Program-made: the position numbers and the translations under genes
Shown: piece by piece, positions 1-64,000 of the stretch
Layout: each line of letters begins with the position of its first letter
Position numbering within the stretch: the stretch's first letter is position 1
Assembly (NCBI GenBank): GCA_009192285.1
Contig: WBVU01000012.1
Span: 1,240,001 to 1,304,000, forward strand
Direction: 5' to 3'
Source of the DNA: Morchella semilibera
Taxonomy: Eukaryota > Ascomycota > Pezizomycetes > Pezizales > Morchellaceae
DNA length: 64,000 nucleotides
The notes under the pieces: generated by a model
Database searches by the model: none
Seen by the model: only the letters and a program-made list of their open reading frames with translations
Told to the model about the DNA's origin: nothing

Positions 1-1182
1 GCTTTGTTTTCATTCCCACGTCTCCTCAATTGCCCGATTCTCTTGATATGCGTTTTCTCCCCAAGCTCCCCACATGTCTCCATCTTAATCTCGTTTACTT
101 CTCGCTTTGCCTTAAGAGCCGTCATTCGCGCCTGCATCTATTCTGCGGTCTTAAACTTTCATGGTCTTAGTCTGGATTAGTAATTGATTAATACATACCG
201 GTCTAGCAGCTTCATCTCCATCCTCTCTGGATTTTTGGGCGGGCAGAGCCTTTTGCCCCCCAAGGCGGTCAGTTTTTGGCGGCAAAGGTGGCATCCTAGC
301 TTCTGGAAGGGATTGAAATGTGCAGAAGCGAATATCAAACGTGTGGGATATGGAACATTCAAGCGAATGATGCAGGGAAGGGAGGAAACAGCCCCCAGCT
401 AGCCGTTAAGTAGGAACCAATGGTTGCATACATAACTTAGGGCAGACCTATGGCGACCGTTGCCCTCATCGTATAATCTTACGCGGAGACCTATGGTAAC
501 CGTTGCTTTCGTCGTGTTTAGGTCCGTCATATATGAGTGACGTTTACATACGTAAATAAACCACTAGCCAATAACGAAGCAGTACTAAAATAATTTGAGA
601 CACTTGAAAGTCTCATTGTGGGAAGCGTGGGGAAATAAAATGCGGGCATCACGTAAATCTGGCGTACTGTGATAGGCTAATATAAATTTATGCAGGCAAC
701 AAAAAACCCAACGCCGGATGGAGCAGCATACATATATAGACGTGGATCCAGGTGGCAGACTTCGAGAAACATTTGCACACGTACCTTTCGCTGAGCGGAG
801 GAAACATCCTTTACAATTCGGGTGCATATCAATTATACGCAACTACGTAGTAGCATGAGATCTTTAGTCCGGCGGACAGGTGCGCAGAAATATATGCAGG
901 TACAGTTAGACAGTTACCCGGTATATAAACGCGGGTATTGATATAAATGCGGGTATTGAGCATTGCTAATATGATACATTTGAGTTGGTGCGGTAGATGG
1001 AGAAGTTAAACTATTGACTGATTACAGGCATGATTAATCCCAAATTCTGAGTTGATGCTTTAATTAGTCCCGCAATGAGGTTCGGGTACCGAGACGTTAT
1101 GCATTGAGGAAGAAAAAGAAAAAGGCCAGCTCGCTCGCTAGAGCAAATGTCACTTCCATGCAGCCTGCCCCAAAATCCGCTT
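1..1182. other. spacer, no gene established
   Basis: No gene with recognisable content was found. On the minus strand, positions 1-139 form a 46-codon open frame running off the left edge. It starts at an ATG at 139 preceded by AATAG, which could be an acceptor, and it is rich in Lys, Arg and Glu. It could be an exon of a gene lying outside the window, but there is no family match to support that. Confidence 0.4.
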
Positions 1183-3195
1183 CTACTTTGCTTCTTCCAT
1201 CTTTTTGTCGCCGTGCCCCTCATCTTCTTCAGTATCATCCTCATCCTCCTCCTCCTCCTCCTCCTCCCCTTCCTCATCATCGTCGTCACTGTCCTCTCCC
1301 TCGATGGAATCCGATTGGGGTTTGCGCGTGCCAAGACTCATCATGATCTTTTGGTAAAACTTGGTCATGTGTTCTTTCTGAAAAGAAATTTCCCCGAGAA
1401 GATACCCGGGTAATATTTCGATGACAGACTTGTCTCTTACTTGATCAAACAACGGGATAAATAAGACTTCATCGTCCTCAAGCTCGTCAGTGTCACCAGG
1501 GGCTTTGTTTTCTTGATTAGAAGGTCTTTTCGGCCTTGTGCTTTGGGTCGGAACTGATAGCTTGAAATGAATGGCCACTGATTTAAATTAGCCAAAATCA
1601 AGAATAACGGTCAGGACAACTTACACCCGTCGATTCCTGTCTGCAGACATTCAAAGATATTACAATCATTTTCTTTCTTGACATTGACGATGATTAAACC
1701 GCAAAGATCTGCATAAAGATCCTCCTTGATTTTAGCATCATCCGCCGCTGTGCTGAGATTGGCCTTTGGATTGCCCAAAGGCCCTCTATGACCGGATTTA
1801 ACAGCACTCCCTGGGACTTGTGCGCTCTTCTGAGTTTGCGCCTGCGCAATTTGGTTCCGAGCCTGCGCAAGCTTTGCAGAAACTACTTGGTTCTCATTCT
1901 GCTGATCATGAAGACTTTTGTTCAATTCCTGGACCTTTTCTTGTAATTTTGAAACCTCGGCCTCCTTGGCGATAAGCTTCTTCTGGACAGCTCTTGATTC
2001 CCCGAAAAGCGCCTGCTGAGCTTTCAGTTCATCTTGAAGATTTGAAATGACCTTGTTCCTTTCTATTTGCGCAGTTGTTAGTATTTGACGTAATTGGGCT
2101 ATGTAATAAATTTCGAACCTTCATCTTTTTCCTTCATATTCTTCCGAAACTCTTTCAAAGCTCGTTCAGGCTCAGACTCCTTGGCTTCTAAAAGTTTATC
2201 ATATCTGCCTTGTAGTTCCTCGTATGCTTTTTGGAGATCTCTAAGTGCTTTATCATCTCCGACGGAGATCTGTTTCTTTCCCTTGCCCCTCCCTGGAGGT
2301 GCTATCGGGATTGGTACTTTCGTGGGATGTGAAAGATCGTCTTCCTCGGTATCAATTTCTTCATCAGACTTCGTTGCTTTCCCCTTCCCCTTTGCCGTAG
2401 CATTTTTTCTGCTACTACCTTTCTTTAGGCCGGCTTGATGCACCTGAGTAGGCGTCGGTGCGATTTCTAGCTCCTGGTCATTATCTGTTTCTTTGTCGGA
2501 GGGTGGATCGAGCTCCATCGGTGATAATTGGGTCTCTGCAATCTCTTTATCCGCCGCTTCCTTATCTTTCCTAGACATACGCTTCTTCTTTTCTGGTGCA
2601 AGTGCAGCAGGTGCAGCGGCAGCTTTCCTACCCCTCTTTGCTGCATCAACCGTAACTTCAACGGCAATGTCGTCTTGAATTGCTGCTGGCTGTTGTTCTT
2701 CGTCTTCCTCTGGTTCTGGCTCCTCTGTAGCAGGCTTTTTCCCTCTTGTTCTCTTAGCAGGTTCCTTTTTTGCTGGCCTAGCTGCTGCCTTCCCCCCCCT
2801 TTTCTTTCTTTCATCAACAACAATTATGTCATCTAAAACCTCGTCATCTTCGATGGGGCCGTCCATCTCTTGCTCGTCTTCCGTAGCTGCTGCCGCTTTC
2901 CTTCTTCCGCGGACAGCGGGTTTCTTTTCGACTACAGTGGTTGATGCTTTTCTTGTAGCAGCACGTCTCTCCGCAGCTTGCACCCGCGCAGCTATCATCT
3001 GCGCAGCTTTTATCTGCTCAACTTTCATCTGCGCGGCTGAAACAACCTTGGCTACAGCCCACCTTTAGTCCTCCGTCCATTGATGAAAGTGAAGCTCTAG
3101 GATAAACACAAACCTTCTTCAATTACTGGCTCATCATCGCTACTGAAATCAATATGTGCGCTAAGCGTTTGCGCAGCTTTCTTCTTGGGCGCCAT
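1183..3195 (-). CDS. pcs1: monopolin complex subunit Pcs1/Csm1
   Basis: Four exons: 3195-3114, 3036-2119, 2062-1625 and 1577-1183, giving about 610 residues. The start ATG at 3195 opens MAPKKKAAQ. Splice phases agree at every junction, and intron 2 has a TACTAAC branch site. The first acceptor is ambiguous: TTTCAG before 3036 or TGTAG before 3051, five residues apart and both in frame. The first half is basic, Ala/Lys-rich and low in complexity. A coiled coil follows (from about codon 325, exon 2 end to exon 3). The C-terminal globular domain reads KEDLYADLCGLIIVNVKKE, then TGIDGLAIHFKL across intron 3, then VIEILPGYLLGEISF, the Csm1/Pcs1 C-terminal signature. The protein ends in a run of Asp/Glu. 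In yeasts Csm1/Pcs1 is a kinetochore and nucleolar clamp that prevents merotelic attachment and aids rDNA silencing. The family call is strong; the role in this organism is inferred. Confidence 0.88.
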
Positions 3196-4717
3196 TCTTT
3201 ATCTATTGGGTCGATGGTTTAACGTCTTTGCTTTTACAACGAATGAGTTCGTATGAAAACCCGGGAGTGGTGAGGGCTTGTCTTTGTGTCCGTAATGACG
3301 CGTTGACAAAGACACGGGTTCTCAGCAACCAATTTACGCGCCAATTTACGCGCCAAGACATGGATGCAGGTCCCTTGCATTTCAGGTTTAGGGTTTATGT
3401 TTTTAAATTTGTCCATACGTTCTGGAGAGAAACTTTTCAAAAACCACTACTCTGTCGTGAATAAGTAAATGAGATCCCGAACAGCCCGTCTTAGAAGGTG
3501 GGCCAATCATTACCAACATGTAATCGATACTTCCAGAGTTGTTAACGAAAATCTACTTCTATCTATCCATCAAGCACAAATATCAGCTACGTGATCCTAC
3601 ATTATAACATGTGGCCTTTTACTATATCATGGGCCCCGAAAAAAAGCCCTGTACTTCTCATTGATGGTAGATGCCCCTTCTATAGAGCATATAGTTTCCT
3701 CTCATGGAATATTCAAGGAAAGTTGTGGAACCATAACCCAGGCCACAATTTTGCAGGTTCACTGAGTGAAATGCACCTGCATGTGTTAAGGTGACAGGAC
3801 ACGCTAGCGACTAGCTAGTAGCAAGGTGTTATAATGACCTCATGACTCCTCGCATTGCTCCCCTCTCTCTTCAGCTCGATTGGCTTTGTACTAATCACCG
3901 TGGTAGCAGACAACCTACATCATCCAGCATTAGAGTCTTTTAGCCATCAACGAACAAAAAATTATTTATTCCCAAGAATTCCAAGACATGCAAGTTGGAT
4001 GCAAGTAGGATGTGATATAATATTTTCAGCTACAAGACTTAAAGGTACACATGGAGATATATTCAATCCTCACGCCTATGATTTTTCCTTCTCAGAGTAC
4101 CTGTGACTCTATGCGGGCCAAGGGACAAACGCATGCAGCATAGTCTTGGGAAATAATAATTTTTTGTTTGTTGCTTTTTCCACCTATGGCTAAAAGTCTC
4201 TATTAAGCAAGCTGGGATTTGACAATTGGAATTTGGACATACATACATGAATTGTAAGATCTTCAGCTGGGCTCCGAACGAATCATTTTTTTAACTGTAG
4301 CTTCATGGCAGGGTTCTGGAGCAAGTGGATTCTCAACTGCGTAATAGCATTTCCGGAATCACGAGTTCTCACTCTACGGAATCCACAAACAACGCAGTAA
4401 GCACAATCTATTCGCTCACTGACTTTGAAAATAATAATTTTCATACATCTAGGTATCATAACAAAAATCATTAAAGCACACAAACGAGATCATATCCGCA
4501 CCCACTCCTGTCATGGTAACAACCCTACAGGCCTACCGGGTATCCCAAACAAAAAGCAGAACATCCTACCCAGAAGAGAAGAAAAACAAGAAGAAACAAG
4601 AGCACCCAGCTCCGCTAGAATATACAAAAAGATAAAGAAGAAGATATACACCATAAAGGACATGAGAAAGACGTAAACCCCATCCATTATCATAGGCCAT
4701 GAATACAAAAGAAATCC
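3196..4717. other. spacer between pcs1 and the chitin synthase
   Basis: This holds the pcs1 5' flank and the chitin synthase 3' flank. Open frames are short, carry no recognisable motif and do not join through plausible splice sites. I see no gene here. Confidence 0.5.
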
Positions 4718-7700
4718 CTACCTCCGCACAGATTTTCCAAGGTTGCTTACGCTTGGAATTACTAGCATTTTATTGGTCCATGGCATGCTTATTTGGAAAT
4801 TTGACGGCGGAGACTGTTTCCATGCAGGCTGGAATCTATTCGTGATGATGTCAGGGTCGAACTTGACTCTTCCTTCTACAAATCTGTGGAGTCCCTGGAG
4901 GATCAAATATGTTGTTGATCCAAGAGCTCTAAATACGGCTAGTGCTGCAACAGACCATAGAAGAACTACACAAATAGAATTAGTTAATAAGCCTGAGGAC
5001 AAAAGAGGTAAGAGGAGTAAGGGCGTAACCTACACTTCAAATAGAAATTTCCACTCATTTCATTAAGGGGATAGGCCTCAGTCACAATCATCGCTAAAAT
5101 AGCATTCGCAACCATCCACACAACCACCACGTATGTCCTGACCGCACGGTAATAATCTTCTTGAATTTGGCCCTCCGAAACGGGATCTTCTGAAACCTCA
5201 AGGCGGTCACGGAGGTTCCGAAGTGCCTCATCGTATCCAGAATCGATATCGAGCTGCTCAGATGGCATTTCAAGTTCGACTGTGTCGCCTTTCGAAGCGA
5301 CGGCAGCACCGAGATCGACGGAAACTGTGTTGTCACCCTTGGTACCCCAAGAGACATCGTGAGTATTACAGAAGGCATAAACTTGGAGGGTGCAAATATA
5401 ACTGGGTAACATCATGAAGTACTGTGCGGAGGAGGTAAACATGTGCCATGGGTCCAAATATAAGAAACTCATGAGGAAATAAACGCCCATTGTGGACCCG
5501 ACTGAGACGATAAGGTTCGTGAAGATGTTATCACCAAGAGCGATTTCGGTGACTTGATCACCAATACCACCAGTGAAGGATTTGATAACAATATACATTC
5601 CGCAGAAGGTTGTGTAGGCCATGATTATTGCGTATACAACCATTGATGATAAGAACATTCGTTTTGCTCTATTTCACCACAAGGTTAGTACAAGCGCGGT
5701 TAAGAGATCATTGGTTGCTTACCCTTGTGGCCGGTTCCCCATACACACGATAAATTGCGTGCAAATCAACAACACACACGCAAACCTCAAGAATACAAAA
5801 ATTCTTGCCCCCCAACCATTTCCAAAAGGGTCCATGGTTTTGTCCGCCAGACTTCCTGCAATGAAGTAGAAACTGAGATAAAAGTTTGCCAAAGAGAAGA
5901 ACGTAAACACCAACGAGGCAAACTGGTACAAAAACTCGACATGTAGCAAGAACTTTCTAAGGACCGTATGGTCCGTCGACCAAATCTGTTTGAAATGAGC
6001 TAGCGAGAATGTCGCTGCAAAAAAGGCCCCGTTAAGCCATCTACGACGCTGTGAGATGAACTCGGGGACAGAATCAGGGACATCGGTTTCTCCGGTTGCT
6101 GCACGCACATACTTCAATACCCATCGCTCAGAGCGTTTTGCAACCAACTCCCAGCAAAGAATACGGTCCTCAGCAAGATACATGTTTGCCGTAAACACAT
6201 CAGCATCTTTTCCATGGAGAGTTTCTCCCTTGAAATATTGCGACAATGGCCCATGCCCGTTCTCGTCATTCTGGAGTGCGTGGTACCGGTACGCCGACAG
6301 AGCTCCTGGGAGCACAGTGATATACCCGAAAACACTCTCGAGAGGTTTATCGAGAATGTTACTCATCTTGTACTCGAAATTTTGACTCGCAACGAGGGGA
6401 TTGAAGAGTCCCATCCAACCTCTCCCCTTCATAGCCTTGATCTCACCACATGCACCAGCAACGTTGGAGTCTGTGTCAAAGGCTTTCCAGAGATGGTATA
6501 ACGACGTATTCCCTGGCCGAGTTCCAACATCAAGAAGAATACAAACGTTAGGGGACAATGTAGCTCCGAAGGCATTGAAGAACCATCGATGAGAATTCAG
6601 CTTTTTTGCGTTCTTCTCCTTGAGACAGAACACCATTTGCACTGGTACGATGCCCTTCTCAGCACCCTTGAACTTGAGACCTGAATCGAGCGACACTTGG
6701 GTGGTGTATTCATAAACGTGGGCCTTGACCTCTCTACCATTGACGGAGTTCTTTGCAATACCGTCCTGGTACACCCCCATGACAGCTAGGGCATCAAGTA
6801 CACGCGGGTGTACCTTCTTGCGCCCATCAGCAACGATACACACCACGATCTTTTTCCATCCATCCTTTCCCCAAACTCTACTCTTACTCCTGGCACAGAA
6901 ATGTGCAATATTCCTCATGACGCCGTGCATGGTCCTCGTAAATAAAATCTCGTTTTCGTTATACATCGTAATACAGATAAACAACTCCGTCTCTCTTCTC
7001 GTAGGGTCTATGCCCTGCCTCAGCAGATATCCACGGCTCGCGTACTCATCTGGATCACAAGTAACCGCAGTATATCTCATATAGGTAAATTCCTGGGCAT
7101 CTCTCCTGGGCAAGAAACTGTACAGAATCGTCGGAATTTTACAATCAAGAATAAGCTCTCCGTTGATAAGCTTGACTTGTTTCTTCGTCATGAGCGCCTG
7201 GCGATTGAGACCTCTCCTCGTCTGTGGTGCATGAGGTGCAGGACCAAAGTGCGCACCCTTGGTCTGTAACGCAAGCTTTCCAGATTCACTCTCGGTGCCC
7301 ATAGTATAGGTTCTTCCATCCTCCCCGGAAGACGAATTTGTGATTTCACGCTTCAGATCATCCGAGTAGCCACCCTGACTGCTAGCCCCGGGACCGTATT
7401 GAGAATCCCCTAGATCTGTGTACTGATAATCGCTGATATCATCCCCCACAGGGATCATTGTATCTCCGCTCTGATATGAATTCCTCGCTGTGATATTTTG
7501 GTATCCGCGGTCCTCCGGCAGTGTCTGTTGGCTTTCTCTGCTTCTCTTTGAGTAATTACTCATGACGCTCCCCGGCCTCGGCGACCCATTCAAGACCCTG
7601 GGAATATAGGGGACCGCGCTGGGCGGCGGGCGGGAGTAGTCAACCTCCCGAACATCAATCTGCCTAACACCGCTATTCCGGCTGGGGGTCCACGTCCTGT

Positions 7701-8313
7701 CAATGGGGACACCACCTCTGGTCGAAGACCTCTCCATCTGCACGCTCCCAGGTCCTCCACCCCGCTGACCCGGTGTCCACCCCCCTACGCTCGAGGGCGT
7801 CCATGAACGATTTTCCGAAATACGTGATGGAACCGACGTGAGGCGTGAGTGTGAGGCCGGCGTCCCATACCTCGACTCTGGCGAAAGCGGTGTGTTATCA
7901 TATCCAATCGCCGTATGACTACCCCCAAAGCTCGGGGATGGCGACTGAGTGGACTCGTATCCGATAGCAGTATTGACATTCCTGACCTGTGGCGGTGGAG
8001 TGTTCTGTCGGGAAAGCTCTTGGTATTGTAGGTTATTTGGGTGGTATGACCTGCCTGGTTCACTCGGACTATCAAGTTATAGTACCAGTAAGCATTCAGC
8101 TTTCCCATTAACTTTAAGTGGGGGGGGGGGGTTAACATACGCTTCATAACCAGTGTCGTCTTCGTCCCCGAGCAGCCTCATCTGCTGCCCACTTGGTAAT
8201 CCGTGCGCCCCAAGAGCACTCTGGTCGTCATTGTCGTCACGGTCATCGCCATAGCCTGCCGCATCACTAGTTGCGAAATCAGGGTGCCCTGACTGGCCGT
8301 ACGGAGTAGCCAT
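4718..8313 (-). CDS. chitin synthase, class III-like
   Basis: Four exons: 8313-8141, 8068-5723, 5668-5034 and 4992-4718, giving 1,142 residues with all phases consistent. The enzyme polymerises UDP-GlcNAc into chitin at the plasma membrane. The first 250 residues are disordered and include two TAIGY motifs. The catalytic region follows: [13 protein letters not shown] (about 416), DVGTRP (571), [10 protein letters not shown] (691) and the hallmark QRRRWLNG (731). Several membrane segments follow, including [24 protein letters not shown] and a C-terminal pair. The stretch [17 protein letters not shown] and the joined sequence GNRPQGAKRM across intron 2 fit the class III group as I remember it; class I or II is less likely. 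Exon 3 carries the conserved [16 protein letters not shown]. Family length is usually about 900, so the N-terminus is unusually long. The start ATG is the first in a frame that splices cleanly. Confidence 0.93.
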
Positions 8314-9764
8314 GTTTTACTTTCCCCTTCACCGCAAGACAGGTTGTTTCAAACGATAGAACAAATTGCAATATATATATATATATTTGTTTTCCCAATA
8401 GACGGGATGGAGCTAGTGGCGCGTGCGTGTCACGCAGGGTAAAAGGCAGATGGCTAGTCGTAAATCGGACACACGTACGTTCGTGAGATGCAATGAGGTG
8501 GGAGAGAATTAAAAGAGGGAGGGAAGGTCCAGAAGGAAATCAAAAAAAAAAATAATCCTTTAGTAGAGTAGGTAGTAGGAAGGGCAGTAGCAGCAGCGGC
8601 AGCAGCAGCAGGCAGCAGGTGCAGGTGGGTGAATGGTGAGTGGGTGGGACGTGTTGGTTCAAGTAGTGGGTTGGTGTCTGTGCCGTGCATACATCCACCA
8701 TCTTGACACACACACCCATGGGGACCCGTTGTTTGTTGCCCCTGACTGAACGAACGGCCGTCGCTATGGCAACTCCCCCCCCCCCTCTCTACCAAAACAA
8801 CCCCACATACTCGCGCGAGTACACAAGGCTGAGGCGCTGTGTTGCTGTGGAAACGAGACGGCACCCCGCGAGCTGCTTGTTTACATGTGTAAGCACATAC
8901 CCAACGGTCTCTCCAAAGACGGAACCAGGACCGCCTGCCGCCTGCCTGTTTTACCCCCTAGAGTAGTTTACCCCAGCTCAGTCCAGCAGGTACTTACATG
9001 GTAGAGTACCGTAGGAAGGAGATCAGCCCGCCGCCGTCACATCACAACATTGACAATCACCTACTCCGGATCACCTCTAACCGAGCAACGCCCCCAATTC
9101 GGCCGGCCAGATAAGACACTCTGTTTGCACAGATAGAGATTGGCAGGGGGGGTGAAACACGGAATGTGCTGGGCTGGTATGCCATTACATCACTAGAATG
9201 GAGCTTAGCTTAGGAACATAGCAGTAGCAGTAGAGAGGTACATGTAGTACCGTACTGCCCCAACCAGCGGCAGTCACAGAAACTACATCCACTTAAAGTG
9301 TAATCTTAAGAGCCTGGTCTCTTCAGTACCTAGTAGACGAGAACGCCATTGCGGCTCTGGCACCCGTTTTTTTCATTCCTTTTTTTCTTGCTGTTTTTGT
9401 TTTTTTGTTTTTCTGGCGGCGTGCTTATATCTGTCCCCTACTGGCTGGTCGCAGCGATAAAACTATCATTGGTATGGTGTCTATCTATCTACCGCGCGAA
9501 AAGAAAAGCAAACGCAAACGCAAACGCACATCTCCAAAGATAAAAGATGAGCCAAACAGGACGAGATGTACTACACACACACACACGCACAGAGATATAG
9601 AGTAGGTATATAAAAAAAGGAAAAAAAAAAAAAAAAAAAACTCCGATAAGCCATAAGAACCCCCAACGCTACAAACCAAAAACCAGAAAAACAAGTCCCA
9701 CACACGCCTTAAACCCCCCCCTCCCTCCCCACCTCTATCACCACCCCCCTCGTCTTAACACACA
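8314..9764. other. chitin synthase upstream region
   Basis: This is the 5' flank of the chitin synthase and the 3' flank of the Afg1-like gene. It contains a (TA) run near 8371-8386, a CAG/CAGCAG-rich tract at about 8586-8620, A- and C-homopolymers, an ACAC tract near 9575-9590 and an A20 run near 9621-9640. Open frames here follow the simple repeats and have no family signature. Confidence 0.5.
8586..8620. repeat. CAG-type simple repeat
   Basis: A short imperfect (CAG)n tract, interrupted by CGG, about 270 bp upstream of the chitin synthase start codon. It lies outside any supported reading frame. Confidence 0.7.
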
Positions 9765-11499
9765 CTACACCTCCCTCTCGATCCACATGACGCTGCCCAT
9801 CTCACTGAGCCTGCTGAGCGCGCGCGCAAACGCGAAGCGCTCCTCGTCGCCGCTGAAGATGGAGCTGTCCTTGAGCATCTTCATGTTCAGCCCCAAATCA
9901 TCCATGAGGCTCCTCATGGCGCTGTCGAGGCCCGCGCCCTCCTCCTCCCCGGCGGCGGCAGCCTCCCTCATCTCCGCCTCGGACACGAAGAGGCTGTGTA
10001 GCGGGGTCGTTGTCGTGAGCACCAGTTTTGCCTATGCCCGTTAGCTAGTGTTGGGGGGGGGAGGAGGGGGGGGGTACCTTGCTCTCGTAGACGGCGTCAA
10101 TGAAGGTTATGAAGCGGCGGGCCAGGTCGCGGCTCTTATGGTCCATGGCGGGCACGTCCTCGACCACGAAGGCGGTGTAGTGCCTGCACAGCTCCAGGTA
10201 ATCCGCCGCGCTCTTTGCGCTGCCGCAGATGTCAGAGAAGGTGAAGCGCGCGGCGCGGCCGCTGGCCATTGGGACGCTGACCTCGCGCCCCCAGATCTCG
10301 TGGGTGCGGGGCCGGGGCGGGTCTGCGGCGTGGTCGCCGAGATATGCGAACCACCTGTCGGCGTGGGCTGCGGCGGCGGCGCCGAGCGGGTGGTGGTAGA
10401 CGCCTGATGCGGGCCGCGGGAGCTTGCGGTAGTCGGTGGGCGAGGCGAGGGCCACCACGGTCAGGGCCGAGTTGAGCAGCGCGATGCACGGGAGGAAGCT
10501 GCCGCGCTGGATGCCGTTCTTGTAGAGGTCGTCTGGGTGGCGGTTGGAGGTTGCGACCATGACCACGCCGTGCGACATGAGCGAGTCGAGGAGGCGGCGC
10601 AGGATCATGGCGTCGGCCACGTCCGTGCACTGGAACTCGTCGAAGCAGAGGACGCTGGCGCGCGCGGCGATGGCGGCGCCGACGAACGGGATGGCGTCGA
10701 AGTCGGGGCCGTGGGTGGTCTTGAGGACGTGGAGGCGCTTGTGGACGTCCTGCATGAAGGCGTGGAAGTGGATGCGTGTCTTTGAGGTGATGTGCGCGGG
10801 AGCGTCTGGTAGAACATGTCCATGAGCATGGTCTTGCCGGAGCCAACCTCGCCAAAGAGGTACATGCCCTTTGGCATGTTTTCGGGGATCACGGTCGTCG
10901 GGGGCGGGGGCGGGGTGCGGTTGAAGAGGGTGGAGAGGAGGGAGCGCGGCGGGGGCGGGGCGAGGGATTCGAGGGTGGGGTGGACGACGGCGGGGGGGTT
11001 GTAGCTCTGGAGGTCGTCGTGGAGCCTCTGTAGTTTCATGACGATGCCTGCACGGTGTGGGATTAGAGGAGATTTCATATCATATCGTGGGTATGTGTTG
11101 CGCACCTCTCTGGTACTCATCGTCCCGTAGCTTCCCTTCCGATACCCAGCGCTGGTACTGGTCTATTGGGCCCTTGATCACGCCTGTGGACAGCATCAGC
11201 CATCACCATTATCAAAACCACTCCCCCTTGATCCGTAAGATACCTTGGTCCCTGACTTGATCCACCTCCACCAGCTGCTCCTCCACCTCAGCCATCGCCG
11301 ACATCATCCCCCTCCTCTGCCCGTTCGGCCCCGTCGCAATGCCACGACGCGGCTGGAGCCACGGCGCCGGCCGCCTCCGTGCCGCGGGGAAGGCCCGTCT
11401 TGCACCACTGCTTGGTAGTAGCAGCGCTCGTGGTGCTGCCGCTGTGGAGGTGAGGCGCCGCCGGGAGAGGAGGAGCAGCCTTTGTTGCGTGGCGAGCAT
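9765..11499 (-). CDS. afg1: Afg1-like mitochondrial AAA ATPase, one-base deletion
   Basis: Four exons: 11499-11244, 11183-11106, 11047-10078 and 10031-9765. The N-terminus (MLATQQRLLLLSRRR, rich in Arg, Ser and Ala) looks like a mitochondrial presequence. Diagnostic segments are GPIDQYQRWV in exon 2, the Walker A motif GEVGSGKTMLMDMFY, then IHFHAFMQDVHKR, Walker B VLCFDEFQCTDVADA, and the sensor region ATSNRHPDDLYKNGIQR. Afg1/LACE1 proteins of the inner mitochondrial membrane help degrade or remove unassembled respiratory subunits; bacterial ZapE is the homologue. Between TLP and AHITSK the frame slips by one base in the GGG run at 10798-10800. No intron can explain it, and exon 3 length is one base short of the expected phase. 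With the slip ignored the product is about 523 residues, close to yeast Afg1. An assembly error is the likeliest cause; recent decay is possible. Exon 3 is very GC-rich. Confidence 0.88.
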
Positions 11500-13869
11500 C
11501 GTTCCGGGTGGTTTGTTTTTTGCTTTTTTGTTATTCTGGTCGGGGGTAGATAGGTGTAGGTAGTAGGTACTGCTGGTACAAGAGAGGGAGGGGGGGAGAG
11601 AGGGGGGAGAGGGGGAGAGAGAAAGAAAGAGAGAGAAAAGAGTCCCTGGATGGGCTGAGTGTTGCCCGGAACAGCGGGAGAGAAAAAAAAAAAAGTTGTT
11701 CTCGGGCCAGGTTCGGTTGTCTGCGGCGGCCCGTGATTTGTTGTTGTTGTTGTTGTTCCTTTCCCGGGGCGACCCGGATTATTAGTCCAGCCCAGCTCAG
11801 CTCCTCCCTGAAAGTTGCCCTTAAGCCCGGTCGGTTCAGGGTCCGTTGTTGTGTTGTGTGCGGTCGATCGATCAGCGAGTGAGCGAACGATCGGCCGTCA
11901 ACCGAGGATTGTTTCCGGGTGCACGTGCCGGCCGTCACCCCGTCATCGAGTGATATTTTATGTAGCACGACACCCCGCCGTTTTTGTCTCTTACAGCAGA
12001 ACCCCCAGCAAGCGAGGTTCTGTTGTTTCGATCCTATACCACGGTTTTTTCTTACAGTGGGGTCGATCTGTAGCATACATAGACGGCATATAGGGCAGCG
12101 AGCGGGATGTTGGTTCCCAACACCGGGCGGGGATGGCATGTACAATATTATACCAAGTACGCACAAGTAGCCAGCCAGCCACCGCCCCACTAGAGTAGGG
12201 GTAAACACCCCCCCCCCCGCCCGCTAGATCCAGACTGGGTGGGCGTTATGCCGACAGACTGCTGATTGCCTGTAGACAAGCCAACCTCTTTCTATATCTG
12301 CCCTACTAACTAGCTGGGGGGTTCTCCACCAGACATACATGTACTTATATCTCCCGGCGTGGCGGGAGGATAGTACAGTGGCTATATATATAGCTAGCAA
12401 CGAGACACCGCCGATGCACACTACCCAGACACCCGCAAGCTATCTGCCCCGGGCCTATCCCCCGTCCAGCTCAACTCGTCAACCTCCAGTGCGGCCCACG
12501 GCCCAACCCGCAGGAAACAGCTCGAAGCGTGACCTGCAACACAACCCCACGAGCACCCCCGACAATCAAGTCCAGAAGCGCTACTCTCTCTAAACGAAAA
12601 CACAAAGCCCAAGCTGCAGGAGCCAAAGGCCGGACGGAAACCATTCCAGTAGAGGACTAGGAGTGGTGGATATATATACAGGTTAGAGAGAGCCAGCCAT
12701 ATGTAGTGTCTATTCTTTTCGTTTTGTGTTCGGTTTTGCAGTGGGTTGCACCTGCTGTCTTTCCCTGCGGGTGCACCCAGGGTGCCGGAAAGTGCTGCAC
12801 ATTCGGTGGTTCCATACATGTACCACACCAGGCTACTCCGAGGTAGATATGAGTGTGCTCATCAAGTATGTGTTTAGTACTTACATACATGTAGGTATGG
12901 TAGAGAGGTTCTGTACTGTGATAAAGCACCTGGGCGTTGTCTAGCTAGTCAAAATGTGCATTATATCTGGGTACATATAGTGGTTGCTAGCTAGCTATAT
13001 ATATAGCTCCATGTTGCCTGCCGATTAACTAATTATACATGTATATATAGAGACACGCCCCCGAGCCCGTATACATACCAACGAACCGCCAACCCCACCG
13101 CGCAAAAGCCATACGGACAGGTCTCGACCCCCCGCGCTGCCCAGCGCAAGGTTTAACCACACGTTACCATAGCTCCGTGGCGTCTGCCCGCAATTCCTCC
13201 TCATGGTGCATAACATATCTCGGGCCGCATCACCAGCACTTAGCTGCTTATACCTATATACATGTAGCCCCCCCCCCCCCCGTTGATCAGAGCTAGGGTA
13301 GGGTGTAGCCAGAGCTTCGACCAAGAGCCAGTCTTACAGTGCAACAGACGTGTGTGCACTACACTACACTACCGGCGGAACATATGCACATCCAGCGAGT
13401 GATATCTCGTGACCGGCCACCCATAGAATTTGCGGGCATAGGTTAAGCCAGAGAGTTACCATTGCGGTAATAGAAAGTGGGGAGTTGGGGCTGGGAGGGG
13501 GGGGATGTATATATATATAATAATAACATCCCCCTGGGAGTTATAATATCTTGGAGACTGGAGTAGGTAGGGCTTGGTGTTATTAATTACCAGCACGAAC
13601 AAGTGACGCCTAAAAAAAAACCATCCAGAGCCTAGAGCCCCCCTTCAACTCCCACAGTAAAAAGCAGCAACCGCTCTTCTTCCTCTGACATCTACCTTCT
13701 CCCTCTCTCCATCTTCTGCTCTAAAAACCCCCGCATTTCAACTCTCCAACTCAAACTCCCATACTCATCCTCCCCAACCACAACACCTTCAACCCCAATA
13801 CTCCAAACCCCAAACCTCAAGTTCTAAACCCCCATCCCCATTTCCCACCCCCACCTCTTTAAAAAAAAG
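11500..13869. other. spacer between afg1 and the 13.9-kb gene
   Basis: A GA/CT-rich tract (11580-11640) precedes the afg1 start. Further on are short TA runs, several TACATGTA palindromes (12336, 12815, 12886, 13036, 13259) and a C-rich, T-rich leader (13670-13869) directly before the next start codon. A long minus-strand open frame at 11531-12208 is low-complexity and I do not accept it as a gene. Confidence 0.5.
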
Positions 13870-16800
13870 ATGACGATGATTCTCACCCTCCTCACCGCCA
13901 ACCTACTCCACGGGCTCCAACACCACCTCCTCAGCCCACTCATGCGCTACACCCTCCTCTTCATCAATACCCACTTCACCCCGCGCACCCTCCTCCTCCA
14001 ATCCCTCGTCGCAACCACCTCCCTCGACCTTCTGCCCGCGCAAGACGTCGCCGCCTCCCTCTTCCTCCTCAACATCCTCAATGTTGCCGTCCCCTCCGCG
14101 CTCCCGCACATCCTCTCGTTCCTGTTCCCGGCAAGACTCTACCAGCGCGAGATCGACGCCGCCGTGGCCTGCTACCATGGGGTGGCCCGCTCGGCCCCAG
14201 TCGCCGCCGTCAAGTTGCTAGTCTGGCATGCACGCCGCGGGAGCGGTATCTTGGCCACCGCAATCCTAGAGGCTTCAAAGGACGTCAAGGAGCTGTGGTG
14301 GAGAATAAAACTGGTCCTGCAGTGGGTTAGGCTGAATGGTATGTAACCCCCCGCAACTAAACTAACGGATGTTCATAAACCTCTAACACATGCATTAGAC
14401 ATAAGAGTCTTTCTCGAGGCCCTAAGCATCACAACAACTGATGTTGCCGCACCCATCGAACCAGAGCCGGAGCCCGAGACCATAGTTGAGCGCCCTGTAT
14501 CTCTTCCACTAGTAGAGTTACGGCAGCAACGGCCGGTCAAGGGCCTTCCCCCACGCTATCCTAGCCCGTTCCGGTCCTCCCATAAATCAAATTTCACCCG
14601 TGAGCAAGCCGACGAGCTCATTCGTAAAGCCTGTGATGCCTACAGGCACGCCGAAGCTGGTACGGGGCCAAAGCAGACCTCCGATTTCGTCGTTGTGACC
14701 GCCAAGCCGATCATTACCTCTGTCCGTGCGGCGAAGCCAATGATCAGAAAACCGAGAAACAGGGGGCGGGCGGCAACGGCCAGGAGCTCCCGAGAAGAGG
14801 TTATCGTGAAGGTCGGGGATGCTTCCAGAGGGGTATCCAACGATGCAATAGAGGAGGTGAGTCTGTAATTTCCGGGTTATTTATCTTAGCTAAACGGATA
14901 TATTTAGTCACATCGCGAATTGCCTGCTGTTGTTGCTAACAACACTTCTATCGAATGCATGCCTCCAAGGTGTGCGCGAGATGAAGTTAGAACTAACAAA
15001 GAAGAGAGGGAACTAAAAGCTATTAGAATGAAGGAAAAGAATGAAAAGGAAGAAAGTTCTGTTCAGGTACAGTTGCCCCTATTTTATTACCTGCCCACAG
15101 AATAAGTTTCAGGTCAAAGTTGATAAAAGATATTCATGCATCAATTATGAGCGATTTGGGTACTAACTGGATGAAAGGTGTACCGCATACAAGAAGAGCC
15201 TGAACTGATCGGGGATACTATGAATCTCCAGAAAACAGAAACTCCAATATCCACTCCCCAGGCTGAAGCCAACAAGGCTGCTATTCCTCAAGACGAGGCT
15301 ACAGTCACTGAGAGCAAAGGTGCAATTATTGAGCACGAGGCTATTGTCACCGCCAGTGAGGCCATCACCACTGAAAGAGAGGTCATCATCACTAAGCGTG
15401 TTACCATGGTTGAACCCGAGGGGACCATCGAAGAATCGAAGCAGGGCTGGGAGCTTAAGCCAGAGGAGAGGAGGGCCGCTCAGAATGATCCCGCTCCTGA
15501 GTTCCTGAGTTCTAGAACCAGTGTTCCTAGCGTTGCCACCGCTAAGGGCACCATATCTGTGGTTTTCGAAGTAACCACTGCCTCTAAAGCCGCGGCTGCC
15601 CTCACTCCCCAAGTGCCCCAGATTTGTGATGAAGAAACCGCCACAAAAACCTCCGAGTGTCCCACCGCCAAAACTGTTGGACCCACCCCCAACACCAAAG
15701 CTCCTACTCCTGCTTGGATCTACGATATGGAAGATCTCCGGCCTCCCAGGCCGGCCCCAGAAATGTCCAGTTTACCATACCTCGATGGGTCCGCGGCGCG
15801 CATGCAGATTTCTTTCTCCCATTATCGCATAGCTGGTGACAAAAAAGAGAATAAAACACCGAGCATACAGGAGTTTGAACGGCTAGAACTGGGGGTGGCG
15901 GGAGCCGGGGGCGGTGGAATGATGAATGAACTGGGTGGACGGATTGAAGAGGATGAGGAGATGCAGGAGACTCCAATTGAGCCCCAGATGATTGGTAATG
16001 CTCACCTTTATAATGGAAATCCCAAGGAACGGGAGGACACCATGGATGACGAGATGGAAACAGAGGAGATAGGGCCGGGGATTACTTCAAGCCAAGAGAT
16101 GGAAGTAGAGATGACAGGATTAGAATTTGCCCCCACCCAGGAGATGGAGATAGATCCGACAGGATTTGCTTCTGACCAGATGATGGAAATAGAAGCAACG
16201 GGACTGGGACCAGTTACTCCCGCTCAGATCCCCAACACTGGCCCTCCCCAGTATCAACAGTATATAATACCTCCGCATATTGTGGCCGCTCCTGTTTACT
16301 CTTCTCCCCCGGTCCAGAACCTCCCCTCCGCCCCCATTCTAACACCAGCCCCTGTTATTAACCCCATCATAGTGGGGACCCTCCCCGCGCAAGTTACTTC
16401 CAATTCGGCCAGTGGGTCTATCACTCACCCCGCGGCCGCCCCCAAACCCGCAGGCGCCACCACCACAACTCCGGCTCTTGCGCCAACGGAGATGTTCGCC
16501 ACCCCTACTATACATATGACTAGTTCTTCTCCCCCTGGCTTCACCAGCTATCTTCGGCCATCTCAACTCTGGACAAGCTCTGATTTGTTCCCTGAACCTC
16601 CTGCTAGCGCCGCCAGCCCTCTTCGGCCATCTCTCTGGCCAAGCTCTGATCTGTTCCCTAGATCTCCTCCCCCACCAGTAAACACCGTCGATAGTGTTCC
16701 AGCTCTCACTCAAACCCAATACGCGGGGATAGCCAGGACAGCTACTGTTCCTACTCCACATAGTCAAACTTTTGAAAAACACCGCGAGTCTGCCACCGCG

Positions 16801-17418
16801 ACCGGCGAAACCGTCGCCCCAGCTAAGATCCCCGAGAAAGTCGAGACCAGAAATCTCAACACTGTTCCTCCTAGCTCCCCTCCACAGGTGCAGCACCAAG
16901 TAGACACTTCCAGTGCTCTTGTACTCTACAACCCTACTCGACAAGTAGAGACAGCCACTACTCCTGGAACAGATCTTGTACTCTATAACCCTATTCGACA
17001 AGTGGAGACAGCCACTACTCCTAGAACAGAAGAGGAAATCTTCAATAGCACTGCGGAAGTCGTTACCCCTAGCTCCCGAGCTCCCTCTCCACAGATGGAA
17101 TATCAAATAGACGCTTCTAGTGCTCTTGTACTCTACAAATATACTCCACACGTGGAGACAGCCGTAGCCTCCAGCTCCCGTGTGCCTACCCTCAAGAGGC
17201 GGCTAGAGCATGATGCCGACCCCTCCTCCCCAAGCTCTAAGAGGCCTACGCGTACGATAGCACCTCTTAAAAAAACTACGGCCTACACAGATACTTCCAA
17301 ACATACAGGTTTATCCAGCACCCCCTCGGCTAATGTGGAGGAAAAGTGCAAGAATAACGAGAGGGCAACTGTTGACGTGAAGGGGAAGGGGAAGGCAAAG
17401 AGTGAGTGGTCGATATGA
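13870..17418 (+). CDS. large low-complexity protein of unknown function
   Basis: Four exons: 13870-14338, 14399-14856, 14908-15066 and 15178-17418, giving about 1,108 residues. Phases fit, and intron 3 has a TACTAAC branch site near its end. I do not recognise a family. Residues 1-157 are Leu/Ala-rich and predicted helical, possibly membrane-associated, ending in a basic amphipathic stretch (KELWWRIKLVLQWVRLNG). The rest is disordered, rich in Pro, Thr, Ser and Glu. Visible internal repeats are three acidic modules around EMEVEMTGLEF, EMEIDPTGF and MMEIEATGLG; a duplicated SSDLFP segment; and three copies of LVLYN/KxTxxVETA. A basic tail (KRRLEHDADPSSPSSKRP, then KGKGKAK) could be a nuclear localisation signal. 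The ATG follows a pyrimidine-rich leader and an A8 run. The last intron is the least certain, because its acceptor is an AAG. Confidence 0.7.
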
Positions 17419-20400
17419 CGAGAAAAGGCGGGAAGGCCTCTAGGTTTTGAGATAATAAACAGTTATAGTAAATACAGGTTAGATAAGGATATATAATAAA
17501 AAATCAATAAATCAGTAATACTGTTTAGGTAGAGCTTTTATATAGTTAATGAACTAATGACTAGTTAAAGTAGCGATCCGCTGTCGAGTGAGATCCTATG
17601 AATATATCCATAATCAGAAAGATTAATATACAAGTCCGATCTAGGATATGGTATATATAATTGCTAATATTTGAGACCGGCCTAACACTGGCGTTACCAT
17701 AACTCGCCCTGTCAAACATAACACAACCTTTAAAACATCAAGCAGACCCCCTGCAGCTGGTTTCTGCTACCACGGGTCTAATAAGTCTGGGCCGGGTGAA
17801 TTGATACCTCCAAAATATATAAACAGTACAGAGATATAACGAGAGTGTAGTAGAGATTCTCATCCGGTCATTTCCTATGATCAGCCAAATGTATTACTAC
17901 GCGTACGGCCCAATATGCAGTGCGTTCTAAAGCTCAGGCATGATTACTTGTAAGTAAACTACTTAGACAATGATTATACCTCTAATAGTGCACATGTACT
18001 CGCGTACAGGAATAAGAACCAGAAAATGCAAGTGACAATACAGGGATTATTTGTATAAAGGGCGAAGCTCTACCATACAAATAACCCTATTGCACCTTCT
18101 GGTTCTTTCCCCTACCCCCGAGTATATATGGGACCTATCATGCATCAATCTGCACCTCGTCATCGTACTACTTTTCAACTGACTTGCGGGGGAGGGTCTT
18201 GCAGAAGACCTGTGTCCCGAGGAATATGTAATCGATCGTCTCAAGATTCGTCGTTATCAACGTCGAGTTCGATCCTGTCTTAACAGTTGCGATTCTCAAA
18301 CAATTATCCAGACACGCACCATATATTACTGCGGATCAGCTCAGGCCTTCGGCTAAAAAGCCTTAATAAAATCGACTACGCCAAGCCCCCGCGGCCATCG
18401 CGGTTAATTGGAGGGCATAACTTGCAATCCTGTGGAACTTTAAACTCAATTCGTGCTGCCCTCCGTAGCCCAGTCGAGTACAGATTCGCTACCACAATCT
18501 TACTCACATCATGCAACGAGCAAATCTCTCTGTCATCAAGTTAGTAGTCAGCTCTAATTTTTTCAATGGTTGAAGATACTTAGCTAGAATGGCAAAATTC
18601 TCGGAATCCCGAGAATTTTGCTGCCAGATATCCCTTCGTCTGCTGCCCCTCTAAGAAGAACAAATCTAGTATGGCTTTACAGCAGGTCTCGTTTTCACTC
18701 GATGGAAATTTAATTCCTCTATTATAGGGGGGCAGATACCCAGACTGTGGTGCTGATTTCCCCACACCAAAGGCCTTGCAGAGAAGTGTATATGTATCTT
18801 TTGGCAGTTTATAGCATCCGCGAACCTCCAGCGACGTCACACATCAGTCCTAGAACACCCAACCCCAGTTTCTCAATCCTCGCATCCTAGCTATTCCCAA
18901 TTGAGAACGATTGCGGCTAATTTTCATCAACAAGGTTTCATCTAGATTGCAATCCGTGAGAGTCAGGGAGGGAGACAGGTTTTTCTCTATTCGTGTGTGT
19001 TTCTACATCCGTGACTTACCATTTGACCTTGAAGGGCTGCACTAAGTTACTAACCCCTCTCTGTATAGCTCTGTCCTGCATATCGATAACTCACGAGTGA
19101 GAGCCAGCGCATATCGAGTATCAGTAAGCTTCATAGGTGGGCGGTGTATGGATAAACAAACCTAATCTTCGCGTCATCCACCGGATGTCAGGCATGAGTA
19201 CTGTCCAAATATAACTTTGAAGTTTTCGAGAAAAAATGATATGACGGTGTATCTAAACTTGGGAATTCCGATGATGCGACATGCCACGTTTTTGAAATCG
19301 ATACATCGCCCGATGGCAGTGTATGTAGGTGCAGTATGAAATCTCTAGTGACATGGCTTATCGTGGGAAGGTTTGTGTGGCTTGTGAAGTTACTTTTTCT
19401 CAGAAAATAGGAACCTTGGAGTTGCAAGGAAGAACCCAACCATTCTATACCCACTTTAGTGAGTCCGCATCCTACCTACCTGTACTAACATGTCACATGT
19501 GGTTATCACTGTCAAAAAAAGGAATTCTCGCTGATCAGCCCGCAACGTGAATGCTTTTGCGCAACCACACCGCATATATATACATATGATCTTTCTCTTT
19601 CGCATGTTACAAATATGCAGATTGCCTTATTTAAGGTGACTTGGAGCTCTGGAATATATGTGGCCCTGGCCGTGATAGAATGTGTAAGCGAGGTTCTGAA
19701 AATAAAGGAATGGGTATCGTATCATTAATTTTCCGGGTAGTTATTTAGTAGGTTGAATCAATACTGACGAGAAACTCGGTCTTTGACTGCCTGGGACTAT
19801 TGTATGGTTCCTAGCTATCTTGATGGTACGTTAGATTCTCTGCTACTATCCCCCACTCTTACTAAACCCTATGCCGCGATCGATCGACTTACTCTAATTA
19901 ATATAAGACTTTGCCGGAAGCGTAAGCTATTGGACAGAATAGAGCCTCATGTCTCGCCGAACTCTCAATGCCCTAAACAGGGCTGCCCTAAGACATTCAA
20001 AAGCTTAAGTAGCTACCCGCCACAGAGAAACCTGATTCTAAGCGCCGCCCTGCAACTGTGGTGTCTTTGATATTAACGATATCAACTGAGTCGGAACATT
20101 GTAGGACTAAACCTAAGTAGCTGTTTGAATCTATTATTATGGATATCCTAGCCCAGAACAAAAATCAAGGGCTAGCTAGAGTAAAGAACTTGACTTCAGA
20201 ACTAATGGATTATATATATTAGTTACATGATACCATGTGATCTTAGTCGGTACCTTTATACGTTGTCAACGGTGTTTTCACTATATGCCACCCCAGGGTC
20301 CATATAAACATACAGTATAGTAGGGATTTTCAACGATTAAACAGAAGCAGCAAATTAAGGATCAAAGGCCGGGGCCGATCCGAGCCACTATCCTGGATGT

Positions 20401-23400
20401 AAGGGTTTGCTAATGACGAGTGAGATCCAATGAACTGGGATTACCAGTTGCCATCAACCCCTCGCATCCTTCCATCTGGCATTCGTTCACCCTTCATCTT
20501 TCTCGAAAACAAAGTCTGTAGCCCAACGGGCTTCTTCAGACCATATACCTGGCCCGCGGGATTTAAGATACGGCGCAATTCCACAGTGCTTAACCAACTG
20601 TATCATGGACTCCCTGTGTTTGCAGACCAGTTCTTCTTTATATACATGTAGCTATCCGAAAAGGCCTTCCCCGCCTTTCCCGCACGAAATAAGTAAATAA
20701 ATTGGCATAAGAAAGAAATTTTACGTGCATATGTATATCTCATTAATGGGGCAAGTCGGACGGGGGTAATTGTTCGGCCCTGTTGATCGGCTCTCGTGTG
20801 GGTGCTTATTGTACGTACCTGCTTAGACGATCCACTTTTGATGATCCTTCTAGGGTGTCTATAGCTACATGTCGGCCTATGGGCAGGCACATACATACTA
20901 AAGTAGATGATTACTTTACTCGATGTGTGCCACATGGGTCACTTCACGCACTGTGGCAATGCATGTCAGCAAATCAGCCCAAATAGGCACGTTCAGAATT
21001 AAATTTGGTAAAACAAATATGGCACGATGATATTCAATTCTGGGCGCTGGACGTGGCTGATTTTGGATGGCCGTAAGTCCATATGAAGTCTAGACGGAGA
21101 GGAACATCATCGATTTGTGTGTAATAACCCTACATAGGCCATGTGAGCTGTTTTTTTTTCTTCCCGCAAAGGTAAGTAAGCGCTGTTCCCTAGATATCAC
21201 TACATGTAGCTAAGTATCGAATTCTAACAAAAGCGACATTTCCCAAGAGAAGGGTTAGGGCTGTCTCAGAGGGGTCCATCTAAAAAAAGCACATACAGAA
21301 TCCTAATGTTTGCCCGTTGAGGGGCGCGTGGGGCATGCAAGCCACCCTCGGTAAAAGTTGACCTTACCAGTTTAGGCTTAAATCAATTCACCCATAGGGA
21401 GAAGCGGCATCCGTTCCTGTTCCTGAATCTTGAATGGCTTGAAACAGCTCAAATGACTGCCGCTTGTCAAGATCTGGTTCTCTCGCAAATCTTCCGCACA
21501 TGTTTCTAGATGGCGAGCACGAGGTTAAGCAAGAGACCCTCTCTACCTGCCATAGAGGTGGCTTTTTTCCTATGGACCCTACGAATCAAACCTTTCTCCA
21601 CGGGTTTGAGGCTCTTCTGATCTAGCATAATTATAAAGTGTTTCTAACACTGTATAGATGCGTACACGCCCGTACTATCATGTAGATACATGTACTTGCA
21701 TATATGCAAATTTCATCGTACCCACGTCAGTATATGATAGGAAGGCTCCGTGAGAAGGAATGGAAAAGAAAGTCAGCAGGAACGCTTCGTACGTGTAAAA
21801 AGATCTCTAATCTCCGTGAGCTAAGAAATTAGTATATATAAGTGCACGTGTACTTTTACATGTATACACATTATTGACAACGTCCTCAATAGATAGAGTT
21901 ATCGCTATAGAATGCCACTTAGCAACAGTCCATACAAACTAGTCGGCAACTCTGTGAGCGAGATGAGTTCGGAAGATGCGGGGCCTTTCCGATCATATCC
22001 TTGTCTCTAATCTATACTTTATAGGTTGGGGTTGAGGTTTGGGGGGGGGGGGGTTTCATGGATTTATGTTAACCAACCAACTGAAAGATTTACCCCTGTT
22101 GCAGCTTGCGAACCCGAAACGAAGCGTCCTGAAAGTGGAAGCTCAGACAAAATAGGAAGCACACAAAGGTACGGTACTGTAACTAACTGGCCTGATTCGT
22201 GTCTTGTCTTTGGGTTTTTTGACATCACGAAGCCCTGTCCTCTACGCTGACTGGACACTAGCTGGACGCAAAACGGGTTACAGCCTTAAGGATCTGTTAA
22301 AATACTGCAATTACATACTAGATAATTCGTGGCACTTCTTACATGCAGTACATACATCTATATATACTGGAGGTACCATAATATACCCTGCAGCAATACA
22401 TTTAATTACGCATCGTGTGGTGGGGGCAATGTTTGGCTGACCGGCTTCCCGAGCGGGTACGCTCTTCGCTTTTCATCGCTTTCTCTTGCTCTCCATTAGA
22501 ACGCTCATCTCTTGTCAATAGTGTATCCTCACCACCAACCAAGTAGAGCGAGTACCTTGATCGGTACCTATCTCTATCTTACCACATTCGTTTTAAACTC
22601 TCTTTTCTTAAATTGTTCTCTGCGATCTCTCTTTTACTCTTCTGGCAGCTCTTTTTGTGGGGGCTGTACAACTCTATTGTCACTCTTTTTTTTTTCCTCT
22701 TCTCCCGGTGCTTGTGTGAAAGGTAATACTAATTTTGCGCAGCTCCCCCCCCCCCCCCCCAGTACGTGCCCCCAGCGGTCCTCCCACTGTTATGGCCGTA
22801 CCCTCCCCATTCATCCATCCCTCCCTTGTACTCTAACGGCCGGCCTGCCCTGCCTCTACATTGCTGACTTTTTTCCCAGTCAATAGCCCCCCCCTCTTCG
22901 CCGCCTATATACTCTCATCACTCGTTTTGGGCACCTGCAGAGCAATTTACTGCCCTCACACTCGCTACTTTGCCCTTTCTCTCTCTCCAATCCCTCCCTT
23001 TTCTTAACAGAGTACACACAACCCCACCCTCTTTCTCTCTCCCTCCCATTCGTTTGTCTTGTTCGTTGCTGCTGCTGCTTTCCTGCAACTTCTTTCCTGG
23101 CGTACGGAAAGACGAGACGCTGCTATTGTCTCAAAAGTGCACTCCCCGACAACTTCAAAGGATCGACTCGTTTCTTCCATACCCGCATCCAAGTGGTAGC
23201 CAAGTGCTCTAACTAATACTGTAAGTGTTTTTTTAATGCTTTAAAATGACATTCCGTGCCATTCAATTGTGATTCTCGTTTCTTTGTTTGGGTAGGGACC
23301 GGGCGGTGTGACAAGTGGGATTTCCGCTACGTATGAGCGGTGCTAGTGACCAGGAGCAAAAGAAACCCGCTAATTCGTGCAGCGCAAGCAAGCGAGACTC

Positions 23401-24028
23401 ATCTGCATACTACTCCCTCCCCGCCATCAGAAAATTGAGGGGCCCTTAGAAGCTAGCCAGATATTTAGAAAACCAGCTCGAGGTCTTTAAAGAAAAGACT
23501 CCGCGGTTAAAATTTGGGTCTTGGGTTCTGGGGTTGGTGGTCGTTTGCTTGGAGGTTTTTTTTTTCTTCTTTCCGTAAGTTTCACCCCTACTTTTTTAAC
23601 CCCCTTTTACCAACACCCACCCACCCACACACCCAACTATAACACCATGCCTTTCCCTACCTCATTCCCCTACTTACTCCTACCTAACCTACCTACACCG
23701 TGGAATGACAGTCAACGCGCGCTGACACATTCCTTCCTTGAGATTTTCTTTGCTTCCTTTCATAGGCCCCACGTTCATTTGATTTAGTTTTTGTTTTTCT
23801 CTCACACAGGCAGTTGATACAATCACTCTCGTTAAGTAGCTTGGCTGTACAGTAACTGCTCTAAGCATCATTACAGGTAAGCGGATCTAACCAAACCCAA
23901 CCCAATTATTAGTAGGAGGTCGACGGCGGCGGCGGTGTATGCGAGCTATATAATATAAGAAATAAAAAAAAAACGAGAAGGGTCTTATTTACACATAGGT
24001 TCGAATTTATAGTACAACCGCAATTACC
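17419..24028. other. 6.6-kb spacer and MSB2 leader region
   Basis: No gene was recognised between 17419 and about 22400. The DNA is AT-rich with scattered TACATGTA sites (20643, 21201, 21687, 21857) and a perfect hairpin at 18592-18621. From about 22480 to 23200 the plus strand becomes strongly CT-rich, as is common around fungal transcription starts. Possible leader introns for the downstream mucin start at GTAAGT near 23221 and GTAAGC near 23878. The second would end at an ACATAG near 23999, just before the start codon. These introns need transcript data. Confidence 0.45.
18592..18621. repeat. perfect 13-bp hairpin
   Basis: GCAAAATTCTCGG, a 4-base loop (AATC), then the exact reverse complement. 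It stands alone in a gene-free region. Confidence 0.85.
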
Positions 24029-27000
24029 ATGAAGTCCCCAAATATCGCCATCCTCTTTTCGCTCTTCACGACACTCAGCTTAACCACAGCTCAAGACGCA
24101 CCACCTGCATCCCATTACTCCCCCAGAAATATCAAGCGACTAGTCTCCGATATCCTCAGCGACTCGATCCTCGCAGAACCCAACCCGCCTCCAGCCCCAC
24201 CCCCTTCATCGTCATCAACCGCATCGGCCTCAGCAGCTAGTACCGACATTAGTGCACTCCTCTCATCGTTATTCCCAAGCACAGTCGCACCAGATCCACC
24301 TCAAAGTTCCGATGTCACATATACCGTCAGTGTGCCAACCTCAGATTCCACTACTGCCGCTGCTACTACCGCCTCAGCAAGCGGAATTCTTAACGTTGTT
24401 GACAGTATAGTTGAAGCGCCAAGCTCAATTGTCTCGGAGGCTACCTCGACGGTTGTTGCACCGGTGGTTTCTGGGGTTAGCTCGGTGGCTTCGGTGGCTA
24501 CGAGTGCTGTATCGGAGGTCGTTTCTCAGGGGACTTCTGTAGTATCGGAGGTTACTTCAACGGTCGTTGACGCGGTTTCTCAGGTCACTTCTGCGGCGCA
24601 ATCGGTGGTTTCGGACGTTACCTCAGATGTCAATTCAGTGGTCACATCTGCTGCTGGTAGTGTTACTTCTGTGGTTGATTCTGCAGTTGCGGATGTCACT
24701 TCTGTGGCTAATCCGGTGGTTTCAGGAGTTACGTCTGCGGTCGGTTCGGTTGCTTCCAGTGCGGTTCCAGATGTCACTTCTGCGGTCGGTTCAGTTGCCT
24801 CTAGTGCAGTCCCGGATGTCACTTCTGCGGTCGGTTCGGTTGCCTCTAGTGCAGTCCCGGATGTCACTTCTGCAGTCGGCTCCGTAGCTTCCAGTGCGGT
24901 TCCGGATGTCACTTCTGCTGTTGGTTCGGTTGCTTCCAGTGCGGTCCCAGATATCACTTCTGCGGTCGATTCGGTTGCTTCCAGTGCGGTTCCAGATATC
25001 ACTTCTGCTGTAGGTTCGGTTGCTTCTAGTGCAGTTCCGGATGTCACTTCTGCTGTCGGTTCGGTTGCCTCCAGTGCGGTTCCAGATATCACTTCTGCGG
25101 TCGGTTCGGTTGCTTCCAGTGCAGTTCCGGATGTCACTTCTGCAGTCGGTTCGGTTGCTTCCAGTGCAGTTCCGGATGTCACTTCTGCTGTCGGTTCGGT
25201 TGCCTCCAGTGCGGTTCCAGATATCACTTCTGCGGTCGGTTCGGTTGCTTCTAGTGCAGTTCCGGATGTCACTTCTGCAGTCGGTTCGGTTGCTTCCAGT
25301 GCAGTTCCGGATGTCACTTCTGCTGTCGGTTCGGTTGCTTCCAGTGCGGTCCCAGATATCACTTCTGCTGTCGGTTCGGTTGCTTCTAGCGCGGTTCCGG
25401 ATGTCACTTCTGCTGTCGGTTCGGTTGCCTCCAGTGCGGTTCCAGATATCACTTCTGCGGTCGGTTCGGTTGCTTCTAGTGCAGTTCCGGATGTCACTTC
25501 TGCAGTCGGTTCGGTTGCTTCCAGTGCAGTTCCGGATGTCACTTCTGCGGTCGGTTCGGTTGCTTCCAGTGCGGTTCCGGATGTCACTTCTGCGGTCGGT
25601 TCGGTTGTTTCGGACGTCACCTCTGTAGCCTCTGGTGTCACTTCTGCTGTTGCTTCTGATGCTGCCAGTGCTGTTGTTTCAGGAGCGACTTCTGCAGTTG
25701 GTGATGTTACTTCTGCCGTGGACTCTGCCGCGTCAGGTCTCACTTCTGGTGTTGCAAGTGTCACTTCTATTGCTGGATCTGCGGTCTCAGCTATCGCGTC
25801 TGATGCCACGTCGGTCCCCAGTGCTGTTATTTCAGGAGCAACCTCTATTGCTGGCGATGTTACTTCTGCCGTTGGTTCTGCCGCTTCGGGCATGAGCTCT
25901 AGTGTTGCAGAAATCACCTCTGGTGTTGGCTCTGCAGTCTCATCCGTCGCATCTGATGCCACCGCAGTTGTTAGTAGTGGACTCTCGCAAGTCACTTCTG
26001 CTGCTGGCGCTATCACTTCGGAGGCATCCTCTCTGGTTAGCGATATTACTTCTACTGCCAACAGTGTAGTTTCGGGAGTTCCTTCCGCTGTTGATTCCGC
26101 AGTTTCTGGTGTTACATCTGCTGCTGGCTCTGCTGCTTCAGGTGTAACCTCTGGTGTTGCAGAAATCACCTCTGTTGCTGGCTCTGCGGTTTCCTCTATC
26201 GCGTCTGATGCTACCGCCGTTGTAAGCAGCGGACTCTCGCAAGTCACTACAGTTGCTGGTGTTGTAACTTCGGGAGCATCCTCTCTCGTCAGTGATGTTA
26301 CTTCTGTTGCCAACAGCATGGCCTCAGGTGTTACTTCGGCTGTTGGTTCTGCAGCTTCAGACATTTCTTCGGTCTCTGGAGCTACCTCAGCTATCGATTC
26401 TGCCGCTTCAGGCGTCTCTTCTATCGCCTCAGGTGCTACTTCAGCTCTTAATTCAGGTGTATCTGGCGTTACTTTAGTTACTAGCGGAATTGTCTCACAG
26501 GCTACCTCTGTTGCCGCTGGGGTCTCTTCTGTTGCTAGCAGTGTGGCTTCTGGGGTTACTTCACCTGTCTCCCAAATTACTGATATCGCAAACTCAACTC
26601 TGCCCGACACATCAATCGTCCAAAGCATTCTACCTACCTCAGTTATTCAAAGCGTTCTCCCATCCGACCTCCCAAGTAACTTGAATGGTAATTGATCACC
26701 ATCATCCTGTTTCTCACTCGTGAGTGCTAACGTAACTGTGGTTGTAGATACTATTGCTCCTGTAACATCGATCATTGACGTCTCCTCAGTGGCTTCAAGT
26801 GTATTACCTATTCACACCTCGGATTACGCCATTAACATCACTGTCCCAACTGTTGATATCTCGAGTCTGTTATCAAGTGCCACAAACCTTCCATCCATCA
26901 CTAGCGATATCCCACTCCCTATCCAAACTAATGGGACCATTATTGCGACTTCACTCACTTCTTTGATCTCTGTGATTCCTACCGGAATCTTGACAGATGG

Positions 27001-28447
27001 TGGCAACAACAGTGTTATTGTTACCCCAACCATCACATCAATGCTGTCTAGTATTTTGGAACCTTTACCCACTGCTAATATAACGGAGCCGGTTCCTACT
27101 TCCCTTCCATATGACTCTACTACTTTATTCCCACCAACTGTTAATGGAACTTCAACCGGGACACCTTCCACTGGCACTGTTTCCTCATCTTCTCAAACGT
27201 TCACTGGCACTGTTTCCTCATCTTCTCAGACATCCACTGATGCTGTTTCCTCATCTTCTCACACATCCACTGGTGCTGTTTCCTCAACTTCTCAAACATC
27301 CACTGGCATAGTATCAACCACTTTCTCGACGTCGACCATTGAGGCCACTTCCAAGATCACCTCCACCCCAGCTACCGGGAACACGACCTCCTCAGTCTCG
27401 GAGACGCCAACTACAACCACTGAGCTTCCCACCACCACTCCGACCACTTCAACCACTTCAACCACAAAGTCCACCACATCTACCACTCAATGGTTCTCTT
27501 CGGATCTCACCGTCGCGCCCGACACCACTTCGACTACTACTGCCACTGCAACGGGTAAAGAAACCACAACTACAACCACCTCACTTGAGACTGGCATCCC
27601 GACATACCTCCCCAAGGTGATCACTCCAGCCGACGGCATGCCCGAACAGCCCCTAAATCATACCCTTTGCCGCTTCGGCTTCAAGCACGAACTTAATTAC
27701 AAGTTTGTCGTCGATAACCCTGTATCTGTCGCCCAAGTTTTCGAGTATCTCCCCAAAGGTCTCGCATACGGCCTCAACCTCGATACCTCAGACGTGATTA
27801 TGCACACTCTCCAGCCATACGACACGGCTAAGAAGCTCGGCTGGATCACAACCCTCGCATTTGCCTTCGTCCCCAGCGATCTTGTCAACCAGCTCGAACT
27901 CGACCGCCACACGCCCAACTCACGCCTCTTCCAAAACCCAGAGACACCCGTCAGGCAGATGATGGACTTACTGGACCCCTCTATTCCAATGATCGCATCA
28001 ACCGATGACCTGACTGGCGATAGTAACGGTGAAACTGGCACAGGCGGGACCTGGTCGGGCGGCAGCAACGGAGATGTATCCTCGGACAACGGAGATGCTG
28101 CTCCTATGGGAAGTACATCCTCTAACACAACTGTATCTGGCAGAACCATTGGTTTGAGCGTTGGTATCGTTGCAGGCGCTGCGGCATATGGTGCGGCGAT
28201 GTTTTTGGTGGCTAGGAGGTACAGGCAGAGAAGGGCTGGGCGACACGGAAGAAGCAATTCCATCAACAGGAGTGTTTCGCCTGGAAGCAACCCGGCGAGC
28301 GGGTTGATGACCAGTGGGGGCGCGGTGATGCATGGTGCGGCGAGATTTGACCACAGAGGAAGTAGAGGAAGTGGCGGAAGGGCCAGTGCTAGAACAGCAC
28401 AAATCTCGGCACCGATGATGGCCGAGAATTCGCTAGGTTGGAATTAA
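24029..28447 (+). CDS. MSB2: Msb2-type signalling mucin
   Basis: Two exons, 24029-26687 and 26748-28447, giving 1,452 residues. The intron is 60 bp with a GCTAACG branch. Residues 1-21 form a signal peptide (MKSPNIAILFSLF...TTAQ). A very long Ser/Thr/Val/Ala mucin domain follows. It holds about 19 copies of a 15-residue unit (SSAVPDVTSAVGSVA) and a second set of 11-residue TGTVSSSSQTx units near residues 1028-1076. Residues about 1167-1307 are the Hkr1-Msb2 homology domain, with GFKHELNYKFVVDNP, EYLPKGLAYGLNLD, ITTLAFAFVPSDLV and DRHTPNSRLF. One membrane segment lies at about 1353-1375, followed by a 77-residue basic tail. Msb2 mucins sense wall or osmotic stress and surface contact upstream of Cdc42 and the filamentation and HOG MAP kinases. 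Family assignment rests on the juxtamembrane domain; the signalling role is inferred. Confidence 0.93.
24752..25605 (+). repeat. 45-bp tandem repeat array in MSB2
   Basis: About 19 direct copies of a 45-bp unit inside exon 1, all keeping frame. Units differ mainly at a GTC/ATC codon (PDV or PDI) and by silent changes such as GCG/GCA and TCC/TCT. The order of PDV and PDI units suggests duplication of two- and three-unit blocks as well as single units. Boundaries are approximate by one unit. Confidence 0.9.
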
Positions 28448-31400
28448 TCTGTTGTCTTTGTATGTGCTGGAAAGGAGGGAAGCAGGACGTTGTTGGAAAC
28501 AAACAATGAAATGGAAAAAGGATCAACGCTTTAGTCAACCTATTTCTGGTTTCAAACATTCCTACTATTAGTTTTATACCCTTTCTTACCAACCGACCGA
28601 CCAACGGATTCGGCCAAAATTTAGATAATTCTTCAATGTCATAAAGTACCACCTTGTCATTTCTTACCCTGTGCGAAACTTGTATCTATACCCGAACTTG
28701 GTTTCATTTTTTTTTTTCGTTTCAGCTTTACATATTTGACTACCCTGTTTTTTTCCCTCTTCTTTACTCTCCTGTTTTTCTTTTTCACGCTTCTTATTCT
28801 CACGGCGTTTGTTGGGTATCAGAATGTTTTATACCTACCTACTTACCTACTTTGGCTGGCTGGCTACGCTGGAAAAATTTATTCACTTCTCTGCCCCGTG
28901 ATTTCACGGGGCGACATCGTATTACACTAATGTCATTTTGGGATTTGGGGGTTTTGCGGGGGCTTTTATATTTTTGATGATGTCAAGTAGGAGGGAGGAT
29001 TAGTTGAATTTAGCTTGGTTTAGCTTGTGTTTTTTGAGTAATATCGCTTGAGTGTTGTCATTTACTATGTTTGCATTTTATTATACCACCACCTTCAATA
29101 TTGCTGAGTTAGCTTTATCGCGCTCTCAATGTATCTCCTTCAGCTCTTAGTGTTAGGGTGGCGACGGTGGTGATTTGAGCTTTGTAATGACGTGGGGTAT
29201 TTGATATTATTTTTTCATAGCGGTGGGTTATTATTTATTTATAATTCTCATAGCGGTGGGTTAGTGTATGGGCTTCATGGAGGGGATAGATTGAGATTTT
29301 GGGGTTGTAATCAAGCTTTTTTGACCTAGAGTGTGATCGCTGGTGACCCAGATTGATACTAGTTGCAATCGAGTGAGTGATAGATGGTGACGCCAAAACC
29401 GAAGTACTCTATTACGCCCTCCCAAAATGCCACACACTTAATATGAGAGAATTTAATAGATATTATCTTAAGCTTGAGGGGGCAAAAATGGTCTTCTAAA
29501 TTGTCTAATAATAGCACATTTGATTTGAAAATTTAAACGTGAAACATACGTTGTCGGCGATGGTCTCTGGGGTTAAGATTTGGCCGCTCAGATGCCCTTT
29601 ATTAAAAATTGACTTTTGAGCCTTCTAAAGCTCCTAGTAATAGTGAGTTTCTAGAAATGAGGTTGATATTCGTCCGGTATACACCTATCAAGGATACTCA
29701 TTGATTATTAATGACCACTCAAAACTTCTCTTTGTAGTTTATCATGCGTTATAGTACTTTCTTCCACTTAAGTGAGGCTTCAAACCATCCCATAACACTC
29801 GATAATTAGTCACTAATTATCAGCCATTAGCACTAGCTACGCCGAATAAGAGAGAAAACGACTCTGAACTCCAACTCATCTGTTAGGGAGTGTCAAAACT
29901 ACCTTAATTTAGTGGGTCCTATGGCAGGCCTGTGGCCTGGAGCTGGACACTCCATTGTAGTCTCAAACATCACCGATAAAGAGAGAAGAGATGTCTTGTT
30001 TATACTAGCCGCGGTTACTCTTCCAGAAGCAGTCAATATGCAATAATGCAGAAATGTCACGTGCTCTTATAACTAAGATAGATGTGTGTACGTGTGCGTA
30101 ATGACGGAAGAACCCTTCAGCTTTGAGGTCCCAGAATCCCTATAGATATAGCTCATGGCCTATAGTATAGATACCCAGTACAGTACCAAAAAAGGGGATG
30201 TAATAGATACCATAGCAATACGGTATCGTGAAAAAACTTCCGAATTAAATCGGAGCACCGACCATCATACCATAGTAATGCTGTAGCAATACCGGAGTGT
30301 CATGGTATTCTGGCAGATAAGGTACTAGATACACCCGCTTTTTGGGTACTATAGTAATCAACGTACATGTAGTTACGTTACGTTGTGCAGCTGAAATAGG
30401 GGTGGGAGAGGAGGGGTGATACATTGCCGTCTATATACATATACGTATGTATGCGCTCATAAAGATGTAGGGCGAGTACCTGAGCTACTGCCTATATATA
30501 TTGCCATGATTTTTAGGTCTAATCCTATAGTACTTATTTCTGCGTGGGTTTAATCGTCTGGTGGATTATGGCTTGACCGCTGTTTCCCACATACATGTAA
30601 CGAAAGTCACACTGGGCCTGGTTAGGGAATCATAGGCTATCACCCGGTCACCTTAGGTAAGGATACTTATCTATGTGCAGATCAATTGTTATACGTGTCC
30701 TATCACTCTTCTTTTTCAGTAATAATACCTGTCGGTTTTTCGGCCCCATTCTTGTAGATCTATGCAACTGTAAATGTCGTATCATACTGTGGCTATAGAA
30801 ACCAAAACTGGCCATTCGTGACGCTTGCTGAAAAAGACGTTCTATATTACGTGTACTAAGCTTAATCCGGACTCTCATCAAACCCGGTTCGTTGAAGTTT
30901 ATATTAACCATCTAAGGAGAAGCCGCAAGGTATGTCGCTTGTGTCCTCAATTCCGATTGGCCTCAAAGTACCAAACAAGCAATTGAGTTTCCCAAGTTTT
31001 GAATTAAACGATGTGAATGTATGGGTAACTAGGTTCAACCTGGTTTATTTAGCCCCGTTCAACGGATATTGAATTTACACTTCCTGTCTCCACAAAACCC
31101 GGACCATGTCTATTCAATGCCCCCCTCCCACCCCCCCTTCCAGTCTTCGAGAAGAGTGTGCCGTTTCCTTTTTATAAGCTTCGATAGGTTCGGTCGTCGG
31201 AACCCAATCTCCCCGTTATATACCCTGTATAGAGTGGGAGTTTCGGGTCACCTTGTCATTTAACGAATTAAAGGTCACTCCAAGCCACAATAGCGGGCCG
31301 TAAAACGTGGTCCCTAGCCATCGTCCATTAGAATAGGTACATACATACATGTATATATCGTAATCCACTTCTCTGTCCCATGTACCGGCATCTTCTGACC

Positions 31401-32388
31401 CTAGCTTCTCGGTGGTATAGCCACAAACCTTATGTGAAAAATACCCACCTTTCGACATCCTGCATACTGACGTCTCGACTCTCAACCGTGTAAAGTGGGG
31501 AGTGAAACCACAGGACGCAACGGTACGATATTATCCCTGTACTGCATAGCATGTACCTTGCACATAGTACGGTGCGGTAGTTAATACAATCAAGAGCCTG
31601 TTTTATAAATGTACCTCTTGCGTTGTATTATATAAAGAGGTTTTATTGATCGGAGCTTTGACTGTAGACGTCTCCTTATTTCGTTCTCGTTAATTCGGTA
31701 GAGTAGTGACCGTGGAAGCTCTGGATAAATGCAGCCATTGCTGCTCATGCAAATAGAAATGCATCGCCGACTCGACCCCTAGGTTTGAGTTCTTTTCTGA
31801 GGCGATGAATAACACGGCAGTTATATATGCCATTTTTGACTCCATGTCTCCCAAAAGCTTAGGAAGGGATGCAATGGGGATGGTAGATGTGTCGATCGAT
31901 CGATTAGTTCATGCGATTACTCTGCGCGCGACGAAATCACCGCGCATTTAAAGTTGGGCATCCGATGTCGATACAGACAATTTTATATTGCCAGGACTTT
32001 CTTCTTCTTCACGATCTCATCAGACCGTTATATTGGTGATTTCCCTTCGGCCCCGGATGAGGCTAGGAGAACCTCAATTGGCCTTGAGATTTAATTCCAT
32101 CTTGACGCTCCTCTGGCTCAAAGTCGAGTCTACTCCACATGTAAATAAAAGTCAGGAGACTTACCTCTGTCTTGGGAGTAATGCGCTCAATCAGAGTTGC
32201 AAGCACAAACTTGCGATTCAATTATGATCTTTTGACGTTGGAAAAATCAATTCGCGCTAATCGAATTGGGTAATAGCGATCAGAGCTGAGGTTCAGGCCT
32301 TTGCCATGTCGTTGTACCGATCTCCCATGATCGTTGGGGGGGGGGGTGTTTGGTGGGAGGACAAATATTTTCGACTCTAAACACAATT
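28448..32388. other. spacer between MSB2 and the transposon
   Basis: The first 500 bp are T-rich, as expected for a 3' untranslated and termination region, with a perfect 9-bp stem and 2-base loop at 28893-28912. The remainder is AT-rich with no supported gene. It includes a perfect 21-bp palindrome at 29801-29821 and TACATGTA sites near 30364, 30592 and 31347. A G-run at 32336-32346 lies just outside the transposon. Confidence 0.5.
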
Positions 32389-32391
32389 ACC
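32389..32391. other. left 3-bp target-site duplication (ACC)
   Basis: ACC directly precedes the left terminal repeat and is matched by ACC directly after the right terminal repeat at 41692-41694. The left copy sits within a run of six C's, so its exact placement was fixed by aligning the two termini. Confidence 0.65.
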
Positions 32392-32405
32392 CCCCGTAGT
32401 ACAAG
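32392..32405 (+). repeat. left terminal inverted repeat
   Basis: CCCCGTAGTACAAG, matching 13 of 14 bases of the inverted right terminus. Similarity becomes patchy further in (a shared GCG-rich step), then both sides enter the palindrome arrays. Confidence 0.8.
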
Positions 32406-32415
32406 TGTGCGGGGT

Positions 32416-32866
32416 TTAGTTTAAACCACAGGGTGTGGTTTAATTTAAACGGCGCATGTGGTTTAAACTAAACTACATCAGTGCAAAATTTGTTAGTTAA
32501 TAGTGGTTTAAGTTAAACACCATTTAAACAATAAAATGGTTTAATTGTGGTTTAAGATAGGTTTAATTTAAACCACCCGCGGGTTTGATTTAAACCACGT
32601 TATGGTTTAAAAAAAGTTTAATCTAAACCATACTGAGGTTTAATTTAAACCATAATTTTATATTTTGTTGCTTAAATTGTGGTTTAGATAAACCATCTTT
32701 AAACCACGGCGTGGTTTAAATTAAACCTGAGGGTGGTTTAATTTAAACTACATATTTAAGGCAAACACAATCCGGGTGGTTTAACCTAAACCATAGATTG
32801 TAGTTTAGATTAAACCATACTATTTGTTGTAGTTTAACCTAAACCACAGCATTGTTTAAGTTAAAC
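32416..32866. repeat. left subterminal palindrome array
   Basis: More than a dozen copies and half-copies of GTGGTTTAAnTTAAACCAC-like palindromes, spaced irregularly by about 5-40 bp. The core is GTTTAA, a variable base, then TTAAAC. Such arrays next to transposon termini usually bind transposase or an accessory protein. Confidence 0.9.
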
Positions 32867-33268
32867 TCATCGGTATTCATTTTATTGATCATGACACTAC
32901 ATTTAGATATACTATCGCAAAGTATATATGATCCCGACTCTATTAGTATCATTCGTCCTCCTCCTTGTAGTAATGCTTGTGTTTCATTCTAAATCAATGT
33001 CAAATCATTTACCAGTTCTCTTTCCCCGCTGGCTTTAAACTTTCCCTTCCTCTCCAGTCCTGATTAATATTCTTTTTCTAAACTATCGGAATGTTAGTAC
33101 AATATGATTAGTAGTTGTCATAGTTTGGGGTTACTCACAATGCAAATACTTTTGGTCTTGGTCAAGATTGCGTCTGAAAAAAACATATAGTTTAGCTATA
33201 TGTTACATATACTATACGACGCTTATATAGTATATGTTTTTGTTAGGGTTAGTCTAGTGGATAGTCGT

Positions 33269-35597
33269 CTAGATCGAAAAGTTTTTCTGGCGCTCTTTCA
33301 ATTGTCCCCTGATTATAGCGACATTGTCATTAGTGCGCCTTTGCTCTTTGTCCTCCTCGATCATCTGGGCCTTCTTACTCTTCTGGACGGGTCGGGTGCT
33401 CTTCGGTCTCGTACTGATTGGTCCTGGTTTAGGGAGAATTCCATTGGCAAGGGTATTGGGTTCCTTACGGGGACGTCCAACTTTCCTCTTCATCTTTGGC
33501 TCGCTACCAGTAACCTGGGTTGCTTGGACTTGGGACTCTTCGATTTGAGTTCCCTCGATTTGAGCACCAGGGAGATCATACCCATCGAATTGTGCCTCTT
33601 GAAATTGGGACTCGTTAAGCTGTGAGTCTGGGAGTTGGGTCCCGTAAACGTGTGTCTCAGCTTGAGTCCCTGTTGCGGGCACCACCGGCTGTGATTTTGT
33701 GGTTGCCAAACGATGGACTTGTTTCTTTGTGATAGGCTTGGGCTGAGATTTGGCCTTGCTCTTAGGGGCCTCTACAGCCTTTGGGATGGACTGGTTCTAG
33801 GCGTATGTTAGGTATATATAATTTTATATAAAGGGACTGATTAATATACCTTTTTGGCTCCTCGCATAATCGGTTGTGAAGCGGGGGTACTATTTTTTTT
33901 TTTTTTTTTTTTTTAAGTTAGGACAAACTTCTTGTAATGAGTGTGCTATATTATCATACCTGTGTAGACTGTGGTTGAGAACCATCGTCGTCCTATAATT
34001 ATTAGATCTGGGTTAAATGTAATAAACGGCGATTATTTGGAAACATACTTCAGACTCTCCTCCGGATTCGTACCAAGAGGCATCGGCTACTTTCACGATT
34101 ATTCCGACTTCGCTATATTTGTTGACCACCTTGATCCAGTCCTCCTCGCGCCCGATAGCTTGCCATGGCCCAGGCTTGTTATTGCCTAGGCTCCTAGCAC
34201 GGTATAGCAGAAACCCATTGTCGTCCCAGGTGAGGTGACGAGAAACTCTTTTTTCGAAACCGATATAACCGGTATCACAGGCGATGTAGATGGGGGGTTT
34301 ACCTTTGATAAACACTGGGACCACAGTTGGAGTTTGTTCCTGTTGAGGAACAACAGGCTGTGTCTGTCCCATCTTGGGCTGTGCCGCTTGTGGTTCGTTC
34401 GCGGTAGTGGCCGCTGTAGCTTCGGGCTCCTGTATGATTAATTGCTGATTGGGGGGGGAGGGACAGGACCCAACGGGGGCAGGTGGAGAGGACCCAATGG
34501 TAACCGAAGGGGATGGTTTATTGGTCGGCAAATATGATTCCTGGGCTTGTTGATCCATTGTAGAGTCAGGATCATTTGATCCGTAGTCAAGAACAGGGGG
34601 GGGGACAGCCATGATATGTGCGGTGCCTGGTGCCTTACGCTTATTTTTGCCATAATTCCTGGCATCAATTGCATCTGATTCATCTCCAGAATCCACAACC
34701 CGAGCAGCCGATTTTTTCCGCTTGTTGACAACAGGAGCCACTTTTGTAACAGCAACAGTGGCTGTTTTGTTAGTGTACTTTCCATCCCCGCTCTCATTCA
34801 TTATGGTTTTTTCGGCCCTTTCTCTTGCTCTTTCGTTGCGGATCTTATCGAGGAGGATTGTGTGTAGTAGGTCGCGAGTCAGATCGCGATCCCATTCACT
34901 TCCAAATTTCTTCTTCATGTCCAAGGTCAGCCCCCTTATCAGCCTATACCTTTCCACATGTTCGATTTCATGAAAAGGTTTATCCATCGCGAAACCACGT
35001 CGGTGGCACTTCTCGGTCATGTGCTCCCGACGTTTCCTGACGAGTATGTTGGTGAGTCTATGCTTTGGATCGAGACCCATGCGAACCTTCATCCCTTCTC
35101 TATCTTTGTATCCGGCAGGGATAGCTTTAGATGAATTGGATTTTGTCGGTGTGGTTTCGCCGTCGACGTCATCGGCATCCTCTTTATCAACATCCGAGTC
35201 GAGGTCCTGACTCTGGCCCATGTGCATGGGGGTTTCATCGTTTTCGCTGGTGTCTGTATATGTATCTGGCTGTCGGCGTTGTTTGTGACGATTAGTGGGT
35301 GTCTTGTCACGTGCTGGCGACGAGAAATCCAACGCTTCAGTACGCGCTGCGATAGTTCCCTTGGGTCGCTGTTGTGGGTTCGGCTTATCGGCGCCTGATA
35401 AGGAATTCGAAGTTAGTATTGATTAAGCAAGGGCGCATTGATCACCTACCCTTCGCGCTCTTTCCATTCCCTGGATTTTTTTTGCCCTTGGCATGTGCAG
35501 CCGAACCCCCCGCGTTGGAAGATGTTTTCGCGTGTTCTCGGTGCCATTTTTCCGCGGCAATGCGCTGTTGCTCGGCCATGTACTCCTCGAAGTTCAT
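33269..35597 (-). CDS. AT-hook accessory protein of the transposon
   Basis: Five exons: 35597-35450, 35394-34049, 33992-33960, 33889-33850 and 33796-33269, about 697 residues. The ATG opens MNFEEYMAEQQRIAAEKWH. The first third is charged. A helical block follows (HRLTNILVRKRREHMTEK, then RYRLIRGLTLDMKKKFG). A compact region near the end of exon 2 reads GFLLYRARSLGNNKPGPWQ, then IKVVNKYSEVGIIVKV. Exon 5 has a Gln/Ser-rich repeat built on SQxxE/TQxxE and an AT-hook, KRKVGRPRKEP. I know no matching family. AT-hooks bind the minor groove of AT-rich DNA, so the element's own TTTAAnTTAAA palindromes are a natural target; this is inference. Exon 4 joins exons 3 and 5 only if one C of the five-C run at 33883-33887 is ignored, so either the splice model or the base count is wrong there. 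Intron 3 contains a run of about 20 A's. Confidence 0.72.
33882..33914. repeat. homopolymer pair in accessory gene
   Basis: A five-base G run (C on the coding strand) and a run of about 20 T's, separated by a few bases, at intron 3/exon 4 of the accessory gene. Both are error-prone for sequencing and bear on whether that gene is intact. Confidence 0.7.
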
Positions 35598-35813
35598 TTT
35601 ACGCGATGGTGAGATAAAAGTGCGGGTTTTTGGTGATGGATGGTGGATAGTGATGATGCAAGAGGAGAAAGGTAGAAGTGCAGTTAGAGGCGAGGAGATG
35701 GAGAGGGTTGGGTGATGTCTGAGTTGACAGGGACAAAGACTAGTCTAGAATAGGTATAGTCACGCAGGGAAAAGGCTTGTATGCTGGGTTAGGTTTTAAT
35801 ATACATTTTACTA

Positions 35814-38800
35814 TCAAAACAAACATGTATAGCGAAGTACGATATATTCTTGCCCTTTATTCTTTACAATCCCTATTAACTCACGTATCTGACTCGCTTC
35901 AATTACTTCCTTTATTCCCATTCCTGATTTATAAAGTAGTCGACCGTCTTTGCGTACATGGAAAGGTTGGATGTATGCCAAATCCTTGGCGTGCAGGGCT
36001 TGGCTCTCCATGGCAAGTTCCCCAGCACCCGATATCTCAGTATCAGACTCTCCAACACCTAAAACGACCGAAAAAAAAAAATATCACTTCTCCATATTTA
36101 CTGCGCAAGGATCCATCCATATCGTATACCTCATATCGAACCAATGAAGAACTTCTACTAGAATTGCTTTTTTTCATAGTAGAAGATGTAATTATGACAG
36201 ACTCCTCATGATCATGATCGACTCCTCCGGAATCGATACCAAACAAGGGCGAATTTATAGATAACATGGGCCAGCGGGTGCATTTCTTCGGCACGTCTTC
36301 CAAGAGAATCTCCATGATTATTGACTGAAGGGCTTCTGTATGGTTGTCCCGGTTTTCGCATTGGTCCATATATGTCTTTAAAGCTCGACGTTGCCAACTG
36401 TTAAGAACGCCCGTCCTTGGATGCCCTCTAAAACTTGTACCATGTTTCGCCTTTTGTCGTCGTTGCGTAGGATCCTTGCGCATTATATTTATGAAGGTAC
36501 GATGTAACAACACATTACCATCGTTGTCTTCGAATTCCGTCTCGGCCTCGCTCCTGTTACCACGAGGCAACACATATGGCAGGTGATTCCGCTGTTCATT
36601 GAGTGTCATAGTGATAGCCATATTACGGTTAGCAGACACTTTGGACTTTGCTGTCGATGCGATCATCCCGCACACTCTTTCCATGGGCCATTGCCAGTAT
36701 ACAAACATAGGGCCTGCCCACCGCATTGCATCTGCAACATGCAGAAGTTGATGGAAGACTGGAAGGCACGCAGATAGTTTGTCCCAACGCTTCTGGTAGT
36801 AGCGACGCTCATAGTACTCTGCAAAACGACGAAGTCGCCCTTCGATAACCGAAATCTCGGCGTTTGTGACCTCATAATCACAGGATAGGCGAACGGCGTC
36901 TATGAGATTAAGAAACTCCTCATAGTCCTCCGGGAGCCTATTCTTCAAATAGATCGGTGCTAGCAGTAGAGCGAATATCTTCCATTCGGAGGCCTTCATA
37001 TGCCCACAATGTTCGACGAAATTTCGAACTGGTTCCCCAAATAAAGCAGGGAAAGTTTTCGCGCTGTTTGACATGTCCTTGCTGATTTCTAGCCACTCAC
37101 TTGGGGGTATATTATAAGGATCATCCGTCTCTACAAACCTTTTGGTAGCATTTGATGGCCTGACCCTATCCGGGAAAAACTTGCCACGCCAATGTTTAAC
37201 CATATCTGGGATTATATTCTCCCACCATAGATGCATGGCGTCAGGAGGGAAGCTCCGGGGTATGTCAATGGAACTCAGCTCATGTAAACAAGAGGGTCCT
37301 TTAATACCGAAATTCTTTGCAGCTCTGTCGTCACCAGTTTCAAGCACGTGCTTGGCGATCTTGCGCGAATCGATATCGTTCCTGTCAGGCAGACTAGACG
37401 ATTTGTAAAGCTTCCAATCGGGGTTGGGATTTGGTGCATCCGAGGGTGGTGTTAAGGGACAATAAATGCCACGATTATGAACACCTTTTATGTAACAATA
37501 CGGGCAATAACTCGTCGCCCGATTCCCTTTGAAATTCATCACCTTCTCTCTACCGGGCATATCAGCGCCGATTACAACGATATGAGCTCTGAGAGTAAAG
37601 AACTCCCTTCGGGCGGCATTCCACACTCCACGTACACCTGCCTCCAAACGGACAAACTCTTGTAATAAAGGGAAGAGAAAAGAGTCTAGATCTTTTGGGT
37701 TGTTGGGTCCCGGGACAAAACCGACAAGGAGCATATTGCGTTTCTTGAACCTCTGATTAGGCGGCATGTTCAAGTTTATCTAAAGGATATACAATATATA
37801 ATTATAGTTAGCATATACCGAATATACTACAATGGACATATTCTGGTGATAGGAAATTTTTTAAATACCAAAAGAATAGGCCATATGCTAAATGGCTTCC
37901 GAGTCTTGAAGACCCGTACTCCATCAGTACTCAACATAAAGGCCATATCTGTATCGCGTTGAAAGAGACCTTCAATGTTATATACATATAATCAGCTACA
38001 GAACCTCAACTTCTTTGCGGCGCTTAACATCAACCAATAATATACAAAAACATACCTTTCTTGTTTTTCATTTCCTTAAACAATTCGCTTGACCAATAAT
38101 CAGAGCGCATGTCACGAGCAATATCTTGCTCTGCAGAGCAACGATACGATACTAGACTTTCAGCGGTGTCCGAGTCTGAAAATAACAAACGCAAGCGGTG
38201 AATCACGGGGATATAACTGTGAGTGGCGGAAGGTATTTTCGACGCGCCCTCTCTTTGACCAGCCTTCCAACGCGGTATATTGCAATGCATGCATTTATCA
38301 AGATCAGGATACATGGAATATGACATATGACTTTCTGGACAACAATCATATTGGATTTCGTCGATACCTGTCCACCGTGTGATTCTTGATCTAATAGTCC
38401 GATAGTCGAGTGGTTTGCTATACACGGCCAAGAGATCTGCGTAGTCTTTAGCACCCTCACGAGGTATCTTATTTTTGAGCGCTATGTCGTGGAGGGCTAG
38501 ACTAGTCATTTCATGTTCAGATAAAATATTGATAGGGTTCCTGTAGTCGAAATCATCCTGTTCATCTGCAGAATCCTCGAAGTCATCCTCCAGATGCATT
38601 TCATCAAGATCCGCATCATCATCTGAGCTAATAAGAGAATCCCCGGACGACTCAGACTCATCTGGCCTGATGAATCCTTGGTGCATCTGTCCAACCTCAC
38701 CAACCTGATCGCTTTGACCATCACTCACATCTGTGATGTCGTCGTCAAGACAAAACAAAGGCTCCTCCTCGTCCATAGAATCATCACTTCCTGACAGTTC

Positions 38801-39562
38801 TGATTCCTGATACATAAAATCATCTGCTTCCAATCCGGGCCCAAGCTCTGGATCCAGAGAAACCGGAGAGGAATGCATAGCAACATCAGGTACCAAGGGA
38901 CTTTGTACCGAACGAGAATGTTGTACGTGTTGTCCTGACAGATCCACCACTGGTGCATCATCTTCCTCTTCAACATAATCTGCTGCACCACCGGGATAGA
39001 CATCAATCATCTCTTCATCACTACCATCCTCATCCTCCACATCCGAACTGTTTTCTTCGGCTAAGTCACTATCTTCGTCGCCTAATTCGTTTTCAATTGA
39101 TTTATCGCTAGCTGGCGACGCAGGCGGGAGTGGTTCGGCGTCTTCGTCTTCATCGGAGCTATCGTTAGCAGGCGAAACAGGCGGGCCGAATTGTTGGAGT
39201 TCTCCATCATCGTCTGAACTATTATTGTCATCGTCTTCAACATCTTCAACATCATGCAGCTCGTTATGCAATTCAGATACAATAAGCCCATTTTCACCGT
39301 CAGAACTCGACTGGCTGGATCCGGAATCGCTATCCTCTGGTTCCCTATCCGGTACAGGTACTGGAGGCTGGCTGATTACACGAGACTGCGCACCCCCAGA
39401 TAATAGACGTCGACGGTTCTGCGTATAACTCAATGAACTTTCTAATGTAGATCTTCGCATATCGGACCTCTTCACTGCTTGATGCCTCAACCAATCTTGC
39501 TGATTCCGCACAATGTGTACCACCCCCCCCAACATCGAGCAATCGCATTCCCGCAACATCAT
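35814..39562 (-). CDS. Tnp2/Plavaka-type transposase
   Basis: Four exons: 39562-38056, 37969-37869, 37779-36102 and 36058-35814, giving 1,176 residues with every phase consistent and no stop. The start MMLRECDC resembles the N-termini of this family; the next ATG is adjacent. A long acidic region (about 90-330) is followed by a Cys cluster (YDCCPESHMSYS, then DLDKCMHC, about 405-427) and the ATHSYIPVIHRLRLLF segment. Exon 2 supplies MAFMLSTDGVRVFK and IWPILL; exon 3 opens INLNMPPNQRFKKRNMLLVG, then FVPGPNNPKDLDSFLFPL, RAHIVVIGADMPGREKVMNF and FPPDAMHLWWENIIPDMV. These are hallmarks of fungal Tnp2 transposases (RNase H-fold cut-and-paste enzymes). The last intron, 43 bp with a T11 run, is short but restores a 245-bp open exon. 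I could not assign all catalytic acids by eye. Confidence 0.88.
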
Positions 39563-39876
39563 GTAAGTAGTGATACAGCCGATCTTATCGCGAAAAAATG
39601 ATGAAATATCGATGATGGGTCGTCGTGATTGGAGATGCAATTGGATGCGCATGCATGATGCACAGAAAGTAGATGGATGCACTAGATGTGGGGCAGTTAT
39701 AGAGTTGTCACGTGATAAACAGTACTGTAGCAACGGAGCTATAGCTACCAACCCCACAAGTACTATATAGCTAACCTCGACATCTCCTCCGGATCCGCAT
39801 CTCCTTCCAAAAACATCAACCTCATCACAATATCATCACAAAGACACTCTGATCTCGATCTTCATCGGAAATAGAG

Positions 39877-40351
39877 ATGGAACCGACCAAAAAAGAAGAA
39901 ATTCCGCGTAAGGGGAAAGTTGGCATTGTTTGTAAGTAACATAAAGACCTGATCATGATTAGATCTAGACAACATGGAGCTGTACACGCGGACCAAACTG
40001 CATTTCGCGTCAATGGAACTCCAGTTCCATTTTATCATCATTAAACTAACATCAATGCCCATATCAGATGTCGATAATAGTCTCTACCCAGGACGTACAC
40101 CTCGCGTTGGCTGGCGGTATTGGATCAACAAAGCCTGGTCTGCCGAGGATATTCCAACTATCGGAGCTCAATTGCAAAGACTAGAGGGCAATTTGTTGGT
40201 GTTGTGTGGCTGGGTCAGGGTCAAGGACTACGAACATATTATGCACCACCTCAATAACAACCGCTATGTCTGTGGCCTTGTTGTTGAAAAAGAGCCCTTC
40301 ATATGGGACGATGACGACTGCTGCATCAGCAAGACTTCATTTGTCTCCTGA
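39877..40351 (+). CDS. small transposon-borne protein, unknown function
   Basis: Two exons, 39877-39931 and 40068-40351, giving 112 residues. The donor is GTAAGT, the branch ACTAACA and the acceptor ATCAG; phases agree. It starts MEPTKKEEIPRKGKVGIV and runs divergently from the transposase, about 315 bp from that start, so both may share a promoter. The body (YPGRTPRVGWRYWINKAWS, LEGNLLVLCGWVRVKDYE, NRYVCGLVVEKEPF) looks like a compact alpha/beta domain. Its last 45 residues loosely resemble the end of exon 2 of the accessory protein (GPWQAIGREEDWIKVVNKY against a CGW...KDYEHIMHHL segment). That resemblance is weak and by eye. The first exon is short, so the start is less certain than the body. 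Confidence 0.55.
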
Positions 40352-40435
40352 TGTCTCCTGAGCCTCAGGAGACTCAAAAAATATCCAGGAGTCTCAGGAG
40401 ACTCTCAGGAGACCTGGGAGACTGCTGGGAGACTC
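40343..40435. repeat. GGAGACTC fold-back repeat cluster
   Basis: It starts at the stop codon of the small gene. A perfect inverted repeat, GTCTCCTGAG-C-CTCAGGAGAC (40353-40373), is followed by several direct and inverted copies of CAGGAGACTC and GGGAGACT. Its function is unknown; a small insertion or slippage product is likely. Confidence 0.8.
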
Positions 40436-40930
40436 CAGTCACAAGTTGAGTTTGCTGATGTGCTGGGGTCATATGGAATGGGAAGTTGTCGATATTCCGG
40501 CTGATAAATCCGGAAAGAATGCAACTGAAGCTGCCGGTGTCAATAAAGGGAAAAACTAATATACATGATGGAACGGATCGGTGCACGTGGTGGACCAGCT
40601 GCAGTTTAGTTGATCTCCGGATATGTTTACAGTACAGTGATCTTATTAATGTATAGAGGTGGACAGCAAAGTCAATTCTATGTTCAGTACTAAACTACAC
40701 ATTAACAATAGACAAATTAAACAGCGATTCGCGATCGATGATCAACATATATACATGTATAGTTACTCAAATAAATACAAAACGTACGTGTGCGCATGCC
40801 TATATATATAATTACAGACTATATAGACTTAATTATAAATCGATATCGGTGATAACTACAACTTGCAATCATGTAGATAAATAGAATGCAGGATATAATT
40901 CAGTCATCGATATCGAGGACGGTAGTTATA

Positions 40931-41664
40931 GTTTAAATAAAACAACAGGGAAATTGTAGTTTAATACAAACAATCATTAAACCACATAACGGTTTAAATT
41001 AAACAACGACCGTCCAGTTAGACAAAAGGGTTTAACTTAGACCACACGAGTGTTTAATTTAAACCGTGCGTGGTTTAGATTAAACAACGATATTATCTAC
41101 TAGCATATGCATCGTATAATGGTTTAAGTTAAACAATAAAAGTTGTTTGAATTAAACCACAGGAACAACGACCTAGTTAACGGTCTGCGCTAAGCCGTGG
41201 TTTAAATCAAACCACTGTCATTAATAATTAATTTAAACCACAGTGTGGTTTAAATCAAACAATGGTAATAGTTTAAGTTAAACAACTGTTATCAATTGGT
41301 TTAAACATAGAGTGGTTTAAATCAAACTACGATATGGTTTAAAATAAACCACTATCATTTACAATAAATTTAAACCACATTGTGGTTTGATTTAAACCAC
41401 TATCATTAAATAATTTATTTAAACCACCCGATCGTTTGATTTAAACCCCGTCATGGTTTAAATCAAACCACAATTAAATGGTAGCCTTTGGGGTTTAAGT
41501 TAAACTACGACATCGTTTAAATTAAACCACAAAATCGTTTAAATTAAACCACTTTAAACCCGACCGAGAACATGTGGTTTAAGTTAAACTACACTTAAAC
41601 CATGGTGTTTAAGTTAAACAACAGAACACCCCGGTTAAACCATAGTGTGGTTTAACCTAAACCA
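40931..41664. repeat. right subterminal palindrome array
   Basis: About twenty copies and half-copies of the same GTTTAAnTTAAAC palindrome as at the left end, over about 730 bp. The array is longer than the left one (about 450 bp), so the ends are asymmetric. Spacers between units are unrelated in sequence. Confidence 0.9.
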
Positions 41665-41677
41665 TACTAGTGCGGGT

Positions 41678-41691
41678 CTTGTACTACAGGG
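41678..41691 (-). repeat. right terminal inverted repeat
   Basis: Reads CCCTGTAGTACAAG on the minus strand, with one mismatch to the left terminus. ACC follows at 41692-41694. Confidence 0.8.
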
Positions 41692-41694
41692 ACC
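41692..41694. other. right 3-bp target-site duplication (ACC)
   Basis: ACC directly follows the right terminal repeat and matches the ACC at 32389-32391. Confidence 0.65.
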
Positions 41695-44015
41695 GGATAC
41701 AGGGTTTGCGATATCCACTACCCTGTAAGCATGTATGTATGTACAGTACCTGTAGTTAATTGTGAAGTTGGGTTTAAAATGTAGTGTGAGAATTTGCCTA
41801 TTAAGAAAGAGCGGGGTGACTAAGCTAAATTAACTACCATAGCACATCTATGGGATATATAAAGCGCGATAAAATTACTTGAAGTTGTGTAGATATAGTG
41901 CGATATGTGTGTGCGCATGTGAGTGGGTGTACTGCATATGGATTTACATACATTAATTGTTACATGGAGGTGGAAATTGTATGTACTTGAGAATCGCCAA
42001 TTCGCTAACTTCGCTTCAATGGCTTACGATCACATTTAGACTATTTAGGGGCTATAATTTTAGTTTCAAAAGCAGCTTTGGAAAAGTCCCGTATGCAAGT
42101 TTTTGGACAACTCTGTTGTCGCCATGCCGCTGTCAAACCCACGATGTATGGTTGGCTGTCGGTTCACTTACATCTTAAACATCTAAGCAGGTGGCCGCAT
42201 TGCCCCTCGTGGGATACCCTATGAGCAGCCTTGTCCGTAGTTCCAGAGACCATCATGCAAGGAGGTCTCTCTGTTCGGAGACAAGAGCTTCAACATCACT
42301 GGTTTGAAAACTTTCTCACGTACGTAGTAGCAATTAACACTGGTAATGATGATGGGCCTTCGGGTTTAAGATGGCCCACCTTACTCCTATGTAGGTACAT
42401 GTACGTAGGATTTGCCAGTGTCTAGCCGGTCGAAAAATAGGGAAATTGACAGCAATATGGTCGTAGTGATCGATCTAGTATCGGGAAGTGCCTAGTCCGA
42501 GGCCTGACGCCCTATGGCCCGGCCGGCCTAAAGATATGATCACGGCTGGAGACCATCAGAGTTCACGAGCTGTCTGTCTGTATGAGCAGGCTGGCTGTAA
42601 CACGTCTCAAGGATATTTTCAAATGATTGTTTCCCCCGATCACCCCCGCCATGCCCAGGCTATATGCCCCAGACATGCCTAGCATGGTGGTAACAGCTAG
42701 CCAGTTCAACCCGCGTTCAACTTTACTCAATGTAGTAGTTGCATCTGATAAACCTCATATGGTGCCACAGAATTTCCCATCATTTCAACCTTCCCCCTTC
42801 TGTCCACATCATTCAGACTTCATTGGGAACTCGAGTGGCTGACTAAGCACAGCGGATTCCTCGAAATGTGACCAATTTTCTTCATCTCAACATGTCGATA
42901 TACTGTGCTGTGTATGTAGAGCGGCATACGCATACACAATCATAGTACGTGCATAATATCCTATCAAATCCATGCTCAAAGAAGCCTAGTTCTTGCAGGA
43001 AAATTCGACTCTTTGCAACCCTCCTTCCTCACACTGATTTTTGTTGGCAGAAACCGGGATTGTAGTGCAGTAAATAATTGGGTAGTCCCAGGACCTAAGA
43101 GAAGATTAATGGCTAGCTACATATGTTTAACTAGGTGAGGATTCGAGCCCATACTCGAAATGTCTGATCAGGCTTGCAAGACTCCCTGTCCTTCTTCATC
43201 TTGAGAAAGTACTTGAAATTCGTATTATCTTATAGTAATACCGGGTAGTACTATTACCTTACGTTCCATCGCGGGCCTGGGTATGAGATTGACCTTATGG
43301 ATCGCCTTGCGCAACAGTTGTAGATTTACTTACTCCTTCGGCTGATGACGCTAGATATTTATCACGAGGTTTCGTTGAGAGGGGATCGGTGTTCGCCAAT
43401 GTCAGGTCGGGGGTTTATCATTACTTACATATCTGCGGATATGTACCATGGATTCAAGGCAGACCCGTTTACAAGACCCCCAAATTATTTGGTGTGGAGA
43501 AGGCCGAATCCGTAGCCGAGGAGTTCGAGACATAGGATCAACGGCTTCGTTGTCGTTTCTGCAAACTAGGTGGATCCGATTGGGCTAGCTAGTGCTATAT
43601 ATATGCGAGCAAAGAAATGTGATCGTCAAAGAACACAGATCCAAATCTGATCTGCGGCGCACGAAAAATTGGCTTTTTTTCTTTTTACTTCGCTTGGAAT
43701 CCACACGCCGAGCCTCAACCCAGATTAACCACCGCCTAGGTACAATGCATCGGCAGTGATTAAACAGGACAGTATCAAAAAAAATTTCTTCCATTTATCA
43801 CCACCCCCAATCATCCTAACAGCTAACCGCTGCTACGACTCCCGTACCTATTAGCTACAAGAAGGAGCTAATAGATTGAACGAAACCCAGAAAAATCCAT
43901 CAGAAAAAATATCCCCGAAACCGAAAACAAAGCACCAATTTCTCCCAGCCGTTTAACCCCCATATATGGAATCCGATTTGATAATGCTACCGGAGAAAGT
44001 AAATGAAATCGACAT
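41695..44015. other. spacer between the transposon and FKBP12
   Basis: No supported gene. Open frames are short and lack motifs or joinable splice sites. A TACATGTA site lies near 42398. The stretch 43600-44015 is the 3' flank of the FKBP gene. Confidence 0.5.
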
Positions 44016-44865
44016 TCATGCTTTAGGGCTAATGGCTAAAAGCTCGACTTCACTGTTTTCACAAAGTTAGCATTTTTCAATATCGATACCAATATGCACG
44101 CACGGAAAGAAGCACTTACAAGACCAAAGTAGCATTTGGGGGGATCAAGTTGGGGAAGCCACTGTGACGTAAGGATAACCCTTGTAAGTAAATCACCAGG
44201 ATAGATTGGTGTCGCAATTCATGTACATACCGCTCTCCATAGGCATAATCGCTAAATAGCATGCGAGCAATTATACATATGGTTAGCCAAAAAACGTTTC
44301 CTATCAAGTGGTGGAAGAAGAAGGAAAAAGGAAAAAGGAACGTTCAACGGACAAAGCTCGGATGAAAATATGTGATTGGAAATGATTTACCCAGTGATAG
44401 TCAATTTTGCCTTTTCGCCCAACGACATCTCGAGAACCTCCACGTCCCAGCCTATTAAACATGTCAGGAACAAGCCCGAACACTAGCTGCTTGCGTTTCA
44501 AAGAAGGAAGGTGGCGACGGAAACAGATCGCAACAGGTGCCAGTGGAGATTCCACCTAGTGTGAAGACGACGACAGCGAGCAATGGCCTCACCTTTAATA
44601 ACCTTTCCAACACCAATCTGGGTGGTAAACGGCTCACCACGGTCGACAGAGGAATCGAACCTGAAGAGATTATGGGTAAACAAGAGTCTCGTGAGGGTTT
44701 GAGTTGGAGTGTAATTCTTTACTTTTTTGCTTTGGTGAGTTTAGTCCCGTCGGCGAATATGGTGCCCTCGGGAAGGGTGCCAGTGTAGTGCATGGTGACC
44801 GTGTCCCCTTGCTTGGGCTTGTTAACTTTGTCACCTTCCTTAATAACTTCCCTCTTTACGGCCAT
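44016..44865 (-). CDS. FKBP12-type peptidyl-prolyl isomerase
   Basis: Six exons: 44865-44723, 44660-44593, 44451-44391, 44251-44231, 44161-44120 and 44052-44016, giving 123 residues. Every junction is in phase, and the 21-bp fourth exon encodes DYAYGER. Joined signatures are VIKEGDKVNKPKQGDTVTMH, YTGTLPEG, KFDSSVDRGEPFTTQIGVGK, VIKGWDVEVLEMSLGEKAKL, TITGDYAYGERGFPNLIPPN and FEVELLAISPKA. FKBP12 is a cytosolic prolyl isomerase and the receptor for FK506 and rapamycin; it modulates calcineurin and TOR. Compared with the usual 108-112 residues there are about 13 extra between TLPEG and KFDSS (TIFADGTKLTKAK), because exon 1 runs on to a GTAAAG donor. This may be a real loop insertion or an alternative donor. 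A TATA-like TTATATAA lies about 180 bp upstream. Confidence 0.93.
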
Positions 44866-45039
44866 TCTTGCGCTGTATGATGTAAAAGCGTTTTTCTGAA
44901 AGTTTGAGTAAAGTATTCGAGAGGTTTGGCTGACTCCAGTGAGTGATGTAATTGAGCGTAAAGGTGCCTTTAGGTAGGAAGCCAGGTTTACTTGAATGAA
45001 TTTGTGTGATCGAATTCACGGAGGGTGGGGGGTGGGTGG

Positions 45040-45050
45040 TTTATATAAAC
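45040..45050 (-). promoter_or_regulatory. TATA-like box of FKBP12
   Basis: GTTTATATAAA on the minus strand, about 180 bp upstream of the FKBP12 start codon. The spacing is compatible with a TATA box and a leader of about 130-150 bases. Support is by motif and position only. Confidence 0.35.
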
Positions 45051-48000
45051 TCAAAAAAGTGGGGAGATGTTTTTGGTGATATTGATACGACTTTCAATTT
45101 GTGAGGTGAGAAGTATGAGGAGAAGAGAAGAAGGATCAAGGAGGATAGGGACGCGGAGGATGCCATCCGCTGTCTGTCCAAAGAAATGCCCTTGATCCTT
45201 TCGGATATTAGCAAATCGCGAAAACGCGAGGCATGGCTAGTCAACCCAATTGCTGCAACCGCATTCTTTCTCAGTGAATAAAACACGGTTCAGGGTTGAG
45301 CCCAACCGGCGCTGGAGTAACCAACTTGTAAGTATATGCAAATAAATTATGCATATATGTACCATAAAGTACATGTACTTACATGTACACAACACTAAGT
45401 ACATGTACTTAATGTATGTTAGTATGAAGCTGTATCCCTTATGCACACCCGTCGCATCGCGGCAACGCATTTAACGATATTGCCCTCCCGCAAATACAAC
45501 CGTATGCACCGAATCGGCTCCTTCAAGAGAAATTGAGTTACCGCCATGAACATATGGATACATTATGCATAAATTCGACATTCATTCCATGGGCCCAGGA
45601 CGGTACCCTGAGAATTTGAGCCCACCTCACCGCGTTCCTTAGCGCAATTCTCAATCTGTCGAATTCAATCTGAGTGCGTGTGTATGGGCATTGTATTGTG
45701 CCATCTCATATCCTCATCAATTGCTAATGTTGGTGACATTCGTGGGTCTATGATTGTAGAAGAAACATCTATGCCGACTTCCACGGACTGGGTAGAGTAC
45801 TGTCTAAGGTGCATGTATCTCTCAGCCTGGGCGTTTTTGTTCTTAACCTACCCCTGTTCACTTTAGGTCATGGAGAATGAGCACGCCCTACATTACAATT
45901 CTCTTCTTCTCCCATACTAACAATGCTTCTTTGTTGTACCACTTTATTCCGCTCTAAGCGTAGCAAGGCACTTCCTGCATTCCACGTTGTACATCCTGTT
46001 TCGCCCTTCACAACTGAGCTGGGCTTGCAGGGTCAAGATTTCGCGAGACTAGAGCAAGGGGTCGATCATGCAAGAGGTCCGCATAATGTTTTCTACTCTA
46101 TAGAGTACAGGAAACGATTTTGGTATAGTTGGCCTTTTTCTTTTGCTTTTGTTCCCGAGTTTTTTGTTATAACGCTTTTTCCGCGTCAAGAAAGATAAAA
46201 ATAATTTACTTTTACAGTGTCGATCACCGTAGAGGGCCGGGCGGGTAGGGTTATGTAAGTATTATCGTGGAACGTTGATAACCAAATCTCTGTGGGGGTT
46301 ACTTTGCAATAATTGATCATCCGCATATAGATATAGATTATTGAAAGAACAAATCCCACTGGATCTAGAGGCCGATGGAGAATTTCTCCATAATTGAGGC
46401 CGTCCGGATAAGCAACTCTGCACAACCTTATCAGCAGTATTAGCTAGATGGCTCTGTGCGCCTGATGACGGCAGTTATGACGGCATCTCAATAATACTCA
46501 AATTGTTGATTTTCACCCATAGTATGGGGGGTATTTAACACCGAAGGCCACTATAATATTACGCAACTGATCGCCATTAGGTTGAGTGAGAACCCAGCTA
46601 TCAAAATATGGAATTGCAATCAGAGTTCTTAATGGTATTTGCTAGATCGAGCCGCGTAGAAGACGAACCGTCCGATATATGGGGCCACCTTCAGAACGGA
46701 GTAACTGGATAGTGTCAACTTTCTTCTTGATTTGGGAATATTAAGATGTTCTAAACTAATCATGATCCTCGGCAACTAGGTCCTGTTTTGCTTCCTCAGT
46801 AATCTTCAGAGCAGCCCTGGTCCACAGTCATCATATAATTAACATGTCCAGAAGTGGGCAACAATAGGATGGTAAAGCACCCATGGCTTTTCTCCTGCAG
46901 GGACGGCGGCCATACCCACCCACGCCTTTAGGTAACGCGAGTACCTACTTTGCAAACTAAGGACGTTGTTGCTCTGGTTCCTGGTTCGTTACTCCAAATG
47001 TCGATCATACCCACACCCATCTATATATATGATATCCGGCACGCAATGGTAATTAGAAACGCGGGGTACGCGGGTGTTGTCACGTGGTCCTATATCTATA
47101 CAATATCTATGAGAGGAACCTAATATCCAAATCTCATTAGCAGGCTCAATCATGATCAGCTTTCTAATGAAGGTTTACCAACTTGTGCCCGACCACGAAA
47201 ACCTTATCCTATAACTAGCTAAGTTTCTGATCATTATAAGATTTTACTGCTGATAGAGTTTTTGAGCATTACCACCGGTAAACACCTACATGTACTCTTG
47301 TATCCTGGCGCGAGATCCAAGCACGCTACACGTTAACGTTCTTCGGTATTAAATTAGACACTCCGACATCCCTACAAACTCTTCGACTTGTCGTATACAA
47401 GAACCTAATAATCTCTCGGCTTCTATTAGTGGAAATCGGGATGTATAATTACTACATATAGGTACGCTCAAGGCCAAAACCATCATGAAATTCATTATTC
47501 GCGTATCCAGGTACCACCAGACGGGAACCTGCATTTTATCTGCATGGTTCTACCCCGCACACATTATTGTAGCTTTCATCTCCTGCACAACAATTGGCTG
47601 TAGTTTAACAAGTGCGTGGGGCTTGTCAATTTAGAAGCGGGATGTTTTCATCCATTGTAAAAAGGGCTAAAGGTAACATACATATAAATACATGTATATA
47701 ACACGAGATATTAATGAGCTAAGACTAAGAAGCTGCCGGGTAGACAAGTTTAAAACTAGCTCTGGTACTGTACGCGTAAACCCTTCGTAATCCACTAATA
47801 ATTTTTGGTTCATGTCTCTGGTTCTATCATACGTGCACCGGGTCGTCACGGGATGAAATTTATTGGATATACATGAACTACATGTGTATATACTGAAGTG
47901 GAATATGAAGATGTATGTATGGCTTTTCAAATTCCCTGTCATAAGATGTCAAATTGATGCGCTTGATCCGCCTTTAAGCGTTATAGCTGGTCAAAACCCC

Positions 48001-48591
48001 TTTCTAGCTACTATAACTACATGTAGCCCTATTTTGTACGTAGGATATATATATCCTGAGATGGTTAAATACATGTACGTAACATGCCGTCTCGTTATTG
48101 ATTGGTAATGTAGCTGGGTATCAAAGTTTATATAGGAGATATCTCACCTTATTGGTTCTGTTGTTGATCTTCAATCTCGCATTAAGAGACGGGTCAATTC
48201 ATGTTTTAGTACGAATAACTAATTATAAGCTGTTCGTTGGTTTACTTATCACTCAGGCCGTGTCACGAGCGCTTGAGTTCTTACTTAATCCATTTACAGT
48301 ATCCACTCCCGTCTTGAAAATTCTACCCAATTATAAAATAGCTACCAATGAAATCATTTGAGTCATGCCAGGAGGAGACTCGAGTGATTGTACCCTTGGA
48401 AGACTTCCTGTGGAAATCTAGATTCCACAATCTGAATCTTAACACGGGGGGTCGGTCCAGATTCTAAATGCCAGAAACCTGAAAAGCAGCAATATGGTTG
48501 GTTGGTTGCGAGCCTTAAAATTTCAAAGCAGGTTAGGTTGATGGGCAATGATGCCGGCTCATATCATGTCTGTAGGTACATGTGCCTACAT

Positions 48592-48709
48592 GTACATCGA
48601 CAGGTAATAAGTGATGGAACGCTCTGAGAGTACAAACACCAAATGTTGGTGGCGTTTTACCAAAATAGGTATCCTCTATGTTCCATCACTTAATTACCCA
48701 CCGCTGTAC
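48592..48709 (+). mobile_element. MITE-like element, copy 1
   Basis: A 118-bp non-coding element with inverted ends of about 29 bp: GTAC, a variable 8-base step, then GGTAATAAGTGATGGAAC. The interior includes GAGAGTACAAACA and ACCAAAATAGGTAT. It contains no frame. A second copy lies 64 bp away in the opposite orientation. Confidence 0.75.
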
Positions 48710-48773
48710 GTTAGCACATGTCAGCACCCAACCCTTGTCCTATTGTGCGTGTAGATCTGGGCACGGTAACTAA

Positions 48774-48880
48774 GTACAGCTGTGGGTAATAAGTGATGGA
48801 ACACAGAGATACCTATTTTGGTAAACGCCACCTTGTTTGTACTCTCAGGGCGATCCATCACTTATTACCTGCCGCTGTAC
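48774..48880 (-). mobile_element. MITE-like element, copy 2 (inverted)
   Basis: A 107-bp copy of the element at 48592-48709 in reverse orientation, with the same ends and the same interior blocks but about 11 bp shorter in total. Ends begin and finish with GTAC, which may be part of the element or a duplicated target. Confidence 0.75.
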
Positions 48881-49156
48881 AAGGAAGTCCAAGCATTAGC
48901 CAAGAAGCTTATTTCTGGCGTTAACTACATGTAGTGGGGGGTTTTTTTTTAACCAAGCGTATGAATGAGTGTGCGGATGATATTGAACTATACAGGTCTA
49001 AGGCTGGGATAAGATGGAAACTACATGTACATGTACATAAGTATAGTACATGTAGGAGATCGCCTCAACCCCGCGTTAGCCCCACCATCCACCATCCTTT
49101 CACCCACACCAATCCAACTTTTCAACTTAGAGACAACCCAGTCCATCAACTAACAA

Positions 49157-49792
49157 ATGTCAAGTGCTTTTCCATCATTGAATAGAATCTCTCGTGAGAG
49201 GTTGAGTGCGTTGCTTCTGACAGAACCAACTGACCAGAAGGTTGTTGTTGTTGATGTGAGAGATTCAGGTGGGCTTTTGCAGAGTTTTTCATTCTTTTTC
49301 ATAATGAATTGGTTAAGACTCTGACTAGAGGGGTTAATCAACAGATCACATCGGTGGTCATATCAAATCTTCGCGTCATGTCCCCTCAGAAACACTGGAC
49401 TACAGCGCACCAGACCTTGCACGTCAGCTCAAGGGGGCTGAAAAGGTTGTCTTTCACTGTGCCCTCTCACAGGTTCGCGGTCCTAGTGCCGCTATAAAAT
49501 ACCTGCGTGAGCGTGAGAGATTATTCGGAGCAGACTCGACAGCCAGTGTTACAACTGAGAATATTGATGATGACGGAAAATCAAAAGAAAGAGATGATGA
49601 CGGAAAGGTTAAAAAGCAGGAGGTCTATGTACTCACTGGGGGTTTTGTTCAATGGCAGGAAAAGTATACTCGGATCGAACCAAGGCTTAGAGAAAGATAA
49701 GGATACTAATTGAGCGCAATAGATATGGAGACGATAAAAGACTGACCGAAAACTACAACAAAGAATTGTGGGCAGACGGGGGAAACTACTAG
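49157..49792 (+). CDS. rhodanese-domain phosphatase/arsenate reductase
   Basis: Three exons: 49157-49268, 49345-49663 and 49723-49792, giving 166 residues in phase. It opens MSSAFPSLNRISRERLSALL and then KVVVVDVRDSDHIGGHI across intron 1, the start of a rhodanese fold. The active-site loop is VVFHCALSQVRGPSAA (nucleophilic Cys with Arg), and the domain closes with VYVLTGGFVQWQEKYGDD across intron 2. This is the Cdc25-like group that includes yeast Ych1/Arr2 and fission yeast Ibp1, which are small phosphatases or arsenate reductases. The final exon (RLTENYNKELW) restores the usual C-terminus; reading through intron 2 would stop early. A charged linker (DDDGKSKERDDDGK) sits between the active site and the last strand. 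The substrate cannot be decided from sequence, and no arsenic genes lie nearby. Confidence 0.9.
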
Positions 49793-52700
49793 AGTAAGAC
49801 TAGGCTTGCTATCACCCCCATACAAGACCTTTATAAAATTGATCATGCATATCGGGCAACAGAAAACTTAAGATCCAATCTGTGTTAGAGCTACGGAATA
49901 CTGCTATTTCTGATTTCCATGGCTAGATATTCTAGCTAGAAGGAAAGATCGAGTGAGCCCATATGTCTTGATGGTGAATGGCATGTCCGATTATTCTTGC
50001 AGCCGAATTTGCTGCATATCAGGTTTTGTACCTTGTAATTTTGGAAGATATACTCAACCAGCCAGCTCCACGGAGTTGTCTAGAATCATTATTTAGCGGC
50101 ATGAAACTACCTATCATATCTTACAGTCTATATTTATCAAGAAAAATTACGAAAAAAATCTCTAACGCCTAGCTCCGGTAATACCGTGGTTCAGATATGT
50201 ATCAGTTCTCAATTACGCCATGTTGACGATGTTTCCCTTAATATCTACAAGTAGATAATTCAGATCTCGCCGGTTGTTGATCTCGCCGGCATTTTGTCTT
50301 GTTAAGCAGGTATAGCGAACGTAACACTCGGCGAATTTCCACGTTTTATAACCCCTTTTGACGTGGTCCCCCCTCAGGCGGTCAAACTGTCATGTTCCTC
50401 CAGATCGAACTCTTCACCCTCGCGGAAGACGCACTAGCATCCGCAATGCCGGATCGTGCATCATTGCAGGGAATATTACTGGTATGCGACCCAACGTCAA
50501 GGACGTTGGGTGCAACACGGGCCACTCTTACACGCTAAAGATCTTTTTGATTGGCGTACTGTGCTGTATTAGCATATCACAATTTGTGTACCACCAATGA
50601 CTGCGCTCAAATTTCAAAAGAAAACACTAAGGCAGAGAGCCTGATTCCAGACTTCCTGGAGATATTTCCACCTGCATACGTGTATACTCGCAATCTCATG
50701 GCGTTTTTGAACACGACTAATATTGCATAAACCCAAAAAACCGCCAAGACTACATTTTTGTATGGCATGTAATAGTGGTTGTGTTCAGAAACGCTATGAA
50801 GTTGCGAGTAGTTACTGTCTGGTACATAGGGCTTGATGAGCCGGTCACACTCACAAAAATCAGGAAAAAACTTAACCTTGTCTGGGGCTCAAGATATAGC
50901 TACTAGTCGTCTCTTATGTTCCTACTAATCTTCTATTTCCAAAATAAAAGCCCGGCAAGGCTCTCAGCCTCGTAAGAGAGATATGGGAAAACACGGCTAG
51001 AATGAAACTAAGTCTAGTAGATCCGAAGGCTGCCGGCGTTTTCACCGATGAGAAACTAAGAACCTTTGTGAAAATGGCCCAATAAACTGAATCAAGTACG
51101 TAAAAACGCCCCATGGTGGTTTCCAGTCTGTCTAGCCGACATCGTCACTTCTATAGTCATCGATGATCACTCGGGCTTTTGCAAAATCGGCTTTAGGAAA
51201 TGTGAGATTGAACGCCAAGGCATAGCCAGTATAACTTTATCACATGTATGTGCCCCAATATTTTATATTGAACTAATTTATAAAAGCGTTTACTTGAGCG
51301 TAGTTCAATATTAAATTAATCTGAGATGGATTTGTTTTTGGTTTTGCCCACCGGGCGTTCGTAGTACCCCGAACCCAACCTATTCAGGTGGGCACCAAAC
51401 CTATGTATAAATTCAATTGATATTATTTGGAGTAACTAAATTTGGAAAGATTCATTCTACTCGCGGCAGGTAAGAAGTACCCGAATATGCAAGTCTTGAG
51501 ATGCAATTCTTATTGGATTAAAAGAGGGAAATACACCAATGCAGTTCAGCTGCATTTTCGGATACTTGTTGCCTGTTGCGAGTAGCATTCTTTTATGTGC
51601 TGATTGGTAAATGAGTTGTCTTGGCGGGTGGACAGCAAATAAAAATTACACGTATGTACCACCCGTGACCGGGCTGATTTGACGAATCTAGAATTTTATT
51701 AGCCAAATAAAGTTCCCTCAACTATAGGTAGGCTAAGATCTCTTGCATAATCAATATGATAATTGGCACACAATACCCTGCCTGAGGCACATCTGCTTCA
51801 GTTTAATACGGCAAGTGCGAGTACCCCCGTCTTACGCCACCTTTATACCCAACAGAGTTGTGCCTAGCCTAGTGGCTATATTTCAACGAATTTCAACAAG
51901 ACACGAGTTTCAGAAGAAAAAAGAAACATTGAACATTGAACATTTCCTACTATGAGAACCTTACTTTAGTGCGCCCGGGTAAGTACCCGTTTTCCAATGG
52001 GAACTAGAGCCGCCCGAGCAGGACTAGCAACAGTTGCGTTAATTCTTTCATATGTCAAGCGGTAGAATTCAAAACCCGAAACATGATACACCGGCCATTC
52101 TAATCAAGAGGATATAGTATATAGCTCGGTTAATCTAAATAAAAGAAGAAAAAAAAGCACCTGTGTTCAATTGATAGTGTACCCGAAACCAAACCAGGTA
52201 TCTCGGCAGTTGCCTGTAGATCAACGTTGACATTTAGTTGGGTCTGCACGTGGAAATAGATCTTGGTACATATTGGCATAAACTTTAGGGGGGTAGTAGT
52301 TTATAATCGTGATTAATAATGTGTTAATATTGAGAAGGCAGCACGGAGAGGTGGATTATTAGACTGGTGTTTTCATTTTTATGAAAAAAACATAACCGCC
52401 AAAAGGTTGAGTCATATCACTTACGTGCTAATTCCTTTTCTTTTTCCCTAAAGTTTATGCATCCATCCGGTTGGTAAGAAACAAATTATACTCCGCTAGA
52501 CACGAGCGTGGCCTAAAAAGTAAAGAAAAATATCTCTCAATCCCATCAATCCCAAAACCAAGGTTCAGGACCTTTTGAAACTTCTTAAAGCAATGTACCT
52601 ACTTTGTGAACCCGAATACTAAAAGCAATATCCTCTACCAGATCTGACCGGCAGTGAGTAGGATCCCTGGGTCACTTATATGCATGTGCCTTGCTTATCA

Positions 52701-55410
52701 GTTTCCCACGTGTGATAAATTACGTCTTTGCACATGATGGGTCCCAAAAACCCAACCTGGTTCATGCAATCGCCCGGGAGCAACTTGATCTGCTCCCTCC
52801 CTCTCTCCCTTTCTGAGGTAGTAGTGGATCGCGGGTAAGATTCAGATCGAGAAGATCTTACGGGACGGCACACCCTAGGGGAATGTTCGCGGGTCGATCT
52901 CCCTCCAGTACTGGCAATGGCGCCAGGGAGGATAGAAGGGGAGTCGAATTGGGAGAAAGGACCCAATTGAGGCGGAAAAAGCAAATAAAAGTCTATCATT
53001 TAGGCATGGTGTGTCCTGCATGAGGTACTGTCTGGACTACATGCGCATGTACCGCAATTTCTGGATTTGCGAATAAGATACATTTTCGGTGAATGACCCC
53101 GAGTGATTTTCGGTGAACCAATATAAGTCATTGGAAAACCTAACCCTGGCCCGGTCGAGTATGCAGTATGCAATGTGCTGCAGTGTCGATAATGGGTAAT
53201 GAGCCATTTTATTTTCCTCGAGTCCTCTCCGTTTACCATCTTCTCCCGGTTGGTACCGGGCTCAATGACAGTCGTGGGTGGGGGTTACCTGTGATGAAAA
53301 TCACCCCCATGCGCAAAGTCAATGATTGTAATGTACGGTATAAAATCGAGTGGCTAGCCAATACAATGTACACCTCTACACGTCAATCAACCCCACCCTG
53401 TAGAGTATGGAGATCATTGATATGGTGGATGAGGTACAGTAAGTATCTTGACGTCAGCCAGCATACCAAGGCCTAACGTCTGCTGTCAAAGAATCGGTGA
53501 GAAGGTTAAAATTGCATCTTCACCGCAGGTGCACATTTCAGCAAAGTCCCAATGTCGGTTGATGACATAACGATACCGACATACCTGTGCGGTAATCGAT
53601 ATTATATTTGCCTATGCTTTTGCCAAGGGACAGACTTCGAACCGGGGCGTCACATCAAAGCACAGAGCAAGAATTGAAAAAGTCGTAGCGAGCACTGGAT
53701 ATGGATATTTAATTCCTAACTAGCTGGGATTTACTGCCAGCAGATTTTAGGCATCCCAGCGGCACCTGACCAAGTCCAGTGGAATTTTTGGACCGTTATG
53801 TGGGGGTCGAACAATAATGCGTACTCCAACCTTCCCAAGCCCGGGTTGCATAGCTCATAGTGAAAAAGATTAGCAGTCTTTTCAAGACTAGAGTACCCTA
53901 TTGGATCAATGTTCATTGCTCATTCGATCTAGGGCTCACCCAACATCGAGGTAAAGTCACCAATGTGTAGAGGCTGGAAAGAACCGAATGCGAGGCCAAG
54001 GTACACCAACTGGAATAGGATCACCCTTGTGCATTGAATTAAGTGGCTCCGTGAGTTGCATCACTCCTTCGAGGCAGAGAATTGGAAAGTATATCGATCT
54101 ACTAGAAGGGGTTGTGGGTTAGGGTTGTAGCTCTAGGACTCGGTCTACTAGCAGACATAGTACTTTGAATTAGCTGCAAGAGGTTGCGTAAACGCCTTCC
54201 CTACACAGTTGACATTCTATCTGTTACTCTTAGTAGAAGTCGTCCCAGCTAAGGCTCGGAATTATCGAGGCTATGAAATTGGCCGAAAGAACGTTATCAG
54301 TGGGCCGGAGGTGCTTTCTCCTTCATTATACGACTACGTATTGATATCGGGGTCGGGGGTGTGGGGCTACCATGATCCAGTGCCTAAAGTTATTGGCTAT
54401 AGAGCAATTTGGAAATGGGTGATTTCGGCGTGGTTTTGCATCCCCGGCGGTGATTTATGTCCAGGCGCTGTACCTGATGCTGTCAACTTACTATCCCAAC
54501 TGTGCATGCAATTGGAGCAAATCCTCCTCTGACCAACAATGTTCAACCGGAACTCGATTACTATTTCCAAAAGAAACTGCTTTTAGCCCCATAATATACA
54601 AGCATCGCTTGCTTGCCTGAGGTCTGCCTTGACCGAAGGGTATGACGAAAACATTCATCACCTCTCGTTCTAAGCTGCATGTATGCCAGGCCCCACTCGA
54701 GACAACATCATCATTTTAAGCTTCACCGTAGCATTTTAAGCTTCACCGTATCCCCGGTAGCTGCCTGAAGTCTATATGTGTTTTTGGACGTTTCATAGCG
54801 CCCCGAGCTCCTGCATGAGTGGGGCATGTCACTTCATATCTCATACTACATGTATTCATAGCTACAACCTCTCGATCTCACTAGGTAGGCCGTCTCTAGG
54901 TCCCTAAGGACCAATCCTTATTGTTCTGTTGGCTGTTCTGCATCTATCTCATGTTTCCTGCCCCGTGCTAAGAGGCCTGAGGGGCCCTAGGAGAAGGTCT
55001 TACAGTGGTCGAAGGTGAAGGAGGTATACCAGGCTCGCAATGACGCACTGGTATATCGACAATAGTCTTTTACATTGCGGTTTACTCAACTAACGTCTGC
55101 CCTATCGATGATTTAGTAAATGTAATTGATTAAGCTGGGTGTGCAACTATAAGCATAAAGGGGTGAAATTGACTCTTATAATTTATGCTACCCGAAATAA
55201 CGTTTATCCAATTATCCATTTATTTTATACCGTGTATATAGCCTCTAACTGGCTGCCCATGCCAACTACATACCTATGCTATCCTAGACATAAAAAAATG
55301 AAGGGAAAGAACTTATTATACCGTTCGTCACACATGACATCTAACAACACAAGAAAGCCCTATGATGTCTGGGCTGCTAAAGCGGGCAGATCTCTGGCCA
55401 ACTATACCAG
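49793..55410. other. 5.6-kb spacer
   Basis: No gene was recognised. A 45-residue plus-strand open frame (50948-51085; contains EIWENTARMKLSLVDPKAAG) looks more protein-like than its surroundings but has no start or convincing partner exon. A tandem 20-bp duplication (CATTTTAAGCTTCACCGTAG) lies near 54712-54750. Confidence 0.5.
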
Positions 55411-56552
55411 CTACACATACCGTAATTTCCTCCTAATCTTTTCTCTTCCCCGAGAACCCCCATACCCGTACCCTCCACCTCTCGTAACTCCCTTGAATCC
55501 GCCATACCCTCCTTCCCCGTAGCTCCCACCGCCTGTGCTCGCACCACTAACTCCTCTTACGCCCACCCCATTCCCAATAATCCCCCCTCTGCCTCCTCCC
55601 CCACCACCTCTCCGTTTCCTCAACATCACCCCCGCCGCTCCGGCCAGCCCCACGACAATAACCACGACCAGAATCCACACAAGCAAGTTCCCTTCCTCGT
55701 CCTCAATTTTCCCAGACCGTAACGATGGCAACTCAGTCGACGCATACCACCTCACCGCAAACCTTAGCGTCAAGGGATCCCCGATAATAATCCTGGTTGA
55801 CTCTAGTAGTGGGCTGGTGCTATATGCAGTCGCGGAATCAATCACGCCCGGTGAAGAGAGGTGAAAAATCACGTTCATACGGTTTGCGATATGGAGATGG
55901 GAGAATTCGAGTTTCCCGGCAAGGGAGAAGACTGTTAACCATAATGCCCATATTAGCACCCCGTTCTTACTCCAAACGGCTCCCCCCATTGAGCTACTAC
56001 TACTAGGAACACATACCTAAAGGGATCCACTCGGCCCCTTCCACCGCACCCCCAACACCCACATGTCCCACTTCAAACCCGCTCCCCAGTGGCCTTGCGG
56101 GGACACGACACGCAAGTGGCGTATCATGGTGCACATAGAACTCCAACAGATGGAACATCTCGTCCGATAGAAACGGGATCGTACAGTTCAACTCCCTATG
56201 ATCACGATTGAATCCAAACGCCAACGGCGTATTCGTCTCGTTGCATGTCGCGAATGGGCTGTACTGCAGCGCACCGGTGGTGGGGTCTTGGATATGGTCG
56301 CCAGTCTCACTTTACAGTGTTAGGAATTGGAGGCTATGATTCTTTTTTTTGTTTTGTATGGATGGGCCTTAATAGCAGATGCAGCAAGTAATTAATAATA
56401 ACATACATTGAGCGGCTGAGGCACGACACTTCGATGTGGTCTGCGTAGACGTATTCGACATTTTCAGCCTCTTTGGAGCTGTGGACTACGTGTGCTGTTG
56501 CTGATAACAGTAGTGGCAACAAGAGCCTGAGTGTGAAAGGACGTAAACGCAT
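55411..56552 (-). CDS. type I membrane protein, conserved, function unknown
   Basis: Three exons: 56552-56407, 56309-56017 and 55931-55411, giving 319 residues with consistent phases. An N-terminal signal peptide (MRLRPFTLRLLLPLLLSATA) precedes a lumenal or extracellular domain. That domain contains ADHIEVSCLSRSIETGDHI, CNETNTPLAFGFNRDHREL, CRVPARPLGSGF and SHLHIANRMNVIFHL, and then STRIIIGDPLTLRFAVRWY. One membrane segment follows (LLVWILVVVIVVGLAGAAGV), then a basic stop-transfer KRR and a Gly/Tyr-rich cytoplasmic tail. The Cys pattern and the IGDPLxLxxxVRWY block recall uncharacterised membrane proteins that I believe are widespread in ascomycetes; I cannot name a family. Intron 1 ends in AAG, the least standard splice site here. 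Endoplasmic reticulum or cell-surface location is inferred. Confidence 0.85.
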
Positions 56553-57368
56553 TGTCTGGGGGTGTTACAAACGAGAGAAGCTATCTAGATATATAGAGAT
56601 AAGGATAAAGCAGGGTGAAGGTTGTGGGGGAAGAGAGCTGGAACTTGGGGGGGAGACAAGGGTCTCTCTCTTTCTCCCTCTCTCTCTTTTTTGATATGCA
56701 GATAGGTACGTAAGGAGTTCTTTGTCTCTGTGCAACCAGAAATTCAAAAGGGGCCACCCGTCACGAGCAAAGTGACTTCAAGACTTGGCTAAAGAAGACT
56801 AGGCGCCCCTAAACCTCTTTGGAAAAAAAAAAAAAAACTCAAACTCAACCTCACACTATCGGGAATTCACAACTTGCACATGTTCATCAGCTCTTGTACT
56901 TGTACTGAGGGGCTGGATTTCTTATATCAAATTTGAATTCTGTGATAAAAACATGAAAAAGAAGACAAGCGGAATACCACTTTTGCACCCTTCACCCCTA
57001 CAAAAACCCTGACACGCTACGTACGCGCGCGCCCTCTGCTCTCGCTCTCTTTCACTCTCTCTCTTCATCTTTTCCCGAACCACCCAATTGCTTTTTATAT
57101 AATCCCTCCGAAAGAAGCCTCGAAGAAACAAAGAAAACGAGAAAAAAAACCCAATAGGTGGAACAAAAAAGGGGACCGCAAAACACAATTGGCAAAAAAA
57201 TGCATGCAATGGGGGGAGGAAGAGAAATATCCACGGAGATAAAACAGGAATAAAAACATTGATTTGAAGAAAAGCTGCAAATGGGGTACAAAAAAAGACC
57301 ACCCCTTTCCACCAAAAAACAAATATAAAAACCCCTATCTAGACTAGTATGTAGCGATAATAGCAGTT
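56553..57368. other. spacer between membrane protein and YPK genes
   Basis: This is the upstream region of the membrane protein and the downstream region of the kinase. It is rich in A-runs and CT/GA tracts. The minus-strand frames at 56922-57322 are artefacts of poly-T and CT stretches. Confidence 0.5.
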
Positions 57369-59591
57369 CTACCTATCAATGACACTTCCCGGGCCGGGAT
57401 CCCTCACACTGCCAGGCTCGCCTGTGGCAAGCTGCCCCGGACGGTTGTAACTCCATCCGGTAAACTGCTGCTGCACAGATTGACTGAGGAAGTCGCCGTC
57501 AACTACAGAGTCGGTGGGAACTTCGCTGGTGAATTCTTTGTCGAAGTTTGCCGTGTCCATAGCGTTCACCTAAAGGTTTAATATTAGCCTTCAAACTTCA
57601 ACCTTCATCTTCTGTAGAGGAAAGTATATAACATACCACATTGGGCCTGAAAGTGGGCTGGATCTTCTTCTGTAGGAGTCTTTTCCAGTCGACAGTCTCA
57701 AAGAATCTGTGGGCCTTGATCTCGGAGGCACCGCCGGCACCGAGACGGCGGGCGGGGTCGCGATCGAGTAGGCGGGTGAGAAGCGATTTTGCGTCGCGGT
57801 CAATGTCTGCGGGGAACTGAAGCGGGTCCTGGGAGGATTTTGCGGTACATCTCATTTGTGTTTTCATCGTAGAATGGAGGCAGTCCAGTCAACATCTCGT
57901 AGAGGAGAACACCGAGAGTCCACCAATCTACTGTCTTGGTGTAGCCTTGACCGAGGAGGAGCTCAGGGGCAAGATATTCGGGGGTTCCGCAGAATGCTGG
58001 GTGGGGTGTTAGTTAAACCTTCTTTCTGCATTGCAAACTGCAACTAGGGGGGGGGGCATACTGTTGGTCCTGTCCTCCTCCTTCATGTTCAGCTTGCAAA
58101 GACCGAAATCGCAAAGAGCAATGTGTCCGGTATAGTCGAGCAAGATATTCTCGGGCTTGAGATCACGGTAAATGACGTTGAAGCCGTGAAGGCACTCGAG
58201 GGCGCAGAGCAGCTCTGCCGTATAGAATCGCGAGCGGTTGATGTCGAACTTACCCTCGCGCTGCAGGTGATGGAAAAGCTCACCGCCGTTAACAAAGGCC
58301 AGCACAAGGTAGAGCTTCTCGGGGCGACTGGAATGAGAACTTAAGCGGTACGATGAACGGGTTGTTGATCTGGGCCAGGACAGTGCGCTCGGCGAGCGTG
58401 TGGTTGACTTCGGATCGGGAGATGATGTGAGCTTTTCGGATGGTCTTGAGAGCATACACTCGCTGCGTATCGCGTTTCCTGGAAAGGGAAACATGTTAAT
58501 AGAAGAACTGTAAACCGGGATTACTGATATATATACATACTTGACCTGCATGACCTTTCCGAAACTACCCTTTCCGACCACCTTCAAGAGGTCAAAGTCA
58601 TCAATGGTAAGTGGCATATCCTGATTACGCCTATACTCGACACCTATCTTCACGCTTCCCGTCGAATTGCTCAACGCGACCCAGTCCGTACCGCTGAATC
58701 CGGGGGCCGGTGGCTCACGACTCTTCTTCGATGACGGCGGGACGGGTTCCTCGAACCTAGGGTTGACACGGCAGCTGCCGAGGAAGAGGTCCTCATCGCG
58801 ACCGCCCGAGCCTGGGTTGCGCATATAGATGCCGAGGGAGAGCTCAGTGTCGCGACTGACATCGAACTTGTATTGTGTGCTATATCCCGCGAACATTGGT
58901 GAGTCAAGGGTACCCGAGTTAGCATTGACGATGACCTGTGTCTTGTCGAACTCGATGACGCAGTATGTGCGGAAGAGCTTTGAGATGTTCCTCTGGTGGC
59001 CATGGTGAACTGCAGCGGAGTTATTTGCGGTGCCGGGGCGCGAGCCACCGTGCGAGGAGGAGGATGAGGGCCGCTGGGTATTGTATTGTTGATGCGAAGG
59101 CGGAAGGGACAGGGATTTGGCTTCGTGCAGGGTCACGATTAGGAGTCCGGGTTTCACGGTGGATGTGGGGTGGGCATCACCGGGGTTGGTAGAGGTGGAG
59201 GTGGGGACGGTGCCGTCGGCTGCGACGAGGGTAGCGGTCGAGGCCTGGGCATTTGTATTTGGAGTAATTGTAGAGGTAGAGGACGAACGGGACTCCTTGG
59301 ATGAGGGAGTGCCCAGATGTGTCTCCTTGAGCTCTGTGGGGCCGCGGGGGGCAGGTTAGCAAGCTCCACTGAGGGGTTGTTTAGCTCGAAATGGGTGTTT
59401 ACGGGGGTTTGAGGCTCAACAAAGGGATCTGTATGGAGCGTATGTGCATATATATAGTCAAAGGGGGGTAAAAGGGGGGGGGGGGGGGTAAGGGGGCAAG
59501 GGGGTAGATCAAGAATAACGGAGGAGGGAATAAGGAATAAAAGAAGAGCCTACTCACGCTTTAGAGATTTTGGCAGCTTCCACGACGACAT
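57369..59591 (-). CDS. ypkA: Ypk/YpkA-family AGC protein kinase, two frame slips
   Basis: Five exons: 59591-59558, 59333-58541, 58478-58062, 57996-57637 and 57569-57369, about 600 residues. It begins [19 protein letters not shown], then a Ser/Thr linker and a C2-like region ([34 protein letters not shown]). The kinase domain shows [41 protein letters not shown] and the activation loop [15 protein letters not shown]. The tail carries the hydrophobic motif FTGWSY, the TORC2 target. Ypk kinases act downstream of sphingolipid-activated PDK1 homologues and TORC2 to control membrane lipids, endocytosis and wall integrity. Two +1 slips break the frame: the GGGG run at 58321-58324 (SP then EKLYLVLAF) and the GGG run at 57831-57833 (KIL then QDPLQFP). 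No intron accounts for either, and conservation is high on both sides, so sequencing error is more likely than a pseudogene. Confidence 0.9.
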
Positions 59592-62500
59592 ATTGATGAG
59601 TGAAATTTTGATTGTAGGGGGGGGGTTAGTTGGTGAGAGTTGAAAGTGGTGGTAGTAAGCTACGTTTATCTATCAATGGTAGATGAACAGAAAGACGATG
59701 GTGGGTTAACGAGAGAGGACGAGAGTCTACGGAGGTGATGGAGGGTCGTAATGGTTGTTGATAAAGGAGAAGGGAGAGAATTGAGGATGTGGAGTAGATG
59801 AAGTAGATGGAGAGAAGAGAGAGGTAAGTAAAGCAAGTAGTGGCAAGGACAACAACCAGTGGTAGAACCGTGGAAGAGCTGCTGATGGAGGCTTAGAAGG
59901 GGGGGGGGATACTGTTGATGGAATGAGAGGGGTGGAAAAAAGGGAGAGGGAGGGAGGGAGAGCGAGTGGTGGGACGGGAAAAGAAGGAGGAGGAAGGAGG
60001 AGGGGTTGAACGGGAAAGAAAGGGCTAAGGGGGGGGGGGGGGGTTGTAGGTAGAGGGAGGAGGTTAAGTGGGAGAAGAACGAGCGAACGAGCACCCTTCG
60101 CAGGGAAAGCTGGAAAGCAACCGACTGTGGCGGCGGGAATGGGCAAGGAGGTACACAAAAGGAGAAAAAAACGGTCGCTCGGGGGCGGAGAGAAAGTTCG
60201 ATTGTGGGGGAGAGGTCTCATTACTACTACATATACTACATACCGGTGCTGTACATGTAAGTAAGCACTCTACTGTTGCCTACAAGTCTACCTCACTGCC
60301 TTTTCCTTGTAAGAGAGAGGGGGGGGGTTCCGTGTCGGCTCTTTTACTAAGCCCACTCCCCCCTCCTCCCCCATAACTAACGCCCTTTTAGGCGGTGGTG
60401 CATGGGCAAAGAAGGAGCACCGTGCTACGAAAGGGGACCCGGATCTACAGCGTTTCTCAACGGAAAGAGCCTCAGGACCCTGATACCTCCTGAAACGAAT
60501 TGCTTTAAAGGAGGGGTAAGTTGTCCAGCTGCAGGCCATTTAACTGTCACGAAGGTAGGTAGGTAGGTACATGTATGTATGTATCTATTTCAGCACTACC
60601 CTACTGATCTCAATCTATCGTGCTTCCGACAATAGGAACTTAAAATACAAACATGCCCAACCTTGCAACATGATGTTTGTTTGAACCAGGTTCACCAAGA
60701 GATTTGTTGAGGACTCACAGTCTAGTCCCTCTAAACGACCGACTCAAACAAAGTCGTCGCCACTGGTACGTATGGAGATGTTTTTAAACTAATTGTTATT
60801 TCGGGGCAAGGGCGCCAGAAACATCCCCCATGCTTCCGTTTTTGATACGTTGCCCCAAAAAGAAGCCAACCCAGCGATTCATCTCCGAACCAAAAAAAAA
60901 AAAAGAAAAGAAAAGAAAGAAACAAGACGACGCTCGCTCGTGCCAAGAGTCAATCTCTCAAGTCACTCTTATCTTCTATGGCCAGCGACAAATCATTATG
61001 CTGTCCTGTGGGCAGGGCGGCTGTTTTCTTGCACACTAATCATTGACATTGCCTTAAAGGAGGCAGGGTAGGGGGTAGGGAGGGGGGTTGTCTGGCTGGG
61101 TTCGCTTGATACTTATTTAGAACCCCCCCCATCTCCATCTCATCTCCATCTCATCCCATGTGAGACACGTTTTGTGAATTGGTTAGTGCGTAAGTCTTCT
61201 TGGCCGTGAAGGAAATAGGAAATACACTGTCCAGTACTTAGTACCTAGAGTGCTTTCCCCAGTGTGACACAGCAGAGGGCGGAGAGACTGGTGCTGAGTT
61301 TGGATAGGGATTGCATTACGAACTACTTCCGGAAAGGGGGGGCGTGTATTCCTCCTCCTCCGGCCCGGCCCACTGCACGGTTATTTTCATTTGCCGGAGG
61401 TGAAGGTGTAGTCGATATATATATAGCTTTCTTTGATTTCTGCTTCTTTCTCTTCGTCTTCCTGGGCCCGTTTCATGAAACATGGTCATTATTTCAATAT
61501 GAGGCTCTGATTACAAGCCCCTTTTCTAATACCGAGATGTCTGGGTGTTAGTTTGTTTAGCTCGACTGACTTCTGGAACGGTATACTATAGGAGACTTGA
61601 AGATTAAATAAACTAACAAACAAACGCCTAGAACAATATCCTCATCATTCTTATGACCAGCTATCTATCCACAAACAAGGACTAGGGATCTTCAACACAG
61701 CCCCAGATTGCGTCACGGATCGGGCGCACCTACCTACGTGTAGCTTCCAGCTGAACCTTCGCTCAACGTCAAACTTTAAGCAAGCCCATGTGCACAGTAT
61801 GTACGTACATAGAGTACAAATCCCCCCATCAACCCCCCCCCCTTCCAATTCTACAAATAGCCCCTGCCTGCCTCGTAACGTTTCCACAAGGATATATTGA
61901 TCATGTTCAAAAGTCGTGTAGTCATGTGGTGGTTATTGTAGCACCAATGAAGCCTGAACCCGGCTGATGCTGATGGCGCAGAACCGACATCCATTACGGG
62001 ACGGACCGCTACTGTAGAACCCATTACGTAATACTAGGCATTAATAGTAGTGTCTACCCGTTTTGAGAACGAGTGAGAAGTAGTGATGCAACGGTGGGGG
62101 GAGAGTTAGGCACAACAACAACACGTGTAAGGGGCAGCTCTGTAGATCTGTCCTGTGCTACATAACACCTTTGACGAGGCTGTGGGTTTCCCACGTGGAG
62201 CCACCGTAAACTGCTGCCCAGCCAGCTTTCAAACATCCAACCCAACCTCGCTCGAAACTGTTTTAGACAGCAATGGGCAAAGTTATACCAGAGCTATTAC
62301 ACCTGCGACTAGAATGAACCCGCTAGAACTGTAGGGGGGGCAAGACATGCCATGTCTTAACACAATAATTTGGGGATTCGCTACATGCCACCCTCATCAA
62401 CCACTATCAAATGTGTGAGAGAGTGTGTGGATGGGACGGCTGAGCAATAGTGCGACTATAGAACCCTAGCCCTGAAGATCATCTTCATCCGCCTCTTAAC

Positions 62501-64000
62501 TCTATCGGCCTCTTATCTTCCGGACGTAACCCACTACATTCATGAATTATAAAAATATCTATTTAAATTTAGGTTCCTATATATATAGTCCCCAGTTCTT
62601 TGATATTGGAGGAGTTACCACAGCAGTGTACTCGGGTGTTACAACAGCAGACCACTATTATAACTCTCACATGGGCAGTGGATCTCCATGAAAAGGTCTT
62701 TGGCTGACGTACTCTATGGGGGTCTTGGAGATAGTCGCTTCCCAAGGCCTAAAACTCTATTCGATATCGAGGGCTGCCAATTCTCCGAAGTCAAGGCCTG
62801 CCTCAAAGGTTTAAATTAGGGATTTACAAAGGCGTAGGCTACCGTCCGAGACATTTACAAAGTCGACGGCCCCGGACACCGCCATCCTATTTATGCTTAT
62901 AAATGCCAGTTGCCCCCGATAAAAAGCTCTCAGCCAGTAAGAAAGCAAGCAAACTTAGAGCCTCTTCAGGGCTATCGGTGGCTTGTTGGCGTATGAGATT
63001 AGAGTTTTCTCCTCGAACCCGCTTGATACCACAAAATATCCCGAGTCCCTATCCAGGTGGAGTATATCTTTAAACTTGCCGACAAGAAGCGGATAGCTAC
63101 ATGTAAATGCTTAATGAGTCCCTGAATTTCTCAAGCGCTCATGTGCTCTCCTGTGGTTGAGAGTCGTACCTCTGTGAGAGCATGGGCACAAAGGGGAGTA
63201 GTAGTGGTTGGCTGGTGTTGTCATCCCCGCGTGGGGCAAGAGGTGATGGGGGGGTGTGGTCGGTCAAGCTCTAGTACAAGCCGGGTCATAATCATTTCCC
63301 GCCTTAAAACCCTACTCATACCTGACGAAACTCCAATTTTATTCATCCCACCAGATTTTACCTCATCCACTACACTATGCCTTGTCTTCTCCATCTCCTC
63401 TTTTTCTTACCGCCACTGGATGCAAGTTTAACTTTTCGTGAGTATTAAGCTGTGCATCACACAACAAATAGGCAAGCAAGTGCGGTTACCCATCTACTAC
63501 GTCCATGACCCCCAGGTATTTTGTAGGAAGTATCTGGGCATGCGTGTAACGAACCTCCGAGCCCAACAGTGTGAGATTCTCCGTGCGTGTCTCTCCTCTT
63601 AAAGCAAAATTTGCAAGTGCGCCCTCCCATAGGGCTGGATGCGGCAACGTTGAAATCCCCCCTAACCAATGGTTCAGAGATTGCGTGCTTAAGTCAAGCG
63701 TCGTGGCAAAATAGCTCACGTGGTTTGGAATCGAGAGCCGGGGCATAAAGCAGTCGGGCTTCAATCCACGGCGGCCAATATAACGCCGCTACGACCCTAG
63801 TATTGACCTCTAGTTGGCTCCTCTTGGCCACATCGCTCTACCATACCATGGTCCGGTTGAAGCTTAATACCAACCAAATTAGAGCCCCTGTGTCACAGTC
63901 AAAAGTATTTGGTTCTACCAATGTGCTAGGTTAACTCTTTGCCCTTTATGATCACTTCTTGTTACCAAATGCTGAGAACGGGCGTGTATCGTGAGGGTCT
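59592..64000. other. YPK leader region and right-hand spacer
   Basis: Positions 59592-60200 are strongly GA-rich on the plus strand (CT-rich on the coding strand), typical of a leader, with long G-runs. The rest is ordinary AT-rich spacer with G/C homopolymers and TACATGTA sites near 60251, 60568 and 63099. I see no gene up to the right edge. Confidence 0.5.

Follow-up and report, generated by a model that had tools for sequence, protein, structure and literature searches.

A segment of 9.3 kb in the genome of Morchella semilibera (56.7 Mb) looks like an intact and complete DNA transposon with altered ends compared to plant CACTA elements and with two extra proteins of its own, which raises the question of what kind of element it is and how it might move. 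The window analyzed here is a stretch of 64,000 nucleotides, in which the element, hereafter E1, occupies positions 32392-41691 with the triplet ACC on both sides. We conclude that E1 most probably belongs to the CMC (CACTA/EnSpm-Mirage-Chapaev) group of cut-and-paste transposons, is complete and potentially autonomous, and works by the mechanism proposed below. Within this group, it would represent a fungal lineage with CCC ends, the sister group of which is formed by elements with CAC ends in the M. semilibera genome.

Borders, gene content and copy number

The following features were recorded in E1 and at its borders:

32389..32391, no strand: left target-site duplication ACC, same as 41692-41694
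32392..32405, plus strand: left terminal inverted repeat CCCCGTAGTACAAG, 13/14 identical to the right end, family-wide motif
32406..32891, no strand: left subterminal repeat array of the palindromic GTGGTTTAA-N-TTAAACCAC type, 20 half-sites with at most 1 mismatch in the first 500 bp
33269..35597, minus strand: accessory gene A, 684 aa, open spliced frame with predicted GT-AG introns, homologs in other elements
33464..33490, minus strand: motif KRKVGRPRK in A, which we take to be AT-hook-like; similar motifs in 9 of the 11 elements that have gene A
34064..34333, minus strand: conserved C-terminal domain of A of about 90 aa (alignment A3, 9 rows)
34802..35128, minus strand: conserved region of A of about 110 aa (alignment A2, 11 rows), helical by eye from the sequence
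35814..39562, minus strand: tnp2-type DDE transposase gene, four exons, 1,176 aa, a predicted gene model with a Pfam Transposase_21 match (1.3e-20) and catalytic motifs
39877..40351, plus strand: accessory gene B, 112 aa, predicted exons 39877-39931 and 40068-40351, open spliced frame
40892..41677, no strand: right subterminal repeat array, 34 half-sites in the last 800 bp
41678..41691, minus strand: right terminal inverted repeat CCCTGTAGTACAAG (reverse complement), 13/14 identical to the left end, family-wide motif
41692..41694, no strand: right target-site duplication ACC, same as 32389-32391

The termini, the flanks and three open frames could thus all be read, in agreement with a preliminary description of this DNA as a complete element of about 9.3 kb with both ends, a matching 3-bp flank and two accessory genes. 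As also described there, the ends begin with CCC (CCCC and CCCT) rather than with CACTA. A search of the 56.7-Mb genome gave 35 occurrences of the end pattern CCCNGTRGTACAA, as compared to 6 of the backwards control, with 10 of the 35 falling on ends read in elements. Matching flanks were found in nine of the ten elements that could be read at both ends, E1 included, whereas mismatched pairings of left and right ends gave 3 matches in 90 for 3-bp flanks (E12/E16 both ways, and E6/E5) and 0 in 90 for 4-bp flanks. The duplication is 3 bp long in E1 and E2, and 4 bp long in four CCC-ended relatives (E5-E8).

No second copy of E1 was recovered in a DNA search of the genome, where the other matches are pieces of 44-812 bp with 65-84% identity; the search for further copies did, however, yield relatives that support the borders of E1. 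Searches with the flanks identified no empty site or allele in the assembly, and matched only the window itself and, for the left flank, pieces of an unrelated repeat of about 175 bp. Three pairs of near-identical contigs are present in the assembly (C9/C10, C12/C13 and C21/C22), none of which covers the E1 stretch. Since E1 is single-copy, recent activity of E1 itself is unproven. The interpretation in the preliminary description therefore held in part: the complete, tnp2-type element with CCC ends, two accessory proteins and a likeness to CACTA elements was upheld, whereas the suggested recent activity and Plavaka affinity were not.

The single copy at the DNA level, and relatives such as E2, in which the match to A contains stops, would agree with E1 being an old element that has ceased to move and in which the frames have yet to decay. 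We regard this as possible but unlikely, given that the frames of 1,176, 684 and 112 aa are all open, with GT-AG introns, and that the ends and the ACC flanks are intact. Our preferred reading remains that of a potentially autonomous element, which may be active at present.

Transposase and relatives in the same genome

The transposase is encoded on the minus strand by exons 39562-38056, 37969-37869, 37779-36102 and 36058-35814, separated by GT-AG introns of 86, 89 and 43 nt with splice sites predicted from the sequence. Splicing yields exactly 1,176 aa with a terminal stop only, as had been claimed. The suggested profile search placed the protein in the Tnp2 class, with the Transposase_21 (tnp2) match covering residues 492-633 at 73.9 bits, against a cut-off of 28.6. 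The motif residues are D518, D609, C628/C631, H879/H883 and E903, such that CPYC, of the form C(2)C, and HQLLH, of the form H(3)H, are located between the second D and the E. This arrangement, C(2)C plus H(3-4)H, is described as defining the CMC supergroup (PMC12730594), for which E1 also has the tnp2/Transposase_21-type DDE transposase. In a comparison of 16 transposases of the genome, three of which are near-identical copies, both Ds were found in all 16 and C(2)C in 15, the second C being missing from E4; H(3)H and E were found in all 15 with letters at those positions.

A tree of the 16 transposases separates nine from seven with a branch support of 100/100. The ends start with CCC in eight members of the group of nine and with CAC in five of the group of seven, and three were unread. 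Because CCC- and CAC-ended groups split in the transposase tree of one genome, the CCC ends represent a variant form of the CACTA type. E1 falls in the CCC-ended group, adjoining the CAC-ended group, which bears out the earlier suggestion of a distinct lineage. The relatives show that such elements are able to change their end sequences.

The CAC-ended family E12/E13/E16 starts with CACTATGGTACA and is present in three non-allelic copies that are 99.8-99.9% identical, which suggests that this CACTA-ended relative has been recently active. It resembles E1 in having a homologous transposase (core identity 45%), repeats with a GTTTAA core, 3-bp duplications and, in E12, an A-like gene with an AT-hook. 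It differs in its ends (CACTATGG..CCTCGGTG), in the repeat flank (ACT in place of GTG), in the lack of a B match and, in E12, in that the transposase and A genes are directed away from each other. An element of only 530 bp has the same ends and repeats as the E1 family and no room for these genes, which fits with movement in trans; no exact flank duplication was found at this element.

It is tentatively conceivable, although we would sooner doubt it than assert it, that within this one genome a single transposase lineage underwent a switch of end recognition on one branch (between CAC and CCC), a change in the spacing of the cuts (3-bp to 4-bp duplications, the latter in E5-E8) and repeated rewriting of the flank of the palindromic repeats, which reads GTG, AGT, GTT or ACT beside an unchanged GTTTAA core. 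An accessory pair, A and B, of no described family would then have kept these changes coordinated.

Subterminal repeats and accessory proteins

The half-sites are confined to the ends of E1, with 54 at the ends, 0 in the interior and 14 in the remaining 54.7 kb of the window. Among 300 first-order Markov shuffles of the ends, the mean was 1.7 and the maximum 7 half-sites, as compared to the 54 observed. Across the whole of E1, 10 pairs of half-sites are at the 19-bp palindrome spacing, and the single-strand fold of 41180-41691 has a z-score of -11. Genome-wide, 17 of 19 palindromes with at most 1 mismatch are inside five elements of the E1 family, while the control gave 0.

Gene A has its predicted exons on the minus strand at 35597-35450, 35394-34049, 33992-33960 and 33796-33269; the 684-aa model skips a possible exon of 40 nt, which was left out because it breaks the frame. 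AT-hook-like motifs, on the same strand as A and either within the gene or downstream of it, occur in E1, E2, E3, E5, E6, E7, E8, E9 and E12, and none was found in E4 and E11. In the relatives, the exon presumed to carry the motif was placed by position and strand, and a relaxed pattern also gave many chance matches in other frames. Gene B is conserved in an alignment of 14 rows with 7 invariant residues, and A and B are both present in each of the two tree groups. The match to B in E6 contains stops.

Profile searches identified no accepted Pfam or PDB relatives of regions A2 and A3 of A or of B, consistent with the earlier statement that the accessory proteins match nothing recognized. Two A2 members matched a RING model (best 1.1e-4), which was rejected because by eye it depends on a CGHTICLDC-like stretch with cysteines that are not conserved in other A2 rows. 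A ThreeFoil match of the C-terminal domain of A (2.5e-4) was likewise rejected, since it adds up weak, recurring matches of a repetitive protein. A PB1/beta-grasp reading of the A C-terminus and a HIRAN-like reading of B were impressions unsupported by profiles, and single-sequence AlphaFold models of the C-terminal domain of A and of B were poor (mean pLDDT 47).

We propose that the tnp2-type DDE transposase would cut at the CCC[CT]GT[AG]GTACA ends and join them to a staggered target, giving the 3-bp duplication. A is a candidate binder of the arrays of AT-rich palindromic subterminal repeats, where its AT-hook may read the A/T-rich GTTTAA-TTAAAC core; bound to the repeats, it would pair the ends in the way that TNPA does for maize Spm, and B may assist or regulate this complex. 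TNPA is described as binding subterminal repeats (PMC2613891).

The roles could also be reversed, with B binding the repeats and A serving as a scaffold or chromatin factor, the AT-hook of which gives general A/T binding only. AT-hooks bind to A/T-rich DNA with low sequence specificity, and B is small, conserved and also found in elements whose repeats differ (E11 and E14). The CAC-ended family, however, keeps GTTTAA-core repeats and has no B match, and E12 nevertheless has an A gene with an AT-hook; E8 and E9, which were read in part, have no B match either. We therefore consider B as the binder improbable and favor A. The idea that A occurs only with GTTTAA-core repeats was dropped, since E11, with left-end repeats of another type, also has an A-like gene (7.5e-10). 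Of the 21 B-like matches, 10 are outside the described elements, and B may therefore have a role beyond these elements.

Relation to known systems

E1 resembles plant and fungal CACTA/EnSpm elements (maize Spm/En, fungal EnSpm and Cryptococcus CNIRT6) in its tnp2-type transposase, 3-bp duplication (ACC/ACC), dense subterminal repeats and separate presumed repeat-binding protein, a parallel to plant CACTA already drawn in the preliminary description. CNIRT6 is described as a fungal CACTA element that moves and leaves 3-bp duplications (PMC12810828). The differences are that strictly defined CACTA/EnSpm elements have CAC..GTG ends (CACTG in the description of CNIRT6), whereas those of E1 are CCC..GGG, that A has no Pfam match and that E1 has a third gene, B.

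We also compared E1 to published descriptions of TRC, animal relatives of CACTA in Schistosoma (SmTRC1), Tribolium and Aedes, for which terminal inverted repeats starting with CCC have already been published (PMC1636069). As described there, they share with E1 the Transposase_21 domain, the CCC start (CCCTAG in Tribolium) and a second protein, which in TRC is rapidly evolving and was proposed to play the part of TNPA, but have reported duplications of 2 bp instead of 3 bp.

Plavaka elements are abundant in this genome (128 Pfam matches) and resemble E1, as described, in their recognizable Plavaka/EnSpm transposase similarity, CMC-type catalytic motifs, occurrence in fungi and 2-3 bp duplications, but membership was rejected as highly improbable because the Pfam Plavaka model matches neither the spliced E1 protein (E<=10) nor the E1 DNA, with none of the 128 matches inside the element, and because the E1 termini differ from those given for PlavakaA and PlavakaB, TGT..ACA and CATCA..TGATG (Kojima 2025, PMC12730594).

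The authors of the TRC study were unable to define terminal inverted repeats in fungal relatives (PMC1636069). Ends, duplications and accessory genes have now been read in fungal sister groups, with both end types in one genome. It thereby becomes testable how a transposase and a repeat binder can change the DNA that they recognize without loss of mobility, and the repeat flanks, which form a natural series beside a core that stays fixed, provide ready material for binding swaps.

Borders, genes and transposase class of E1

The tnp2-type transposon E1 spans positions 32392-41691 of the window and is flanked by ACC at each side, in agreement with the preliminary description of two termini and a matching 3-bp flank. 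Its genes are arranged as follows from the left end:

A, minus strand, 684 aa
Transposase, minus strand, 1,176 aa
B, plus strand, 112 aa, followed by the right end

Each of these reading frames is open once GT-AG introns, with splice sites inferred by eye, are spliced; the spliced transposase has exactly the length first proposed, and the two further genes were recovered as A and B. In the host genome (56.7 Mb, 23 contigs; the window is C11:1240001-1304000), E1 is single-copy: the search for further copies of the whole element, as suggested in the preliminary description, yielded only pieces with 65-84% identity at the DNA level.

The spliced transposase matched the Pfam models Transposase_21 (tnp2; 1.3e-20) and DUF1258 (2.3e-9), but not the Plavaka model at E<=10, which in a genome-wide control run gave 128 matches, none of them inside E1. 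The original assignment to Tnp2/Plavaka was thus narrowed to tnp2. The catalytic set (D518, D609, C628/C631, H879/H883, E903) agrees with the C(2)C/H(3-4)H pattern described for EnSpm, Plavaka and relatives (Kojima 2025, PMC12730594), and the D-G-x3-F-...-W-P motif described by DeMarco 2006 (PMC1636069) is present as DGVRVF...WPI.

Plavaka transposases are themselves abundant in this genome. Five of the matching pieces score alike, at 188.6 bits, and share a single in-frame TAG, which suggests amplification of one such copy, already broken or with an intron at the TAG. The window also contains a chitin synthase frame, which marks the host as a fungus. At 24029-26695 lies an 888-aa frame that includes 19.5 copies of a 45-bp tandem repeat (89% matches); the opposite strand of this stretch has an open frame of 682 aa. 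In the left flank of E1, a repeat of about 175 bp (30179-30353) has at least 39 further genome matches of similar extent (79-94% identity, allele pairs counted); it probably represents a small non-autonomous element of a different kind.

Relatives, element ends and flank duplications

Genome searches recovered 63 pieces matching the transposase exon-3 frame, 16 pieces matching A and 21 matches to B. The transposase cores of the 15 relatives included in the tree (E2-E16) are 45-69% identical to E1, with E10 covering only 329 columns.

Elements with both ends read and flank duplications (C, contig)
E1, window 32392-41691: ACC, 3 bp
E2, C17:481738-491131: ATG, 3 bp
E5, C2:4149806-4158639: TTGC, 4 bp
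E6, C17:420973-430063: GTTG, 4 bp (or TTG, if the right end takes one more G)
E7, C1:5519548-5528899: TTAC, 4 bp
E8, C17:546019-554203: CTTT, 4 bp
E12, C4:2662804-2672164: ACT, 3 bp
E13, C21:1480750-1490109: AGG, 3 bp
E16, C4:696091-705450: ACT, 3 bp

The flanks match in nine of the ten elements read at both ends, as compared to 3/90 (3 bp) and 0/90 (4 bp) of mismatched left/right pairings. No exact flank duplication was found at a 530-bp element (C5:688074-688603), which has the same ends and repeats and is too short for the genes. The four elements with 4-bp duplications form no single group on the tree, and two changes are required. Near-identical matches at nearly equal coordinates in C9/C10, C12/C13 and C21/C22 were also observed; only some chromosomes thus seem to be represented by both haplotypes in the assembly.

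The maximum-likelihood tree of 16 transposases is split into nine and seven members at a branch with 100/100 support, and E1 and E2 group with E3 (100/99). Every end read is CCC on the nine-member side (eight elements: E1, E2, E4-E9) and CAC on the seven-member side (five elements: E11, E12, E13, E14, E16), counting elements with at least one end read, that is, all but E3, E10 and E15. The CCC end of E1 thus departs from CAC in its second position, through a change on one branch that may have run in either direction, as midpoint rooting of the tree served for display only. CCC ends have a precedent: DeMarco 2006 (PMC1636069) describes them in three animal CACTA relatives, where the duplications are 2 bp rather than 3 bp as in E1; fungal ends could not be defined in that study. 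No description of CCC-ended fungal elements was found among the open-access papers listed in literature searches. E12, E13 and E16 begin CACTATGGTACAT and are 99.8-99.9% identical across 4.7 kb at three places, and this sequence identity suggests that the CACTA-ended family moved recently. An allele of the E13 copy is present on C22 (99.7-99.8%).

Subterminal repeats and accessory proteins

E1 contains 54 half-sites of GTGGTTTAA (<=1 mismatch) within its outer 500 and 800 bp and none in its interior, while the remaining 54.7 kb of the window has 14; the chance level for E1 was a mean of 1.7 and a maximum of 7 (300 Markov shuffles). Ten half-site pairs form a 19-bp palindrome, and 17 of the 19 such palindromes genome-wide fall in E1, E2, E5, E7 and E8. 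The other two are adjacent near-palindromes outside the described elements (C11:1954299-1954339). The three letters 5' of GTTTA vary between elements: mainly GTG in E1, E2, E4, E5 and E8, AGT in E6, GTT (mixed) in E7 and ACT in E12, the sequence of E9 being too short for a call. At its left end, E11 has ACACAATTAA-type repeats in place of the GTTTA type. These counts took only the right end of E4 and E9, only the left end of E11, and less than 210 bp of the right end for E5 and E8. Subterminal repeats likewise diverge among plant CACTA elements (PMC2613891).

Neither A nor B has an accepted Pfam or PDB relative. A has a conserved region of about 110 aa, a conserved C-terminal domain of about 90 aa and, in its last exon, an AT-hook-like motif. 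AT-hooks bind the A/T-rich minor groove. Nine of the 11 elements having the A gene yielded such a motif on the strand of A, by the strict pattern in E1, E2, E5, E6, E7 and E12, and in E3, E8 and E9 only by a relaxed pattern that also gives chance hits; none was found in E4 or E11. The count omits E10, which has a short A-like piece, and E13 and E16, unread in that region.

B has seven invariant residues in a 14-row alignment. B and the transposase have the same direction in E6 and are divergent in the other eight elements. Eleven of the 21 B-like matches belong to E1-E7, E11 and E14 (alleles included), with the match given to E3 tentatively assigned, at 9.3 kb from its transposase. Ten lie away from the described elements, at loci L061, L062, L064, L065/L066, L069, L070/L071 and L074. 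The L070 and L071 stretches (C1 and C23) are 99.7% identical over their entire 3.26 kb, and the frame at L064 is flanked on both sides by direct repeats of about 395 bp (87% identical).

The borders, flank matches, open frames, transposase class, conservation and repeats described above are observations; the proposed mechanism is modelled on maize Spm, in which TNPA is the binder of the subterminal repeats and TNPD is needed as well as TNPA (PMC2613891). By analogy with that system, A would gather the element ends, the transposase would cut and then join, and B may assist.
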